DNA from: Lentisphaerae bacterium GWF2_50_93
GTDB lineage: Bacteria; Verrucomicrobiota; Lentisphaeria; Victivallales; GWF2-50-93
Reading direction: 5' to 3'
Length of the DNA: 64,000 nt
NCBI GenBank assembly: GCA_001804815.1
Contig: MHBI01000100.1
Location: 1-64,000 of the forward strand
A program made the position numbers and the translations under genes. Within the stretch, counting starts at the first letter, position 1, and every line of letters starts with the position of its first letter. The notes beneath the pieces were generated by a model, which worked only from the letters and a program-made list of their open reading frames with translations, made no database searches and was not told where the DNA came from. Below, piece by piece: positions 1 through 64,000 of this stretch.

Positions 1-134
1 ACCTTCCTGTCAGGACCGGTCAGCATCATGCGGTGGCGGAGCAGGTTCAGGAACTCGATGCAGCTCCTGCTGTGGAGAGAGAGGCTCACCTCCTTGTTTT
101 TCCGTGGAAAGTCTAGCATATACACCTGGCCCAT
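1..134 (-). CDS. Partial hypothetical protein, 5' end only
   Basis: An open minus-strand frame starts at the ATG at 134 and runs off the window edge, giving 44 residues that begin MGQVYMLDFPRKNKEVSLSL. The residue mix is protein-like, with alternating basic and hydrophobic residues. I do not recognise a family and no motif is visible. A purine-rich GGGGG stretch lies close upstream as a possible ribosome binding site. It is divergent from the HTH gene at 294. The call is weak because so little of the frame is present. Confidence 0.35.
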   Translation of the reverse strand, partial: MGQVYMLDFPRKNKEVSLSLHSRSCIEFLNLLRHRMMLTGPDRK

Positions 135-293
135 GCCCCCATGAACGAACAGACAACACTACTATAACATCATGATAACATTAAGTCAACTATCATTTCG
201 GGGACTTCACTTTTCGGCGGAGACGTGGTAGAATTAACCCATGGGGAAAAGGGGCATGCATATGGGGCAGTCCGCCTGGACAAGGAGGAACTC

Positions 294-686
294 ATGGAAG
301 GCATCGACTGGAGACGAGTGGTTTCAGAACTGCTCGGCAGGCTTCTTGTCACTGAGAAGGAGTTTGCGAAACTGTGCGGCGTGTCCCGTCAGAGCGTCTC
401 AAACTGGAAGCGTGGCAGCAGGAGCCCGGGAATATATTCCAGGAAGAAGATGTTTGAAATAATGGAAAATCTCAAAGTGGACGTGGACGAGTTGTCAGCT
501 TCCGAAAAGGTATCGAAGACCCGGGGCAGGGATGTAAAGACACTTGTTGAAATCTACGGCAGGCTTCCGGAACCCCGGAAGAAGGAGCTCCTGAATTTTG
601 CGCGCTACACCATTGAATCCCTTAAGAAAAACAGGGTCTCCCTTGAGGTCTGGACATTCCTCGCAGGGCTGGCAGCACTTCTTTAA
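294..686 (+). CDS. XRE-like helix-turn-helix regulator
   Basis: The 130-residue protein carries a cro/C1-type HTH at about residues 20-70. The core LCGVSRQSVSNWKRGSRSPG has the usual recognition-helix layout of this family, so DNA binding is well supported. The rest is a charged helical tail with no known domain. I chose the ATG at 294 because AAGGAGGAA lies at 282-290, an ideal spacing. An upstream GTG at 225 would add 23 residues but has no such site. Its targets are unknown; it may act on neighbouring genes or on itself. Confidence 0.75.
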   Translation: MEGIDWRRVVSELLGRLLVTEKEFAKLCGVSRQSVSNWKRGSRSPGIYSRKKMFEIMENLKVDVDELSASEKVSKTRGRDVKTLVEIYGRLPEPRKKELLNFARYTIESLKKNRVSLEVWTFLAGLAALL

Positions 687-858
687 AAAGAGTTTCTTTC
701 CCGCGCCGCTAACAGGAATCCCTCCCCCCACATTGTTTCCAGAGATGGGTCCATGGGATTTGCATCTCGCTTAAGACTGATTGTCGACGATTCTGGATAT
801 TTTCCAAAAGACTGGTATTGTTACCTGAAACCGGATAACATAAAACCAGGAGGGGAAT

Positions 859-1116
859 ATGAGAAAAGGTTCAAAATCCAAAGTCCGCATGGGCGGACCT
901 TCGCAGGTTCCAGCCTACACCTCGGAGGAGAATCTGCAGAGGCTGTCCAGGACAAGCATCCTGGAGAATTTTGTCAGGGATAACGATTGCTCATGGGATC
1001 ATCAGAAATGGCTTGAACTCTGCAATAATGTCGAGAAGTTCGGCTATTCACCGATTGACTTCGACCAGATGGGCCTCATGCTCGAGGACATAAAGGCCAG
1101 ATATCCGAACATCTGA
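859..1116 (+). CDS. Small hypothetical protein, 85 aa
   Basis: The start follows a strong AGGAGGGGAAT site ending just before the ATG, so translation is likely. The protein is soluble, acidic in its second half and rich in aromatic residues. It contains QKWLELCNNVEKFGYSPIDF and ends KARYPNI. I recognise no family, signal peptide or membrane segment. It sits alone between the HTH regulator and the response regulator, with more than 170 bases on each side, so it probably has its own promoter. No function can be assigned. Confidence 0.6.
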   Translation: MRKGSKSKVRMGGPSQVPAYTSEENLQRLSRTSILENFVRDNDCSWDHQKWLELCNNVEKFGYSPIDFDQMGLMLEDIKARYPNI

Positions 1117-1330
1117 CCGTACTTTTCACATCACAATCCGCCGCGGTCCAGCAGGCACCATCCAGCATCATCGGAAATATTCCTTTGCCGGCAAGCCAGT
1201 TGAAGCGTATCGGATTACAGGAGCTTGACACGCCGGGCGGCCAGGATTAGGTTACATCAGAGGTCGGGTGGCAGGAAATCCGGTATCGGTTTCTGCACTT
1301 TTCCCCGAAGCACATTCAAGGAGGTATACC

Positions 1331-1909
1331 ATGAACGACACCGAATCCTTCTCAGTAATGCTTGGGCCGGAGGAGAAGACGATTCCCGTGATCTGCTCAT
1401 GGTGCCGGAATGTCTTCGACACCAGGAAATGGCAGATACCATATGGCGGAAGGATCACGCCTGACTACGGGATCTGCCTGGACTGCCTCAGGAGGGTACG
1501 GGCGGAGTCCGTCGGCCGCCCGGATCCGAAAACCTCCGTGAAGACATTCGGCATACTCATAGTGGACGACGAGGGGAACTTCTGCGGCATGCTGTCCGAC
1601 ATGCTGCATCCCCTGGGATACAGGATCATCATGTGCGGCGGCGGAGAGGATGCCGTGGAATGCTATTCCAAACTGTACTCCGGCATCGACCTGGTGCTCC
1701 TCGACTTGAAGATGCCGGGCATGGACGGCTACGAGACGTTCCTGAACCTGAAGAAGATCAATCCCGGAATCAAGGCAATAGTCATGACAGGATACGCCCG
1801 CGACAACGATGTAAGAGAAATACTCGCCGCCGGTGCGCTGTGCGTCATGGAGAAGCCGTTCAGTCCAGGCACCCTCATAGAGAGGATCAGGGACGTACTT
1901 CCGCCATGA
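1331..1909 (+). CDS. Response regulator with N-terminal Cys4 motif
   Basis: The 192-residue protein has two parts. Residues about 20-50 contain CSWC and, after some 20 residues, CLDC, a likely zinc-binding pair. Residues about 72-190 form a receiver domain with the acidic pair in LIVDDEG, the phosphoacceptor Asp in LVLLDLKMPGMDG, the conserved Thr in VMTGYA and Lys in MEKPFSP. There is no DNA-binding output domain, so it probably signals by protein contact. The start at 1331 is set by AAGGAGG at 1318-1324. No kinase is adjacent; candidate partners lie at 17.9-28.2 kb. Confidence 0.85.
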   Translation: MNDTESFSVMLGPEEKTIPVICSWCRNVFDTRKWQIPYGGRITPDYGICLDCLRRVRAESVGRPDPKTSVKTFGILIVDDEGNFCGMLSDMLHPLGYRIIMCGGGEDAVECYSKLYSGIDLVLLDLKMPGMDGYETFLNLKKINPGIKAIVMTGYARDNDVREILAAGALCVMEKPFSPGTLIERIRDVLPP

Positions 1910-1988
1910 TTTCGACAACGCAGTTTTGCATTTTACGCCCTCACTGCTATTCTTAAGCATCTTTAAATATAAACAGGAGGGGGAAATC

Positions 1989-2246
1989 ATGGCGAAAAAG
2001 ACAGCAAACTCGAAGTTCATGGCACCAGTGACACCAAGCGCTCTGTTGGCTGAAGTCGTAGGAGCAAAGGCGATTCCGAGGACCGAGATCACCAAGAAAC
2101 TCTGGGCCTACATCAAGAAGAACGGTCTCCAGGACAAGAAGAACAAGCGCATGATCAACGCCGACGCGAAGCTCAAGCCGATCTTCAAGAAGGACCAGGT
2201 CTCGATGTTCGACATGACCAAGCTTGTGGCCAAGCAGGTTTCATAA
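1989..2246 (+). CDS. SWIB/MDM2-domain protein
   Basis: This 85-residue basic protein is almost entirely a SWIB domain. It shows KKLWAYIKKNGLQDKKNKRM, then NADAKLKPIF and SMFDMTKLV, the order seen in small bacterial SWIB proteins known from chlamydiae and other PVC bacteria, where a chromatin-like or DNA-topology role has been suggested. The start at 1989 follows AGGAGGGGGAAATC; an earlier in-frame start would prepend a non-conserved stretch. A rho-independent terminator follows, so it is probably a single-gene unit. Confidence 0.88.
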   Translation: MAKKTANSKFMAPVTPSALLAEVVGAKAIPRTEITKKLWAYIKKNGLQDKKNKRMINADAKLKPIFKKDQVSMFDMTKLVAKQVS

Positions 2247-2267
2247 GATCAGTTTCAGTCTCAATAA

Positions 2268-2294
2268 GGGGCCGTGATGAGCGGCTCCTTTTTT
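2268..2294 (+). terminator. Rho-independent terminator of SWIB gene
   Basis: A seven-pair stem GGGGCCG / CGGCTCC (one G-U pair) with a seven-base loop is followed by six T residues, 21 bases after the SWIB stop codon. Confidence 0.85.
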
Positions 2295-2402
2295 CTGTCT
2301 ACAATTATTCCCGGTCGCCCGTGCTTATGTCCCGCTTACTTTGATCAGGATGAACTCCAGTTCTCCTGTGCCATGTTCCTTCAGCCTGCTCTGTCATCAC
2401 CA

Positions 2403-3020
2403 TCATCGCTCCTCGTATTCTTCATATCCAGCGCAATGGGGGCATAGGATTTCAAACTTCCCTCCGGGAGAGGAACTGGCAAGCGTGCCCTTGATTATAG
2501 CGAGAGCCTCATCACCCTTCAAAGCTTTTTTATCCACCAGGGCATGCGCCAATGCGTGGACGGCTTCGACGATGGCATCATCGGTGAGGATCTGCAATGT
2601 GGCAATGCGGAGATTTTCAATCCTGGCATCCAAGTCTCCGGGACATGAGTACAATAGCGGATCAAGGCTCCTGCTTCATCCCTGCACTTCGATCCTATCA
2701 TATCCGGCATGGTAGTCCTTCACCGAATCCCTGCAGAAGTGTTCCTGCAACACTGCTCCGGCAAGAGTAATCATTATGTTATGACAAATATGTTTGTCGT
2801 GATCAGGAGTCCCTAAATAGAAAGCACCCGCCCGTTGCAGTTCAAACGGATGCCTCCCCCTACAGGAGGTGACTCCTCCCTTGTCATCTGTCTCGACAAT
2901 GTTTACTTCCACCAGTTTATACCCGAAAAGATATTGCAGGATTGCGTGTCCGGTCTCATGGTAGGCCTTGCCTTCAAGTTCGGTCTCATCCAGTTCTGGG
3001 GTGTCCATGGTCATCCTCAT
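2403..3020 (-). pseudogene. M41-type (FtsH-like) peptidase domain gene with in-frame UGA
   Basis: Read on the minus strand, the first part encodes EGKAYHETGHAILQYLFG, the HExxH zinc-protease motif in the FtsH M41 style. It stops at UGA (2676-2678). The same frame continues without interruption to 2403 and encodes PGDLDARIENLRIATLQIL, then ALAHALVDKKALKGDEALAI. This matches the M41 C-terminal part, where FtsH carries its third metal ligand in a similar GDL-type context. Both halves therefore belong to one gene of about 205 codons. There is no AAA domain, so it is a stand-alone peptidase domain. The ATG at 3008 has a better ribosome site (GAGG) than 3020. Explanations are a nonsense mutation, an assembly error or readthrough. 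Confidence 0.75.
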
Positions 3021-3306
3021 GCTGGTTTATGGATGTTGATTTGCCTATATGCCGATACTATCCACCATTCAGGCGCTTATTCAAAGTCAGTGCAGGCATT
3101 AGAGAGACTTCTTCTGCAATGCCGGATGGCCTGTCGGCTTGCAAAACAGGATACCGCAAGTATCTTTCCCCATCCGGAACGGAATATTTCAAACAAGGAG
3201 GTTTGTTCCGGAATGAGCTGATAAATTTACAGAACATATTTTACGCAACCAGCGTGTTGTTCCCAACTGAAAACGCCAGATTTACAATGGGAAAAGCAAT
3301 AACACT

Positions 3307-3342
3307 GGAATGCGCTCATACTTGGGCGCATTCCTTTTGTTT
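3307..3342 (+). terminator. Terminator-like hairpin in leader of DUF1232 gene
   Basis: A perfect nine-pair stem GGAATGCGC / GCGCATTCC with a ten-base loop is followed by TTTTGTTT. No plus-strand gene ends upstream, so it either ends an unseen RNA or acts as an attenuator in the 5' leader of the gene at 3448. Apart from this and the next hairpin, I see no gene in 3021-3447. Confidence 0.7.
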
Positions 3343-3383
3343 AGCTTTTCCTGGCACTGGCGTGCCACAGTTGGGCGGCAATT

Positions 3384-3417
3384 GGAATGTCGCCCTCTTC
3401 TTTTACAGGGACATTCC
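3384..3417 (+). promoter_or_regulatory. Second leader hairpin before DUF1232 gene
   Basis: GGAATGTC (3384-3391) pairs with GACATTCC (3410-3417), and inner CCCT can pair with AGGG. The outer arms resemble those of the terminator-like hairpin 60 bases upstream (GGAATG / CATTCC), so alternative pairing between the two is possible. A regulatory role is inference only. Confidence 0.4.
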
Positions 3418-3447
3418 ATTTCTCTCAACCAAAGGATGGAATGCAAT

Positions 3448-3825
3448 ATGATGTCCCTGATACAGATCATGATTTTCTTGTTTACCTTTTCACTACTGTT
3501 GTTTGTCATAGGAACAATTCTGTCAAGAGATTTCAGGGAGGCTATGCTCCGGCAGGCCGGCAGGCTGGGCAGAATATTCCTGATAATCTTCATCATATTG
3601 ATTGCGGTCGTCCTATACATCGCAAGCCCTGTCGATCTTGTCCCCGACTGGATCCCTGTGCTGGGACAGTGCGACGACATAATTATTGCACTGCTGTCGG
3701 TAGGCTTCATTGCACTGACATTGCTCTATAATCTCGGAGTCATCGGTTTCGACGTGACTTCCATACTGGGTTCGCGGCGGAATAGCATCAGGGGCCTGCC
3801 CAACAGGCAGGATAGGAATAAATAA
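3448..3825 (+). CDS. DUF1232 (YkvA-like) membrane protein
   Basis: The 125-residue protein has a hydrophobic N-terminal segment, then a second one (FLIIFIILIAVVLYIA) leading into the DUF1232 signature SPVDLVPDWIPVLGQCDDII, and a third hydrophobic segment. The motif identifies the family; its molecular role is unknown. The start is ambiguous between ATGs at 3436, 3448 and 3451. I prefer 3448/3451 because AAAGGA lies upstream at 3431. The next gene starts 17 bases after the stop and has its own strong ribosome site, which suggests an operon with the two membrane proteins downstream. Confidence 0.8.
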   Translation: MMSLIQIMIFLFTFSLLLFVIGTILSRDFREAMLRQAGRLGRIFLIIFIILIAVVLYIASPVDLVPDWIPVLGQCDDIIIALLSVGFIALTLLYNLGVIGFDVTSILGSRRNSIRGLPNRQDRNK

Positions 3826-3841
3826 ACACAAGGAGGGGAAT

Positions 3842-4075
3842 ATGCCGTTGCTGTATGCAATTCTGGCGGTCGCACTGATCATCATCGGAATACTGATTGA
3901 CAGGAAAGTGCTCCCGGGCCCGAGGTCTGACGGACATGGTCCGATTGACGGGTTCGTGTATGATTTGGGAAAACCTGTAATGTGGGCGGTCATCGTTGCC
4001 ATAGCCGTCTTCCTAGTCGCCATGATAATCAGGCACTGGAAGAAGGGGGAGGCTAAAGAAGATGAAAAGGAATAG
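3842..4075 (+). CDS. Small membrane protein, 77 aa
   Basis: The start follows AAGGAGGGGAAT. There are two hydrophobic segments, residues about 2-20 (LLYAILAVALIIIGILI) and 45-65 (VMWAVIVAIAVFLVAMII), joined by a short polar loop, and a charged C-terminal tail (KKGEAKEDEKE). No family is recognised. It overlaps the next gene by 14 bases, so the two are probably translationally coupled and may form one membrane complex. Confidence 0.65.
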   Translation: MPLLYAILAVALIIIGILIDRKVLPGPRSDGHGPIDGFVYDLGKPVMWAVIVAIAVFLVAMIIRHWKKGEAKEDEKE

Positions 4076-4685
4076 CGCGTCCCTGCTTTTGATCATTGCG
4101 GCATCATGCACCCTGCTGATATCACTTGTAGCATTTGCCGCCAGCGATGAGGAGCATAGGATGCAGGTTCAATATGCCAAAGGGTATGAAAGGGGATTTG
4201 CCGCCGCTCTAGGGAGGATAACCGGCAGCGGCGGCGATCTCCAGCGAGCCTTGTCCGACAGGATGTCGAAGCAGCTCATCTGGGTCGCCTTCGCTGTGAT
4301 AGTGGCGACCTTGTGGGGGCCCGCCGCATACGAATACCTCAGGGCTAGGCTGAAGAAGGTCGATATGCCGCTGCTGCGCACGATAGCCAATTTCGAAATA
4401 GAGCTGCTCTATTCAGGATATGTCGCCACAGTATTCCTGATGCTGTTCTTCTCCTGCAGGTATTTTTCATGGTTTTCAAATATCCCGGTCATAATGCTTG
4501 CTGCAGCCAGCATCATTCCTTTCCAGTTCGAATTCATATCGGGGTTCAGTCGGGACGACATCGTAAAAAGAAAGATAGGCATGGGCAAGGTTAAGACCAT
4601 GCTCTTCTTCATGCTGGTCATAATAGCGATGTATTACCTGGTCGACAGGGGATTGAAGAGCCTGGTCGAAGGCATAACTGCATAG
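4062..4685 (+). CDS. Integral membrane protein of unknown function
   Basis: The 207-residue protein opens with a hydrophobic signal or anchor (LLLIIAASCTLLISLVAFAA), followed by a polar segment (about 28-68). Four further hydrophobic stretches lie near residues 70-88, 112-130, 140-155 and 180-198. No catalytic motif or known family is evident. It is the third gene of a likely operon with DUF1232 and the 77-residue protein; the 14-base overlap supports co-expression. The encoded N-terminal Cys is not in a convincing lipobox. Confidence 0.6.
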   Translation: MKRNSASLLLIIAASCTLLISLVAFAASDEEHRMQVQYAKGYERGFAAALGRITGSGGDLQRALSDRMSKQLIWVAFAVIVATLWGPAAYEYLRARLKKVDMPLLRTIANFEIELLYSGYVATVFLMLFFSCRYFSWFSNIPVIMLAAASIIPFQFEFISGFSRDDIVKRKIGMGKVKTMLFFMLVIIAMYYLVDRGLKSLVEGITA

Positions 4686-4710
4686 TGGCCGGACACTGCC
4701 GGGTGCAGCC

Positions 4711-4738
4711 TTAATTCCGGCTGAATTCCAGGTATAAT
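4711..4738 (+). promoter_or_regulatory. Candidate sigma70 promoter for paralogue array
   Basis: A consensus TATAAT (4733-4738) lies 47 bases before the start at 4785. The best -35 match is a weak TTAATT at 4711-4716 with a 16-base spacer. It is placed to transcribe the four tandem secreted-protein genes. Confidence 0.4.
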
Positions 4739-4784
4739 CAATAGGGTGAGAAACAGCTATTACAAATCAATCACAGGAGGGGTT

Positions 4785-5627
4785 ATGGAAAGATCATTCG
4801 CATTATGTTCCTTTTTAATCGGGGCTATCTTCGCAACGCACATCTGCACCGCAGGAGATGAAACCGGAAGGGAGCCTGCCGAGCTCGTGCAGGCACGCGC
4901 TGCATGGCAGTCGCAGCTTAAAGCCGCTACAGAGCCTATAAACCTGAAGTACATGCAGACGCTTGACGCCATGAAGAGGAAGTTCGGCGGGGCGGGAGAT
5001 CTGGACAATGCACAGAGGGTCCAGCATGAGATAGAGTCACTGTCGGGTAAGAAGTCTGCGGCCAACAGTTCTGTAAAGGGAGGCGCAGGCACTGCTGGAA
5101 ATACGCTGGATGTATTGAATGCCCCGGAACCTGCAAAGCCTAAGGACGCCGGGAAGGTGGAGGGAGTCGTCCAAATTGTCAATGAGTTCCCCGACCGGGT
5201 TTTTGAATTGAAGGATGGCCGCATTCCCAACGAATTGAATGTCGAGGCCGTAGACGGAGGATTCAGGATATCCGGAACAAAGGCAACCGACGCTACCGCG
5301 ATCGAAGGCCGGCTGGCGGGATGGTCGGGGAAAGCTGTACTGTTCCCGGTGCGTGCCTGCAGCGGGCAGATAGATCCCGTGGTTCCGTTCAAGGCGGACC
5401 ATGTCATGTATTGCGCGGTCTCAAGCGCACCCGGCAACAAGGCGCTGCTACAATACTTTTTCCCGAAGGAAAAGTCCACATGGGCAATATCAAGGGCGAA
5501 GGGCGGCTGGCAGCTGCAACTCGGTGACAAGATAATCCCTTTCCCGGACAAGACCACGAAGGTCGGTTTCGGGGCGACAGTCCGATGGCCCGGGGATGTG
5601 GCGGATCTGGTCGTAACGATCAAATGA
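4785..5627 (+). CDS. Secreted paralogue 1 of 4, unknown C-terminal domain
   Basis: The 280-residue protein has a signal peptide (CSFLIGAIFATHICTAG). It then carries the module shared with the next three genes: PAEL, an Ala/Gln-rich helix, LKYMQTLDAMKRKFGGAGDL and a closing EIESL. The shared helices are likely a coiled-coil hairpin. After a linker of about 40 residues follows a domain of some 150 residues beginning VVQIVNEFPDRVFELKDGRI, which I cannot place. AGGAGGGG at 4775-4782 fixes the start. The protein is probably exported. This is the first gene of a head-to-tail array and the longest member. Confidence 0.7.
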   Translation: MERSFALCSFLIGAIFATHICTAGDETGREPAELVQARAAWQSQLKAATEPINLKYMQTLDAMKRKFGGAGDLDNAQRVQHEIESLSGKKSAANSSVKGGAGTAGNTLDVLNAPEPAKPKDAGKVEGVVQIVNEFPDRVFELKDGRIPNELNVEAVDGGFRISGTKATDATAIEGRLAGWSGKAVLFPVRACSGQIDPVVPFKADHVMYCAVSSAPGNKALLQYFFPKEKSTWAISRAKGGWQLQLGDKIIPFPDKTTKVGFGATVRWPGDVADLVVTIK

Positions 5628-5696
5628 GTTCACCTTGAAGGATTGCGTATCTGGTGTCTGAGCTGAAACAAGGATTTTAACTATGGAGGTGTCAAT

Positions 5697-6407
5697 ATGA
5701 ATAAGATGATTGCGATGTTGGTGAGTGTTCTATTTATTGCTGGTTTGTATGCTGATGACAAGGATCCCGCCGAACTTACACAGGCGCGTAGCACCTTCCA
5801 GACCCAGATGAAGGCTGCGACAACTCCGATAGTCCAGAGATATCTGCAGCAGCTTGATGCATTGAAAAAGTCCCTTGGAGCAAAGGGCGACGTCAACGCT
5901 GCACTTGCCGTGCAGCAAGAAATGGATTCTCTCAAGGAATCCTCCAGCAATGACACCAGGGCTTCCTCTGCGCTGCCGAAGTATGAGATGAAGATACTTT
6001 CCGCTTCGGCGGTTGATGTAGCATCTGCGGCAACGCTCAAGGATGCGGCCCCGACAGTAAAGGCTACTTCCTCCAATGGGGAGTGCCCTGTTTCAAACAT
6101 TGTCGACGGGAACATTAACACGAATGGTGCCCTGGATGCCCAGACAGGCAGCATTGCAATCAGCCTGGACAGGCAGATCACGTGCCGCAAACTGTATTTG
6201 TTCCAGAGGCCTTCAAACTTTGATCCGATTGAAAAAGGCCGGCTGGTTTTCAACGGTAAAGACAGGATGTCCGTAGAAATTGGCAAGTTTGTGACAAAGC
6301 AGGTCTTGGTAATTGAGTTTCAGACACCGGTGGTTCTGGACAAAATCGAGCTCACTATACTTAAGGGTGCAATGCGTCCCGGTCTCGCTGAAATATACTA
6401 CGAATGA
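5697..6407 (+). CDS. Secreted paralogue 2 of 4, discoidin-like C-terminus
   Basis: The 236-residue protein has a signal peptide (MLVSVLFIAGLYA), then the shared module with LTQARSTFQTQMKAATTPIV and LGAKGDVNAALAVQQEMDSL. Residues about 115-236 look like a beta-sandwich in the style of F5/8-type (discoidin) domains: SNIVDGNINTNGALDAQTG, an ISLDRQITCRKLYLFQR strand pair and a final TPVVLDKIELTIL. Such domains often bind sugars or surfaces, but binding here is inference. GGAGGTG precedes the ATG. It follows paralogue 1 after 69 bases. Confidence 0.7.
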   Translation: MNKMIAMLVSVLFIAGLYADDKDPAELTQARSTFQTQMKAATTPIVQRYLQQLDALKKSLGAKGDVNAALAVQQEMDSLKESSSNDTRASSALPKYEMKILSASAVDVASAATLKDAAPTVKATSSNGECPVSNIVDGNINTNGALDAQTGSIAISLDRQITCRKLYLFQRPSNFDPIEKGRLVFNGKDRMSVEIGKFVTKQVLVIEFQTPVVLDKIELTILKGAMRPGLAEIYYE

Positions 6408-6444
6408 CAAAATGTTGAATTCAATTCATAAAGGGGGAATTCAT

Positions 6445-7002
6445 ATGAAGACGGCAATGATGACGATGGTTCTTATCCTCGGTTTGGCCGTTGCGGCCCA
6501 GGACAAGCCCGTGAAGGAGCCCGGCGAACTCATGACAGCCCGCAATGCCTATCTCGCCGAACAGGCCAAGGTCACTGAGAAATATCTTGCCACGCTTGAG
6601 GCCATCAAGAAAAAGCTCGGTGCTGCGGGGCGTATCGATGACGCCATAGTTATCAAGGCCGAGATCGACAAGCTCCAGAAGGCCTCTGAAGTTGAGCTCG
6701 CGGAACCCGGGAGCGACAAGGCAGTAGGCAAGTGGCTGCTGCGCTACGTAATCAACTACGAGCGCCTCTATGACATAAAGTCCGACGGAACTTTCACGTA
6801 TAAGGGCGGCAACGAGGACGACAGCGGTTCGTGGGCGTCCCAGAAGGACGGCAGCCTGCTGCTGACTTTCTCAAAGGCCGCCAACGTTGAGCGCTGGACC
6901 AGGAAGGGCAAGACATATAATATCGAGAACTGGGATAGTGCGGCTGCAATGGAGGCCGGCGGCAAACCGAAGCTGACCGGAACCGCCACTAAAGCTAAAT
7001 AG
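6445..7002 (+). CDS. Secreted paralogue 3 of 4, lipocalin-like C-terminus
   Basis: This 185-residue protein starts at 6445 behind AAGGGGGAATTC. A signal peptide (MTMVLILGLAVAA) is followed by the shared module (EPGELMTARNAYLAEQAKV, LGAAGRIDDAIVIKAEIDKL). The final 75 residues, beginning GKWLLRYVINYERLYDIKSD, are a beta-rich repeat of the type G-x-W followed by short strands, as in small lipocalin-like or META-like secreted domains. The same kind of ending occurs in paralogue 4. Function is unknown. Confidence 0.7.
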   Translation: MKTAMMTMVLILGLAVAAQDKPVKEPGELMTARNAYLAEQAKVTEKYLATLEAIKKKLGAAGRIDDAIVIKAEIDKLQKASEVELAEPGSDKAVGKWLLRYVINYERLYDIKSDGTFTYKGGNEDDSGSWASQKDGSLLLTFSKAANVERWTRKGKTYNIENWDSAAAMEAGGKPKLTGTATKAK

Positions 7003-7015
7003 CAAGGATGGTATC

Positions 7016-7528
7016 ATGAAGAAATTGACGGTAATGGTCGTGATGGTTCTCGCGGTCGGCCTCATGGCCGCCGATGAGAAGGTCAAGGTTCCCGCTGAAC
7101 TGACAACGGCCCAGCAGGCGTACAGGGCCCAGATAGAGGCAGCCACTGCCCAGATCAAGGTCAAGTACCAGCAGAAACTGGAAGCCCTGAAGAAGACCTT
7201 GGGAGCACAAGGCAGGTTGGAAGAGGCGATGCAGGTGCAGCGTGAGATCACGGCACTGACGAAGGTCGATGACGTCGAACTCGATGTGCCTGCCAACGGC
7301 AAGTCCAGGGCTATAGGAAAGTGGCAATGGGGCAACAGCGGAGTAGTTGAACTTAAGGCCGATGGCACAGTTGCCGGTCGTGGCGTCAACGGTACTTGGA
7401 AGACTGTAAATAAAAAGACAGTTGTCAAGTGGAATGACGGATGGACAGATACACTGACCATCTCCGATACAGACACTTCCGTAACTAACAACAGAGGGGA
7501 TAAGTACAGCGTTAGCAGGGTCGAATAG
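7016..7528 (+). CDS. Secreted paralogue 4 of 4
   Basis: The 170-residue protein begins 13 bases after paralogue 3 behind CAAGGATGG. It has a short signal peptide (VMVLAVGLMAADE), the shared module in its most regular form (VPAELTTAQQAYRAQIEAAT, then LGAQGRLEEAMQVQREITAL), and an 80-residue beta-rich end starting IGKWQWGNSGVVELKADGTV. A hairpin terminator 18 bases after the stop closes the array, which suggests one transcript for at least paralogues 3 and 4. Confidence 0.7.
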   Translation: MKKLTVMVVMVLAVGLMAADEKVKVPAELTTAQQAYRAQIEAATAQIKVKYQQKLEALKKTLGAQGRLEEAMQVQREITALTKVDDVELDVPANGKSRAIGKWQWGNSGVVELKADGTVAGRGVNGTWKTVNKKTVVKWNDGWTDTLTISDTDTSVTNNRGDKYSVSRVE

Positions 7529-7545
7529 ACGTAATGCGATACCGG

Positions 7546-7572
7546 AGAAAAGGATAACATCCTTTTCTTTTA
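7546..7572 (+). terminator. Terminator closing the paralogue array
   Basis: A ten-pair stem AGAAAAGGAT / ATCCTTTTCT with a three-base loop runs into a short T tract, just after the fourth paralogue. Confidence 0.75.
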
Positions 7573-7644
7573 GCCCATGCCTTTCATCTGCGAAGCGCCT
7601 ACAACAAACAGCCGGCACTTCCGCATCAAGATGCCATGCAGCTA

Positions 7645-8172
7645 TCATTCCTTAGAGTTTATACTCTTATTGATAGCAATTTTCCGGGACTCCCGGAAAA
7701 TCCTGGGTGACGTGTAGACGCCAGATGATTTCCTATGGCATCCGTGCCTTTCCAATAGCCTGTAGATTGTCGACGGGGCAACCGGATTTCCTTTCTTTTC
7801 ATAGTTCGACTTGAGCTTTTGGAACAGTACCATATCCCGGCGTCGGCGTTTGTCGTATGAACAGGAATCAAGAAGCAGCTTCAGTTCATCGTCCCTGCTC
7901 ATGTTGCTCCTGCGCCTGCCACCGCGCCGCTTACCGCCTATGAGCGCCTTCGCGCCACCTCTCCTATTGAATGCTGACTGGTTGTTCCTCACTGTCTGGA
8001 CATCCAGCGAGAGAACGGACGCAATCTTGGCGGGGCTCAGATGCGGCTTCAACCCTTCGCAGAGCAGCCGCCGGTACTTGGTGGCGAAGCGCGCCTCCTT
8101 CTTGAGGATCCTTAGGAGCTCATTCCTACAGCGCCTTCTCTGGGCTTTCTCGGTTATCTTGGAGTTGGTCAT
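7645..8172 (-). CDS. IS630-like helix-turn-helix protein without transposase core
   Basis: The 175-residue, very basic protein has an HTH of the type found at the N-terminus of IS630-family transposases: LSPAKIASVLSLDVQTVRNN, then a GG-rich arm (RRGGRRRSN) and a second winged-helix half ending PSTIYRLLERHG. The DDE catalytic domain that should follow is absent; the frame ends after INKSINSKE. It may be a truncated transposase or a stand-alone DNA-binding derivative. No terminal inverted repeats were found around it. It borders the gene-poor stretch to its right. Confidence 0.6.
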   Translation of the reverse strand: MTNSKITEKAQRRRCRNELLRILKKEARFATKYRRLLCEGLKPHLSPAKIASVLSLDVQTVRNNQSAFNRRGGAKALIGGKRRGGRRRSNMSRDDELKLLLDSCSYDKRRRRDMVLFQKLKSNYEKKGNPVAPSTIYRLLERHGCHRKSSGVYTSPRIFRESRKIAINKSINSKE

Positions 8173-8325
8173 TCAATAAGCTACATCATGACGTATATAG
8201 TGCAATCTAATAGTTATGATTTATGATGTGAATTGAACCTCAATGTTCCGGATGCTGTGGCGTGGTGGTGGTTCGGTGCGCGTGAATCATGGCTTGCAGT
8301 TGGTCAGCGAGTTGTCGGCGTCGAC

Positions 8326-8514
8326 ACCCCTCCCGGGGGCTTGAAAAGGACAGCCTGGTGTGTGCGGGCTGTAGCGCCAGCTCACGTCTTTCTGGCCTGT
8401 TTCCCTGGCCCGCTTCCTTACAGGAAGAGCTTCGGCCCACGTCCAAACCTCGCCGACCTTCACTTCCAGCCGCCAAGGGTCGCCCATCTCCCGTAAGGGA
8501 GATGCAGACCTTCC
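8326..8514 (+). repeat. Diverged direct repeat, copy A
   Basis: The segment shares words in the same order with 9327-9512: GGCTGGTGTG-like and GCGGGCTGTA, GGCCTGTTT, CTTCCTTA followed by GGAAG, then GTCCAAACCTCGCCGACCT and ACTTCCAGCCGCCAA. The copies end in different small palindromes (CTCCCGTAAGGGAG here). It has no coding sense. Confidence 0.7.
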
Positions 8515-8945
8515 ATGGGCTAAAAGAAAAGGCGGCAGCCTTTAATCCTCCGGTCTGGCATCCTAGGAGACTTCAAGCAGAGTCCTGTGTCATTCAGGGT
8601 CGCAGTCCGGATAGCTTCACTCTTCCAGACACTCAGCCGTGTCGTGGATGTACATGAAACAGAAGTCTCCTTTGTTGGTGTTACCTCACGGATTGTCAAG
8701 GCTAACATTTTCATGCTATTCTAAAGTATCACAAGTCCGCGATGAAAAAAGGGGTATCCGTACGAAGTACGGACATCGCGGACATGGGCATTTCAGGGGT
8801 GTTATGGCCGCCTCGCTTCTGGCCGTCAGGGCCTAGGTATCCCTAAAACCCCTGTTTGCCGGGTCTACCCCTTCCGTAAGGGGAAGGGGGCATCAAGGTA
8901 TAGGCACAGCTTTGTGGCGTCCATGACCCTGCTGACATGTGTCGA

Positions 8946-9000
8946 GGCCCATCCTGTAGTTCCGCCATCAGCACCAACTGACACGATATCATTCCAATTA
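8946..9000 (-). repeat. Inverted copy of WNDIVSVG-encoding motif
   Basis: Read on the minus strand, this 55-base segment matches 10086-10143 at most positions and encodes FNWNDIVSVGADGGTTGWA in one frame. The peptide resembles RCC1-type repeats (W-x-DIV-x-V), but no continuous gene is present. Confidence 0.45.
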
Positions 9001-9326
9001 AACGGGGATAGGCCTTTATCCTTTCCCGCTGCGGCTGTTTGGCCTGCCCAGTCTCCGGCAGATACTGCGGACCGGCATTCGACCGCGGCCTTCCTGCTCG
9101 ACGAGTTCCGAACGTTCTCATCCCCGACGGCATGCATGTGTGTGTGGCGCCGTAGCTGATGAACGATGCCAACGACCCGTCAAGATATCTTGACGACCGC
9201 GGATGATCGGCTGAAGAAGAACTCAATGTCGGCGTATTCACACGCATATCTCCGGCAACCGGAGATGGATTAGCGTACGCAGCATATGCAAGCGTCTGGG
9301 GCTTGATGTCGCAGGCGGAAATAATC

Positions 9327-9512
9327 CCCTCCCCAAGGCCTCAAAGGACGGGCTGGTGTGCGCGGGCTGTATACAGGGTTTAGGGCCAGCCGCCGTCTTC
9401 CCGGCCTGTTTTCAAGGCTGGCTTCCTTAAGGAAGGGCTCCGTGGAATGTCCAAACCTCGCCGACCTCAACTTCCAGCCGCCAAACCTCGCCTTTCCCCC
9501 TACAGGGGGAAA
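9327..9512 (+). repeat. Diverged direct repeat, copy B
   Basis: This is the second copy of the repeat at 8326-8514, about 1.0 kb downstream in the same orientation, with several indels. It ends in the palindrome CCCCCTACAGGGGG. Confidence 0.7.
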
Positions 9513-10085
9513 CAGAAGAACTGGAGAGTAAAAATCTGGATAATAGACCTCGTTTGCAAGTTTGGCGGTAAAACAGGGCACCTCCAAACTGCGGAAACAG
9601 GGGTCACTGCGATGCGTCCTCTTGTTCTCGAATCTGGCCGTCCCTTGCCTTGCTTGCTATAGTCTGGACCAGCGTCAAGAGCGTCTGCAAGTGAGGTGGG
9701 GCTGGACAAGCAGAATGAACCTCGTTTCAACCATACGGATATCAATACGGTTGGAGACGACGCGTTGGGATATCCCAACGCATGAAACTGTCATCCGCCT
9801 CAGCCGTTTCAGTCGAGGGGGTATCCCATCAACTGCTACCCGAACCGCGCGGCAGCCATACAGACTTCCGGCAACCATAGGGATATCCCATCGGTTGGTG
9901 CCGACGGCAAAAGCCGTATCATGCTCTGTCTCAGGCTGGACTGCCTCAACGCCTGTCTGTCTATGATAAACAGCAACAAATGTCAACGGATGTCAACGGC
10001 AGGAACCGGCATGGGGATGGGTTCTCCTCAGAACTGGGCTTCCGCAGTTAAGCAGATATCTCTACAACTGACTCACTGATCCCCA

Positions 10086-10143
10086 ATTCAACTGGAACGA
10101 TATCGTGTCGGTTGGTCCGGACGGCAGGAACTATAGGATGGCC
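10086..10143 (+). repeat. Plus-strand copy of WNDIVSVG-encoding motif
   Basis: One frame encodes FNWNDIVSVGPDGRNYRMA, the partner of the inverted copy at 8946-9000. Shorter related words (GATATC, then CGGTTGGTGCCGACGGC) lie near 9885-9915. The copies may be remnants of an RCC1-like repeat gene. Confidence 0.45.
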
Positions 10144-10645
10144 CCGCATATATGCCAGCTGGCTTATGGGAAGCAAACAGCTGTGCCGATAGACCCTTTC
10201 TTTAGCTATTCCAGGGTTTATACGAAGTATACCCGACACGGAAAGCTGCTGGGCCCAACCTAGACGGTCAGAAGGCCCTGTCCGGGCTTTCCGTCAGCCT
10301 CTTACTACGTAAGGATGTCACTAAAACCGACACGGAAAGACCCCCTTTATGCCCTTTCCGTGAAATCTTACTTCGTAAGGAGGGTGCTTAATTCGAGACG
10401 GAAAGGTGGATTTAATCCTGCAGTCTTTGGAAGGTTCGGATGGACAGTCAAGATCCCATGAGGTTCTATCGCCACATGCGGTAGTCTTGGGCGCGGATCA
10501 TCTCAGGAGAGGGCGCAATGTCGCAGTCCAGCAGCGCAAGTTCCAGGCCGATCCCAGCTTCACGTGTCTGTTTATGCGGTCACGTGACTCCGCCGGCAAG
10601 CCTGCCGACCTGATATGCCGTGATATCGATCATCTTGCGAGATGG

Positions 10646-10864
10646 CTACGGAGATGCAGCTCCCTGGATGTCGCCGGACATAAGTTCCATCCCCAGTTCC
10701 AACCTCTCCGTGAGAGAGGTTGTGAAAGTCCTGTCCTTCAATCGGCCGTCCTTGATGATCGGCTTGCTAGCTGGACGGCCCCGAAGGTCGTCATCATTAG
10801 TTACGGTTTCGCCGCATCCGCACGATACGCGCGGAATAGTCGACAGGTACGTGTCATGAGCCAT
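10646..10864 (-). CDS. Possible small protein, 72 aa
   Basis: The frame begins MAHDTYLSTIPRVSCGCGET and continues with a polar, charged sequence (RGRPASKPIIKDGRLKDR). Its composition is more protein-like than the surrounding shadow frames. It lies 50 bases downstream of the Cys-rich gene in the same direction. There is no clear ribosome site. One CGC pair could be half of a metal site. No family is recognised. Confidence 0.3.
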   Translation of the reverse strand: MAHDTYLSTIPRVSCGCGETVTNDDDLRGRPASKPIIKDGRLKDRTFTTSLTERLELGMELMSGDIQGAASP

Positions 10865-10914
10865 CCGAGGAATCTTCCGTTGATTCCTTCTATTGTTTTA
10901 ATAGTCTGTTTTGA

Positions 10915-11211
10915 TCAGAACAGGCTTCCCTCTTCGGCATGCTCCTGCCGGATCTCCGTCTTCCGCTTGACCTTCAACGCGGCTCGTGCGGCTGTGGCGA
11001 ACTCCCTGCGCCGTACAGCAAGGGACAGATCGCCGGTTGTTGTCCTCTTCGGACGATGACCTAGGCGGAACTCGTGCAGCGGACATCCGGTAATGATGCA
11101 CTCGCGTACGCCCTTGGGGCCGCCTTCGCATTCCAGACAGTTCATTCGGATGGCCCTGAGTGGTGTGCAGGGCTTAACCTTGGACGTGTGTATATATTCA
11201 AGTTCTTTCAT
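10915..11211 (-). CDS. Cys-rich putative zinc-binding protein of the element
   Basis: The 98-residue protein follows an AAGGAGTTAAT ribosome site. Residues about 23-50 hold a cysteine cluster, MNCLECEGGPKGVREC then TGCPLHEFRLGHRP, in a spacing I associate with small phage or mobile-element proteins; metal binding is likely. The C-terminal half is a basic helix (ARAALKVKRKTE) that could contact nucleic acid. It lies 285 bases after the helicase-like gene and a terminator, so it may be transcribed separately. Confidence 0.65.
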   Translation of the reverse strand: MKELEYIHTSKVKPCTPLRAIRMNCLECEGGPKGVRECIITGCPLHEFRLGHRPKRTTTGDLSLAVRRREFATAARAALKVKRKTEIRQEHAEEGSLF

Positions 11212-11391
11212 ATTAACTCCTTCCTGTAATTGTTGTTTCCTGTTCTGCCCGTTTTCGGATGCCCGTTCGATGTGGCTCCGTTTCGCATCAAAGCATGCTC
11301 ACTACGCCGACAACGAACGGCAAACCGAAAAGAAGCGACGGCCTCGCTACGCTCGCCGCCGCTGGCTGAAACTGCATTATCAGTGAGTACT

Positions 11392-11458
11392 CAAAAAACC
11401 CCAAGATGTGGGTCTGGGATACCGGTCCGAAGAGTATTCTCTTTCGGAGCGGTACCCC
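11392..11458 (-). terminator. Double hairpin terminator of the element operon
   Basis: On the minus strand, after the helicase stop at 11496, there is a long imperfect hairpin (11416-11458; arms GGGGTACCGCTCCGAA and TTCGGACCGGTATCCC). A short stem ACCC / GGGT followed by six T residues comes next (11392-11413). The second is a plausible rho-independent terminator. Confidence 0.55.
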
Positions 11459-11495
11459 TTTGCGGTGTATCACATTTCCGTCCAGGCACTAGCAC

Positions 11496-13298
11496 CTACA
11501 CGTCCCTTCGCACCAGGTTCCTGCCGGAAACAACATAGAAATCCTTCAGGAGCTTCATGATTACAGTCCTGCTGGATTTCCATGCCTTGTAGCCCAGCAG
11601 CTCCGCCACCGCAGTCTTTGACACCGGCTTACCTGCCTCCATGTCCAGCAGGGTGCCGATGCCGCTGAACAGACGCGCTTTCCTTCCGCCGCCATGGACG
11701 GCCCTTACCTTGAACGGCGTGAGTCGCCACAGCGCGGTCACCCACTCGGCATCGGGCAGCGGTAGGATTACAGCGACACTGCCGCCATCACGGACTGCCG
11801 TCCGGAAGATTCCCTGGTAGAACTCGGTCAAGGACTTCCGCATATAGACATCCTGCAGCTTTGAATTGATGAAACGGCCTTTCCTCATCCGGGGCCTGCC
11901 GTCATGGCATACCACTTCCGACCATAGGAAATCTTTGCCCTGCTTCAGCGCGACATGCAGCGCGCAGTCGACCAACGTCGTGAAGAAGCCGGCCGATGGC
12001 AGGAACGCGATTGTACACTGCTTCGCGGCGTTGGTGCCGCGCAGCAGCCCGCGCGACAGCCTGAACACACTGAGCCCGTATTCAGCGCCGAGGGCCGCCT
12101 CCACCCGGTCAGCCCTGCCGCCGTCATTGCGGTTGGCCACCACCAGCACCCATGTATCCGGTTCGCAGCCCGCCGCAAGGATGTGCTCCGACAGCAACTG
12201 CAGTCCGGCGGCGGTGTTGCGGTCGGCACGGCTCTTCGTGGCGTTGGCCGGAACTATGAACAGCGATACGCTGCCCTCGCGCCTGTACTTCTCCAGCTCC
12301 CGGCAGCGCCAGATCTTCGCTCGCCCCGACAGCCGTACCATCGACAGCGAAGCCGTGGCATTCAGAATGATCAGCTTTTTGTAGGCTGTGAAACTCTGCA
12401 AATCAATTCTGTTCTTCTTGACGAAGACATCCCTGCCATCGAAGTAGTAGGCGTATGCTGCCTTGCATGCTGCTGCACTCCTGAAGAACATGACGAACCT
12501 GAACACCAGAAGTTCGTCATCCCTCTTTAGAGTGTGCGTACCCATATACCTTAGGATCTCCGCCAGCGCATGCGCCACCGAATCAGAATCGAGGCGCATG
12601 TATCTTGCGGCCGAGTCTGGAACTGGTGCCGCCGCCCAGAACTTGGCACCAGACATCAGCGTGCGTACCAGCTGGCTCACATTGTAGTCTCCTGCCATGC
12701 TGAAGATGTCGGCCAGCCGCCGCATCCCCCCCAGTGTGAATATTTCATCGGCGAACACGTTTATGTCCTCATCGCAGAGGATTGTGTGACTGGTGAAGTC
12801 GAACCCCTTTCCGCAGAGTACGATGAACGACTCCCTGGTCATGACCACAAGCGGTCGCCTGAGCCCCCTGAGGGACTGCCTGTACAGGCAGAGCTTGCGC
12901 CCAGGGCAGCGTGCACACGCCGACTTGGAGCCGGTGCGCATGCATTTGTCGAACGTGAGGTTGCGGCCTGAAAGGCTCTGACATTCATCCTGGTTCCAGC
13001 CGAGATAAATACCAGCTGCCTCGCCATTCGTCATCTGGGTTAGGTTGGATGCCGCCCTTGTGACCTCGTCGCGCGTAGGAACGACATACACGTGCGGCGT
13101 GGCTTTCGACGCATATGCCGCGCATCTCGCGTGCGCCCACGAGCTCTTTCCTGTGCCGCAGTCGATTTGAATCGCCGCTTCGTCAACCTTGTCGACGATG
13201 TGATTGATGAAATCGCATGCGTCAACCATCTTCTGTGATTTGACGGCACCTGTCAGCGCGCAATATCTGTCAAGGGCATCTGTGAAGTTCATGTTCAT
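11496..13298 (-). CDS. Helicase-like P-loop ATPase of the mobile element
   Basis: In this 600-residue protein, Walker A is at about residues 45-53 (IDCGTGKSSWAHARC) and a DExx-type Walker B at about 175 (LCDEDINVF). Between them, at about 105-138, lie five cysteines (CMRTGSKSACARCPGRKLC plus one earlier). The second half has a RecA-like second lobe with WVLVVANRNDGG, then ILNATASLS-type strands. This fits an SF2-like helicase, but closeness to a known family is uncertain. The C-terminal 60 residues look like a winged helix (SKTAVAELLGYKAWKSSRTV). The start overlaps the primase stop by 4 bases. Role inferred: unwinding during element replication. Confidence 0.65.
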   Translation of the reverse strand: MNMNFTDALDRYCALTGAVKSQKMVDACDFINHIVDKVDEAAIQIDCGTGKSSWAHARCAAYASKATPHVYVVPTRDEVTRAASNLTQMTNGEAAGIYLGWNQDECQSLSGRNLTFDKCMRTGSKSACARCPGRKLCLYRQSLRGLRRPLVVMTRESFIVLCGKGFDFTSHTILCDEDINVFADEIFTLGGMRRLADIFSMAGDYNVSQLVRTLMSGAKFWAAAPVPDSAARYMRLDSDSVAHALAEILRYMGTHTLKRDDELLVFRFVMFFRSAAACKAAYAYYFDGRDVFVKKNRIDLQSFTAYKKLIILNATASLSMVRLSGRAKIWRCRELEKYRREGSVSLFIVPANATKSRADRNTAAGLQLLSEHILAAGCEPDTWVLVVANRNDGGRADRVEAALGAEYGLSVFRLSRGLLRGTNAAKQCTIAFLPSAGFFTTLVDCALHVALKQGKDFLWSEVVCHDGRPRMRKGRFINSKLQDVYMRKSLTEFYQGIFRTAVRDGGSVAVILPLPDAEWVTALWRLTPFKVRAVHGGGRKARLFSGIGTLLDMEAGKPVSKTAVAELLGYKAWKSSRTVIMKLLKDFYVVSGRNLVRRDV

Positions 13299-14371
13299 CG
13301 GATGTCCTCCAGACTTATATACTCCACCGGGTTCGGCGGAGCGAGACGGGTGGAGTCCGCATCCATATCATCCTTCTTCGTTATGCAACGGACGATCTCT
13401 TCATCGAACCTCCCGCCGTACTTCTCGGCGAAGGAAGGGTTCCACATCAGCATCCCTCGGATGCAGTCCAGCGTTGCGCCGCAGTCGTAAAGGCCGAGCA
13501 CGGCCCGGAAGAACGCTTCCGAGCGCGTACCTTCTGGGTGATCAGTGTCGAGGATCTCCTGGAGACTGGCTGGAATGTCAAGGTCGTCGGGAAACGGGAT
13601 CTTGCCGAACTCGACATCACTCACCACGACCTTCTGCGTCCGAATTCCAGAACTACGCCTTGTATGTGACTTGGCGGGTACCGGCGGAAGCGCTTCGAAC
13701 ATCTCATCCAGTGAGTACCGGATCGAAGGATCGAGCTGCTGGATCACCACGCCCATCGCAGGCGGACAGTCGGGGAAGCTCTTGCTCTTGTCGTTGACCG
13801 TAGCTGGTACGCGGAACAGATGCTCCCTGGAAGTCGTGCTGTCTCCACGGAAGGCATGGTTGATCCTCCGCTTCGACTCGTCAAAGATCCCGGTCATCTC
13901 AAGGTCTGTGAAGTGGACACTCCTGTCAAGGAGGAATGCCATCTGCACGCCGTGGGCCGTGTCCCATATCGCGCTCGGTCGCAGCTTCTGTTCGAAGATG
14001 TGTTGTAGGGCTGACTTGCGGTCGGGGAACGGCGACTTCCGCTTGTGTCCCAGCGTCCCATAGTCGACGTCGAGTAGGATGCTCTTGGTGGACACGCAGT
14101 TTCCCACCTTGTATCCATGACCGTCGAGAACGGACGCGTTGAACCACAGATTGTGGCTGAAGAGATGAGGCCTTGTCTGGAAGTAGGATGCTACATCCTT
14201 CATCTTCACACGGAATCTGCGCTTTCCATTCTCATGCGCAAAGCCTATTGTCGATTCCTCCTCAGTTCCGAGAACCTCCTTTAGGAAGACCGACAGGTCG
14301 AGGTACTTTTCCATGATGAGCACGCAGTCTTTATCCTGTTGCAACGAACTTGTGGAGGATGAATTATTCAT
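13295..14371 (-). CDS. Primase-polymerase (AEP/RepB primase-like) protein
   Basis: The 358-residue protein has the archaeo-eukaryotic primase layout. An acidic motif SILLDVDYG (Asp 101 and 103) is followed by AIWDTAHGVQMAFLLD with the family-typical HG (about 131-150) and REHLFRVPATVNDKS (about 202-216), equivalent to the R-x-P-x-T-x-N-x-K motif of RepB-type primases. The C-terminal 100 residues form a helical region that may contact the helicase. Start and stop overlap the neighbouring genes by 4 bases, which indicates one translational unit with the HTH and the ATPase. It probably makes primers for element replication. Confidence 0.72.
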   Translation of the reverse strand: MNNSSSTSSLQQDKDCVLIMEKYLDLSVFLKEVLGTEEESTIGFAHENGKRRFRVKMKDVASYFQTRPHLFSHNLWFNASVLDGHGYKVGNCVSTKSILLDVDYGTLGHKRKSPFPDRKSALQHIFEQKLRPSAIWDTAHGVQMAFLLDRSVHFTDLEMTGIFDESKRRINHAFRGDSTTSREHLFRVPATVNDKSKSFPDCPPAMGVVIQQLDPSIRYSLDEMFEALPPVPAKSHTRRSSGIRTQKVVVSDVEFGKIPFPDDLDIPASLQEILDTDHPEGTRSEAFFRAVLGLYDCGATLDCIRGMLMWNPSFAEKYGGRFDEEIVRCITKKDDMDADSTRLAPPNPVEYISLEDIR

Positions 14372-14697
14372 GGTTGCCCCCCAATCTCTTCAGTGTTACG
14401 GATGTCAGCAAGCTTTGTAATGTCACCTAGCGTGAATCGCACAGACCTCTTCCCGATTCGCCGTTTCCGGAGGAAGTTAGCTTCAGTTAGCCTGTCGACT
14501 TGCCGTAGGCTGACATTAAGGATCGTAGCGACATCATTTCGAGTTTTCAATGGCTCTATCTGTTCATTCTTTACAGCGGTTTCTTTGATGGAGACTCGTT
14601 GACGAATGTCATTGAGATCTTCCAGTGAAATAACGCTCGATTTGTAGAGGGACTCGGCATGATCAAGTATCAATGTATGGGCATTTAAACGTGACAT
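14368..14697 (-). CDS. Excisionase-like (HTH_17/MerR-type) DNA-binding protein
   Basis: The 109-residue protein has a C-terminal winged HTH: LKTRNDVATILNVSLRQVDR, then LRKRRIGKRSVRFTLGDITK. This is the pattern of excisionase and plasmid-encoded HTH_17 domains. The N-terminal 45 residues are helical with no clear family. It is the first gene of the replication operon and overlaps the primase by 4 bases, a position typical of a control protein for replication or excision. Confidence 0.7.
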   Translation of the reverse strand: MSRLNAHTLILDHAESLYKSSVISLEDLNDIRQRVSIKETAVKNEQIEPLKTRNDVATILNVSLRQVDRLTEANFLRKRRIGKRSVRFTLGDITKLADIRNTEEIGGQP

Positions 14698-14791
14698 AGT
14701 TCACTCCTGCAAGCGGAATTGAAATGGACATAGTCCACATCAAGATCCGGATGCTAACTGGTTTAAGTTCTTGGTTCGGTCGAAGGTTCAA

Positions 14792-14826
14792 AAAGGACTG
14801 GAAATCCCATTTGGGATTTATCCTTT
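14792..14826. promoter_or_regulatory. Hairpin upstream of the element operon
   Basis: AAAGGA and AAATCCCA pair with TGGGATTT and TCCTTT in a near-continuous stem centred at 14810. It lies about 95 bases before the first element gene and could be an operator or leader structure. Confidence 0.4.
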
Positions 14827-15311
14827 AAGCAGGAGAGAAGCAGTAGCCTCAGCTCCGGAACCTACCGACCGTCGCGTTTAAGCGATGGGAGTGAATGCAC
14901 ATAATTATGTCGTCATACCGATGCGATATGAGGGGAAGCGATGCACCTCCGCACTCATTAGGTAAGGTCAGTACCCATTATTAATAATGAAGGTACGAAT
15001 GTATAAATGGACCTGATTATTTCGGATCAGTAACCGTCCTCACAAGCCTCCTTTCTTCATGAATTGTTGTTGAACTGTCTCGCCATAAATTGGCAGGCAT
15101 TGATAATTATAGGCAAAGAAATTTCGTTGTCAAGCTCCATTTGCCACTTAATTATCCTTTGACAGGGCGTTAGCCTCAAATCGTTATTGTACTATTTATT
15201 GTACTATTTTGCAGAAGTATGGTACTATCAGGAGCTGACAGGAACAGACACCCTTTACCGGGCTGTGATTGCGTAAGTCCTTATTGGCAAGTATCTTTGA
15301 GGCTAAAAAAC
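14827..15311. other. Non-coding stretch between element and tRNA-Thr
   Basis: I see no gene here. It is A/T-rich and contains a 12-base-period direct repeat (15184-15209), a third GTACTAT at 15232, and an inverted pair TTAGCCTCAAA (15170-15180) / TTTGAGGCTAA (15296-15306). These features would suit an origin, operator or recombination site. Confidence 0.5.
15184..15238. repeat. GTACTAT direct repeats (possible iterons)
   Basis: TTATTGTACTATTT occurs twice with a 12-base period (15184-15197 and 15196-15209), and GTACTAT recurs at 15232. The array lies between the inverted arms at 15170 and 15296. Confidence 0.6.
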
Positions 15312-15387
15312 TGGAGCCAATGATCGGATTTGAACCGATGACCTGCTCATTACGAATGAGCTGCTCTACCAACTGAGCTACATTGGC
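15312..15387 (-). tRNA. tRNA-Thr (CGT)
   Basis: The minus-strand sequence folds as a full cloverleaf. The acceptor GCCAATG pairs with CATTGGC; the D arm has AGTTGGTA; the anticodon stem GCTCA / TGAGC carries loop TTCGTAA; the T arm ATCGG-TTCAAAT-CCGAT is intact, and CCA is encoded. The anticodon CGT reads ACG. The mature body is 15315-15387. Confidence 0.95.
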
Positions 15388-15465
15388 GCAAGGACGTAAT
15401 TATAATTCAAAAACCCGTTTAGTAAAGCGAAAATACAAAATCAATCACAGACGGGAATGCCTGCG

Positions 15466-16131
15466 CTACTTCCTGATCTCACTGACGGAGTTCAGGGCAT
15501 CCTCGACGGTTTTACGCCATTTTTCGAGATCGTCATCGGAAATATCGCCGGGAATGCTGATGGAATCTCCAAGTACGGCAGATATCCTCGCCCAGGGTTT
15601 TGGAATCTGGAATTTATCCCAACTCCTTAATTCCCAATACGATGAATAGTTTATTGATACTGGAACCACAGGATAGCCTGTTTTGCTCGCAAGAAGTATC
15701 GGCCCCTTGCTCATCTTGTAGCGGGGACCGCGGGGACCATCAGGTGTTATGCTGATATTGCAGCCACTCTTTAGGAACTTAAGGGCATCGTTGAAGGCGG
15801 CAAACCCTTTCTTTGAACTTGATCCTCTCACGCTCTGTATACCGAAAAGCCTGCAGATATCTGATACATACTGCCCGTCACGGGAGGCACTCACCATGGC
15901 GACAGTTCTTTGCCTGTCGGCTTTTTTAAACATTGCAGGAAAAAAGAGGAGCCTGTTGTGCCAGGTTACTGAAATATACGGGAATTTTAACGGATCCAAG
16001 TTGTTATAAGGGTCAATAATTTCAGTTTTCATGCATATTTTTGCCAATTTTATGAATAAAACAGGTAAAATGAAGAGGAAATTTGGGAGTTTCTTAGTAT
16101 TCCTGATTTTTTTCTTTAGGTATTTGAACAT
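15466..16131 (-). CDS. DUF374 lysophospholipid acyltransferase-like protein
   Basis: The 221-residue protein shows the DUF374 pattern: SVTWHNRLLFFP with the catalytic-type His, VSASRDGQYVSDICRLFGI, and ITPDGPRGPRYKMSKGPILL, followed by PVVPVSINYSS. Family members are relatives of 1-acylglycerol-phosphate acyltransferases found in Gram-negative lineages, often linked to outer-membrane lipid synthesis. A short N-terminal hydrophobic segment suggests membrane association. It is divergent from nadA, with a palindrome between them. Confidence 0.85.
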   Translation of the reverse strand: MFKYLKKKIRNTKKLPNFLFILPVLFIKLAKICMKTEIIDPYNNLDPLKFPYISVTWHNRLLFFPAMFKKADRQRTVAMVSASRDGQYVSDICRLFGIQSVRGSSSKKGFAAFNDALKFLKSGCNISITPDGPRGPRYKMSKGPILLASKTGYPVVPVSINYSSYWELRSWDKFQIPKPWARISAVLGDSISIPGDISDDDLEKWRKTVEDALNSVSEIRK

Positions 16132-16151
16132 TTAAACTTTCCTGTATAGTA

Positions 16152-16180
16152 ATTTTCTTTGCGAAATCCGCAAAGAAAAT
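16152..16180. promoter_or_regulatory. Perfect palindrome between acyltransferase and nadA
   Basis: A 12-base perfect inverted repeat ATTTTCTTTGCG / CGCAAAGAAAAT with a 5-base spacer sits 21 bases before the nadA start and 20 bases before the divergent start. It may be an operator or a leader hairpin. Confidence 0.5.
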
Positions 16181-16201
16181 CAATAATAAAAGACTAAAAA
16201 C

Positions 16202-17122
16202 ATGGAATTCCTTGCTGAAAACGAAATAATAGACCGTATAAACGAGCTTCGCAAGCAGAAGAATGCTATTATAATCACCCATAATTACCAGCTTGGAGAA
16301 GTCCAGGACATAGCTGATTTCACCGGAGATTCCCTTGAATTGAGCATAAAAGCGGCTGATACAAAGGCCGATGTGATCGTCTTCTGCGGCGTCAAATTCA
16401 TGGCCGAGACGGCATTTATCCTTTCTCCGGAAAAGACTGTCCTGCTCCCAGTAATGGAATCAGGATGCCCAATGGCCGACATGGCGAACGCCGAAGATCT
16501 TATAAAGATGAAGAATGATCATCCCGACGCCCTTGTGGTTACTTATGTAAACAGCTCTGCTGAAGTCAAGGCGCTGACTGATGTATGCGTTACTTCCGCA
16601 AATGCCCTAAAAATCGTTTCCGCCCTACCCTCCGACAGGGAAATAATATTCGTGCCCGACAAGAATCTAGGCGGCTATATACAGAAAAAGACAGGTAGAA
16701 AAATGATTTTATGGCCTGGTTTCTGTCCTACCCATATGCGGATAACTCCTAAGATCATCCTGCAGAAGAAACAAGAATATCCTGATGCGAAAGTCATGAT
16801 CCATCCGGAATCGAGGCTGGACGTAATAGACCTTGCTGATGAAGTACTTAGCACAGGTGGAATGTGCAGATTTGCAAAGCAGACGGATGCAAGGAAGATA
16901 ATTGTAGCCACTGAGATCGGCCTGATTTACAGGCTTAAGAAGGAAAATCCGGACAAGATGTTCATACCGGTGACAGAGCAGGCGGTATGTCCGAACATGA
17001 AGATGCACAGGATTGAGAACGTACTTGAGTCTCTGGAAAAGATGAGATACAGGATATCCGTCCCAGAGAAAATCCGGATTCCTGCGGAGAAGTCCATCAG
17101 GAAGATGCTGGAAATGTCATAA
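16202..17122 (+). CDS. nadA: Quinolinate synthase NadA
   Basis: NadA condenses iminoaspartate with dihydroxyacetone phosphate to quinolinate in NAD biosynthesis and needs a [4Fe-4S] cluster. The 306-residue length is normal. Visible motifs are ITHNYQLGEVQDIADFTGDS near the N-terminus, the three cluster cysteines in MESGCPMADM (Cys 89), WPGFCPTH (about 178) and TEQAVCPNMK (about 265), and VNSSAEVKALTDVCVTSANA. No nadB or nadC is adjacent. It is divergent from the acyltransferase and convergent with the cupin gene. Confidence 0.96.
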   Translation: MEFLAENEIIDRINELRKQKNAIIITHNYQLGEVQDIADFTGDSLELSIKAADTKADVIVFCGVKFMAETAFILSPEKTVLLPVMESGCPMADMANAEDLIKMKNDHPDALVVTYVNSSAEVKALTDVCVTSANALKIVSALPSDREIIFVPDKNLGGYIQKKTGRKMILWPGFCPTHMRITPKIILQKKQEYPDAKVMIHPESRLDVIDLADEVLSTGGMCRFAKQTDARKIIVATEIGLIYRLKKENPDKMFIPVTEQAVCPNMKMHRIENVLESLEKMRYRISVPEKIRIPAEKSIRKMLEMS

Positions 17123-17146
17123 ATTTTTCGAAGATGAAAAATTTAT
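17119..17146. terminator. Bidirectional terminator nadA / cupin
   Basis: A perfect 11-pair stem ATAAATTTTTC / GAAAAATTTAT with a six-base loop separates the two convergent genes and overlaps the nadA stop codon; U-rich flanks suit both directions. Confidence 0.7.
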
Positions 17147-17148
17147 AA

Positions 17149-17628
17149 CTACATTAAATCCAGTTCCCGGATTCTTTTTTCAGCAGCCGTCCATTTTCTG
17201 ATCAAATCAGCGCCTTTCCCAGTGGTGTAGTCTTCAAATTCGAATCCTGGACATACGACAGCTGAAAAGAGTCCCCAGGAATCAGGCTCCCCGAGGACTG
17301 TTGCCTGCCAGACTCCCGCCGGTATAATACTCTGTGGCTGTTGATGTTCTGCGAAATTCGCACCGATCATGCGTTCCTCCCATCTCCCATCCGGAAAAAG
17401 GAGGATTTGGATGCCGGGGGAACCGCAGTGGTACAGCCAGATTTCGTCGGATTTCACTGAATGCCAATACGATTTATTTTTACCATCAAGAAGGTAGTAT
17501 ATGCAGGTACCTGAGCAACGGTTTTCAGCTGATGATGAAACATCCGATCTGAAAGTCTCGGAATAGTATCCTCCTTCCAGTGGAAGAGGTTTCAAATCAA
17601 GAAGTTCTATGATTTCCGATGATTTCAT
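17149..17628 (-). CDS. DUF985 cupin-family protein
   Basis: The 159-residue single-domain cupin matches the DUF985 signature: LDLKPLPLEGGYYSETFRS at the N-terminus, then IYYLLDGKNKSYWHSVKSDE, WLYHCGSPGIQILLF, PAGVWQATVLGEPDSWGL and VCPGFEFEDY at the end. The family is widespread; some members are described as sugar epimerase-like, but no reaction is established here. No signal peptide is seen. It is convergent with nadA. Confidence 0.85.
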   Translation of the reverse strand: MKSSEIIELLDLKPLPLEGGYYSETFRSDVSSSAENRCSGTCIYYLLDGKNKSYWHSVKSDEIWLYHCGSPGIQILLFPDGRWEERMIGANFAEHQQPQSIIPAGVWQATVLGEPDSWGLFSAVVCPGFEFEDYTTGKGADLIRKWTAAEKRIRELDLM

Positions 17629-17671
17629 ATGTTTAATATCATGTGGATTTGTGAAAATACAAAGTTCTTGG

Positions 17672-17700
17672 TTGCAAGTATTGAATTCAACGTGTATAAT
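17672..17700 (+). promoter_or_regulatory. Strong sigma70-like promoter
   Basis: TTGCAA (17672-17677) and TATAAT (17695-17700) are separated by exactly 17 bases. It is placed to drive the small frame at 17747 and the giant kinase at 17920. Confidence 0.7.
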
Positions 17701-17746
17701 CCATATGCTGTATCTGACGTTAAATCAGTACTTCCAGGGGGGATTC

Positions 17747-17830
17747 ATGAACTATAGCGACAACAGCATTGCCAGCAGGCAGTTATCTGCATGCCAATCC
17801 GTCCTTTTATTTTCATTCCCGGAATCCTGA
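17747..17830 (+). CDS. Possible 27-residue leader peptide
   Basis: An ATG preceded by CAGGGGGGATTC opens a 27-codon frame (MNYSDNSIASRQLSACQSVL and onward) that ends 89 bases before the kinase start, under the promoter at 17672. The good ribosome site is the only support. It could be a short upstream frame affecting kinase translation. Confidence 0.3.
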   Translation: MNYSDNSIASRQLSACQSVLLFSFPES

Positions 17831-17919
17831 CTTTCAAATTCGATGTTATCTGTTTTGATATAGGATTATTTTGCCGGTGCGTCTACGCCGGTTGTCAAGG
17901 GTGGAAAGGGGAACTTCCT

Positions 17920-20900
17920 GTGAAGAAGAAGAAAAAAGAGTCTTTGCCGCAAGCTCAAGCCGGCGATGAGGCATACCAGATGCTTTTTGAGAATGCCGGC
18001 GACCCCATATTCATCCACGATGAGGACGGAATTCTTGCCGTAAACGCAAAAGCCTGTGAACTTCTTGGATACACTAAAGATGAACTCCTGTCGATGGAAC
18101 CTTCAGACGTCGACACCTATGAAGAGAAGATTAATATGCCTGGGCGCATAGCCAGGCTCAAGTCACGTGGAACTTTGAATTTCGAGACGGTTCATCTGAA
18201 AAAGGATGGGACGACTGTTTCTGTTGATGTCACTGCAAAGCTGGTAATCTGGTATGGAAAACCTGCCGTAATGAGCATATGCCGTGACATGACCCGGAGG
18301 AAGCATGCCGAAAACATACTGCTTACTGCGGCTTTGGAATGGCAGACTACTTTTGATTCCGTAAGGGATGTAATATTCCTGTTGGACTCCGAGGCCAGGA
18401 TCCTTCGCTGCAACAAAGCTGCTTCAGACATGTTTGGAAGTCCGGGAAAGGACTTGCTTGGAAGGAAATGCTGTGAAGTTGTCCATGGGAAGGCTGAGCC
18501 AATTCCCGAATGTCCAACGGACAGGATGAAAAAAACCAAGAGAAGGGAATTATTGGTAATAAAATCCAAGGACCGCTGGCTCGAAATAACGGCTGATCCG
18601 ATCCTTGACGAGGAAGGGGAAATTTCCGGTGTAGTCCACATCGTTTCAGACATTACCGAACTCAAGAAGAAGGACGAGGATCTACTATCATCCTATGGTA
18701 GGTTCAAGCAGATTCTGGAAGGTGCTTCCGAAGGTATTCTGATTGCGGACATAAAGACCAAGATGATCAAATATTCCAATCCGTCCATATGCAGGATGCT
18801 GGGATATTCTTCTGATGAGTTGGCTGATATGTCCATTCAGAAGATTCATCCGGCGGCTGACTGGGCCCATGCGCTGTCTGAATTTGAGGCCCAGTCCCGA
18901 GGAGATAAGACTTTAGCTCCTGAGATCCCGTGCCTGTGCAAGAATGGAAGGGTAATTTACGCTGATATAAACACAACTAGGATTACCCTTGATGGAAATG
19001 AATGCAATGTCGGTTTTTTCCGGGATGTCACTGAACGTAAAAAGTCAGTTCAGGAACTGAGTGACAGCAGGATGCTGTACCAGGATATCCTTGACAACCA
19101 GGCGGCAGGCATATACCGGATTTGCGTGAAAAAGTCAGAATCGTGGTCTTCTACCGATGATCCTCCCTACTCATATGAATTCATGAACGAACGGTATTGC
19201 GAACTTACAGGTGCGACTCGCGAAGAACATATGGCCGATCCAACCCTTACCATGAAGCTGGTACATCCTGATGACTGGAAAAGATGGATTGAAGACAATG
19301 AGGTGTCTCATACGAGGCTAAAACCCTTCTTCTGGGATGGACGCCTGATAGTAAGAGGCAAGGTCGTATGGGTACATTATGAATCACGTCCAAGGGAACT
19401 TCCAAACGGGGACAGGGTCTGGACCGGAATTCTTCTGGATATTTCCGAACGAATGAAGGCAGAAGAAGGCCTGAACCAGTCATTGTCGCTGCTTAATGCC
19501 ACTCTTGAATCTACTACTGACGGAATCCTGGTTGTTGACAACAACGGGAAATTCAGTTATTCGAACAGCAAATTTGCCCAGATGTGGTCCATCCCACAAG
19601 AAATAATGTCCAGTAGAAATGATGATATGGCGCTCAACCATGTTTTACAGCAGCTGAAGAATCCGGAATTGTTCCTGAACAAGGTCAAATATCTTTATAT
19701 TCATCCTGAAGAAGACAGTTTTGATGTAATCGAGTTCAAGGACGGCAGGATATTCGAGCGCTATTCGCAGCCTCAACGAATTGCCGGCAAACCAGTTGGC
19801 CGTGTATGGAACTTCCGTGATGTTACAATGGCCCGGAAGGCGGCCGAATCCCTTGAAAGAGGCGAGAGAAAATACAGGTCCCTGGTTGAAACGACGAATA
19901 CAGGATATGTGGTCATTGACACCGAGGGAAGGGTGCTCGACGCAAATCAGGAATATGTGAGGCTGGCGGGCAAGGACGAATTAAAGCAAATCGTTGGAAG
20001 GAAAGTGACTGAATGGACTGCCGATTATGAAAAGAAGAAAAACGCCGAGGCTGTAAAGAAATGCGCCATTGACGGACATGTAAGGAACTTAGAGATAGAT
20101 TATGTCGATTCATCCGGGAAAATAACACCAATTGAGATAAATGGAACCGTCGTAAATTCTGATGAAGGACCGAGGATACTCACCCTTTGCCGTGACATAA
20201 CAGAACGCCGCAAGGCCATGGAAGCTCTGCAGAAGAGCGAAACCATTATCCAGAATATCAGCAACAACCTGGCTTCCGGGATGATCTATCAGGTCGTTGT
20301 CATGAAAGACGGCACACGCAGGATAACCTATCTGAGCCATAATGTCGAGCGTTTTTATGGCATAACTCCACAGGAAGGCATTGCAGATGCCAGCCTGATA
20401 TATGGAAGGATACATCCTGAAGACAGGGACAAATTAATCCACGACGAAGAAGAGGCGATCCATAATATGTCCGTCTTCAGGAGCGAGGTCAGGATGATCA
20501 ATCCTGATGGGGGAATCCGGTGGTCGTCTTTTGCTTCCAGTCCCCATCTTTTACCGGATGGGACGACCTGCTGGGATGGAATAGAATTCGACATCACCGG
20601 GCTCAAGAAGGCTGAAGAGGAGCTGAGAAGGCACCGGGATCATCTGGAGGAGATGGTTGAAGAACGTGCCACCGCGCTCGTAGAAAGCGAGAAGAATTAT
20701 CGTGAGCTCGTCGAGAACACCAACAGTATAATCCTCAGGATGGATAACGTAGGGAAGGTTACTTTCTTCAATGAATTTGCCCAGTCATTCTTCGGTTTCA
20801 GCGGTGAGGAAATCATCGGCAGGAACGTTGTAGGCACGATTGTTCCTGTAAAAGACACGAACGGGACAGATCTGGAGGACATGATTTTGGAGATTGGAAA

Positions 20901-23403
20901 TCATCCTGAGAAATTCAGGAACAACATGAACGAGAACATGCGCAAGAGCGGCGAACGCGTATGGATAGCCTGGACCAACAAGCCGATATTCGACGGCAAT
21001 GGTAAAATTGTCGAAGTCATGTGCATCGGAAACGACATTACCGAGAGGGTGAAAACCGAAAAGGAGCTGGACAAGTATCGGAACAGATTGGAAGAACTCG
21101 TTGAGGAGCGTACTGAAGAACTCAGGAATAGCGAGGATCGCTTCCAGAAGATCGTAGAGCAGTCCCCCATGTCAATGGCGATAGTCGGAATGGATGGCAC
21201 AATTGAATACATCAACAGGAAGGCCGTTGAAACATTCGGATATCTACATGAGGACATTCCGAATATGGACCGATGGTATGTCCAGGCATACCCGGACGAG
21301 AAATACCGCAAGGCGGTGATATCGACATGGATGGGGCTTGTTGAAAAAGGAATAGTTGGAAACCACGAGATTGAAGGCAGGGAATACCGGGTGACCTGCA
21401 AGAATGGAATTGTAAAGACTATGTTCATATTCGGCGTTCCTGTTTCAAACAAGGTGTTCGTAATGTTCGACGACATCAGCGAACGCAAGCGGGTGGAAAC
21501 CGAACTCATCAGGAGCGAAGAAAAATATCGGCAACTCCATGAAAGCATGATTGACGCGTTTGTCCTGACCGACATGGAAGGAAGAATCATGGAAACAAAC
21601 CGTTCGTACCAGGATATGCTCGGATATTCGGAGAAGGAGTTGCACAGCATTGCCTACTCGGATCTGACCCCCTCAAAATGGCATGACATGGAGATGAATA
21701 TTGTCAACGAACAGATTCTTAAGAAAGGATATTCCGATGTCTATGAAAAGGAATACCGCCGCAAGGATGGCGCGGTCATTCCGGTAGAATTGCGCACCTT
21801 CCTCATCCTTGATGAAAACAAATCTCCAAGCGCAATGTGGGCAATTGTCCGCAATCTTACCGAGCGAAAGAAGACTGAGCAGGCGCTGAGGGACAGCGAG
21901 GAAAGGTTCCGTACGATATTCGAAAAGGGACCGATCGGAATGGCCACAGTTGATCGAAACAATAATTTTATCAAGGTCAATCCGACATTTTCCCGGATGC
22001 TTGGATATTCGGAACAGGAACTTGGCCTACTTTCATATAAGGATGTCACCCATCCGGAGCATATTGAAGCGGATATAAGGAATGTCGAAGATCTCTCCAA
22101 AGGAAGAATCAACGTATATCAGACAGAAAAGAGATATGTCCGCAAGGACAAGTCGTTGATGTGGGGTTCTCTGACACTTTCCGCGATAAATGATCATAAC
22201 GGGAAATTCCTCTATTTCCTGGCGATGCTGGTAGATATAACCGAACGGAAGATGATTGAGGAAAGGCTGCGCCAGTCCGAAAAAATGGAGGCTATTGGAC
22301 AGCTTGCGGGAGGAATCGCGCACGACTTCAACAACCAGCTGATGGGGATAATGGGCTATGCGGAGATGTTGTATGACCGTCTTGACGATGAATCTCTGAG
22401 GAAGGATGCCGAAAACATTTTAAGAATTTCCAGAAGATCATCTGATCTGACAAAGGAAATGCTGGCATTTGCCAGGAAAGGCAAGTATCAGGCCGTACCT
22501 GTCAACATTCATAAGCTCATCGAGGAAGTTATCAGCCTCCTTTCCCACAGCATAGACAAGAGAATTGAGATCAAAAGGATTCTAAAGGCAAGTCCGGCAA
22601 CCATAATGGGAGATCCTACTCAGCTGCAAGGCGCCATCCTCAATCTGGCGATCAACGCCCGTGACGCAATGCCAAAGGGAGGAGAACTTGTATTCACCAC
22701 TGAAACGATGGAAATGGACGATTCTTATTTCAGCGATGTCAAAAAAATATTATCCAACCGCTACCTGAAGATATGCATAATTGATAATGGGACAGGCATG
22801 GACAGCGAGACAATCAAGCATATCTTCGAACCCTTCTTCACCACCAAGGAGCCGGGAAAAGGGACGGGCATGGGTCTGGCTTCCGTCTATGGCACCGTAA
22901 ACACACATAATGGAATCATCAATGTTGAGAGCACCCTTGGAAAAGGCTCGGTTTTTTCAATTTTCTTCCCTCTTTACGAGGAGGAAATAGAATCAGAGGA
23001 ATCAAAGCCGGAACCTGATGTCATCAGGAAGGAGGCGAACATACTCCTGGTCGACGACGAGGAAATCGTAAGAGACATGGTTGCGAAGATGCTGCGTTCA
23101 TTTGGTCACAAGGTCGTGATATGCAAAGATGGACTGGAGGCGCTGGAATACTATAAGCAGTCCTGGAGCAAGATCGATCTCGTCGTACTTGACATGATGA
23201 TGCCGAGGATGAATGGCAGGGATTCATTCATAGGCATGCGGACCGTGAATCCGGATATCAGAGCTGTTTTAATGTCCGGATACAGCATCGATGAGGAAGT
23301 CCAGAGCCTGCTTGACGCCGGGATGAAGGGATTCATACAGAAGCCTTTCAACACCAAGGAATTGAACAAGGAGGTCGAGAGCGCCTTGAAGGGTGGAAAA
23401 TAG
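17920..23403 (+). CDS. Giant soluble hybrid histidine kinase with about 11 PAS domains
   Basis: The protein has about 1827 residues. I count 11 successive PAS units, each opening with a helix such as [13 protein letters not shown] or [16 protein letters not shown]; many end with the linker T/SERK. At about 1454 comes the HisKA motif [17 protein letters not shown] (His phosphosite). The HATPase follows with [21 protein letters not shown] and [15 protein letters not shown]-terminal receiver starts at about 1706 ([20 protein letters not shown]). No membrane segment is seen, so it is a cytosolic sensor. I chose GTG 17920, behind AAGGGGAA; an ATG at 17791 has no ribosome site. Signals are unknown. 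Confidence 0.9.
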
Positions 23404-23502
23404 GAAAGAGACCGCAAGAAACATTTGGAGATTGAGTAGGGCGGTCATTCCTGGCCGCCATCTTGTCGGACTGGAAAGCCCAACCTACTTATATGGAGCA
23501 TC

Positions 23503-25257
23503 ATGCGAAACGAGAACAACTCGGCTGGAAAAGAAAAATGGCTGCCCTGGACCTACTTTGCGGCTTTCATGCTGCTTACCGCAGGGATTGGAACAATAGG
23601 ATATTTTTATCTCCAGAATCAGATCATCAAGTCACGGCAGATGGCTGAAACCGAACTTTCCAGCATTGCGGGCCTCAAGGCCAGGCAGATATCCGAATGG
23701 TACGCGGAGCATCTCAATCATGCCAGATTTTTCCGCGATTCCAGAGAGATAGCCAGTTTGCTCAAGAAACTTGAAGACGACCCTTCAGATACTGAAAACA
23801 GCGGCAATCTTGTCCATTTCATGGATTCGGTACGGAATAATTTTGGGCACAGGCTAGTACTGATGTTCAATTCCGGGGGCAAGCTTCTCCTTTCATCGCC
23901 CAGCGATGAAAACTGGGTTGGACCCACGGCCATGGAATCGATATCCAAGACCTTGAGCACAGGAGAAATAACTGTATCCGACCTCTATGTCAGCAAGGAA
24001 AAACCGGGATTTGTGAACATGGATTTCTTCATTCCTATAAGATCGGTGGAGGAAGGAAAGAAAAAGCTGCAAGGCATACTCATGATGGAAATTGATCCTG
24101 GTGAATTCCTTTTCCCTCTAATCCAGTCTTGGCCGACTCCAAGCCGGAGCGCGGAAACCCTCCTGGTGCGCAGGGATGGTGACGAGGTGATATATCTGAA
24201 TGAACTCAGGCATCGCAAGGATACCTCGTTAAGATTGGCCTTCAAGATAGACAGCAGGAAGCTTCTGCCGGCTGCAATGGCGGTAACGGGAAAGGAAGGG
24301 ATCGTCGAGGGTATGGATTACCGCGATGTTCCCGTGCTGGCTGACCTGCTCAAGATTCCCGGCACTCCATGGTTCATGGTCTCCAAGGTGGACAAGGAGG
24401 AGATATTCGCGCCAATCAGGAAACAGTCACATATAACCATGGTGCTCATCCTCATACTTATTCTAGCAACATTTCTGGGAGTCGGCTTCCTGTGGAAACA
24501 GAGGGATGCCGACCTCCTGAGAAAATCCCACGATGAAATGGAAAGACGCGTCATAGAACGCACTGCTGAATTAGCGGTTGTGAACAGGGAGCTTGAGGCT
24601 TTCTCATATTCGGTATCACATGACCTCAAGGCGCCTCTCAGATCCGTAGATGGATTCGCAAGGATGCTGGAGGAGGATTATTCCAGTAAATTGGATGAGG
24701 AAGGCAGGCGCCTGCTGAAGGTCATCCGTGACAGCGCCAAGGACATGGGACAGCTCATCAGCGATCTCCTGGAATTTTCCAGGATGAGTCGGAAGGATCT
24801 GCATAAGACCAATATCGACATGAATGAACTTGTCAAGGAAGTCTATGCCCAGCTTGAACACGATTTGAAGGGAAGAACTGTCAGTTTGGACACTGGCTCT
24901 CTTCCGGAAATATATGGAGATCCAGCAATGATCAAGGAACTGCTTGTCAATCTGCTGTCAAACTCATTTAAGTTTACAAGACCCAGGAAGGTGGCGACTG
25001 TAAAGGTAGAAGGAAGAGATGATGGAGATTCTTTTGTCTTTACAATAAAAGATAACGGTGTAGGTTTTGACATGTCCTACAAGGACAAGCTGTTCTGTGT
25101 GTTCCAGAGGCTGCACAGCGCCTCTGAATTTGAAGGTACCGGCATTGGACTAGCCTTGGTGCAGAGAATCATACAGCGGCATGGAGGAAGGGTTTGGGCG
25201 GAATCGGAACTGGGAAAAGGAGCGACATTTTATTTTTCGCTCCCAAGAAAATTTTAA
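23503..25257 (+). CDS. Membrane sensor histidine kinase (Cache-like sensor)
   Basis: In this 584-residue protein, TM1 is at about 16-37 (FAAFMLLTAGIGTIGYFYL) and TM2 at about 310-330 (MVLILILILATFLGVGFLW). Between them is a periplasmic domain of about 270 residues that ends in GTPWFMVSKVDKEEIFAPI, a Cache-like closing pattern. The cytoplasmic part has EAFSYSVSHDLKAPLRSVDG (phospho-His about 371), then HATPase boxes LLVNLLSNSFKFT, KDNGVGFD and GTGIGLALVQRI. It has no receiver; the next gene is a single-domain response regulator and a probable partner. Confidence 0.9.
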   Translation: MRNENNSAGKEKWLPWTYFAAFMLLTAGIGTIGYFYLQNQIIKSRQMAETELSSIAGLKARQISEWYAEHLNHARFFRDSREIASLLKKLEDDPSDTENSGNLVHFMDSVRNNFGHRLVLMFNSGGKLLLSSPSDENWVGPTAMESISKTLSTGEITVSDLYVSKEKPGFVNMDFFIPIRSVEEGKKKLQGILMMEIDPGEFLFPLIQSWPTPSRSAETLLVRRDGDEVIYLNELRHRKDTSLRLAFKIDSRKLLPAAMAVTGKEGIVEGMDYRDVPVLADLLKIPGTPWFMVSKVDKEEIFAPIRKQSHITMVLILILILATFLGVGFLWKQRDADLLRKSHDEMERRVIERTAELAVVNRELEAFSYSVSHDLKAPLRSVDGFARMLEEDYSSKLDEEGRRLLKVIRDSAKDMGQLISDLLEFSRMSRKDLHKTNIDMNELVKEVYAQLEHDLKGRTVSLDTGSLPEIYGDPAMIKELLVNLLSNSFKFTRPRKVATVKVEGRDDGDSFVFTIKDNGVGFDMSYKDKLFCVFQRLHSASEFEGTGIGLALVQRIIQRHGGRVWAESELGKGATFYFSLPRKF

Positions 25258-25260
25258 AAT

Positions 25261-25294
25261 ATTTTTTAATGCAGGGTATGCTGCGTTAAAAAAT
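25261..25294 (+). terminator. AU-rich hairpin between kinase and response regulator
   Basis: ATTTTTTAATGCAG pairs with CTGCGTTAAAAAAT across a 6-base loop, 3 bases after the kinase stop. It probably gives partial termination before the response regulator, whose RBS follows directly. Confidence 0.6.
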
Positions 25295-25313
25295 AAAAGT
25301 ATAAGGAGGATGC

Positions 25314-25754
25314 ATGACACAGAACATCATCGAGATCCTGCTGGTGGAGGATAATCCGCGCGACGTGGAGATGACCCTCCGCGCCCTGAAGAAGCGCAAC
25401 CTTGCAAACAAGGTGCAGGTTGTTACTGATGGCGCAGAGGCGCTGGACTTCATTTTTGCGAAAGGCAAATACTCTTCACGCAACCTTGCCGACGGCCCAA
25501 AGGTGATCCTCCTTGATCTGAAACTTCCAAAGATCAGCGGTCTTGAGGTGCTGAAGGCAATAAAATCCAATGAGACCACAAAGATTATACCTGTTGTAGT
25601 CCTTACTTCTTCACAGGAGGAAAAAGACCTGGTGGAAAGTTATAAGTTTGGAGTGAACAGCTACATTATCAAGCCTGTTGATTTCGACAAGTTCATTGAA
25701 TCGGTCGGAGAACTCGGACTATACTGGCTGCTGATAAACAAGCCGCCGGTGTGA
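25314..25754 (+). CDS. Single-domain response regulator (Rcp1/CheY-like)
   Basis: The 146-residue receiver domain has [20 protein letters not shown], the phosphoacceptor in [13 protein letters not shown], the conserved Thr in [12 protein letters not shown] and Lys in [12 protein letters not shown]. The DNPRD/DVEMT start and the long beta3 loop ([17 protein letters not shown]) are typical of receivers paired with phytochrome-like kinases. It has no output domain. AAGGAGGATGC precedes the ATG. Its stop codon overlaps the first base of a palindromic repeat. Confidence 0.92.
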
Positions 25755-25829
25755 AGTAGGTACGCCCTTCAGGGTGTACCATCTTCAGTATTTAAATTCA
25801 ATGGTACAGGCTAAAGCCCGTACCTACTT
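25754..25829. repeat. Double-arm palindromic element E1
   Basis: Arm AAGTAGGTACGCCC... (25754-25782) is mirrored by ...GCCCGTACCTACTT (25801-25829), with an A/T-rich middle. It sits between the response regulator stop and the hybrid kinase start. Related elements lie at 29372, 54647, 56821, 59398 and 59678. Confidence 0.75.
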
Positions 25830-25833
25830 AAAA

Positions 25834-28191
25834 ATGGTTCAATCCATGGGTAAAGAGGTCAAAAATCCAATAGACGGCAATGTGGCACCAAAGCCGCTGC
25901 GCCTTCTTATCGCAGAGGATTCGCAGAATGATGCCGATCTTCTGATCCGCGAACTGAAACGCGGAGGATTTGATCCGATATGGAAACGCGTTGAATCTGC
26001 ATGCACCATGGAAAACGCCCTTGATGCCGAATCCTGGGATCTTATAATTTCCGACTACAAGATGCCTAATTTCAGCGGACTTGACGCACTTCATCTGCTC
26101 CAGAAGAAAAACATTGACATCCCTTTCATAATCTCATCCGGCACCATAGGGGAGGAGATGGCTGTTTCCATCATGAAGGCCGGAGCGAGCGACTACATCA
26201 TGAAGGATAATCTTTCAAGGCTTGCCTCGGCCGTGGAACGCGAACTCCGCGAAGCGGAAGTAAGGAAATCCCGCAAGAAGGCAGATGAGAAATTGATCAA
26301 AAGCGAGACGCTGTTCCGGACACTGACCAGTATGACTCCGACGGGGATATATCTTACGGATCCTAAAGGCAATTGCATCTACGCCAATGAGAAGTGGCTG
26401 GAAATGGCTGGAATGACTCTTGATGAAGCCTTAGGCGGCGGCTGGATAAAGGCGCTTCATCCTGATGATCGCGACAATGTCATCTCCAGCTGGAATAAGA
26501 TGGTTGAGTCCAATGGAAGGTGGAGCCTGGAGTACCGGTTCAGGACACCTTCCGGCAAATCCACGACTATGCTTGGACTTGCGGCGGAAATGCGCGATGA
26601 AAATGGGAATATTACCGGATATGTCGGTACAAACATAGACATCACGGAACGCAAAAGAGCGGAGGAATCCCTTTATCGGAGTGAACAGGAATACCGTACA
26701 TTGGCTGATAACCTACCAGATGTTATTGCCCGTTTTGACCGGCAGTTCCGACATGTCTATGTCAACCGCCATATCGAATCAGTTACAAAATTGCATGTCT
26801 CTGATTTCATTGGCAGGACAAACCGGGATTTAAAAATGCCTGAAGACCTAGTCAGTCTATGGGAACAGAGCATCAGGCGGGTATTCGACACAGGCCAGAT
26901 TGCAAGGATTGAATTTGATGTGCCATCTACATCCGGCATAATGTCTTTTGAATCCAGGCTCGTACCCGAATTCAGCTCTGATGGCACAGTAAAATCGGTT
27001 ATGAGCATTGCCCGCGACATAACCGAGCGCAAACATCTTGAGGAACGCCTGCGCCAGTCGGAGAAGATGGAGGCTATTGGACAGCTTGCCGGAGGTATCG
27101 CGCACGACTTCAACAACCAGCTCGCAGGTATAATGGGTTATGCTGAAATGCTGGTGGCACGTCTTGATGACAAGAATCTCAGGGAATATGCTGAAAACAT
27201 ATTCCGAGCCTCACGCAGGGCGGCTGACCTCACAAGGAATATGCTCGCATTTTCAAGGAAAGGCAAGTATCTGACTGTTCCTGTCAATGTCCATACGCTG
27301 ATTGAAGAGGTTATCAGCATTCTTACACACAGCATTGACAAGAAGATAGAAATAAAGAGAAAATTAAGCGCAAGTCCGGCCATGATAAACGGAGATCCTA
27401 CCCAGCTTCAGAACGCACTCCTCAATCTTGCAATAAATGCACGTGATGCCATATCAGGACAGGGAGAAATCATCTTTATAACTGAAAATATATCTATGAA
27501 TGAAGTGTTTGACAATGAAGATGTTAAGAACACGATAAAAGGTCCCTACATGAAGATTTGCGTATCTGACAACGGTGTCGGCATGGACAAGGATACGATC
27601 AACCATATTTTCGAGCCCTTCTACACGACAAAGGATATTGGGAAGGGTACTGGAATGGGATTGGCATCAGTGTATGGAACAGTAAAAAACCATAATGGCG
27701 TGGTCAAAGTAGATAGCAAGCCTGGAAAAGGAAGTGTATTCTCCCTTTATTTTCCTGTTCTTGAGGATGCAGTTGCAAATGAGGAAGTTAAGTCTGAATC
27801 TGTAAAAAACTTACACGGCCTGCGCATACTGCTTGTAGAGGATGAGCAAATAGTAAGCGACATGGTAGCAAGCATGCTTCGTTCACTTGGACATAAGGTT
27901 ATAGCATGCTATGACGGCATTGAAGCGGTCGAATTTTATCGTAAATCCTCTAAATCCATAGATATTGTCATTCTCGACATGGTAATGCCGAAAATGAGCG
28001 GAAAAGAAGCTTTCATCACATTGAAGGACATTAATCCTGGCATAAGGGTAATTCTCTCTTCAGGATACAGCATTGATGGTGATGCCCAGAGCATAATAGA
28101 TGCCGGTGCAAAAGCCTTTATACAGAAGCCATTCAATATGAAAGACCTGTCAAAATGCATTGAGGATGCTCTAAGTGAAGACATTGAATGA
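25834..28191 (+). CDS. Hybrid histidine kinase REC-PAS-PAS-HisKA-HATPase-REC
   Basis: The protein has about 785 residues. An N-terminal receiver (LLIAEDSQNDADLL, LIISDYKMPNFSG, SDYIMKDN; about 24-145) is followed by two PAS units (RTLTSMTPTGIYLTDPKG; RTLADNLPDVIARFD). HisKA ([19 protein letters not shown], about 412) comes next, then HATPase ([30 protein letters not shown]) and a C-terminal receiver (LVEDEQIVSDMVASML, IVILDMVMPKMSG). The kinase core closely resembles that of the 1827-residue kinase. The start is ATG 25834 or 25846; an earlier in-frame ATG at 25774 lies inside a palindromic repeat. No ribosome site is obvious. No membrane segment is seen. Confidence 0.88.
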   Translation: MVQSMGKEVKNPIDGNVAPKPLRLLIAEDSQNDADLLIRELKRGGFDPIWKRVESACTMENALDAESWDLIISDYKMPNFSGLDALHLLQKKNIDIPFIISSGTIGEEMAVSIMKAGASDYIMKDNLSRLASAVERELREAEVRKSRKKADEKLIKSETLFRTLTSMTPTGIYLTDPKGNCIYANEKWLEMAGMTLDEALGGGWIKALHPDDRDNVISSWNKMVESNGRWSLEYRFRTPSGKSTTMLGLAAEMRDENGNITGYVGTNIDITERKRAEESLYRSEQEYRTLADNLPDVIARFDRQFRHVYVNRHIESVTKLHVSDFIGRTNRDLKMPEDLVSLWEQSIRRVFDTGQIARIEFDVPSTSGIMSFESRLVPEFSSDGTVKSVMSIARDITERKHLEERLRQSEKMEAIGQLAGGIAHDFNNQLAGIMGYAEMLVARLDDKNLREYAENIFRASRRAADLTRNMLAFSRKGKYLTVPVNVHTLIEEVISILTHSIDKKIEIKRKLSASPAMINGDPTQLQNALLNLAINARDAISGQGEIIFITENISMNEVFDNEDVKNTIKGPYMKICVSDNGVGMDKDTINHIFEPFYTTKDIGKGTGMGLASVYGTVKNHNGVVKVDSKPGKGSVFSLYFPVLEDAVANEEVKSESVKNLHGLRILLVEDEQIVSDMVASMLRSLGHKVIACYDGIEAVEFYRKSSKSIDIVILDMVMPKMSGKEAFITLKDINPGIRVILSSGYSIDGDAQSIIDAGAKAFIQKPFNMKDLSKCIEDALSEDIE

Positions 28192-28274
28192 CATATTCAG
28201 GAAAACTGACATTATTCCCTGATTTCTTGAAAAATATGCCGATGGTGATAATTTACCGCTCTTTTGATTTATAT

Positions 28275-28349
28275 GGCGTGGTAGCCAAGTGGTAAGGCAA
28301 GGGTCTGCAAAACCTTTATTCGTGGGTTCGATTCCCACCCACGCCTCCA
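28275..28349 (+). tRNA. tRNA-Cys (GCA)
   Basis: The acceptor GGCGTGG pairs with CCACGCC; the D arm has GCCAAGTGGTAAGGC; the anticodon loop CTGCAAA gives anticodon GCA; the T arm GTGGG-TTCGATT-CCCAC is intact and CCA is encoded (28347-28349). Confidence 0.95.
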
Positions 28350-28376
28350 GTTTCCATCATGATATGAGGTGTCTTC

Positions 28377-28787
28377 ATGAAAACAAAGCTCATATTGTCC
28401 ATCTTTTCCGCAATAGTCCTGGTTGCTATCTTATCGTCCTGTCAGTCAGGCAACGGCAATCTTGAGTCAAACCTCGGAAAAACCGTGGCTGTCAACGGGA
28501 TATTTGTTCGCGGACTTTCCGGATACATGATTTTCAGAGGAGAGGATTTGGATTCCGTCTATTTGATTCCCATGGCAAAACAGGATGAAAACAGCAAGTT
28601 CAAGTCTTTCGTGCTTCAGAACGACGGCAGAAGGATTAATGTCACTGGGAAGCTTTTATTCCATAAGTCTCAAGTCGCCAACAGATTCCCCGAGGAAACC
28701 ATAAAAATATCCCCTCATTATTACTACATATTCTGGGATGCAGAAGATACTGTGATAGGGCAGGACGCCAACTCGGCGTCAAAATGA
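28377..28787 (+). CDS. Putative lipoprotein, 136 aa
   Basis: The N-terminal signal IFSAIVLVAILSSCQSG ends in a lipobox-like LSSC, so lipid attachment at Cys 22 is likely. The mature part is about 115 residues of alternating strands (KTVAVNGIFVRGLSGYMIFR, RRINVTGKLLFHKSQ) that could form an OB-type barrel; I do not recognise the family. The start follows GATATGAGGTGTCTTC. It is convergent, 4 bases apart, with the next gene. Confidence 0.7.
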   Translation: MKTKLILSIFSAIVLVAILSSCQSGNGNLESNLGKTVAVNGIFVRGLSGYMIFRGEDLDSVYLIPMAKQDENSKFKSFVLQNDGRRINVTGKLLFHKSQVANRFPEETIKISPHYYYIFWDAEDTVIGQDANSASK

Positions 28788-28791
28788 CATT

Positions 28792-29100
28792 TCACACATT
28801 GAAGATCTTCTGTCCGGGCTTCATCATGGACAACATGTCATTTTCAGTGAGGCTCTCAAGACGGTGCAGCTTCCTGTTCGACCTGTTGACTTCATCCAGA
28901 TCCATGGTGTGATGGTTGCAGAACTTCTTTATAAACGAGATTGCCCCGTTCTTAGCCTCATCGAAACTGGGCCAGGAACTGTCTTCATCAGACAGATGTA
29001 TGACAATCGAATGTATGTACTCATTGCCTGAGACCTGCTTGCTTATACCCGGATGATGCACGTCCCTCGCCGTCAATACTAGTATCTTATAATATGTCAT
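28792..29100 (-). CDS. Hypothetical protein, 102 aa
   Basis: The soluble protein begins MTYYKILVLTARDVHHPGIS and contains SFDEAKNGAISFIKKFCNHH and NRKLHRLESLTENDMLSMM. No signal, membrane segment or known motif is visible. The protein-like composition and its position, ending next to the lipoprotein gene, support it moderately. No clear ribosome site is seen, and no function can be given. Confidence 0.5.
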   Translation of the reverse strand: MTYYKILVLTARDVHHPGISKQVSGNEYIHSIVIHLSDEDSSWPSFDEAKNGAISFIKKFCNHHTMDLDEVNRSNRKLHRLESLTENDMLSMMKPGQKIFNV

Positions 29101-29118
29101 GAATTAAACCACTGCCGT

Positions 29119-29302
29119 CCCATGGATGAATGGATGACTGGATTGATGGATGGTTGGGTATCAAAGACATAAGACCAAAAACAGCATGTATAAATTATCC
29201 GAAATGCTTTTCTAATAATTCTCATGTATCTCCATGGCTTACGTGTTATTTTGAATTCAAACCCAATCATCCATTCATCCAATAATCCATCCATCCGTCA
29301 TC
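29119..29302. repeat. Inverted ATGGATG-rich repeat pair
   Basis: Arm 29119-29159 is built of ATGGAT/GATGG units and is mirrored by CCATCC/ATCCATT units at 29261-29302 with about 100 bases between. It could fold as a long imperfect hairpin. No gene is seen in 29101-29537. Confidence 0.6.
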
Positions 29303-29345
29303 CTGTAGGATGACACTGGAATTAAACATCAAATCCCATGTCTAG

Positions 29346-29484
29346 TTAGAGCCGGCTCGAAAAGGGGTAACGCGGACATTCCTGTCTGCGGTTGAAAATG
29401 AAATTTGAGCCCACAGACAAGAATGTCTGTGCTACTTTTTAGACAAATTCCATTTTGAGACTACCTTTTCGAGCAGGTTCTAAT
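29346..29484. mobile_element. MITE-like element with about 23-bp inverted ends
   Basis: The left end TTAGAGCCGGCTCGAAAAGG (29346 on) is mirrored by CCTTTTCGAGCAGGTTCTAA (ending 29483), with a few mismatches. The 139-base interior carries two hairpins, GCGGACA-TTCC-TGTCTGC and ACAGACA-AGAA-TGTCTGT, and no frame. Target duplications are not clear. Confidence 0.6.
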
Positions 29485-29537
29485 TAAGCATCTAAGATAA
29501 CTTCATCATCGGAAAAAGGCAAGAGAAAGACAGATTA

Positions 29538-30410
29538 TCAGACTTTTCTGGAAAGATGCCTGTAGCTGCGGGGGGACATGCCCGTGATGCGCCTGAACTG
29601 GCGTGAGAAATAGTTGCTGTCGCTGAATCCGCACGCATATGCCGTTTCCGTTATATTATGGGTGCCTGACTGCAGTATTTTCTCCGCATGTCTTATCCTG
29701 AGATGTATCATGTGTTCAAGAGGGGAGGTCTTGAATGTCTTCTGGAACATCCTGAGAAAATGCCTTTCCGACATCGCCGCCCTGCGGGCCAATTCTGGAA
29801 GAGTGGAATGCTTCATGTAGTTCTGCTCCATCCAGGCTATCGCCTCGCTGAAGCGCAGAAGGCCGGGTTTGGAGGTTTCCGAGAACGATATGTATGCCCT
29901 CGACAGGAAAACTACCAGTTCAAGCAGGTACGCATGGCTCGTGCAGTCATATCCCGGCGAACGCATTTCCATTTCCAGACGCAGCCTCTGGACTTTTTCA
30001 AGGGTCTCCTTCAGGCGCACGCTGTCCAACCGCAGAAGGCTGCGGAACTCACTGTCGCTCCTGCGGGCGGGCTCAAGCACGAAAAGAGCCTGGTATCCCG
30101 GAAGGGTCTTAAGCCTTTCAAAAGGAAAACTGACAAACTCAGGCCTGTACATAATATTGCACAGCCTGAAATCACCGCTGGTGTTTCGAAAGCCATGCTC
30201 CTGGTTGCCCTGCATGACATATACATCCCCGCTCGAAACAGAATATGCCTTGTCGTTTATGAGATGCTCGGCACGGCCACCCAGGATCACGACAATTTCA
30301 ACATAGTCATGGGAGTGCAGGGGGAAGCCAGATATGAGATTATGGACATTTACCTGGCAGAAATCCCCCTCCTGCGCGAAATGTGATCTGGCTGAAATCC
30401 TGTGTGTCAT
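29538..30410 (-). CDS. AraC-family regulator with cupin sensor domain
   Basis: In this 290-residue protein, the N-terminal cupin has FPLHSHDYVEIVVILGGRA and SVSSGDVYVMQGNQEHGF, as in sugar-binding RhaR-type regulators. The C-terminal double HTH has LPELARRAAMSERHFLRMFQ and ETAYACGFSDSNYFSRQFRR. It is divergent from the GH2 beta-mannosidase at 30527 and probably controls it in response to a sugar ligand. No strong ribosome site is visible (GCCAGATCAC before the ATG); the start is placed where the cupin sequence begins. Confidence 0.9.
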   Translation of the reverse strand: MTHRISARSHFAQEGDFCQVNVHNLISGFPLHSHDYVEIVVILGGRAEHLINDKAYSVSSGDVYVMQGNQEHGFRNTSGDFRLCNIMYRPEFVSFPFERLKTLPGYQALFVLEPARRSDSEFRSLLRLDSVRLKETLEKVQRLRLEMEMRSPGYDCTSHAYLLELVVFLSRAYISFSETSKPGLLRFSEAIAWMEQNYMKHSTLPELARRAAMSERHFLRMFQKTFKTSPLEHMIHLRIRHAEKILQSGTHNITETAYACGFSDSNYFSRQFRRITGMSPRSYRHLSRKV

Positions 30411-30438
30411 GGCGGTATCGTACTAATATTTGTCGTTT

Positions 30439-30466
30439 TTGTCAAGGTTTACAAGTATTTTATACA
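30439..30466 (+). promoter_or_regulatory. Candidate promoter of beta-mannosidase gene
   Basis: TTGTCA (30439-30444) and TATACA (30461-30466) with a 16-base spacer lie 60 bases before the GH2 start, inside the 116-base divergent region with the AraC gene. Confidence 0.5.
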
Positions 30467-30526
30467 GTAATTTTGCGTTATTTAAATGACGGTATTGGGC
30501 TTATTTATTTTTCAAGGAGAAATAGA

Positions 30527-32977
30527 ATGAAGACATTGACCCTTTCAGGCGAATGGAAACTGATCCGACTTAAAACAAAGGAGACCGTGCCAGCACAGGT
30601 TCCAGGAGATACCCACAGCGCCCTGCTGGACGCCGGAAAAATCCCCGACCCATACTGGGCCGACAATGAACTTGCAGTTCAGTGGATCGGACGCGAGGAC
30701 TGGATATACACCAGGAACTTCAATGTCGCCTCTGGTATGCTTTCTGAAAAATCGATATTCCTCAACTGCGACTGCCTTGACACTTTGACGGAAATAAAGA
30801 TCAACGGAAAGAAGGTCGGAATTACGGAGAACATGTTCGTCCGCTACCGTTTCGAGGTTAAAAATTTCCTTGTATCCGGAAAGAACACGATAGAAATCCT
30901 TTTCCATTCGGCTGAAAACGCCGCAGTCCAAGCTTCAAAGAAGCTGAAATATCCGATTCCCTTCGGAAACAATCCAGTACAGTCGCCAAATAGGAACCTG
31001 GTCCGCAAGGTGCAGTGCCATTCCGGATGGGACTGGGGTCCCTGCCTCATGGTCGCCGGCATATACGGTGATATCTACCTCGGAGCATATTCTGATGCCC
31101 GTATCGAGCATGTCTATTGCGACCAGAAACACTCAAAAGGCCTCTGCGAGGTAAAAGTCAACTGTGAGGTCTTTTCTCCAGATGGAGAAAAGACAAGTAT
31201 GAAGATAATTCTTGGAAAAGAAGAATTTACCAAGGACATCCAGCTGAATCCTGGTCTGAATAATATTACAGGAACTGTAACCGTCAAAAATCCCCAGCTC
31301 TGGTGGCCGAACGGCTTCGGAGCCCAGCACCTATATGATCTCAGTGTCTCGGTAGGAGAAACTGAAATCAAAAAGAAACTTGGCCTTAGAAAGATTGAAC
31401 TTATCAGTGAAGAGGACAAGATAGGGCTGTCAATGATCTTCCGCGTGAATGGAGTCGACATCTTCGCAAAGGGGGCGGACTGGATTCCGTGTGACGCCCT
31501 GCCCCAGCGGCAGACCCGCGAGGCGATTGAGTATCTACTGGACAGCGCAGTAAAAGTCAACATGAACATGCTCCGCGTGTGGGGTGGAGGACAATACGAA
31601 TACGACTATTTCTATGAGATGTGCGATGAAAGAGGGCTCATGATCTGGCAGGATTTCATGTTCGCCTGCGCCCTTTATCCGGCTTCGAAGGAATTTCTTG
31701 ATCTTGTACGGCAGGAGGCCGTTTACCAGGTCAAACGGCTCCGCGACCATGCCTGCATCGCGCTGTGGTGCGGAAACAACGAGAATATAGCCGCCCTCAA
31801 CTGGTACAAGGAAAGCAAGGACTGCCGCGACCGCTATCTTGTCGACTACGACCGCCTCAACGAAGGTGTCCTTGGAAACGTTGTCCGTGAACTCGATCAG
31901 GACCGCGTCTTCTGGCCAAGCTCACCATGCGGCGGACCTGGAGATTATTCCGATGCCTTCCATAACGACAACCGCGGCGACATGCACTACTGGGGTGTAT
32001 GGCACCAGGGGAAATCGTTTGACAACTTCCTGAAAATATTCCCAAGGTTCTGTTCTGAATTCGGATACCAGTCCTTCCCTTCCATGGACACCGTCCAGAC
32101 ATATGCACCTAAAAACCAGTTCAACGTGACATCCCCAGTCATGGAGCACCATCAGAGGAATGTCGGGGGAAACTCAAAGATAATCGAAATGTTCTCCCGT
32201 TATTTCCGTCTGCCAGAGGGATTTGAAAACTTCGTATTCCTCAGCCAGGTGATGCAGGGGATCGCAATCAAGACGGCGGTCGAACACTGGCGCCGGCTTC
32301 GTCCCCGCTGCATGGGCATAATCTACTGGCAGTTGAACGACAACTGGCCGGTCTGTTCCTGGGCCTCCTTGAACTACCAGGGATCCTGGAAACTCCTCCA
32401 TTATATGGCCAGACGCTTTTACGCGCCTGAACTCCTCTCTGTAATACAGGATGAGAAAGGCAAAATCGAGATTTTCCTTACCGGTGATTCAATGAAAGAA
32501 AAGAAGGCCATAATCACTGTAAAAGTCCATGACTTTACCGGCAAGGTGACATTCGAAGACAAATTCTCAGCAACTGTACCGGCCGGCGGCGCCAGGATGG
32601 CCAAGGAATACTCACTCGAGAAACTGGCGGCAAAACCCAATGAACATTTCATGACTTTGGAAATGGAAATCGACGGCAGTGTCTCCAGGAACGAGCATTT
32701 CTTCTCAGTCTGGAAAAAATGCGAACTTCCAAAGGCTGATGTAAAAGTTAAAGTCAGGCAGTCCAAAGAAGGATTCGAAGTATCCCTTCAAACAAACAGC
32801 CCTGCATTCTATGTAGGTCTTTTTGCCGACAACATCGGGGGGGAATTCGATGACAACTGCTTTACCCTGCTCCCTGGAGAAGAAAAAATCTTAATCTTCA
32901 GGCCAAGACGGAAAGTGACAACTGAAGCCTTCAAGAAAGCATTGTCTGTCAAGCACCTGCGACAAACTTACGCTTGA
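30527..32977 (+). CDS. Beta-mannosidase, GH2 family
   Basis: This 816-residue cytoplasmic enzyme probably removes terminal beta-mannose from manno-oligosaccharides. It opens SGEWKLIRLKTKETVPAQVP with the family phrase PGDTHSALLDAGKIPDPYW. The sugar-binding and immunoglobulin-like domains run to about 280; the catalytic barrel has MLRVWGGGQYE, ALWCGNNENIA (acid/base Glu) and RFCSEFGYQSFPS (nucleophile Glu), then YWQLNDNWPVCSW. There is no signal peptide. CAAGGAGAAATAG sets the start; an upstream start at 30383 would overlap the AraC promoter region. A strong terminator follows. Confidence 0.93.
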   Translation: MKTLTLSGEWKLIRLKTKETVPAQVPGDTHSALLDAGKIPDPYWADNELAVQWIGREDWIYTRNFNVASGMLSEKSIFLNCDCLDTLTEIKINGKKVGITENMFVRYRFEVKNFLVSGKNTIEILFHSAENAAVQASKKLKYPIPFGNNPVQSPNRNLVRKVQCHSGWDWGPCLMVAGIYGDIYLGAYSDARIEHVYCDQKHSKGLCEVKVNCEVFSPDGEKTSMKIILGKEEFTKDIQLNPGLNNITGTVTVKNPQLWWPNGFGAQHLYDLSVSVGETEIKKKLGLRKIELISEEDKIGLSMIFRVNGVDIFAKGADWIPCDALPQRQTREAIEYLLDSAVKVNMNMLRVWGGGQYEYDYFYEMCDERGLMIWQDFMFACALYPASKEFLDLVRQEAVYQVKRLRDHACIALWCGNNENIAALNWYKESKDCRDRYLVDYDRLNEGVLGNVVRELDQDRVFWPSSPCGGPGDYSDAFHNDNRGDMHYWGVWHQGKSFDNFLKIFPRFCSEFGYQSFPSMDTVQTYAPKNQFNVTSPVMEHHQRNVGGNSKIIEMFSRYFRLPEGFENFVFLSQVMQGIAIKTAVEHWRRLRPRCMGIIYWQLNDNWPVCSWASLNYQGSWKLLHYMARRFYAPELLSVIQDEKGKIEIFLTGDSMKEKKAIITVKVHDFTGKVTFEDKFSATVPAGGARMAKEYSLEKLAAKPNEHFMTLEMEIDGSVSRNEHFFSVWKKCELPKADVKVKVRQSKEGFEVSLQTNSPAFYVGLFADNIGGEFDDNCFTLLPGEEKILIFRPRRKVTTEAFKKALSVKHLRQTYA

Positions 32978-32989
32978 TTGTAATTATTT

Positions 32990-33035
32990 GAAAAGGGCTG
33001 GAAAACTGGATTTCTCCAGTTTCCCAGCCCTTTTC
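32990..33035 (+). terminator. Strong terminator after beta-mannosidase
   Basis: A stem of about 20 pairs, GAAAAGGGCTGGAAACTGGA-type, with a 3-4 base loop near 33011, ends in CCCTTTTC followed by ATTT. It lies 12 bases after the stop codon; one mismatch or bulge. Confidence 0.8.
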
Positions 33036-33115
33036 ATTTATCGGCCATATGCTGCCAGAGACCATGTCTTTTTGTCCTGGTTGTAACAGATATTGAAATT
33101 ATACGCGTATATCCT

Positions 33116-33143
33116 TTGAAACGTTGTTATATTTTACTATATT
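33116..33143 (+). promoter_or_regulatory. Candidate promoter of pseudoprotease pair
   Basis: TTGAAA (33116-33121) and TATATT (33138-33143) have a 16-base spacer and lie about 52 bases before the start at 33195. Confidence 0.45.
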
Positions 33144-33194
33144 TGATTTTTGTTTCAGTAGAAAATTCATAATCATTTGCAACAGAGCCTGAAG

Positions 33195-34370
33195 ATGACC
33201 ATGTCTCGTTCAAATATAATTTTCTTTATCCTTCCCTTTCTCTCAGCTTTTCTCCTTATATCCAGTTCTAAAGCCGCCGAACAGAATTTTTCATCGCCGG
33301 AAAAACTTGTCACCCTCAAAAACGGCGGGACCTCATCATGCGGCTTCATTGCAAAACAGGACGGGAAAACATACGTCTTCACAAGCCTTCATGCGATAGG
33401 AATGGGCGGATCGACCATTCTCAAGAAGGATGGGAAGCCCGTAAAGACGACACAAGTGGAAATAGCGTCAGACAGGGATATTGTCAGATTTTCAATCGAC
33501 GACCAGACAATGCCTGCCTTTGATTTCGGGGATATCCTAAAGATGGATGAGCCCTGCACGGTTGTCACGACCTCGCTTAATCCTGAAAAAAACGTGACTG
33601 ACATGAAGATTTCGTCAGGTCCTGTGGCTGGTGTTGGCTCTGCATTCTTCAATATTGCCTCGTCTGAAAAGAATCCATATATGCTTGCTGGATCACCGGT
33701 CATAAGCAAGGACGGAAAAGTCCTCGGTGTCGTCAGCGCTGACATTCCATCCCTTATGAAAGTACCTATGGCTGTAAAAGATGTGAAAGTCGGCAAGAAG
33801 CAGAAACAGAAGCCAAAATCAAAATCAGCACCTGAATTCAATTATAGCATTGACTGGGGTGGAACAGTATGCACAAGAATTTCAAATGACACAAAATGGA
33901 TATCCGTAAAACCGCAGGAACTCACAGCCACAGCCAGGACACTTTCTGATTCCAGGAATTTCATCAATGGTTATCTTCCAGTATTGTCCGTGTGGCTGCT
34001 AAATCCCTATGCACAGATAAATGCAGGAGATGACACCTTGCCTGACATCAGGCCCTGGCTTGACGAACACAATAAAAAGACCGAGAACAACGCAAAATAT
34101 ATCTCAAACATAAGGGAAGACGCCAATCACTTCCAGGAACAGGCCAGACAGATGCAGGATTCAGCAAGATCTGACGGTGTCAGGTTTTCAGCCTTTTCCT
34201 CAAGCAGGTCTACGGCCATCAGGAATTCCAAGCTCAGCCCCTATATGGAGTTCTATTCCTCTGAAATGGCAAAGATGTTTGATGAGATCTGTCAAATCAT
34301 CAGTGCCAGATACAGCACCTTGTCCTATATCTATCCGGATGATCTTGTAACCAACGACAGTAAGAACTGA
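33195..34370 (+). CDS. Secreted trypsin-fold protein, probably inactive (1 of 2)
   Basis: The 391-residue protein has a signal peptide (IIFFILPFLSAFLLISSSKA). A chymotrypsin-like domain (about 30-205) shows TYVFTSLHAIG (His present) and ASDRDIVRFSI (Asp present), but PYMLAGSPVISKDGKVLGVV where family members have G-D-S-G-x-P; the catalytic Ser appears to be Ala. The C-terminal 170 residues are helical and unknown, with WTLSD-type and RPWLDEHNKKTENNAKYI segments. The start is ATG 33195 or 33201. The next gene begins one base after the stop. Likely periplasmic or exported; role unknown. Confidence 0.7.
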   Translation: MTMSRSNIIFFILPFLSAFLLISSSKAAEQNFSSPEKLVTLKNGGTSSCGFIAKQDGKTYVFTSLHAIGMGGSTILKKDGKPVKTTQVEIASDRDIVRFSIDDQTMPAFDFGDILKMDEPCTVVTTSLNPEKNVTDMKISSGPVAGVGSAFFNIASSEKNPYMLAGSPVISKDGKVLGVVSADIPSLMKVPMAVKDVKVGKKQKQKPKSKSAPEFNYSIDWGGTVCTRISNDTKWISVKPQELTATARTLSDSRNFINGYLPVLSVWLLNPYAQINAGDDTLPDIRPWLDEHNKKTENNAKYISNIREDANHFQEQARQMQDSARSDGVRFSAFSSSRSTAIRNSKLSPYMEFYSSEMAKMFDEICQIISARYSTLSYIYPDDLVTNDSKN

Positions 34371-34371
34371 A

Positions 34372-35472
34372 ATGTTAAAAAAACTCATTCTTTTCATGAT
34401 TCTATCCTCCTGCGCGAACCCAGGCATTCTTTTTGGAGGAAATTTTGAAGCTGCCAGGGATTCGCTTGTGGTCATTGAAACGGAAACAGGATGCAGAAGC
34501 GGCATATTGATGAAAATGGACGATGGAGTCTTCGTATTGACATCCCAGAATATCTTCAAGGACAGATTAATATCTATCAAAACCCTTTCAGGAAAAGCGC
34601 TGAAACCTGTTTCATTCGAGGCTGTATCCGATGAGCAAAACGGCCTGCTGAGAATTAAAACAGACTCAACAGAAGCCGGAAAAGTACTTTTTGACGATGG
34701 TAAAAAAACTGACGGAGAAGTGTCCATCTTCAAAACCAGTCCTAGATTTGGAATAATATCTGAATTGAAGGGTTCCATGCAGAAAGACGGTTTAAAACTG
34801 TCACCTGCCGAAAAGAACAAGCCGGCTCCTGCGTTCATTGAAACCATCATAGGAAGTCCCATCATCAGCAAGTCTGGAAAGCTTCTGGGAGTTGTCGGAG
34901 AGAAGGGAATCCCAATGACCCAGTACAGATGGATTGAAATTAAAACTGATCTTTTCGGAAGGAAAAATATGGCTTTTCCTGTAAAAACAGGCCAATCCTG
35001 GGTCAAGTTGGATTCCAAGCAGATGGCCATTCAGTGTTCCATGATCAGCGATGCGGAAGTCTTCCTGCCAGGATTTGCGAAAATCGCAGAACAATGGTGC
35101 CAGAATCCTTATAAACCAATTGATATGACTGTCGACCAGCCTGAAAAGATGAAGGCATGGATTCAAGCAAGCAATGGAACAATAAAGGATATTCCAGCTA
35201 TTATAGAAAAAATAAAGGACGGTTCTGGCAAAATGGGGGATTCCATGAAAAATGTCTCCATCAGCGAGCTTAAGGACCAGGCAAGACCGATCGGTAAAAG
35301 ACTCTGCGATTTCTGCCCGTTCTACCAGAGGAACCTAACCAGTTCATCCAATAAATGGGAGTCCCCTTACCTGAAGAAAAAGGCCGCTGACCTTTCAGAA
35401 GTCTACAAGGCCGCCTATGAAGGCATATGCAAGGAATTCGAAAACTCAATTGAGGGAAAACAACCCCTTTGA
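34372..35472 (+). CDS. Secreted trypsin-fold protein, inactive (2 of 2)
   Basis: This 366-residue paralogue of the preceding gene starts one base after its stop codon. The signal peptide LILFMILSSCANPGILFG contains a Cys that could be a lipobox. The protease-like domain keeps the fold phrases GCRSGILMKMDDGVFVLTSQ and IGSPIISKSGKLLGVVGEKG, but the His is Gln (TSQN), the Asp position reads Asn (EQNGLL) and the Ser position reads Ile (ETIIGSP). All three triad residues are thus lost. A helical C-terminal region like that of the first protein follows. A binding or scaffold role is inference. Confidence 0.7.
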   Translation: MLKKLILFMILSSCANPGILFGGNFEAARDSLVVIETETGCRSGILMKMDDGVFVLTSQNIFKDRLISIKTLSGKALKPVSFEAVSDEQNGLLRIKTDSTEAGKVLFDDGKKTDGEVSIFKTSPRFGIISELKGSMQKDGLKLSPAEKNKPAPAFIETIIGSPIISKSGKLLGVVGEKGIPMTQYRWIEIKTDLFGRKNMAFPVKTGQSWVKLDSKQMAIQCSMISDAEVFLPGFAKIAEQWCQNPYKPIDMTVDQPEKMKAWIQASNGTIKDIPAIIEKIKDGSGKMGDSMKNVSISELKDQARPIGKRLCDFCPFYQRNLTSSSNKWESPYLKKKAADLSEVYKAAYEGICKEFENSIEGKQPL

Positions 35473-35594
35473 TGGATAGAATAAAGAGACTCTTGAGGCT
35501 AATTTTAGTTTTTGACGGAATAATTACGGCAACTATACGTGGAATTGTCCGCATTCTTACGCTCATCATTGAACCACATAATCCACGTGTTTAG
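35472..35594 (+). CDS. Possible 40-residue membrane-associated peptide
   Basis: Its ATG overlaps the stop of the preceding gene (TGATG), which favours coupled translation. The peptide is basic and hydrophobic: MDRIKRLLRLILVFDGIITA, then TIRGIVRILTLIIEPHNPRV. It looks like an amphipathic or membrane-attached helix. No family is known. Confidence 0.4.
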   Translation: MDRIKRLLRLILVFDGIITATIRGIVRILTLIIEPHNPRV

Positions 35595-35596
35595 GA

Positions 35597-36691
35597 TTAT
35601 TGTCCTTCATTATAGAAGACATAGAGACCATCTTTGCCTGGAGCGACTATATCTAGCCTGCCCGTTCCACGTAGATCCACAACATCAAAATATATCCCTG
35701 TTCCTTTAGCTTCGCCGATTGGACCGTAGTCTATTACCTGCTTAGAGAACGATTCTCCGTTCCATTTGAAATAGTAAATACCATAGTCGTCCCATTCTCC
35801 GGCCTCATTTCCGCAATGCGCGCGGTGCCGCTTTCCTGTAATTAATTCTGGCTTGCCATCACCGTCGATGTCCTTCCAGATCATGTCATGGTACTGGGCG
35901 TTGAAGGGATCAATCTGGTGTTTTGTCCATTCCCTCGTGCCTTTCACTATTTTCCAACTGTACCACCAGAGACCGTAGCCATGGGCGCTGCCAACTATCA
36001 TTTCGTTTTTGCCATCGCCATCGATGTCGACGACAAGTACTGGGACACTAGCGCATCCAAGATCGAATTCTGGATGCCATATCCATTTGTCCTTCCAAGG
36101 ATTTGCCGGACATTCAAGCCAGCCATTCCTAAGTATTATATCCATTCTACCGTTTCCGGCAATGTCACCACACCCAAGTCCATGTCCCTGTGTCTCTTTT
36201 TCAGGAAACTCATGAATTATGATTTTTTCGAATTCCCCGGTGCCTTTGCCATTCTTATCTGTCTTAAGCTTAAAGACTTTCACATCTTTAGCGCAAGGTG
36301 TGTTTGGAACTATCTCTATAACCCCGTCACCGTCGATGTCCCAGGCACGTGTCGTCTCGATGTTTCCTGTTTCCGCGATTATGTGTTCCGTCCAGGGTTT
36401 TCCCGCTTCGCCGGGATTTTCACGCCAGCGAAGGGAGTTGCCCCACCATCCGCCGGTAATTACATCAATATTACCGTCGCCGTCGACATCCAACGGTATG
36501 GTTGAAAAGTCATCGAAATATTCCCCATACTGCTTCACTTCCCCTATCTGGTGCTTCTTCCTGAAGTCGGGACCCTGGTACCAAAATCCCCCAGAAACAA
36601 TGTCAGGAACGCCGTCATTGTCAACGTCAATCACCGCGGCGGATTCGAAAGTCTCATCCGACACCCACACTTTTTCCCATTTGATAGGCAT
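35597..36691 (-). CDS. FG-GAP/VCBS-repeat protein
   Basis: The 364-residue protein is built of about six repeats with the calcium-binding phrase D-x-D-x-D-G: VIDVDNDGVPDIVSGG, PLDVDGDGNIDVITGG, AWDIDGDGVIEIV, VVDIDGDGKNEMIVGS, WKDIDGDGKPELITGK and DVVDLRGTGRLDIVAPG. It probably folds as a beta-propeller. There is no signal peptide, which is unusual for this family. It lies 19 bases downstream of the GH4 gene and carries the same translation leader, so it belongs to that operon. Function with sugars is inferred from context only. Confidence 0.8.
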   Translation of the reverse strand: MPIKWEKVWVSDETFESAAVIDVDNDGVPDIVSGGFWYQGPDFRKKHQIGEVKQYGEYFDDFSTIPLDVDGDGNIDVITGGWWGNSLRWRENPGEAGKPWTEHIIAETGNIETTRAWDIDGDGVIEIVPNTPCAKDVKVFKLKTDKNGKGTGEFEKIIIHEFPEKETQGHGLGCGDIAGNGRMDIILRNGWLECPANPWKDKWIWHPEFDLGCASVPVLVVDIDGDGKNEMIVGSAHGYGLWWYSWKIVKGTREWTKHQIDPFNAQYHDMIWKDIDGDGKPELITGKRHRAHCGNEAGEWDDYGIYYFKWNGESFSKQVIDYGPIGEAKGTGIYFDVVDLRGTGRLDIVAPGKDGLYVFYNEGQ

Positions 36692-36712
36692 AAAAATCTC
36701 CTTCGGATATTT
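36685..36712 (-). promoter_or_regulatory. Shared translation leader, copy 1 (FG-GAP gene)
   Basis: The 28 bases ending at the start codon region contain TATCCGAAGGAGATTTTT and are identical to the leader of the GH4 gene. The leader overlaps the GH4 stop codon. Confidence 0.75.
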
Positions 36713-38150
36713 ATAATTTTAATTTCATTTCGGCAAGTTTCCCGAATCTGTGGACAATTGCAAGTGCCGGATCAACAGGGACATCCACTGGCTTCACATT
36801 CTTTGGAATTTTGACTGCGGGCTTCGGCGTGATCTTCCTGCCTTTGAACTGGGGCAGCCATTCGCGCTGGGCTTCGAGCATTTCCGAAGCCATATCCCTG
36901 GCTTCGGCCAGAGTACAGACAGCACTCGCAAGTGGATCCATTGCAACGGCATGCATTATGTTTTCAGGATCGCCTGTCAATGAGGCTTCAACTGTCAACT
37001 CCTGTACAAGCACATTGGTCATATTAAGGGCCGCGCACTGCATTGGAAGATTTCCAACTTTTACTGGATGGATTCCCTGTTTGTCGACGAACACAGGAAC
37101 TTCAACGCAGCATCCTTCCGGAAGATTTGTTATATAGCCTTCATTCCGGACATTTCCGTTCAATTTGAATGAAACACCAGTTGTTTTAGCCTCGAGGATA
37201 TAGCTGCAGTATTCCACACTGCGTTTTGCGAGTTTCGCATCTTCAAACTGCAGATAGTCTATCTTTCCAAACTTTTCAGCGAGATACGCACAGTATTTAT
37301 AATATGCTCCGCTTTCCCCTCCGAACGCAGGCTGGTCGCAATACAGATCAAGGGCCTTCTTGTTCTTCCTGAACCAAGGGATGTATTCAGAAAGATGTCC
37401 GGTGCTTTCCGTCATGAAATATCCGAAATGACGGGCAACCTCGCACCTGACCTTCTCGTTCACATAATATTCCGGCTTCTCGATGTTCTTCATGATTAGA
37501 GGATTCAGATCCTTCCCGTTCCTGGCATCATTCAGCTTGAGAAACCATGCCATGTGGTTTATCCCTGCACACAGGTAGTCGATCTTCTCCTTGGGAACAT
37601 CGGCATAACGACTGAGCAGGTCAAGCGTCGTCTGTACGCCGTGGCAAAGGCCTATGGACTGTATTTCCGGAACCGCTTTTCCAAGGGCCAGACAGTTCGC
37701 CGCCATCGGATTGCTGTAGTTTAAAAGAAGAGCTTTAGGACAGAGCCTTTTCATGTCTTTGGCGATGTCGGCAAGCACCGGTATCGTGCGAAGTCCGCGG
37801 AAAATACCGCCTGCACCGAGGGAATCTCCGATGCACTGGTCGACACCGTACTTCATCGGGACTTCGTAGTCGATTCTGAAGGCATCAAGACCGCCGACCT
37901 GGATCATTACGATTACAAAATCCGCACCTTCAAGGGCTTTTTCCCTGTCGAGAGTAGAACAGATCCTTGTCGGAAGCTTATTCTCCTTCACGGCTTTCCT
38001 GAGGAACTTCTCCATCCTGTCTATCTTGGGTTTTGTCCTGCTCATCAGCCAGATCTCGCTGTCCTTCAAGGCCGGAGTGGACATGATGTCCATGGACAAC
38101 GTCTTGCAGAATATCTGGCTTCCGGCTCCTATCATCGCAATCTTAGGCAT
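36711..38150 (-). CDS. GH4 family glycosidase (alpha-galactosidase/glucuronidase type)
   Basis: The 479-residue NAD- and metal-dependent family is recognised by the Rossmann start IAMIGAGSQIF, then VIVMIQVGGLDAFRIDYE, DSLGAGGIFRGLRTIP, LLNYSNPMAANCLAL, the metal motif IGLCHGVQ and CAGINHMAWFLKL. GH4 subgroups differ at the residue after CH; CHG has been linked to alpha-glucuronidases and CHS to alpha-galactosidases, so a uronide substrate is possible but unproven. It is cytoplasmic. The start follows the leader with AAGGAGATTTTT. It is the middle gene of a Gfo/Idh/MocA - GH4 - FG-GAP operon. Confidence 0.85.
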   Translation of the reverse strand: MPKIAMIGAGSQIFCKTLSMDIMSTPALKDSEIWLMSRTKPKIDRMEKFLRKAVKENKLPTRICSTLDREKALEGADFVIVMIQVGGLDAFRIDYEVPMKYGVDQCIGDSLGAGGIFRGLRTIPVLADIAKDMKRLCPKALLLNYSNPMAANCLALGKAVPEIQSIGLCHGVQTTLDLLSRYADVPKEKIDYLCAGINHMAWFLKLNDARNGKDLNPLIMKNIEKPEYYVNEKVRCEVARHFGYFMTESTGHLSEYIPWFRKNKKALDLYCDQPAFGGESGAYYKYCAYLAEKFGKIDYLQFEDAKLAKRSVEYCSYILEAKTTGVSFKLNGNVRNEGYITNLPEGCCVEVPVFVDKQGIHPVKVGNLPMQCAALNMTNVLVQELTVEASLTGDPENIMHAVAMDPLASAVCTLAEARDMASEMLEAQREWLPQFKGRKITPKPAVKIPKNVKPVDVPVDPALAIVHRFGKLAEMKLKL

Positions 38151-38171
38151 AAAAATCTCCTTCGGATATTT
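38144..38171 (-). promoter_or_regulatory. Shared translation leader, copy 2 (GH4 gene)
   Basis: This segment is identical over 28 bases to 36685-36712, including CCGAAGGAGATTTTT and the first codons ATGCCTA. It lies in the 36-base gap between the oxidoreductase and GH4 genes. Confidence 0.75.
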
Positions 38172-38186
38172 TTAATAAATAAATGT

Positions 38187-39332
38187 TCAGATGCCTTTTG
38201 TCAATTTCAGATATTCCCTTGCGCGTTCCATGTCCTCGAGCGCCTCTTCAGCAGTGCACATGGGTTTGATCTCTCCACGGATTGCGGAAAGGAAGTTCAT
38301 CGCCTGCTGGCGCATTGCATGTATCCAAGGGAGGGTTGGCACTATCGCCTGGGCGGTTGCCCCTTTGGAAGGTTCGGTTTCGGCGAAATCAGTAAATTCG
38401 GTGTTTTCAAACCATTGGGTCGAAGAAGGTGCCTTATTCTGCTTAATCTCTGCATCGCGGAAGAGTTCAACTGAGCCGGGCCGGTTGATGGCAAGAGGCG
38501 CAGGCGTTTCAAGACGCACATAACCGCGTTCAAAGCATGCCTGTGATGTCTCATCCCATTCCAATCTTCCATTATATGGCGTCATCTCTATCACTCCGTC
38601 AACTCCGCTGCGGCTCCTTACCGCAAGCATCATTTCCGAACCGGAGACGAATTTCACCTCGTAGGACTCTCCAAGCAGGTGGCGCATGAGGTTCACGTGA
38701 TGGATGTAATAGTTCACAAAGCTAATATAGTGCCTGTACTGTTCCTCGTTCATGTCCTTTGCAGGATCATCATGCTTCAGGTTCGGCCTGGGTTCGTTGG
38801 TGGGGATCAGATCAAAAAATCCGTTGTTCATCCAGTCGTTACCGGCCAGCGTAATCCTCACATATTTCAATTTTCCAAGCTCGCCGGTATTCTTCAGCCT
38901 GTCGATTTCAGCCTTGGCGTACATGGTCGCCGGATCACTGCGCTTGTGGTATCCTATCATCATCCATGTCCCGCTCTTCCTGACAGCATCAACAATCCTG
39001 CGTCCGACTTCGAGGGAGCCTGCGATCGGTTTTTCCGTGAATACCGGGATTCCCGCCTTCAGCAAATCGGGGACAAGCTGTCCATGCCGGGTAAATGGCT
39101 GGGATGCCACTATGCCATCAAGTTTTTCCTTTGAGATCATTTCGCTGCAGTCGCTGTAGACTTTTCCGATGCCATACCGTGCCGCGACTTTCGCAACCAT
39201 GTCCTTCTGGATCTCCGCCAAGGCTACGACTTCGCAGTCTGCGAGAGTCGCATAATTCCTGAGATGTGCGCACTGGCCCATTCCTCCAACCCCGGCAAAT
39301 CCTATCCTCACTTTCCTCTTTTCCTTGCCCAT
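38187..39332 (-). CDS. Gfo/Idh/MocA-family oxidoreductase
   Basis: The 381-residue dehydrogenase has an N-terminal NAD(P) fold with IGFAGVGGMGQCAHLRN, then the family motif VFTEKPIAGSLEVG with its catalytic-type Lys, and GTWMMIGYHKRSDPA. The C-terminal domain is the usual open sheet. Members oxidise or reduce sugars and inositols; here it probably acts with the GH4 enzyme on the released sugar. AGGAGAAATAAG precedes the start. It is divergent from the AraC gene at 39465. Confidence 0.88.
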   Translation of the reverse strand: MGKEKRKVRIGFAGVGGMGQCAHLRNYATLADCEVVALAEIQKDMVAKVAARYGIGKVYSDCSEMISKEKLDGIVASQPFTRHGQLVPDLLKAGIPVFTEKPIAGSLEVGRRIVDAVRKSGTWMMIGYHKRSDPATMYAKAEIDRLKNTGELGKLKYVRITLAGNDWMNNGFFDLIPTNEPRPNLKHDDPAKDMNEEQYRHYISFVNYYIHHVNLMRHLLGESYEVKFVSGSEMMLAVRSRSGVDGVIEMTPYNGRLEWDETSQACFERGYVRLETPAPLAINRPGSVELFRDAEIKQNKAPSSTQWFENTEFTDFAETEPSKGATAQAIVPTLPWIHAMRQQAMNFLSAIRGEIKPMCTAEEALEDMERAREYLKLTKGI

Positions 39333-39345
39333 CTTATTTCTCCTT

Positions 39346-39467
39346 TTACAATAATTGCTTTTTGAAACTGATTGAATTTATGCTTTATTAGTGTCTAAAT
39401 CAACCTCTATGCAATGACTGATATTGCTATTATATTTACAATAATTGCTATATTGAAAGAATTTATG
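39346..39467. repeat. Direct repeat in divergent promoter region
   Basis: TTTACAATAATTGCT is followed in both copies by a TTGAAA-like word and then GAATTTATG: copy 1 at 39346-39383, copy 2 at 39436-39467. Copy 2 includes the AraC start codon. It may be a duplicated promoter segment or a regulator binding site. Confidence 0.55.
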
Positions 39468-40199
39468 GAAAGATTTGAATTCAAGCACGTCGGATTGAAC
39501 TCCCCTAAAAAAGCCTGGCATATAGGAAGGCATTCCCATGACTACCACGAAATCGTCGTTGTAATGTGGTCGAAGGAAAAAGTTTCAATAAACAAGAATT
39601 TCATAGAAGCATCAGAGGGGGATGTCCTTGTTTTCAGGCCGGGAGTCGTGCATGAGGAATGGAGCGGCGACAATCCGCCTCTTGAAACTGTATTCTTCAC
39701 TTTTTCCGCAGATGATTTCCCGGCGGAGATCCCATTCAAGATCACAGACTCCAAGGGGAGGCTGCGAATTATCGCGACATGGATGTTGAGTGAAAGCAGG
39801 ATTCTTAATCCAACAGAATCGTCCAGCCTCATGAACAGTTATCTGGACGCGTTCCTTGCTGAAATGACAAGGATAGCCAGGCATCATGATTCCCCCATGG
39901 TGGACAACATCCGGAGCATGATAATAAGGGATCCGGCAAAGGACCATTCCCTGGAATCACTTGCGAAATCCGCAGGTCTCAGCAAGTTCCATTTCCTCAG
40001 GAAATACAGGCAGCTCGCAGGAGTTTCACCGGCGGACGACGTCAGGCGCATAAGGCTGAGCTTTGCAAAGGATCTGCTCATCTCCACCGACGAACCTCTC
40101 AAGAATGTATCTGAAAAATCCGGGCTCAGCAATGAAACTACATTGTGCCGCCTATTCCAGAAATACTACCGGAAGTCCCCGGGACAGTTCAGGAAATAA
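39465..40199 (+). CDS. AraC-family regulator
   Basis: In this 244-residue protein, the N-terminal cupin has AWHIGRHSHDYHEIVVVMW and SEGDVLVFRPGVVHEEW, and the C-terminal AraC HTH pair has LESLAKSAGLSKFHFLRKYR and NVSEKSGLSNETTLCRLFQK. It probably responds to a sugar and controls the divergent oxidoreductase-GH4 operon, the convergent GH42 gene, or both. ATG 39465 is preferred; upstream in-frame codons give a hydrophobic, unlike-protein extension. Confidence 0.87.
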   Translation: MERFEFKHVGLNSPKKAWHIGRHSHDYHEIVVVMWSKEKVSINKNFIEASEGDVLVFRPGVVHEEWSGDNPPLETVFFTFSADDFPAEIPFKITDSKGRLRIIATWMLSESRILNPTESSSLMNSYLDAFLAEMTRIARHHDSPMVDNIRSMIIRDPAKDHSLESLAKSAGLSKFHFLRKYRQLAGVSPADDVRRIRLSFAKDLLISTDEPLKNVSEKSGLSNETTLCRLFQKYYRKSPGQFRK

Positions 40200-40204
40200 C
40201 GGAA

Positions 40205-42250
40205 CTATATTCTTTCCAGGACCGCGCTTCCATCAGCTTCTAGCTTCAGCACGTCCTTCACATTCTTCCCTGAAAGCATGTCTATGAATTTCTCGTTCCC
40301 GAGATCAACCTTCTGCTTCCTGTTCTTGAAATTAAAAACGAAAATGAATTCCCTCTTGCCGTCGGTCCTCATCTGGGCGGTGACACCTTCCGGAAGATTT
40401 TTAGGAAGTATCCTTTTAACCTTGGACTCCTTGATTACCGCAGAAGTCAATTCCATCAGAAATTCATCCTCAGTCCTGGCGGCTACGTAATAGACCCTGC
40501 CCTTTCCAAACTTATTGACTGTCACGGCGGGCTCGCCAGCATAGAAGTCCTTCCCGTAGACGGCAATCACCTTTGCACCTTCAGGATGGATCCTCTCGCA
40601 ATAGTCATGCGCCTTGAACTTTCCCTTCAGTCCGAGATGATTCCCCTTCACAGCCTCGATCTGCTGCTTGTCGTCCGGCGTGATACCGTCGATCTCCTCG
40701 TTCCAGATTCCGAACACTTTGCGAAGTCCGCAGCCCGGCCAGCCGCCAGTGAAACACCTGTCGTTTTCGTCGACTATGCCGGTGAGGTAGGACGCGATCA
40801 CGGTTCCGCCTTTTGAAACAAATTTCCCGAGTCTCTCGGCAACTCCCGGCTTGATCATGAACAGCATCGGAAGGACAAGAACCTTGTACTTATCAAAGGA
40901 GCATGTGCTTTCAATCACATCTACGGAAACGCCCGAATTCCAGAAAGGCCTGTAGAAAGCCTGGAATGTTTCAATATACTTCTTGTTCGCATTCGTAGGA
41001 CCCTGCGAGTAGTCGAGCGCCCAGCGCGAATCCCAGTCCTGCATGACCGCCACTTCCGCCGGGACTGTAGTTCCAATCACAGCGTCGATCTTCCTGTGTA
41101 TCTTCCCGATCTCAGCGACATCCTTGAAGACACGTGTTTTTTCGTGACCGACATGGTCAATTACGGCTCCATGGAACTTCTCGCACGACCCCATGCCCTT
41201 GCGGTACTGGAAATACATGGTGCCGTCGGCGCCATGCGCGATCGTCTGGAGCATCTCCCTCTTGTGTACGCCCGGCCTCTTGAGCCGTGTGTACTGCTGC
41301 CAGTTAGTGGCGCTCGGGCAGGACTCCATCAGCATGAACGGCTTTCCGCCCTTCATCGAACGATGCATGTCATGGACCATCGATATATATGAACCCATTC
41401 CTGAATTGTCATCGGGATTGTACCATGACGGATATGCGTCGTCCGCTATCACATCGCAGACTTCGGCGACGCGCCAGTAGTCGAGTCCGTGGAAGAACCC
41501 CATCATGTTGGTCGTGACCGGCGCATTAGGCGTCAGCTTCTTGAGCGGCGCTATCTCGTGTTTCATGAAATCGCAGCACTGCCAAGTTACGAAACGGCTC
41601 CAGTCGAGTTTGAGGGCGTCTACACAGCCGTCGCGGGGATCTATCTGGTTCCAGGCGGTGTAGTTATGGCTCCAGAAATATGTCCACCAGCGCTCGTTCA
41701 GGTTGTCGAGGGTCTTGTATTTTTTCTCCAGCCAGCCGTACCAGGATTTAAGGCAGAGGTCGCACATGCATTCGCCGTTGTATTCATTTGAGATGTGCCA
41801 GGCACCGAGAGCAGGATGTTTCTTGTAGCGTTCGGCTAGCTTCGTGTTTATGATATTCACTTTTTCACGGTAAATCGGCGACGTCCAGCAGTGGTTGTGC
41901 CTGTCATGGAAAGGTTCGCGGTGCCCATCCCTCTTCACACGCCTGACTTCCGGATATTTCAACGCCATCCATGCGGGGCGCGCGCCGCTCGGAGTTGCGA
42001 GAACAGCATTATAACCCTTCTTCGCCAGACGGTCCATGATCATGTCGAGCCAGTCGAAATTAAACTTGCCTTCCACGGGCTCGTAGCTTGTCCAGGCGAA
42101 TATGCCGATTGAAAACGTGTTGCATCCGGAAAGGTCCATCAGGCGGAAATCCTCATCAATCGCTTCCGGATGTTTCAGCCATTGGTCTGGATTGTAGTCT
42201 CCACCATGCAGGAAATGCGGGAACTTCGATATGATCGGAGCATATTTCAT
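40205..42250 (-). CDS. Beta-galactosidase-like GH42 enzyme
   Basis: The 681-residue protein has the GH42 order of a catalytic barrel, a trimer domain and a small beta domain. It opens LHGGDYNPDQWLKHPEAIDE. The acid/base Glu is in GAWHISNEYNGECMC and the nucleophile Glu in GGKPFMLMESCPSATNW. The CMCDLC cysteines near the first Glu match the zinc cluster seen in some GH42 enzymes. There is no signal peptide, so it acts in the cytoplasm on short galactosides or related sugars. GGGAGATTTACAG precedes the ATG. It is convergent with the AraC gene, 5 bases apart. Confidence 0.9.
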   Translation of the reverse strand: MKYAPIISKFPHFLHGGDYNPDQWLKHPEAIDEDFRLMDLSGCNTFSIGIFAWTSYEPVEGKFNFDWLDMIMDRLAKKGYNAVLATPSGARPAWMALKYPEVRRVKRDGHREPFHDRHNHCWTSPIYREKVNIINTKLAERYKKHPALGAWHISNEYNGECMCDLCLKSWYGWLEKKYKTLDNLNERWWTYFWSHNYTAWNQIDPRDGCVDALKLDWSRFVTWQCCDFMKHEIAPLKKLTPNAPVTTNMMGFFHGLDYWRVAEVCDVIADDAYPSWYNPDDNSGMGSYISMVHDMHRSMKGGKPFMLMESCPSATNWQQYTRLKRPGVHKREMLQTIAHGADGTMYFQYRKGMGSCEKFHGAVIDHVGHEKTRVFKDVAEIGKIHRKIDAVIGTTVPAEVAVMQDWDSRWALDYSQGPTNANKKYIETFQAFYRPFWNSGVSVDVIESTCSFDKYKVLVLPMLFMIKPGVAERLGKFVSKGGTVIASYLTGIVDENDRCFTGGWPGCGLRKVFGIWNEEIDGITPDDKQQIEAVKGNHLGLKGKFKAHDYCERIHPEGAKVIAVYGKDFYAGEPAVTVNKFGKGRVYYVAARTEDEFLMELTSAVIKESKVKRILPKNLPEGVTAQMRTDGKREFIFVFNFKNRKQKVDLGNEKFIDMLSGKNVKDVLKLEADGSAVLERI

Positions 42251-42314
42251 CTGTAAATCTCCCTGTTAAGTTTGTTTTTGAACGCAGACATGAAGAAACA
42301 ACATCAAAACAAGA

Positions 42315-44540
42315 TTATTTCGGAAGGGCGGCTGCTTCCTTCCTTGCAATTTCATCGGCAAGATCCCCAATCAATTTCTGTACTCTTTCAAGATAAAGGT
42401 TTCCAAGATGTCCACCTACATTGTAGAAAATACAGCGGTCTCCCATTGTGTCCTTCAGCCAGCGCCGTTCAGAACTGCTTTCCAGAAAATCATTGGAAGA
42501 ATGAATTACGCATACATTCTTGTCATTACGCAGGAAGTCCTCTATCGCATACAAACTTGATTTCCTATTGAGTTCTTCTATCGTCATCTGGCGGTTCTCA
42601 ATCTCCGAATGGTATTTCAAGATATACTTCTTCGTAAATTCGGCAAACGTCATCTGATCTATTTCGTGGTAGAAATCAGTCCTGTTTCCCCATGTGCACT
42701 TGTTTTTGAAATAATTCATATTCCCATTATTCCTGACAATGCACAGGAGCACATCCTCCAAGGATACCTTGAAGTTGAAGTAAACCAGCGATTTGGCTTC
42801 CGTCTCAGTGAACGGAAGGGGCTTAAGTTCCCCGGGAACATTGTTTTCCTGAACTATTCCAGGTTCCTCATATGGCTTATATGATTTCCTTTTAATCCCA
42901 AGATATTTCATCAAGGCAACAGATCCGCGTTCAAAAACGCGTTCCTGCCCCCATTTCTTCCATGCAAGTCCCAATCTATCGCTTTCTTCCATGGTATATT
43001 CGAGGTTGACAGGCGGATTTATCGCAACATATCTGGAAATCTTGAGAATAGGATTCTTCTTTTCCATGTCTCCGATGAACAAGGTGAGCATTCCTCCGTT
43101 GGACCAGCCTATTAGGAGTTTTTCAGGAAAACTCAACCCCTTGTTCTCCTCCAGGTCCTTAAATACTGCCGCGATTGCATTTCTTACATCCGAAGCATCT
43201 GCAGGAGTATACCCTGGAACAGCTACAGAAGCGGCCGTCTCCATGAACTCCCAGTTCAAGACATTGCTCATAGCGACAACAGTGAATCCGCGGTTGAAAA
43301 GTATCTCGGAAATAGCCGAATTATCATTGCTGGTGTAATGGGAGCCGGCACCGGGCAGCACGATGGCAATAGGCGCATCCTTCTGTTTCTGGTACCATAT
43401 TTTATAAGGCATTCTCGATTTGCCCTCAACCACTTTCACAGTGCGAACTGAACCCTGGTTGAAAAAATCGGTGTTCCACAGGGATACGTCAACCCACATG
43501 CTCTCATGGTCGTTCTGGACCTGTACCATCCCGATCCGCATCGTGTCGATATAAGGCCCCTGTGACTTGAACCCGCGTATTACAATTTCCTTCAGGAGAG
43601 GATCCGGTTCCTGCAGCGGAGGCTCCTTTTCATCCTCCAAGAGCTTCTTCTGGTATTCAGCCATTACTTCACGGCGGTCATAGTCGTTGATCTTGAAGTA
43701 GCGCTGCATCGCATAAAACCTTTTAAGCAGCTCATACGGATCATTGTTTGCACTAAGGAAGACATCCATCTCACGATAGCCGGTAGTGCTTTGATTCAAC
43801 ATCGTAAAACCCTGCCCCCCCCATATATACGTCTTGGGATCGAAAGCGTAGTCGAAAATCTCGCCAATTCCGTCACGTAAATTAGTGGGACCTATGAATG
43901 GAATATGGAGGACTACTCCCGGACCTATGCCCCACCAGGCAAAAGCCTGTCCGAAATCCTCGTCCTGGACTTCCAGGTCGAACCAGTCCCTGGCAGGATC
44001 ATAGAAACCAGCTATGCCAAGCGTGATATTTATAAGGAAACACGATGTGTCTATTCCAGCATACTTGAACTTGGCCTGTATAAGGGAGCTTACAGTCCTT
44101 CTTGGGAAGGCTACATTTTCCGTAAAGCGGTTGAAACATTCTATCCCGTGCCTGGGGATAAGGGATCCCCAGAAAATGACAATGGGCTGGACAACATATC
44201 TTAAGGCGTATTTGTCTATGGTGAACATTGAACGGTTGAATCCTTCAATCGGATCCCGTCCGCCAAATTCCTCAGTCAAGTCTGGAGAATTGGATTCCAG
44301 ATCAATGGGAGCCTTATTCACATCGACAGCATTTTCCACACCGTCTTTTCCAATCGTCGCAGGGAGCGTTGGAACATCGGCAGCAACTGTACTGGTTCCT
44401 TTTGCCTCATCTTTATTTCCGGTGGAGGAACATCCAGTATAAAGGAAAATGGACGACAGCAGCAACCCGTTCAGGAAAAACCTGAAAAATAGCCTTGCCC
44501 ACAAAACCTCATCCATTGGAAGCTGAGGATTTCTTTTCAT
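42315..44540 (-). CDS. MlaA-like lipoprotein fused to alpha/beta-hydrolase
   Basis: The protein has about 741 residues. The signal LLLSSIFLYTGCSSTG has a lipobox-like Cys. Residues about 90-290 match MlaA (VacJ): DPIEGFNRSMFTIDKYALRY, YDPARDWFDLEVQDEDFGQA and GPGVVLHIPFIGPTNLRDGI. Residues about 385-740 form an alpha/beta-hydrolase with LPGAGSHYTS, the nucleophile elbow LLIGWSNGGML, an Asp in VIHSSNDFL and a His in VGGHLGN. MlaA moves phospholipids out of the outer membrane, so the hydrolase might act on lipids or on acyl-sugars. The second ATG is chosen because GGAG is too close to the first (44546). No other Mla genes are nearby. Confidence 0.82.
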   Translation of the reverse strand: MKRNPQLPMDEVLWARLFFRFFLNGLLLSSIFLYTGCSSTGNKDEAKGTSTVAADVPTLPATIGKDGVENAVDVNKAPIDLESNSPDLTEEFGGRDPIEGFNRSMFTIDKYALRYVVQPIVIFWGSLIPRHGIECFNRFTENVAFPRRTVSSLIQAKFKYAGIDTSCFLINITLGIAGFYDPARDWFDLEVQDEDFGQAFAWWGIGPGVVLHIPFIGPTNLRDGIGEIFDYAFDPKTYIWGGQGFTMLNQSTTGYREMDVFLSANNDPYELLKRFYAMQRYFKINDYDRREVMAEYQKKLLEDEKEPPLQEPDPLLKEIVIRGFKSQGPYIDTMRIGMVQVQNDHESMWVDVSLWNTDFFNQGSVRTVKVVEGKSRMPYKIWYQKQKDAPIAIVLPGAGSHYTSNDNSAISEILFNRGFTVVAMSNVLNWEFMETAASVAVPGYTPADASDVRNAIAAVFKDLEENKGLSFPEKLLIGWSNGGMLTLFIGDMEKKNPILKISRYVAINPPVNLEYTMEESDRLGLAWKKWGQERVFERGSVALMKYLGIKRKSYKPYEEPGIVQENNVPGELKPLPFTETEAKSLVYFNFKVSLEDVLLCIVRNNGNMNYFKNKCTWGNRTDFYHEIDQMTFAEFTKKYILKYHSEIENRQMTIEELNRKSSLYAIEDFLRNDKNVCVIHSSNDFLESSSERRWLKDTMGDRCIFYNVGGHLGNLYLERVQKLIGDLADEIARKEAAALPK

Positions 44541-44712
44541 TTCCATTTCTCCAGTTACAAACTTGAAATATATGAATAAAACCTCAAGAATTCAACATGA
44601 AAAACGCCTAAACTTCCGGCTAGTTGAACCTATTCTGAGATTGTAATGTGAAAATCCATATAAAAATGAAGTATTACTAAGAAAAATACCGATAATGATA
44701 AGAAAAACTCAA

Positions 44713-46137
44713 TCAGATGACTTTTTCTCCATGGATTGTCGGCCAGACACCAGACCAGAAGGTGACATTGTGCTTCATCTCCATCGTCAGCTTCTCCTGA
44801 TCAAACAGACATCTCAGCACGATGTTGAACGGCTGTTCATAGCAGCAGATGAAGATATTGAGTTCCTCAGGAGCAACCCAACCTGCTGAAGCGGCATAAC
44901 GGCGTGGAGCATCATTTTCCAGACGGATCTGCCCGTAGCGCCAGTCACCGAATCCAGCTGTCAAAGTCTCGGTCTTTTCCACGGATCCCAACTTCAATGT
45001 CACTCCCGACTTGTCAAAACGGAACATCGCCTGGCTGAAGAGACCGGGATTTTCACTTAGTTTCCAGTTGCGTCCTGCAATCTGGGCTGAAATAGAGGAT
45101 TTGGCGGTTCCTGATGCTTTCGTCATGGATGGTTTGACGTATTTTACCGTATCCGATATCGGAAGCTTGCCATCCTTCATATCGGGAAGCAGTTCCGCCC
45201 AGACCAGGTCCAGCACCTGCTGCATGTTCTGGAGCCCCGAGGTGACCGCAATGACAGCGTCCTGGCCAGGCATCACCAGACAGAACTGTCCGAACGCACC
45301 ATCCCCGCGGTATGCGTTGTTCTGCGAGCGCCAGAACTGATATCCATATCCCTGCGCCCAGTCCGATTGTCCTGCATGTGCGTTCGACACCTGGAAGGAA
45401 GTCGCCTCCTTAACCCACGATTCCGGTATCAGCTGTTTTTCTTCCCAGCACCCCTTCTGCAGATAGAGCTGACCGAACTTTGCGATGTCCTCGGTTTTCA
45501 TGCTCATGCCCCATCCGCCGACATGCGTTCCATCGGGACTCGTCTCGGTCCTGGCGCCAGTGATGCCGAGAGGTGCGAGGATACGCGGTTCAAGATAGTC
45601 GAGAAGGCGTTCGCCGGTGACGGTGTTCAGGATTGAGGACAGCAGATAGGTTGCTCCTGAATTATAGACGAAGCGTGCCCCTGGCTTGTGCTCCAGCGGT
45701 TCCTCTAGGATCTGTTTCACCCAGTCTCCCTGGAACTTGTTCTTCTTCACTCCCTCCATAGAGCAGCGGCCATGCCCGGCGGTCATCGTGAGAAGATGGC
45801 GGACCGTCATGGATTTGAGTTCTTCGGAAATTACGGCTGGCAACCGTTTCTGCGGGAAAAAACCTATCACAGGATCGTCTATCTTGAGACGCCCCTCGGA
45901 GATGGCGAGTCCGACAGCGGTCGATGTGAAGCTCTTGCTCAGCGAATAGAGCAGATGCGGATGTTCGGGCCCATATGGTGGCCACCAGATCTCGGCCGCA
46001 ACCTTCCCGTGGCGCAGGAGCATGAAACTGTGCAGTGAATTCAGCTCGTTTGCCGCACGCTCAATGAAACGGGCAATCGACTGCCTTGGAATTCCAGCCG
46101 CCTCAGGAAGCGTCCTCGTCAGATGTGAATCATTCAA
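44713..46137 (-). CDS. Serine beta-lactamase-fold hydrolase (class C-like)
   Basis: The 474-residue protein has the serine-hydrolase motif LYSLSKSFTSTAVGL (SxxK), the second motif FVYNSGATYLLSSIL (YxN), and a GDGAFGQFCLV strand as the third box. The first part reads PEAAGIPRQSIARFIERAAN, typical of esterase-type members. There is no clear signal peptide, so a periplasmic beta-lactamase role is unlikely; an esterase or peptidase of the cytoplasm is more probable. Residues about 350-474 form a beta-rich extra domain of unknown role. AAAAGGCAG precedes the ATG. Confidence 0.85.
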   Translation of the reverse strand: MNDSHLTRTLPEAAGIPRQSIARFIERAANELNSLHSFMLLRHGKVAAEIWWPPYGPEHPHLLYSLSKSFTSTAVGLAISEGRLKIDDPVIGFFPQKRLPAVISEELKSMTVRHLLTMTAGHGRCSMEGVKKNKFQGDWVKQILEEPLEHKPGARFVYNSGATYLLSSILNTVTGERLLDYLEPRILAPLGITGARTETSPDGTHVGGWGMSMKTEDIAKFGQLYLQKGCWEEKQLIPESWVKEATSFQVSNAHAGQSDWAQGYGYQFWRSQNNAYRGDGAFGQFCLVMPGQDAVIAVTSGLQNMQQVLDLVWAELLPDMKDGKLPISDTVKYVKPSMTKASGTAKSSISAQIAGRNWKLSENPGLFSQAMFRFDKSGVTLKLGSVEKTETLTAGFGDWRYGQIRLENDAPRRYAASAGWVAPEELNIFICCYEQPFNIVLRCLFDQEKLTMEMKHNVTFWSGVWPTIHGEKVI

Positions 46138-46428
46138 AGTATCTGCCTTTTGTTGGGATTTGGCGATGGGATTTTCATTTTCATGGAGTGAAAAGGTAAT
46201 GCGAGGATGAATGAAATCAAGCTTTCTGCAAGAATGTTAAGAAGATAGCATCATATATGAGGTTTGATGAAATCCTGAATCCGGTGAAGAAGATAAAAGG
46301 GAAGGGAGACAAGTTTATATTTCTTTCCAGAGGGCAGATCCATGTCCTGGATGTAAGATTATAGGCAATATGATTAATTGTCTGTAAGGATATATAATGT
46401 AATCTGAAGCCAGTTTGGAGCGTCCACC

Positions 46429-46938
46429 CTACATCGTTATCTCTTCCAGGATGGTTCTGGCTTCCCTGGGGAGTTTTTCCAGGTCGCTGATCTTGTAGCG
46501 GTTCTTCTCGATGTCGGTGATCATGATCACGCCGGCGTTGTTGATGCTCATGTTATCCCTTGGATTGAAGAGATACATGATCTTCCTGCCGCGGTCTGTT
46601 TCAATTTCCCATTCGTCGAAGCCGTGCCCGCGCTTCGACCGTTTCGATTTCAGTTTCCTTATGTCCAGTATCTCAGGAACGAAATAGCGTTCGTCGATCG
46701 CGTGGCGGACAAGCTGCTTCTGACCCTCGTCAAATCCATCCAGACCCCTGATTACCCCGATCTCCTCGATCTCCTGCTCCAACTCCTTGATGACGGATAT
46801 GAACTTCTCATGCAGAGTCAGGGGGAACAGAGTGACGCAATGCAGGTGCTCGTGGATCGTCCCGTCCTTGAGCTTACAGTTGAGCATACCTGTCGCACTC
46901 TTCTCAAACCTGATGTCGTCTTTTGTCAGTATCTTCAT
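46429..46938 (-). CDS. DUF1854 protein
   Basis: The 169-residue protein has the DUF1854 phrases LHCVTLFPLTLHEKFISVI, LVRHAIDERYFVPEILDI, the basic KLKSKRSKRGHG, and FNPRDNMSINNAGVIMITD. Family proteins are usually encoded beside an ABC exporter like the one 87 bases upstream on the same strand, and may act with it. It is soluble and has no signal peptide. It is the last gene of the likely exporter operon. Confidence 0.82.
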   Translation of the reverse strand: MKILTKDDIRFEKSATGMLNCKLKDGTIHEHLHCVTLFPLTLHEKFISVIKELEQEIEEIGVIRGLDGFDEGQKQLVRHAIDERYFVPEILDIRKLKSKRSKRGHGFDEWEIETDRGRKIMYLFNPRDNMSINNAGVIMITDIEKNRYKISDLEKLPREARTILEEITM

Positions 46939-47025
46939 AATTTTTTGCCCTGCAGAAAATTAACTTTCCTTGTTTATATGAAAATCAACTTTTATCTCTT
47001 TCGTGTCATTCTTGTATTTCGTAGT

Positions 47026-49350
47026 TCAATATTCAGCTTTCAATCCTTCATCCCCGTTGTCCTGTCCGCCTCCGGGCTTGTCGCCAAAACTCTTCGGTTT
47101 TTTCCCGTTCTCCTCCTGCTTGGGCATGTCAAACGCCATGATCTGCGCCAGTTCGCTCTGGATCTGCACGAGTTCGTAGAAAATCCCTTTTTTGGCCAAA
47201 AGCTCCTGATGCGTGCCAATCTCTCCTATTTCACCGTTCTTCATGACAACAAGCCGGTCGCACTTGCGCAATGTCGAGAGACGATGGGCGATGGCAATGG
47301 TTGTGCGTCCCTTGGTGAGCCTTTCAAGCGCTTCCTGTATCTTCTTTTCAGTCTGTGTATCGACAGATGAAGTAGCCTCGTCGAGGATGAGTATCTTCGG
47401 GTCGCGCAGTATCGCCCTGGCTATGGAAATCCTCTGTTTCTCACCGCCGGAAAGGCTGTTTCCTCTCTCTCCGACCTCGGTATCGTAGCCATCCGGTTTC
47501 TTCAGTATGAACTCATGTGCGTTGGCGGCGATCGAAGCCCTGATCACCTCTTCCCTTGTTGCACCGGGCTTCGTGTAGCTGATGTTCTCATATATGGTTC
47601 CGTTGAACAGGAAAGTATCCTGCAGGACTATCCCAATATTCTTGCGCAGATCATTCTGCTTGATATTCCGCAAATCCACTCCGTCCAGCAGTATCTCCCC
47701 GCTGCTGGCATCATAGAGACGGCAGATAATGTTTATCATAGTGCTTTTGCCTGCACCGCTCTTGCCGACAAGTCCTATCATTTCATGCTTATGTATGGTC
47801 AGGGATACGTTCTTGATCACAGGCTTGAACTTGTCATAACCGAAAGTGACGTTCCGGAACTCGATCTCACCCTCGAGATCGGGAAGCCCTACGGCATCAG
47901 GCGACTCCTTTATCATGGGCTCGGTGTCAATCACATCGAACACCCTTTCCGCGGCGCTGACCGCATTCGTTATGAGATCAAGCATGCGGGTCAGCATGAA
48001 AACAGGACGGTAGAACATCATGAGATATCCTGAATAGGCGACTACCGAACCGAGAGTCATCTTCCCGCCGAAAACAAGATATCCTCCGACGAGCCATACG
48101 ATCACCATGCCTGACATTATCAGGAGATGGAATACCGGATGGAAAAAGCTCCAGCGCTTTGCAAGCTCGATTCCGGCATCGCGGTATCTCAGGCTGTACT
48201 TCTGGAACTTGTCTGTCTCCATCTGCTCCTGTCCGAATGCCTTGACAACTCGTATCCCCGACAAGGAATCTGCGACAATCGCACTGAGTTTTGATCGGCG
48301 ATAGAAGAAACGGTGCATGAAAATCCAGAATTTCGGTATGACCAGCTTTACAAATACTACTATCGCAAGGATTGGGATCAGCACGAACAATGTCAGTTCC
48401 CAGCTCAGTATAAAAAGGAATATGCCGATTCCAAAGAACATAATGATGGATTCGACGGTTATCGGGATGAAGTCCACCAGCAGGCGCTGCATCTCCTGCG
48501 TGTCCTGGTTGACCCTCGCCAGGAGCGCACCTGTCTGATGCTTGTCAAAGAATCCCAGGGACAGTTCCTGGAGCTTCTCGTAGATGGTCTGTCTGACGTC
48601 TGCTACTGTTTTGTAGCCGAGGATGCCCGAATACCGCTCCTGAATTCCACCGAGGAAAAGCTGGATGGCGTATGCCGCAAAAAGGAAAATCGATGCCGGC
48701 AGCAACCAGTGGGCGTTGACAAACTGCCCTGTCACAGGATCGGACTTGAGGATGACATCAATGAACAGCTTGCTCATGTATGGAGTAATCAGCCCGAAAC
48801 CCGTACCTGCCAGCATGGTCAGCATTATCATGACCATGGTCCCCTTGTAAGCCATGGCGAAATGCGACATTCGCAGAAGCGTCCCCCTGCGGTCGGTGCA
48901 TCTGGGGCACTTGTTAAGTTCCTCAGGAATTGGCTTCTTGCATGAAGCGCATACTTTCCCTGCCAATGCTGACTTGTCTGAAACCGGTTCATTATTGGCA
49001 AGTCTTGAGATGTCTTCAGCCGCGTGCGCAAAGAAGGGATTTAGTACTTGGGAGAATGAAATAATCTTGAATGGACTGCCTGTCTTAGGTTCAACCAGGA
49101 ATGACATTATTCCTACATGGGGGGAAATCCTGGCTTTCTTGAGGGTAAAAAGGGGAATGTCATGGAAGGGAATGGCATCCCCTTTACCGCTGATGCCATA
49201 TACAAGTACGGTCTTATTTGTGACTACAAGCCATTCGGCTCCATAATTCCGGTGTCCCGTAATGTCCGAAGACAAGGATATTATTATTTCCTCGTCCTGA
49301 TGATCACGTTGAAGTATGTCCCTCACCCTGTCCGGTATCATGCTTTCCAT
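47026..49350 (-). CDS. ABC exporter half-transporter with PH-like and zinc-ribbon N-terminus
   Basis: The protein has 774 residues. The N-terminal 130 residues look PH-like (AEWLVVTNKTVLVYGISGKG), then a zinc ribbon KVCASCKKPIPEELNKCPRC. A six-helix type-I exporter domain follows, then the ATPase with GLVGKSGAGKST (Walker A), NSLSGGEKQRISIARAIL (signature) and ILILDEATSSVDTQTEKK (Walker B). The substrate is unknown. It lies between a zinc-ribbon membrane protein (upstream) and DUF1854 (downstream), a combination that suggests a dedicated export system. Confidence 0.9.
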   Translation of the reverse strand: MESMIPDRVRDILQRDHQDEEIIISLSSDITGHRNYGAEWLVVTNKTVLVYGISGKGDAIPFHDIPLFTLKKARISPHVGIMSFLVEPKTGSPFKIISFSQVLNPFFAHAAEDISRLANNEPVSDKSALAGKVCASCKKPIPEELNKCPRCTDRRGTLLRMSHFAMAYKGTMVMIMLTMLAGTGFGLITPYMSKLFIDVILKSDPVTGQFVNAHWLLPASIFLFAAYAIQLFLGGIQERYSGILGYKTVADVRQTIYEKLQELSLGFFDKHQTGALLARVNQDTQEMQRLLVDFIPITVESIIMFFGIGIFLFILSWELTLFVLIPILAIVVFVKLVIPKFWIFMHRFFYRRSKLSAIVADSLSGIRVVKAFGQEQMETDKFQKYSLRYRDAGIELAKRWSFFHPVFHLLIMSGMVIVWLVGGYLVFGGKMTLGSVVAYSGYLMMFYRPVFMLTRMLDLITNAVSAAERVFDVIDTEPMIKESPDAVGLPDLEGEIEFRNVTFGYDKFKPVIKNVSLTIHKHEMIGLVGKSGAGKSTMINIICRLYDASSGEILLDGVDLRNIKQNDLRKNIGIVLQDTFLFNGTIYENISYTKPGATREEVIRASIAANAHEFILKKPDGYDTEVGERGNSLSGGEKQRISIARAILRDPKILILDEATSSVDTQTEKKIQEALERLTKGRTTIAIAHRLSTLRKCDRLVVMKNGEIGEIGTHQELLAKKGIFYELVQIQSELAQIMAFDMPKQEENGKKPKSFGDKPGGGQDNGDEGLKAEY

Positions 49351-49400
49351 ATTCAGGGAAGATAGTCCGGAGAACGGAAAGAATCAAGTTCATGCAGTAT

Positions 49401-50015
49401 TCATGACCGCGCAAAATCCTTCCTTTTCCCTTCAATGATTTCAAGATAGGCGCTGGAGAAAAACCAGTATTTCACGTAGGCTACAAGCGGCACGCTGATG
49501 GCGCCAAATCCCGGCAGGATCTGGAAGATAGCGAGGAAGACGACAAACATTCGCAATGTCCATGTTGTCCTAAACCTCCTGACGAAGGGAATATACTGGG
49601 CAAAAGGATTGATGATCACCGTCTTCAAGTAAAGCAATCCAATAATGAATCCGAGAATCGGGATGAAGCTCAGGAATATGCAGGTCGGTATCACATGCCG
49701 AAGATACCTTTTGTGCATGAAATTGAGGTATGCATCCACGTCCTCATGCGTCCTCATCAGCTCATATCCGCATTTCCGGCATTTCTGGACCGGTACGCTT
49801 TCTGCGAAGGTGGTCCCGCAGTCAGGACATTTCTTCTTTTCTATGGAGGTCAGCCTGCGATCTTCGGCCGCATCCTCCTTCATCAGCCAGTCTTTTAACC
49901 CGGTATTCCTCTTCTTCATGAGATAGACGGATCTGACAACAATAAAGGTAACTACAATGATTATAAAAGGAAGGGCGGAAACGACACTTGTAAATATGAG
50001 ATTCATTTTTTCCAT
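49401..50015 (-). CDS. Zinc-ribbon membrane protein
   Basis: The 204-residue protein has an N-terminal TM (LPFIIIVVTFIVVRSVYLM), a cytosolic zinc ribbon (KKCPDCGTTF, then QKCRKCGYEL), and a C-terminal part with at least three hydrophobic segments (PTCIFLSFIPILGFIIGLLY; MFVVFLAIFQILPGFGAI; VPLVAYVKYWFF). The ribbon resembles the one in the ABC exporter 50 bases downstream, which suggests that both act in one complex. No known family beyond that. Confidence 0.7.
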   Translation of the reverse strand: MEKMNLIFTSVVSALPFIIIVVTFIVVRSVYLMKKRNTGLKDWLMKEDAAEDRRLTSIEKKKCPDCGTTFAESVPVQKCRKCGYELMRTHEDVDAYLNFMHKRYLRHVIPTCIFLSFIPILGFIIGLLYLKTVIINPFAQYIPFVRRFRTTWTLRMFVVFLAIFQILPGFGAISVPLVAYVKYWFFSSAYLEIIEGKRKDFARS

Positions 50016-50066
50016 GACTTCCTTCTAAATGATAATTGCCGGCAAGATGCCAGCGCTCCATAAAAA

Positions 50067-51062
50067 TTACGCCGGCTCGACGGGAATCTTCAACGTGATT
50101 GCCGAAGGAAATGTTTCAATCGTAAATTCACCGGCATCTGCAATCTGTTCACCGTCAACCTGCGCCGGTACCGGCTTGTCAAACTTCATATTGAACACCT
50201 TGCCCTTGATATGATAGACGGAATCCTCTCCGTACGAACCCAGCCTCCTTATCTTCCTCGGAAAATGACGGTGGCTCAGGAGATAGCGCCTCAGATAGTT
50301 CGCTAAACCATTTGAGATCAGTATGTCGAGTTTTCCATCGTTCGCATATGCCGTGTCGGTAAGGTCGAATTCGCCGGCATAAATACGGGTGTTATTTATG
50401 ATGATGTTCAGTATCTTCCCTGAATATCTCTTCTCTCCGTCAACTTCAATTTCACCATTTACTGACCCGTATCCGAAAATATTCTTCATCACATTGTAGA
50501 GATAGATCAGATAACCCTTGACCATCCAGAACAGAAACGGAATTTTCTTTAAAAAATATTTATCCTTGTCCCTGCCCTTTAAGATATTGGCATCAATCCC
50601 GCAGGCAAAGCCGTCGGCGAAATATCTGCTGCCTATCCTGCCGAGATCAAGCCTGTAGTCGGCACCCCAGACCGTGGATATGACAGCGCGGCGTATGTCG
50701 CTGAAGATTAAGTTCTCCATAGGGCTCATGCTGAAGGACTTGGCAATATTATTACCGGTGCCAAACGGTATTATCGCATAGGACGGAAGATAAGCGTCCG
50801 GGCTGGATTCCTTGTATTTCATCATCCCGTTGATGAGGGCATTGTGCGTACCATCGCCTCCGACGCCCACAAAAGTCGTGGGATCAGGCACCCCTGCCTT
50901 GAGAATATCCCGGACTTTTACGGACAGGTCACCTGCATGTGAAACAAGCTCGTAATGGATGTCAAGTTCCTTGAATATTACTTCGACTTCCTTCCATCTT
51001 TCGACGGATTTTCCATCGCAGGACAGAGGATTCAGGAAGCATATCACCTTTATCTTTTTCAT
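50067..51062 (-). CDS. Diacylglycerol/lipid kinase family protein (DgkB/YegS type)
   Basis: The 331-residue protein has ICFLNPLSCDGKSVERWK (the NP-x-S/A-G-like start), then the nucleotide motif FVGVGGDGTHNALINGM and IIPFGTGNNIAKSFSM, and late EFTIETFPSAI. Members phosphorylate lipids such as diacylglycerol or sphingosine-like molecules; the substrate here is unknown. I chose ATG 51062; a longer frame to 51104 enters a repeat-like region. It is on the same strand as the exporter genes and might act with them on membrane lipids. Confidence 0.85.
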   Translation of the reverse strand: MKKIKVICFLNPLSCDGKSVERWKEVEVIFKELDIHYELVSHAGDLSVKVRDILKAGVPDPTTFVGVGGDGTHNALINGMMKYKESSPDAYLPSYAIIPFGTGNNIAKSFSMSPMENLIFSDIRRAVISTVWGADYRLDLGRIGSRYFADGFACGIDANILKGRDKDKYFLKKIPFLFWMVKGYLIYLYNVMKNIFGYGSVNGEIEVDGEKRYSGKILNIIINNTRIYAGEFDLTDTAYANDGKLDILISNGLANYLRRYLLSHRHFPRKIRRLGSYGEDSVYHIKGKVFNMKFDKPVPAQVDGEQIADAGEFTIETFPSAITLKIPVEPA

Positions 51063-51124
51063 GGTGGAATATACACCTCGGAACAATATGAGACCACGGC
51101 ACACACATAAGACACAGAATTTTT

Positions 51125-51173
51125 AACCACGAAACACACGAAATTATTATTATGATTCGTGTGTTTCGTGGTT
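51125..51173. repeat. Perfect 18-bp inverted repeat
   Basis: AACCACGAAACACACGAA (51125-51142) is mirrored exactly at 51156-51173 with a 13-base A/T loop, just after the GntR gene stop. There is no T tract on the minus strand. It may act as a transcript-stabilising hairpin or as a dispersed repeat. Confidence 0.75.
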
Positions 51174-51179
51174 GAGTCT

Positions 51180-51824
51180 TCATTTATTTTCATCAATATA
51201 GTATTTTCTGCTGGTCTCGAAGTGGGCCGAAAGTCCGGCAACTGCGTCTTCCGCGGAATTGTTCAATATGGCATTTATGATCCTCCTGCGTTCCGCCAGA
51301 ATTGCAACGAGGTCTTCTGATTCGGCGCAGCGCAGCACCCGGTAGGGACGGCATAACAGCTGCAGGCGGCGCACTTGTTCAACTAGGAAATGGTTGTCAC
51401 AGGTTGAAACTATGATTTCATGAAGTTTCTCGTCGGCTTCGAGTACATTTATCCGCAAGGTTTCTCCTCCGGTTTCCTCTGCAACACGGAGTTTTTCATC
51501 CAGCTTTTTTATTTCTTCGCGGTCTATACCGTTGAACCATTCTTTCAGAACCATGCACTCGAGCAGACGTCGGCATTCCATCATCTGCTTTATTTCGTCC
51601 TGTTCAAGCTGGCGCACGATGCACCCCCTGCGCGGCTGTTGTTCCAGGACACCTTCCTGCACCAGGCGGATCAGGGCTTCGCGGAGCGGGGTGCGGCTTA
51701 CACCTAGTTCATCGCACAGCTTCTCCTCCCTCATCCATTTGCCGACAGGAATCTTTCCGTCCAGAATCAAGCGCAGAAGACGTCGATAGACCTCTTCCCC
51801 AAGGGAACGATGCTGTATCTTCAT
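51180..51824 (-). CDS. GntR-family regulator, FCD (FadR) subfamily
   Basis: In this 214-residue protein, the winged HTH has YRRLLRLILDGKIPVGKWMR and ELGVSRTPLREALIRLVQEG. The FCD ligand domain has MMECRRLLECMVLKEWF, LEADEKLHEIIVSTCDN and LSAHFETSRKYYI. FCD members often sense sugar acids or their metabolites. The ATG overlaps the stop of the SGNH gene (ATGA). A 16-bp palindrome at 53503 upstream of the esterase gene is a likely binding site, so it probably controls its own operon. Confidence 0.9.
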   Translation of the reverse strand: MKIQHRSLGEEVYRRLLRLILDGKIPVGKWMREEKLCDELGVSRTPLREALIRLVQEGVLEQQPRRGCIVRQLEQDEIKQMMECRRLLECMVLKEWFNGIDREEIKKLDEKLRVAEETGGETLRINVLEADEKLHEIIVSTCDNHFLVEQVRRLQLLCRPYRVLRCAESEDLVAILAERRRIINAILNNSAEDAVAGLSAHFETSRKYYIDENK

Positions 51825-52567
51825 ATTTTTTCTCCTTGAGAAAAAATATTATCCATGACCTTCTGTATTTCCACAGCTTCATCCCAGAACGTTTTCCCTT
51901 CGGGATCGTATATTGACGGCGTATATGGAATATTGACTTTTACATCGAAATGACGGGCAATGTCGAGCCCCATTACCATGTTACCGCGCCGGTTGACGTG
52001 CATGCCGTCCTGCATGAGGGGAAGATGCCTTTTCGGATGCTTCTTCCGGAGATGCTCCCATCTGGCGAGATGGTCGACAAGACCAGATTTTGTTTCTGCT
52101 GCGACCCGCCGTATGATATCCATATACCGGTAGAATTTTATCATGTGTGCATCAGGACAGTTCTCACATATCGGTGAATAATATGTCTGGAATACGACAG
52201 AGGTCCCCATCCTCCAGAACCGGCGGTGCAGTTCCTGCAAGTTGGAGGTGAACTGCTCCTCTGAAAGCTGGCGGTCGGGGTTGCTGTCATTCCCTCCGAC
52301 TGTGATAAACGCCATATGGGGACGGTAGAACGCTGCATCATCCTCGAAACGGTCAAGCAGATCCTTGGAGGTATGACCTCCAATTCCCGTATTGATGCAG
52401 TGATGTATGCGCCCATAGGTGTTGCATACCGCCAGATCAAATACATCAAACCAGTGCATCCCCGGCAGAAATCTTTCAGTGTTGGACGATCCGAAAGCAA
52501 GGATTCGCGTTTTTTGTCCGGCCTTGAGCCGCGCCTTCATTGAACAAAATATTGGATTTTCTGACAT
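51821..52567 (-). CDS. SGNH/GDSL hydrolase
   Basis: The 248-residue protein has the four SGNH blocks: RILAFGSSNTERF (Ser), NTGIGGHTSKDLL (Gly), FITVGGNDSNPDR (Asn) and MQDGMHVNRRG (His), giving a Ser-Asp-His triad as in carbohydrate or lipid esterases. There is no signal peptide. It overlaps the GntR gene by 4 bases and follows the secreted esterase by 38 bases, so all three are probably one transcript acting on acylated sugars. Confidence 0.87.
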   Translation of the reverse strand: MSENPIFCSMKARLKAGQKTRILAFGSSNTERFLPGMHWFDVFDLAVCNTYGRIHHCINTGIGGHTSKDLLDRFEDDAAFYRPHMAFITVGGNDSNPDRQLSEEQFTSNLQELHRRFWRMGTSVVFQTYYSPICENCPDAHMIKFYRYMDIIRRVAAETKSGLVDHLARWEHLRKKHPKRHLPLMQDGMHVNRRGNMVMGLDIARHFDVKVNIPYTPSIYDPEGKTFWDEAVEIQKVMDNIFSQGEKI

Positions 52568-52605
52568 ATTTTTATCCTTTTATTTAAATGCCTCTGAATA
52601 AGCAA

Positions 52606-53472
52606 TTATGGTTTCGTTTCGTTCTTTGCTTCTTTTGCTTTATCGGCCAGAGTCTTCTTAATGAATTCAACCAGTAGAGGCATCCCAGGGGAAACCATTC
52701 CGTGTCCATATCCCTGGAGCTCATACAAGGTGGACTTTGTATTGCCGTTTATCTTCAGCATGCGCTGCAGGTAGGCATTCTCATCATAGCGACCGAGCAT
52801 CTCCTTCTCGCGGTCTCCAGTAATCAGAAGGATAGGAGGGGTGTCGGCACGAACATGGAAAAGAGGAGCGAATTCATCGACAACAGGCTGCTTGTCAGAG
52901 ATACCTCTTTCCTTCCTGATGGTCAGATGCGTTATCGCCTGCCCGCTGAAAGGAATGATCCCAGCCAGTTTATTTGCGTCAATCTCGTATTTCGCCAACC
53001 ATTTCTTTTCAAGTCCAAGCATCATCACCAGATACCCGCCAGCGGAATGGCCGGTTATGAAGATCTTGTCAGGGTTTCCACCATATTCGGATGCATGTTT
53101 GAATGTCCAGGCGACTGCGGCTGCAGCATCCTCTATATAGGTAGGACATTTCACCTGGGGTGACAGCCTGTAGTTGACAGCTATTACGACATAGTTTTTT
53201 TCCTTTAACCCACTTGGTATCGCCTTATTTCCGCCAGTAAGTCCTCCTCCATGGAACCATACGATGACGGGTAAATCACGTCCATTTTCCGGATAATCCA
53301 CGTCAAGTTTGCAACGCTCTATCTGATAAGGTGTTATATCCGGTATTGCAGCGTCATAATAAGAAAGGTCTTTTTCCTGCTTATATTCCGTTTTCGGGGC
53401 ATTTTCCTGGGCGTTTAACCCCATCTGGACGAGTAGAAAGGCAACTGATAAAACCCATAGAAACTTCTTCAT
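52606..53472 (-). CDS. Secreted alpha/beta-hydrolase (BD-FAE-like esterase)
   Basis: The 288-residue protein has a signal peptide (MKKFLWVLSVAFLLVQMGLN). The fold has the oxyanion motif VIVWFHGGGLTGGNKA, VVIAVNYRLSPQVKCP, the nucleophile elbow FITGHSAGGYLVMML, and late ILLITGDREKEM (Asp region) with LQGYGHGMVSPGM (His). This is the feruloyl- or acetyl-esterase type used in hemicellulose and pectin breakdown. GGAG precedes the ATG. A GntR-type palindrome lies 31-46 bases upstream. Confidence 0.88.
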   Translation of the reverse strand: MKKFLWVLSVAFLLVQMGLNAQENAPKTEYKQEKDLSYYDAAIPDITPYQIERCKLDVDYPENGRDLPVIVWFHGGGLTGGNKAIPSGLKEKNYVVIAVNYRLSPQVKCPTYIEDAAAAVAWTFKHASEYGGNPDKIFITGHSAGGYLVMMLGLEKKWLAKYEIDANKLAGIIPFSGQAITHLTIRKERGISDKQPVVDEFAPLFHVRADTPPILLITGDREKEMLGRYDENAYLQRMLKINGNTKSTLYELQGYGHGMVSPGMPLLVEFIKKTLADKAKEAKNETKP

Positions 53473-53502
53473 ATCCGGCTATCTCCATGTTGAATTTATT
53501 GT

Positions 53503-53518
53503 ATATTGTATACAATAT
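53503..53518. promoter_or_regulatory. GntR-type operator palindrome
   Basis: A perfect 16-base palindrome ATATTGTATACAATAT lies between the AraC gene and the esterase. Its TTGTATACAA core resembles operators of FCD-type GntR regulators; such a regulator is encoded in the same operon. Confidence 0.6.
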
Positions 53519-53559
53519 TTCATAATAAGTTTTTTTCAAGTTGAACTTAAATAAACTTA

Positions 53560-54396
53560 TCAGGACAGTTCAGTATTCACATGCATATGCAAGAACTGTT
53601 TCCTGTAGGAAAGAGGCTTATAACCAGTTATTTTCTTGAATATCCGACGGAAATATATAGTGTCGGAAAAACCGCAGGCAGTGGCGACTTCCTTGATGTT
53701 CATGGATGAATTTAAAAGGAGCCGTCTGGCGGCATTAATCTTCCTTTCATGGATCTCGTCGGTAACGGTCTTGCCGCAGACGTTCTTGAAAACTCGCCCC
53801 ATGTAATCGGGATTGCACATCAGTCTACCAGACAGCCAGGAAGTATTCAGATCCCTGCTCCCTACATTCGCATTTATCAGCGTCCTCACTTTTGCTGCAA
53901 GAGCACCCGACTTCTTCTCATCCGATGATCCGGAAGCCTGCTCCCGTGCAGACGCCTCAATCTCCGAGAGCATCAGACAGATTATCGCAGAGCCGCGCAC
54001 TTCGGTGAGTGTTCCAGCTTCCTGGGCTTCAAGATATTCCCTGAACAGCTCCGTCATCTTCTCCGGACGTGAGATCCTGCACTGTTTCGGAAGCTGCAAG
54101 ACGTTCACATCCTTATATTTCAGGTGCTTCGGCTGGAAGACGAAGTGGATCCAATAGAAAGATAAATCCTCTTTGTATGGACGCGTTCCACCATGTTTAT
54201 TGTTCGCTTCGAGGATCAGTGATTCATTAGGACTTACATCAAATTTCTGGTCCTCCTCGAAGATGCCGAGGCTTCCGGAGACAACGAATATTATCTCATA
54301 GGAGTCAATTTTCCTGGTGGGATGAGTTCCTCTTCCTGAGGAGATGAACAGGCCGGCAAATAAAGGCAAAAAAGGCATCGCTATTCCTATTTTCAT
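53560..54396 (-). CDS. AraC-family regulator
   Basis: In this 278-residue protein, the N-terminal cupin part has EIIFVVSGSLGIFEEDQKF and the region FYWIHFVFQPKHLKYKD. The C-terminal HTH pair has LSGRLMCNPDYMGRVFKNV and VATACGFSDTIYFRRIFKKI. It is the first gene of the esterase-SGNH-GntR direction and may activate that operon or the GH16 gene on the other strand. AGGGGTAATGTC precedes the ATG. Confidence 0.88.
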   Translation of the reverse strand: MKIGIAMPFLPLFAGLFISSGRGTHPTRKIDSYEIIFVVSGSLGIFEEDQKFDVSPNESLILEANNKHGGTRPYKEDLSFYWIHFVFQPKHLKYKDVNVLQLPKQCRISRPEKMTELFREYLEAQEAGTLTEVRGSAIICLMLSEIEASAREQASGSSDEKKSGALAAKVRTLINANVGSRDLNTSWLSGRLMCNPDYMGRVFKNVCGKTVTDEIHERKINAARRLLLNSSMNIKEVATACGFSDTIYFRRIFKKITGYKPLSYRKQFLHMHVNTELS

Positions 54397-54775
54397 GACA
54401 TTACCCCTACACCAAGTTACACCAATTTAAAGTGCCATCCTGTCGGAATTGTCTTCTTTATTATATGATTCCATCATTTTTCATAATGCTTGCCGACACT
54501 TCAATGGCTTCTGGATCCGGTTTCGAGGACAACAAGGCTGGAACCCATATGTTCGTCCCGCGCCAGTTCTGGAGCGGCGGCTCATTCGATCAAGTCGGAG
54601 TCTGGCTCGCCCACAGGAGAGGAGCTTGAACATTGTATGAAAGTATGTCGGGTTTTAACCCGACAATATGTTGGCGGTTTAAAAACCGCCCTACTTTATG
54701 AAGAGCTTACCTTCCTCCTTGTCTTTGTGCAATGAATACGTAATATTATCCGGATAATTATATAAGGGAGAAAAC
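54397..54775. other. Intergenic region AraC / GH16
   Basis: This 379-base divergent region has no convincing gene; a 65-codon frame near 54432 has no ribosome site. It contains the double hairpin at 54647-54690. AAGGGAGAAAAC at its end is the ribosome site of the GH16 gene. Confidence 0.5.
54647..54690. repeat. Double-hairpin element E3
   Basis: GTCGGGTTTTAACCCGAC (54647-54664) and GGCGGTTTAAAAACCGCC (54673-54690) are two perfect or near-perfect palindromes followed by CTACTTT, in the same layout as E1, E2, E4 and E5. Confidence 0.75.
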
Positions 54776-56816
54776 ATGACCATACGAATGCTTCCCGGAC
54801 TGGCTCTGATATCTGCCATGGTCTCATCCACTCTTTTCGCACAGGAGGCTCCCAAACCTGTAAATCCGGAATATCCTGATTTCTACACCGGTGAAAAGGG
54901 AAACAGCCTCAAGGGAATCGACTTCGTGCAGTCCATCTCCGTCAGTTCACCTGCCTATTGCTCTGAAATCAAGGGTGATGTTACGATTACATTCAAGGCG
55001 CCCAACATGACTGAAGTGAAAGCTCTATGCTGGCAGCAGCCTACCAAGGAACTTCCCGATCCATGGGGTCATGACGCGGATGTAGCGCCAGATCTCAAGC
55101 TTGACGCCGATGCCAATGGCAGCTTTGTATTCCACGCGGACCAGTTCCCCAACGGCCCGATAACTATCCGAATCTATGCGAAGAACGCAAAAAAAACAGG
55201 ACATCTGCGAGCTTCAGCTCTTCAACAGGGGTGGCGTGGTATGGAACCAGGGCGTTCCAAAGACTCAGCCTCCAGCTTCCAAAGGAATGAAACTTGTCTA
55301 TGCCGATGACTTCAATGCTCCTCTGTCCATATCACCAGACGGACAGAACGCGAAGTACCCCTGCCACAAGACGGGCGGTGGTGATTTCAGTGGCTGGCAG
55401 TTCTCAAATCCAAGTGACGACAACAAAATATTTGAACAATCTGGCACTTTCATGCGGATACACGCTTCAAAGAAGCCCGGCACCAACGGCAGCAGCGGTA
55501 TCATCTCATCTATCCGTGGGGACGGCAGTGGCGTATCGGTTTCGATACCCTCCTATTTTGAATGCAGGTTCATCGCACAGTCCGCACCTGGCACCTGGCC
55601 TGCATTCTGGACCCTCACCAAAGGCACGATAGGAATGGACAGGAATGATCCTGAATATGCCGCAACAGCTAAGGCCGGCTGCGACGAGCTTGACATTATC
55701 GAAGGCTATGGAGGTTATGGACGTGGAAATCCCAATTCTGGAGGCAAATATTGCATAGTCTCCCATTTCTGGAACCAGCCAAAGTTCGACTGGAACGTAG
55801 AAAAAGGACCCGACGGCAAACCCAATCCCCTGTTCAAACCCTCCAATACGACGGTTGATACAATGGAGTTTGGAGGGAAGGGCTCCTGGTCATGGACATT
55901 CCATACTTACGGGGTGCAGATCACTGAGACGGATACAGTTTACTATTTCGATGATTTCGAAGTCCTGCGCCATCCGACTGGACCAGTCTCCAAAAGCCAG
56001 CCCGCCTGGTTCCTGATCAATTACGCCATCGGCGGCATAAGCGGCTGGAAAATAGATCTCAACCGCTACGGCAACCAAACCGACATGTGGGTGGATTTTG
56101 TGCGCGTATATAGCGGCCGCGCGTCAGCTCCGACGGCAACTCCCGACCGCGGATTCATCTTCGACAAGCCTACAGAAATACGTCTGGCATGCTCTACCGA
56201 AGGCTCAAGCATATATTATACAATAGATGGTTCTGAGCCAACTGACAAATCCCTTCTCTATCAGAAACCCCTGACCATCGACAAGCCTTGCACGCTGAAG
56301 GCGGTGGCTCTCGGGGAAGGACTCAAGCCGAGCCAGATCTGTTCTGCAGAAATCGCAAAAGCCAGGACTCCTGACGCTCCTGCCAGCACTGTCCTAGGCC
56401 TCACCCGTTCCTACTATGAAGGAAAATGGGAGTTCCTGCCAGACTTCGGAAAATTGACACCTGTGTCCAAGGAGACCGCAAACACCATTGAAATCGCGGG
56501 AAACAAGAAACAGGAAAATTTCGGCTTGTTATTTGACGGCTTCATCAGCGTTCCAAAAGACGGAATATATACTTTCTACACGAATTCCGATGACGGTTCC
56601 CGCCTGCTGATCGGTACAAGAATAGTCGTCGACAACGACGGCGGACACGGGGATCAGGAACGTTCCGGCACCATCGGTCTAATGGCTGGCAAGCATGCGT
56701 TCAAGCTCGAGTTCTTCCAGGGCAGCGGTGGAAAGGCACTTGGCACCAGCTGGGCCGGATCTGATCTCGTCAAGCAGCCAATACCTGCCGAGGTGCTTTC
56801 CTGCTTGGGAGAATAA
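54776..56816 (+). pseudogene. Secreted GH16 enzyme with CHB-type and PA14 domains, frameshifted at A8
   Basis: The first frame (54776-55309) starts with a signal peptide (LALISAMVSSTLFAQ) and a beta-domain. At the A8 run (55189-55196) the conserved protein moves to the next frame, which continues to 56816. Reading seven A instead of eight joins AKNAKK to QDICELQLFNRGG. The GH16 domain has LVYADDFNAPLSI, WPAFWTL and the catalytic CDELDIIEGYGG (E-x-D-x-x-E). It is followed by a chitobiase-C-like domain (IYYTIDGSEPTDK) and a PA14-like domain (DGIYTFYTNSDDGSRLLIG). It would be a secreted beta-glucanase-type enzyme if expressed by slippage; otherwise a mutation or read error. Confidence 0.78.
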
Positions 56817-56820
56817 GTAA

Positions 56821-56866
56821 AACAGGCATTCCTGCCTGTTTATTTATTGCAGACAAGAATGTCTGC
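56821..56866. repeat. Double-hairpin element E4
   Basis: AACAGGCATTCCTGCCTGTT (56821-56840) and GCAGACAAGAATGTCTGC (56849-56866) are followed by ATTACTC. The second stem is nearly the same as in the MITE at 29413. Confidence 0.75.
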
Positions 56867-57031
56867 ATTACTCATGTGGAACAATTGACAGGTGAAATTC
56901 ATCCTTCGGGACAAGCGCAGGCTCTGCAGAAGACATAAAGTCGGATTTATCCTCTTTTTCTATGCTTCTATCATCTTTCACACTGCCGGCCGAGGGATAA
57001 GTTCCTACATATCATAAAAAAAGGGATCTAT

Positions 57032-58945
57032 ATGAATATGCGTAAAAATGCACCAGTTGATTTTACAGACGTTGAAATAAGGGATTCTTTCTGGAGTCCG
57101 CGGATCGAAGTGAACAGGAAGAACACGATCCCGACAGTTTATGCCTGGTCGGAGAAAACGGGGCGGATCGCCGCCTGGAAATGGAAGCCTGGCCAGAAGA
57201 ACAGGCCACATATCTTCTGGGATTCGGATGTCGCGAAATGGATCGAGGCGGCGGCTTATACACTTGAGAAGCATCCTGACAGCAAACTCGAAAAGCAAAT
57301 TGACCATGTGGTCGGTCTCATGGGGGATCTCCAGCTCAAGGACGGATATCTCAACTCATACTTCATAAATGTGGAACCAGAAAAACGCTGGACGAACCTG
57401 CGCGATCTCCATGAACTTTATTGTGCAGGACATCTCATCGAAGGAGCTGTCGCATATTTCAAGGCTACAGGGAAACGCAAATTCCTCGATATAATGCTGA
57501 AATATGTGGACCATATAGCAACGGTCTTCGGACGTAAGCCCGGACAGAAGCGCGGGTACTGCGGCCATGAGGAAATAGAACTGGCGCTATTGAAGCTTTA
57601 TGAACTGACCGGTGACAAGAAGCATCTCGACCTATCAAAATATTTCATCGATGAACGCGGTCATAAACCGAATTATTTCTCAATTGAGGCAAAAAAAAGA
57701 GGAGAAAGGGACCTTCATTGGTCGAACTACGGAAAGAAGGACAATTACGACTATTACCAGGCGGAAAAGCCTTTAAGGGAGCTTGATGAGGCTCTCGGCC
57801 ATGCCGTCAGGGCAGGATATATCTATTCCGGTATGGCGTCTCTTGCTTCCGAAATCGACGACAAGAAGCTTTTCGAGACCTGCAAGCGGCTCTTTGACAA
57901 CATCATCTCCAAAAAAATGTATATCACCGGCGGAATCGGATCCAAGAAGAACGGAGAAGCGTTTTCCTATGAATACGATCTCCAGAATGAGACTGCCTAT
58001 GCTGAAACATGCGCGGCAATATCTCTTGTATTCTTCTCCTACAGGATGCTCCAGCTTGAACCGGATTCAAAGTATGCGGACGTAATGGAACGGGCGCTCT
58101 ATAACGGCGTAATGTCCGGGGTGTCCCTTGACGGCAAGGCATTTTTCTATTCAAATCCTCTCTCGGCATATCCTCATCCTGGGAACATCCTTGAAGAACA
58201 CGTGAAGCCGGAACGCCAGAAATGGTTCGGCTGCTCGTGCTGTCCGAGCAATGTCGCCAGACTCCTCGCATCTCTCGGATCTTACATTTATATGAAAGGA
58301 GCGGATGAAGTGCGTGTCAATCTTTTCATCTCAAGCTCGGCCTCCATCAACGTCAATGGAAGTCCAGTACTGATCTCCCAGAAGACTAACTATCCTTGGG
58401 ACGGATCAGTTTCATTGGAAATCTCTCCGGAAACTCCCACCGACTTCAAGGTCTGCATCCGGATACCGGGATGGTGCCAGAAATATTCATTGAAACTTAA
58501 AGGTACCAAGATCAAATTCTCAATTGTAAATGGATACGCCGTAATAAATAGAAAATGGAGCTCCGGAGACAGGATTGAGATCGACTTTGAAATGCCTGTG
58601 ACTCTTGTTGAGGCTGATCCCAAACTCAGGCATGACTGTGGAAAGGTCGCAATCCAGAAAGGACCTCTCGTATACTGCGCCGAGGAGGCGGACAACGGAA
58701 AATATCTCTACGATCTGGCAATTGCCGTATCAAATCCGCAGTTTTCCGTCAAGCCTGACAACTCGATCCTGAAGGGAGCGTTTGCGATTTTCGCAAATGC
58801 CTGCAGGAGAAAGAATACTGTATGGAATGGCTTATACCGGCCTCTCGAGTCGAAGCTTGAGAAGTTCCGCCTGAAAGCCATCCCCTACTTCATATGGGCC
58901 AACAGGAAACCCGGCGAGATGGAGGTCTGGCTGAATAGAGGGTAG
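57032..58945 (+). CDS. Beta-L-arabinofuranosidase-like GH127 enzyme (DUF1680)
   Basis: The 637-residue protein begins with PVDFTDVEIRDSFWSPRIEV, a family start. The (alpha/alpha)6 barrel has RDLHELYCAGHLIEGAVAY and YAETCAAISLVFFSYRML, and the active-site cysteines are in KWFGCSCCPSNVARLLASL, where the CxCC-type Cys acts as nucleophile with a zinc in characterised GH127 enzymes. There is no signal peptide, so it works on arabinosides taken into the cell. AAAGGGATCTAT precedes the ATG. No operon partner follows. Confidence 0.9.
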   Translation: MNMRKNAPVDFTDVEIRDSFWSPRIEVNRKNTIPTVYAWSEKTGRIAAWKWKPGQKNRPHIFWDSDVAKWIEAAAYTLEKHPDSKLEKQIDHVVGLMGDLQLKDGYLNSYFINVEPEKRWTNLRDLHELYCAGHLIEGAVAYFKATGKRKFLDIMLKYVDHIATVFGRKPGQKRGYCGHEEIELALLKLYELTGDKKHLDLSKYFIDERGHKPNYFSIEAKKRGERDLHWSNYGKKDNYDYYQAEKPLRELDEALGHAVRAGYIYSGMASLASEIDDKKLFETCKRLFDNIISKKMYITGGIGSKKNGEAFSYEYDLQNETAYAETCAAISLVFFSYRMLQLEPDSKYADVMERALYNGVMSGVSLDGKAFFYSNPLSAYPHPGNILEEHVKPERQKWFGCSCCPSNVARLLASLGSYIYMKGADEVRVNLFISSSASINVNGSPVLISQKTNYPWDGSVSLEISPETPTDFKVCIRIPGWCQKYSLKLKGTKIKFSIVNGYAVINRKWSSGDRIEIDFEMPVTLVEADPKLRHDCGKVAIQKGPLVYCAEEADNGKYLYDLAIAVSNPQFSVKPDNSILKGAFAIFANACRRKNTVWNGLYRPLESKLEKFRLKAIPYFIWANRKPGEMEVWLNRG

Positions 58946-59006
58946 TACCTCCTTTCTGTGTCCACCATAGCTTCGTTGCAACGGCGAATTGATGTATCAT
59001 CTTAAT
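58946..59006. other. Start of the 58946-59768 gap
   Basis: The 820-base gap between GH127 and fabD has no gene. It holds, in order, a MITE-like element, a GA-rich tract, a half copy of the palindromic family, a hairpin at 59433-59466 and the double hairpin E5. Confidence 0.6.
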
Positions 59007-59323
59007 TGGTGCCAGTCCAATGCCGTTAACTTAAGCGCAACAATTTAATAACATGAACGTTATGACTAATTTATCTTTACGCATGGAATGCGTTAGGTAA
59101 TAAAGCCTATGGTTTCAACCATAGGTATTAGATCCCAAAATTTGTTTTGCCCTGAAGGGGCAGAGCATACTCCGTCCCTACAGGACGAATCATTCTTCCA
59201 TATATGTCCTGTGGTTGAAACCACAGGCTGTATTACTCAATCCCTTCAGGATTCATCATCAGGATATAACATGTGTGACATTAATGTGTTATATCTTAAG
59301 TTAACGGCATTGGACTGGCACCA
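59007..59323. mobile_element. MITE-like element with perfect 29-bp inverted ends
   Basis: TGGTGCCAGTCCAATGCCGT (from 59007) and onward to 59035 is mirrored base for base at 59295-59323. The 317-base element encodes nothing and contains palindromes CCTATGGTT-TC-AACCATAGG and CTGTGGTTGAAACCACAG, and CCCTGAAGGGG. No transposase is visible near it. Confidence 0.75.
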
Positions 59324-59397
59324 TGGAGGAGAGGGAGGAGAGGGAGGAGAGGGAGAGAGAGGAGAGAGGAGAGGGAGAGAGAAAGAGAGAAAAAGAT
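59324..59397 (+). repeat. GA-rich low-complexity tract
   Basis: About 70 bases of GAGGAGAGG/GAGAGA units follow the MITE directly. It is purine-only over most of its length. Confidence 0.8.
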
Positions 59398-59419
59398 GGT
59401 ACAGGCTGAAGCCCGTACC
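59398..59419. repeat. Single-arm copy of palindromic element E1
   Basis: GGTACAGGCTGAAGCCCGTACC is self-complementary around GAA and is nearly the same as the right arm of E1 at 25803-25824, including the following TACT. Confidence 0.7.
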
Positions 59420-59432
59420 TACTAAAAGAAAA

Positions 59433-59466
59433 CGCCGGATGATAAATCTGGTAAAATCATCCGGCG
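59433..59466 (+). repeat. Isolated long hairpin
   Basis: CGCCGGATGAT (59433-59443) pairs perfectly with ATCATCCGGCG (59456-59466) over a 12-base loop. It has no T tract and no adjacent gene end. Confidence 0.6.
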
Positions 59467-59677
59467 CTATGTGAAGCAGTGACTGAACTCCGACAACTAA
59501 CTCATGAGGATGACTCCGGAGGTCGGGAACTGGCCGGATTCAGTCTCTGCGTTCTCTCAGCTCTCATTCCTGTCTCCACTTGCAATTCTATCTGAAACGC
59601 CCATGAAAGTCAATATGTTTTTCATATTTGATTTTTTAAAGTATTGATGTATTTGTAACGCCCTTTGTCTGGTAAGG

Positions 59678-59728
59678 CGGGCTTATAGCCCGTTGTTTCT
59701 CAATGAGATAGCAGGCTGGAAAACCTGC
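59678..59728. repeat. Double-hairpin element E5
   Basis: CGGGCTTATAGCCCG (59678-59692) and GCAGGCTGGAAAACCTGC (59711-59728) are followed by CTTGCTTT, about 40 bases before fabD. Confidence 0.7.
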
Positions 59729-59768
59729 CTTGCTTTAATACAATAACAATTAACGAATTATTAACACT

Positions 59769-60680
59769 ATGAAACCAGTATTTGTTTTTTCAGGACAGGG
59801 TGCACAGGCAGTCGGCATGGGGAAGGATCTTTTCGAACAGAGCCCGGCGGCGGCGGCGATATTCAAGGAAGCCGATTCCATTCTAGGGTGGTCTGTTTCC
59901 GATGTATGTTTCAACGGACCTGAAGAGAAGCTCACTGAAAGCAGATACTGCCAGCCGGCAATCTATACAATGAGTTCTGCATGCCTTGCGGCTTTTGCGG
60001 AAAAGAAGCCTGATGTCAAGGCACTTGCATCGGCCGGACTGAGCCTAGGCGAATTTGGAGCTCTCTACGCTGCTGGAACCTTTACTTTTGCCGACGGGCT
60101 GCGTCTTGTCGCTAAGCGCGCTGAACTCATGGATGAATGCTGTAAAAAAACCAAGGGTGGAATGGCTACTATTCTAGGAGGAGATCTCGCGGTAATAATG
60201 GAGACATGCCAGGAGTGCGACATCGATGTGGCGAATTTGAACTGCCCCGGACAGGTCGTGGTAAGCGGTCCCGAGGATAAAATCACCAAGGCGGTCGCAG
60301 TATTCAAGGAAAAAGGCTTCAGGAAAGTAATTCCCCTCAAGGTTGCCGGAGCATACCATTCAAGGATGATGATGGACGCGGGAGATGCTTTAAAGCCAGT
60401 ATTAGATGGAATTCCCATGAAGGATCCAATGATACCAGTTGCACAGAACTATGTAGGAACCTGCGTCCAGAGCGTCGGAGAGATCCGTGGAAATCTTGTC
60501 AGCCAGGTTGCCGGGAGCGTGAAATGGGAGGACTGTGTGAGGTCAATACTTGCCACAGGCGCGGACACCATCATTGAATTCGGTCCGGGAAATGTACTGA
60601 CCGGTCTTGCCAGGAGGATCAGTGCGAATGTCGCAACCTTCAATATCAACAGCATGGACAGCGTAAAGAACTTTGTCTGA
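59769..60680 (+). CDS. fabD: Malonyl-CoA:ACP transacylase FabD
   Basis: The 303-residue enzyme loads malonate onto ACP for fatty-acid synthesis. It shows FVFSGQGAQAVGMGKDL, the nucleophile region SAGLSLGEFGALYAAG (GLSLG instead of the more common GHSLG), the Arg region LVAKRAELM, and the catalytic His in KVAGAYHSRMM. The final box TIIEFGPGNVLTGLARR is complete. It is the first gene of the fab cluster; fabG starts 109 bases later. Confidence 0.95.
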   Translation: MKPVFVFSGQGAQAVGMGKDLFEQSPAAAAIFKEADSILGWSVSDVCFNGPEEKLTESRYCQPAIYTMSSACLAAFAEKKPDVKALASAGLSLGEFGALYAAGTFTFADGLRLVAKRAELMDECCKKTKGGMATILGGDLAVIMETCQECDIDVANLNCPGQVVVSGPEDKITKAVAVFKEKGFRKVIPLKVAGAYHSRMMMDAGDALKPVLDGIPMKDPMIPVAQNYVGTCVQSVGEIRGNLVSQVAGSVKWEDCVRSILATGADTIIEFGPGNVLTGLARRISANVATFNINSMDSVKNFV

Positions 60681-60789
60681 TAGAATTTTCCATTAACGGA
60701 TGGATTTTTTTTCAAATGATGTTATTATTCCAATCCTTTTCTTGAAATTCGAATATATAAATCATCCACAATCAAAACAATGGTGAGTC

Positions 60790-61539
60790 ATGGAATCACA
60801 GAGACTTAAAGGTAAAGTCGCGCTTGTGACAGGAGGAGCTAGAGGAATCGGAAAGGCCATCTGCGCGAGGTTCGCGGAGGAAGGGGCTTCCCTGGCGATT
60901 GTCGACATTATGAAGGAAATTGCGGAGCAGACTGCCGAGGAGTTCCGCCAGAAGGGAACTGAAGCCATCGCCCTTAGTGCGAACGTCACCAAGTACGAGG
61001 ATGCGGAAGCTGCTGTGAAGGCGACTATTGAAAAGTTCGGAAAAGTAGACATACTCGTAAATAACGCAGGCATCACGAAGGATACTCTTATATTGAGGAT
61101 GAGCGAGGAGCAGTGGGATGCCGTCATAAACGTGAATCTCAAGGGCACTTTCAATTTTACCAAGGCGGTCCTGCGTCCGATGATGAAGCTGCAGTATGGC
61201 AAGATAGTGAATGTGGCGTCCGTCGTGGGAAGGATGGGAAATGCCGGACAGGCCAATTATTCAGCGTCCAAGGCGGGAGTCATCGGACTCACGAAGACCA
61301 CCGCCAAGGAAGTTGCGACGAGGAACATATGCGTGAACGCAGTTGCTCCGGGATATATATTGACGGACATGACTAAGAATCTGCCGGAACAGGCGACTCA
61401 GGCGTTCATGCTGGTGACCCCGATGAAGAGACAGGGTTCCCCGGAAGATGTTGCAAAGTGCGTATATTTCCTAAGTTCACCGGATTCGGACTATATTACC
61501 GGCCAGGTAATAAATGTAGACGGTGGACTGCTGATGTAA
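60790..61539 (+). CDS. fabG: 3-oxoacyl-ACP reductase FabG
   Basis: The 249-residue short-chain dehydrogenase reduces 3-oxoacyl-ACP with NADPH. It has the cofactor motif LVTGGARGIGKAI, the NNAG motif in DILVNNAGITKDTL, and the catalytic Ser-Tyr-Lys in VASVVGRMGNAGQANYSASK. The ending YITGQVINVDGGLLM is typical of FabG. GGTGAG precedes the ATG. Its place in the fabD-fabG-acpP-fabF order supports the fatty-acid role over other SDRs. Confidence 0.95.
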   Translation: MESQRLKGKVALVTGGARGIGKAICARFAEEGASLAIVDIMKEIAEQTAEEFRQKGTEAIALSANVTKYEDAEAAVKATIEKFGKVDILVNNAGITKDTLILRMSEEQWDAVINVNLKGTFNFTKAVLRPMMKLQYGKIVNVASVVGRMGNAGQANYSASKAGVIGLTKTTAKEVATRNICVNAVAPGYILTDMTKNLPEQATQAFMLVTPMKRQGSPEDVAKCVYFLSSPDSDYITGQVINVDGGLLM

Positions 61540-61660
61540 AAACTTTCAGGTGTTTTATTAAATCAGTTTGATTTTAGAAGAATTAAATGCAACTTAATGA
61601 AACATTTCGATTGTCAATATAGAAAAATATAAAAATTAATCTAAAACAGGAGGCGATTTA

Positions 61661-61900
61661 ATGGCTTCAATAGCTGACAAAGTAAAAGAAATTGTAGTGC
61701 AGCAGCTCGGAGTTTCTCCCGACCAGGTGTCACCGGAAGCGAAATTCATTGAAGATTTAGGTGCTGATTCTCTCGACCAGGTTGAACTGGTCATGGCTCT
61801 TGAAGAGGAATTTGGTGCTGATATCCCGGATGAGGATGCCGAAAAACTGACTACCGTTGGAGATGCCATCAAGTACATTGAAGGGCATCAGGAGAAGTAA
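61661..61900 (+). CDS. acpP: Acyl carrier protein
   Basis: The 79-residue acidic four-helix protein carries the 4'-phosphopantetheine attachment Ser in [20 protein letters not shown]. It begins [20 protein letters not shown] and ends [13 protein letters not shown], the typical length and order. AGGAGGCGATTTA precedes the ATG. A strong terminator follows, so high-level expression apart from fabF is likely, which is common for ACP. Confidence 0.97.
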
Positions 61901-61921
61901 CTAAGGATCAGTTTTGATTAT

Positions 61922-61959
61922 AAAGGGTCATTTCTCTTCCGAGAAGTGACCCCTTTTTC
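61922..61959 (+). terminator. Terminator after acpP
   Basis: AAAGGGTCATTTCTC pairs with GAGAAGTGACCCCTTT (one G-U) across a four-base loop and runs into a T tract, 22 bases after the acpP stop. Confidence 0.85.
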
Positions 61960-61985
61960 TGAACTTAAATGATTTCGAGGCTGAA

Positions 61986-63236
61986 ATGAATGATAGACGC
62001 GTAGTAGTCACCGGAACGGGAATAATATCCTGTGTTGGAAACAATGTACAGGATTTCTGGGACTCCCTGATCAATGGAAGATCTGGAATTGGTCCAGTGA
62101 CACGTTTTGATGTCTCCCGCTACCGCACAAGGATTGCCGGGGAAGTCAAGAATTTCAGCGTAGTAAATTACATGTCTGAAAAAGAGGCCCGCCGCCTGGA
62201 CATGTTCTGCCACTACGGAATTGCAGCCTCTGATGAAGCCATAAAAAATGCCGGTATTCCACAGAAACTTGAGGGAATGGATCCGACAAGGGTAGGCGTT
62301 CTCGCCAGCAGCGGCATTGGTGGCATGCAGACTTTCGAGCAGCAATGCAATATCCTCTACAACAGAGGACCTGACAAGAGCTCACCTCTTCTTATCCCAA
62401 TGCTCATAGGTGATATGGCATCAGGCTCAATATCAATGAGATACGGGGCAAAGGGCCCTAATTTTGGAATCGTAAGCGCCTGCGCCAGCTCATGCCATTC
62501 GATAGGTGAATCATATTGGATCATAAAGCGCGGAGACGCGGAAGTTATGATTACTGGTGGAGCCGAAGCAACAATTTCTCCAATAGGATTTGCTGGTTTC
62601 TGTTCAATGAGGGCGATGAGCGAAAGAAATGATGACCCATTGAGGGCAAGCCGCCCATTTGACGCACAGCGTGACGGTTTCGTCATGTCTGAAGGCTCGG
62701 GAATCCTTGTCATTGAAGAACTTGAACATGCCAGGAAAAGAGGGGCGAACATCTTAGCTGAAATTGTCGGATACGGAGCTACTGCCGATGCTTATCATAT
62801 AACTTCGCCTTCTCCGGATGGGTCCGGAGCAGCCCAGGCCATTAGGATGGCCCTGAAGCATGCAAAAATGAATCCCGAGGACATAGACTATATCAACGCC
62901 CACGGCACAAGCACACCACTGAACGACAAGTTTGAAACCTCCGCAATCAAGTCTGTTTTTGGACAGCATGCGAATAAATTGAATATCAGCAGCACCAAGG
63001 GAATGACTGGACATGCACTGGGAGCAGCGGGTGGACTCGAAACTATTGTCTGTTCCATGGTCATCAAGAATGGCATCATTCCTCCTACCATAAACTACGA
63101 AAACCCTGATCCGGAGTGTGATCTCAACTATACTCCAAACAAGGCTGTTGAGCGTAAAATCAATACCGCAGTGAATATTAATCTAGGTTTTGGAGGTCAC
63201 AATGCGGTTTTGGTCTTGCGGTCTTTCAAAAGTTGA
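61986..63236 (+). CDS. fabF: 3-oxoacyl-ACP synthase II FabF
   Basis: The 416-residue condensing enzyme elongates acyl-ACP. The thiolase-fold triad is visible: Cys in NFGIVSACASSCHSIG, His in INAHGTSTPLNDKFE and His in GMTGHALGAAGGLE; the late NLGFGGHNAVLVL loop is also present. GAGGCTGAA precedes the ATG. It has its own start region after the acpP terminator. No fabH or fabZ is in the window. Confidence 0.95.
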   Translation: MNDRRVVVTGTGIISCVGNNVQDFWDSLINGRSGIGPVTRFDVSRYRTRIAGEVKNFSVVNYMSEKEARRLDMFCHYGIAASDEAIKNAGIPQKLEGMDPTRVGVLASSGIGGMQTFEQQCNILYNRGPDKSSPLLIPMLIGDMASGSISMRYGAKGPNFGIVSACASSCHSIGESYWIIKRGDAEVMITGGAEATISPIGFAGFCSMRAMSERNDDPLRASRPFDAQRDGFVMSEGSGILVIEELEHARKRGANILAEIVGYGATADAYHITSPSPDGSGAAQAIRMALKHAKMNPEDIDYINAHGTSTPLNDKFETSAIKSVFGQHANKLNISSTKGMTGHALGAAGGLETIVCSMVIKNGIIPPTINYENPDPECDLNYTPNKAVERKINTAVNINLGFGGHNAVLVLRSFKS

Positions 63237-63276
63237 TTTATATTATAATTGTTTATTTATAAGAAAGGTCATAAAT

Positions 63277-63723
63277 ATGAAAACGAAACTCAGTTTGCTT
63301 TGTGCCGCAGGAGTTCTCACGGTAATCGTTGCAGGATGCAATTCGCCACAGCTTGCAGGAACCCCCTACAGCGAATCAGAACAGCAGTGGGCTGAATACA
63401 TCTCATACTCCTATCCTGACTGGAAGACCCCTCAGACAGTACCCCCAAGCTCTTCGAATGAAATAGTAGCTCCAGTTGAGCCAATTCTCCAGACTCCTGT
63501 AATATTGCCGTCACCAGTAATTCCGCCGACCGCTGCAGCATTGGAAAAGAAAGTTGAAGCCCACGCTTATACCATAGAAAAAGGCGATACTCTTTCAACT
63601 ATCTCCAAGAAAGTCTATGGCAAAGCAAGCAAATGGCCTGTCATCCTTGAAGCAAACAAGGATAAAATAACTGACGCCGGGAAACTGAAAGTCGGAATGA
63701 CTATCAATATTCCTGCCCAGTAA
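63277..63723 (+). CDS. LysM-domain lipoprotein
   Basis: In this 148-residue protein, the signal LLCAAGVLTVIVAGCNSP has a lipobox (VAGC). A Pro-rich linker of about 60 residues leads to a C-terminal LysM domain (about 95-148): AYTIEKGDTLSTISKKVYG, KWPVILEANKDKI and LKVGMTINIP. LysM binds peptidoglycan or chitin-like glycans, so the protein probably links the outer membrane to the cell wall. AAGAAAGGTC precedes the ATG. The next gene starts 11 bases after the stop. Confidence 0.88.
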   Translation: MKTKLSLLCAAGVLTVIVAGCNSPQLAGTPYSESEQQWAEYISYSYPDWKTPQTVPPSSSNEIVAPVEPILQTPVILPSPVIPPTAAALEKKVEAHAYTIEKGDTLSTISKKVYGKASKWPVILEANKDKITDAGKLKVGMTINIPAQ

Positions 63724-63733
63724 CCATAATAAA

Positions 63734-64000
63734 ATGGCCGAAGAGGAAATTTTCTATTTTGACGGGCCAGAAGCCCTGGAAGCTGTTTTTGCCGGAAATC
63801 TGCCAAAAAATCTCAATCTCCTGGAAAAAGAATTGGACGTCAACGTAGTTTCGAGGGATCTTTGGATCAAGCTCAATTCCCAGGATCCTGTCCTTCTTGC
63901 CAGAGCGACCTCCTTCATGAATGAAGCAACTTCCCTCTACAAGGAAGGATTGAAGACAATACTTCAAAGGGATTTCGAGCACCTTCTCTCAGCATACAGG
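63734..64000 (+). CDS. PhoH-like protein, partial (5' end)
   Basis: The frame begins MAEEEIFYFDGPEALEAVFA and contains NLNLLEKELDVNVVSRDLWI and a KEGLKTI-type helix. This is the N-terminal KH-like part that precedes the ATPase domain in PhoH-family proteins. The P-loop part would lie beyond the window edge, so the family call rests on the first 89 residues. It is probably co-transcribed with the LysM lipoprotein, 11 bases upstream. Confidence 0.7.
   Translation, partial: MAEEEIFYFDGPEALEAVFAGNLPKNLNLLEKELDVNVVSRDLWIKLNSQDPVLLARATSFMNEATSLYKEGLKTILQRDFEHLLSAYR

Follow-up and report, generated by a model that had tools for sequence, protein, structure and literature searches.

The closest described counterparts of the protein reported here are MlaY and MlaZ of Pseudomonas aeruginosa (PA3238/PA3239), reportedly described by Guest et al. 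2023 (PNAS e2302546120). MlaY is described as an alpha/beta-hydrolase-domain lipase whose active site consists of Ser187, His415, and Asp388, it is reported to act as a phospholipase, and MlaZ belongs to the MlaA family (PMC11977310). It is proposed that MlaZ hands mislocalized phospholipids to MlaY for destruction (PMC12569750), such that extraction would be followed by cleavage (PMC11131202, PMC11977310, PMC12569750). In Escherichia coli, the docking site for MlaC on MlaA is formed by the C-terminal helices and the acidic tail (PMC10719372), and MlaA, MlaB, and MlaC have been reported mostly from Proteobacteria (PMC10665443). The present locus bears on how diderm bacteria outside the Proteobacteria maintain the asymmetry of their outer membrane.

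The window analyzed here, 64,000 nucleotides of contig MHBI01000100.1 from Lentisphaerae bacterium GWF2_50_93, contains an open reading frame (positions 42315–44546, minus strand) that encodes a 743-residue protein in which an MlaA domain is followed by an alpha/beta-hydrolase, with fused homologues in many genomes. A preliminary description of this DNA had claimed that one frame joins the two parts, and its coordinates, which came without a strand, were right to 6 bases. In the ORF reading of the window, the frame starts with ATG and has zero internal stops. A GGAG sequence lies 2 bases 5′ of the first ATG and 8 bases 5′ of the third codon, which is also ATG, so that translation may start at Met1 or at Met3. 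Residues 1–39 (44430–44546, minus strand) constitute a predicted signal peptide that ends in a near-consensus lipobox, LYTG-Cys39. The preliminary description called the MlaA part a lipoprotein; Cys39 follows LYTG, and close relatives have LVAGC and AVAGC at this position, but the Tyr at −3 departs from the strict consensus. Of 29 fused proteins from the order, 25 carry a lipobox-like motif, versus 0 of 11 separate MlaA proteins, and fusion and lipid anchoring therefore seem to accompany each other.

Among 60 relatives, fused frames of ~670–830 residues were found in genomes of the same genus and in several families of the order. Beyond the order, the loci read are fused as well, both in further families of its class and in a second class; a contig scan for relatives returned one only, the Lentisphaerae MAG GWF2_49_21. 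In sister families of the order, MlaA and the hydrolase are encoded by separate adjacent genes that overlap or nearly abut, most of them with their own export signals. Such pairs are what one would look for if the fusion were an assembly or sequencing artefact in which the stop codon between two genes had been lost. The preliminary description had raised this alternative, and the separate orthologues that it envisaged do exist; the artefact that they were to betray is nevertheless close to inconceivable, as the frame is fused in the same genus and in many other independent genomes, the fused members form a supported clade, and fusions in other classes have a different linker length. Because independent assemblies contain this fusion too, an assembly join is ruled out.

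A tree of MlaA domains places the fused proteins of the order, except for one long-branched sequence, in a clade of 30 (99% support) beside the separate pairs, and the fused members from outside the order form a clade of 16 of their own (98% support). The hydrolase tree has the same outline, both trees being unrooted products of a quick search with weak deep branches. The distance from the RD motif of MlaA to the oxyanion glycine of the hydrolase is ~183 residues in the order versus ~132 residues outside it (four proteins only), and two separate fusion events are possible. One genome, G003, carries two copies of the fusion (L035, 9184–11484 and 15367–17590); one copy lies ~4 kb from a gene for a 507-residue multi-MCE (PqiB-like) protein and ~8 kb from MlaD and MlaE, with an opposite-strand gene between.

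The MlaA domain of the fusion (residues 97–283; 43698–44258, minus strand) is matched by PF04333 with 151.8 bits against a curated cut-off of 25 (E 2.4e-44), and by the genome search with an E value of 6e-45. An NCBIfam search of the fusion returned MlaA only, and the solved structures closest to it in sequence are MlaA chains from 8i8r, 5nuo, and 5nuq. The full-length AlphaFold model has a pLDDT of 83 and a pTM of 0.83, with confidence dropping nowhere except over residues 1–82 and 566–572; Foldseek matches it to 5nuo_B (TM 0.82 of the target, rmsd 2.7), with 5nuq a further fold match to the MlaA domain, and to alpha/beta-hydrolases as well. Domain search and structure prediction thus agree with the MlaA identity given in the preliminary description. 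In domain, fold, and signal peptide, the N-terminal half resembles canonical MlaA (VacJ), and in the fusions the MlaA domain is conserved and not shrunk to a lipoprotein tail. A profile search of the GWF2_50_93 genome found no other MlaA, making the fusion its sole MlaA. A linker (residues 284–315; 43602–43697, minus strand) follows the last helices of MlaA and spans the gap that separates the Pfam match from that of the hydrolase profile; helices near it are predicted at residues 292–304 and 331–340 of the AlphaFold model.

The MlaY-type alpha/beta-hydrolase domain (42345–43595, minus strand) is identified by profile, by blastp to MlaY, by its model, and by fold matches in the PDB. Hydrolase profile A1, in which the fusion sequence itself is included, matches with an E value of 2.9e-165, and no curated Pfam family scores above its cut-off in the C-terminal half, the best being Abhydrolase_3 (E 0.05). 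Modeled alone, the hydrolase reaches a pLDDT of 93.2 and a pTM of 0.93. Foldseek returns generic alpha/beta-hydrolases, among them brefeldin A esterase and MekB, indicating no specific substrate, and a PDB profile search yields nothing beyond weak and incomplete hits to esterases and lipases. The complete Ser-Asp-His set noted in the preliminary description is confirmed: the nucleophile Ser482 (G-W-S-N-G; codon 43101–43103), the acid Asp686 (codon 42489–42491), and the base His713 (GGH.G; codon 42408–42410), all on the minus strand, are invariant in 40/40 homologues and in 60/60 of a wider set, MlaY and the Fusobacterium homologue being counted apart. The mean column identity of the 40-homologue alignment is 35%, and the invariance of the triad despite this divergence is an argument for catalytic activity.

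MlaY–MlaZ pairs of P. aeruginosa and Fusobacterium were retrieved from plasmid records by tblastn. The P. aeruginosa gene (L152, 5743–7104) is MlaY, as Ser187, Asp388, and His415 are at the reported positions and a VacJ/MlaA-family gene follows directly. For most of its extent, the hydrolase of the fusion aligns with MlaY at 24% identity (E 1e-30 by blastp, 6e-72 by profile), and its Ser482, Asp686, and His713 align with Ser187, Asp388, and His415. In Fusobacterium vincentii, the genes for MlaY and MlaZ overlap (L153, 5833–7873); this pair is likewise homologous, and its catalytic acid is likely to be Glu rather than Asp.

In the pairs and in the fusion, an MlaA-family outer-membrane protein accompanies a homologous alpha/beta-hydrolase with the same triad, and for the P. 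aeruginosa pair extraction and cleavage have been proposed. The pairs comprise two genes in the order Y–Z in Pseudomonas and Fusobacterium, whereas the fusion is one chain in the order Z–Y. The P. aeruginosa pair coexists with a full MlaABCDEF set, unlike the fusion in a genome without MlaC, and P. aeruginosa MlaZ lacks the lipobox-like motif of the fusion. In the MlaA tree, whose deep branches are weak, MlaZ groups with proteobacterial MlaA and not with the MlaA domain of the fusion; the pairing of MlaA with the hydrolase may have several origins, unless the tree is too weak. As its MlaA part is not closer to MlaZ, the fusion is by sequence an MlaYZ-like variant rather than a strict orthologue. 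The remark in the preliminary description that no characterized example was known holds for the fused form, since we found no description of a covalent MlaA–hydrolase fusion in the literature searched; it does not hold for the two-protein system, which has been characterized in P. aeruginosa. What is new relative to MlaY/MlaZ is the covalent fusion, the constant linkage to MlaA, the near-perfect exclusion of MlaC, and the persistence of the fusion in one genome without MlaE and MlaD and of the gene pair in a Fusobacterium record without MlaC and MlaE.

Across 289 genomes of the phylum, the hydrolase profile has matches in 83, and MlaA is present in all 83; in the loci examined, the two are fused, overlapping, or adjacent. 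This constancy bears on the reading that the hydrolase acts on another ester, such as an O-antigen acetyl group, an acylated sugar, or a scavenged lipid, and that MlaA serves mainly as an outer-membrane anchor. The resemblance of the fold to generic esterases and the sugar-use genes in the window are in keeping with it, and anchoring alone would suffice to account for fusion to a lipoprotein. However, the homology of the hydrolase is to MlaY, a reported phospholipase, the partner is always an MlaA with a conserved domain, and the adjacent sugar genes are not conserved at other loci. We therefore consider another ester quite improbable as the substrate.

MlaA occurs without the hydrolase in 31 genomes of the phylum. 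MlaC, detected with the single Pfam profile PF05494, is found in 1 of the 83 hydrolase-positive genomes versus 29 of these 31 (Fisher p 1e-23, uncorrected for ancestry; the co-occurrence counts are not phylogenetically independent). In the one MlaC-bearing exception among hydrolase-positive genomes (G194), MlaC is next to a second, canonical MlaA gene, and the fusion lies a megabase away. Two MlaA-only genomes lack MlaC: in G284 the MlaA gene lies at the end of a contig and may be an unseen fusion, and G287 is a real exception to the pattern. At 14 of 19 stand-alone MlaA loci, a member of one gene cluster lies ~0.7 kb away at the position of MlaC, versus 0 of 58 hydrolase-linked loci. The pattern switches state several times in the phylum: in G018 within the same order, in families f9 and f15 versus f10, f11, and f13 within the same class, and in f16, which has both states. 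The profile search found no PF05494 match in the GWF2_50_93 genome.

Two MlaE genes and MlaD-domain genes are present in the GWF2_50_93 genome, on contigs other than that of the fusion, and some use of the pump in this organism is therefore possible. Since MlaE and MlaD are also present in 30 of 31 genomes searched, and since a long MlaD able to span the envelope is known where MlaA and MlaC are missing (PMC10665443), the MlaA half could still feed an MlaD/MlaEF pump, either by way of a different carrier or via an elongated MlaD, and the hydrolase would have only the side task of trimming damaged or lyso lipids. Several observations make this unlikely: the fusion is kept in G010 (97% complete), which has zero MlaE and MlaD matches; the Fusobacterium pair is kept in a 2.1-Mb F. 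vincentii record with zero matches to MlaC and MlaE; MlaE and MlaD also occur in relatives without any MlaA (G006, G007); and the neighborhood comparison found no MlaD, MlaE, or MlaC gene recurring beside hydrolase-linked loci. Together with the exclusion of MlaC, the retention of the fusion in G010 and of the pair in Fusobacterium supports the independence of the fusion system from the return route.

The outer-membrane phospholipase PldA (OMPLA) would be expected to have the same role, the destruction of outer-leaflet phospholipids, but its fold is a beta-barrel (PF02253) unrelated to the alpha/beta-hydrolase fold of the fusion. PF02253 is found in 24 of the 289 genomes and in 0 of the 83 hydrolase-positive ones, with no match in the GWF2_50_93 genome; PldA is mostly confined to one family, and so ancestry may explain its absence from hydrolase-positive genomes.

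Extraction coupled to cleavage, as put forward in the preliminary description, is the best reading of these sequences, given that the hydrolase is a homologue of MlaY and that MlaZ, with which MlaY works, is itself an MlaA-family protein. We consider it likely that the protein is a single-chain MlaZ–MlaY that extracts and cleaves mislocalized phospholipid rather than extracting and returning it, without MlaC and without the need of MlaFED. The analysis shows the fusion, the identities of its domains, the invariant triad, the homology to MlaY, the linkage of the two parts, and the absence of MlaC. The chain would be exported and probably lipid-anchored at Cys39, the MlaA ring would seat it in the outer membrane and collect glycerophospholipids misplaced in the outer leaflet, and the MlaA channel would convey the lipid to the periplasmic side. 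Whereas the C terminus of canonical MlaA is the tail that recruits MlaC, the fusion chain runs from the C-terminal MlaA helices on into the hydrolase; because the hydrolase is joined at the helices where MlaC docks, we place it at the station of MlaC, and we infer that the tethered serine hydrolase takes the lipid directly where E. coli MlaA recruits MlaC. Its putative activity would be to cut the acyl ester bonds of the received lipid, the products would exit into the periplasm, and asymmetry would be kept by cleavage and not by return, with MlaC and the MlaFED pump dispensable. Several points run counter to this reading: the identity to MlaY is low, the MlaA domain is apart from MlaZ in the tree, the gene order is reversed relative to Pseudomonas and Fusobacterium, MlaE and MlaD are present in the GWF2_50_93 genome, and the co-occurrence counts lack phylogenetic independence.

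A broader form of the proposal, which we find plausible but would not quite expect to hold, is that in a large part of the phylum one protein replaces MlaC and the ATP-driven pump, the pull on lipids in the MlaA channel coming from hydrolysis itself, and asymmetry would then be kept without ATP or a shuttle. A conserved one-protein system that excludes MlaC presents destruction versus return as a testable alternative. The natural fusion supports the direct hand-over proposed for MlaZ and MlaY, and it provides one polypeptide in which that step can be studied by structural and biochemical means.

No conserved gene neighborhood was found around the fusion in the loci compared, and comparison of hydrolase-linked loci shows that sugar-use genes beside it are not conserved elsewhere. 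In the window, a GH42 beta-galactosidase gene lies 64 bases downstream of the fusion, in a sugar-use cluster (36711–42250) that also encodes a GH4 glycosidase, a Gfo/Idh oxidoreductase, and an AraC regulator. Upstream on the same strand is a gene for a serine beta-lactamase/esterase family protein (PF00144; 44713–46137, minus strand), and a diacylglycerol-kinase family lipid kinase (PF00781; 50067–51104, minus strand) is encoded ~5.5 kb from the fusion. Positions 46429–49350 (minus strand) encode a DUF1854 protein (PF08909) adjoining an ABC transporter with a weakly PH-domain-like N-terminal stretch and a zinc ribbon. The window also contains a very long open frame of 1870 residues at 17791–23403 (plus strand).
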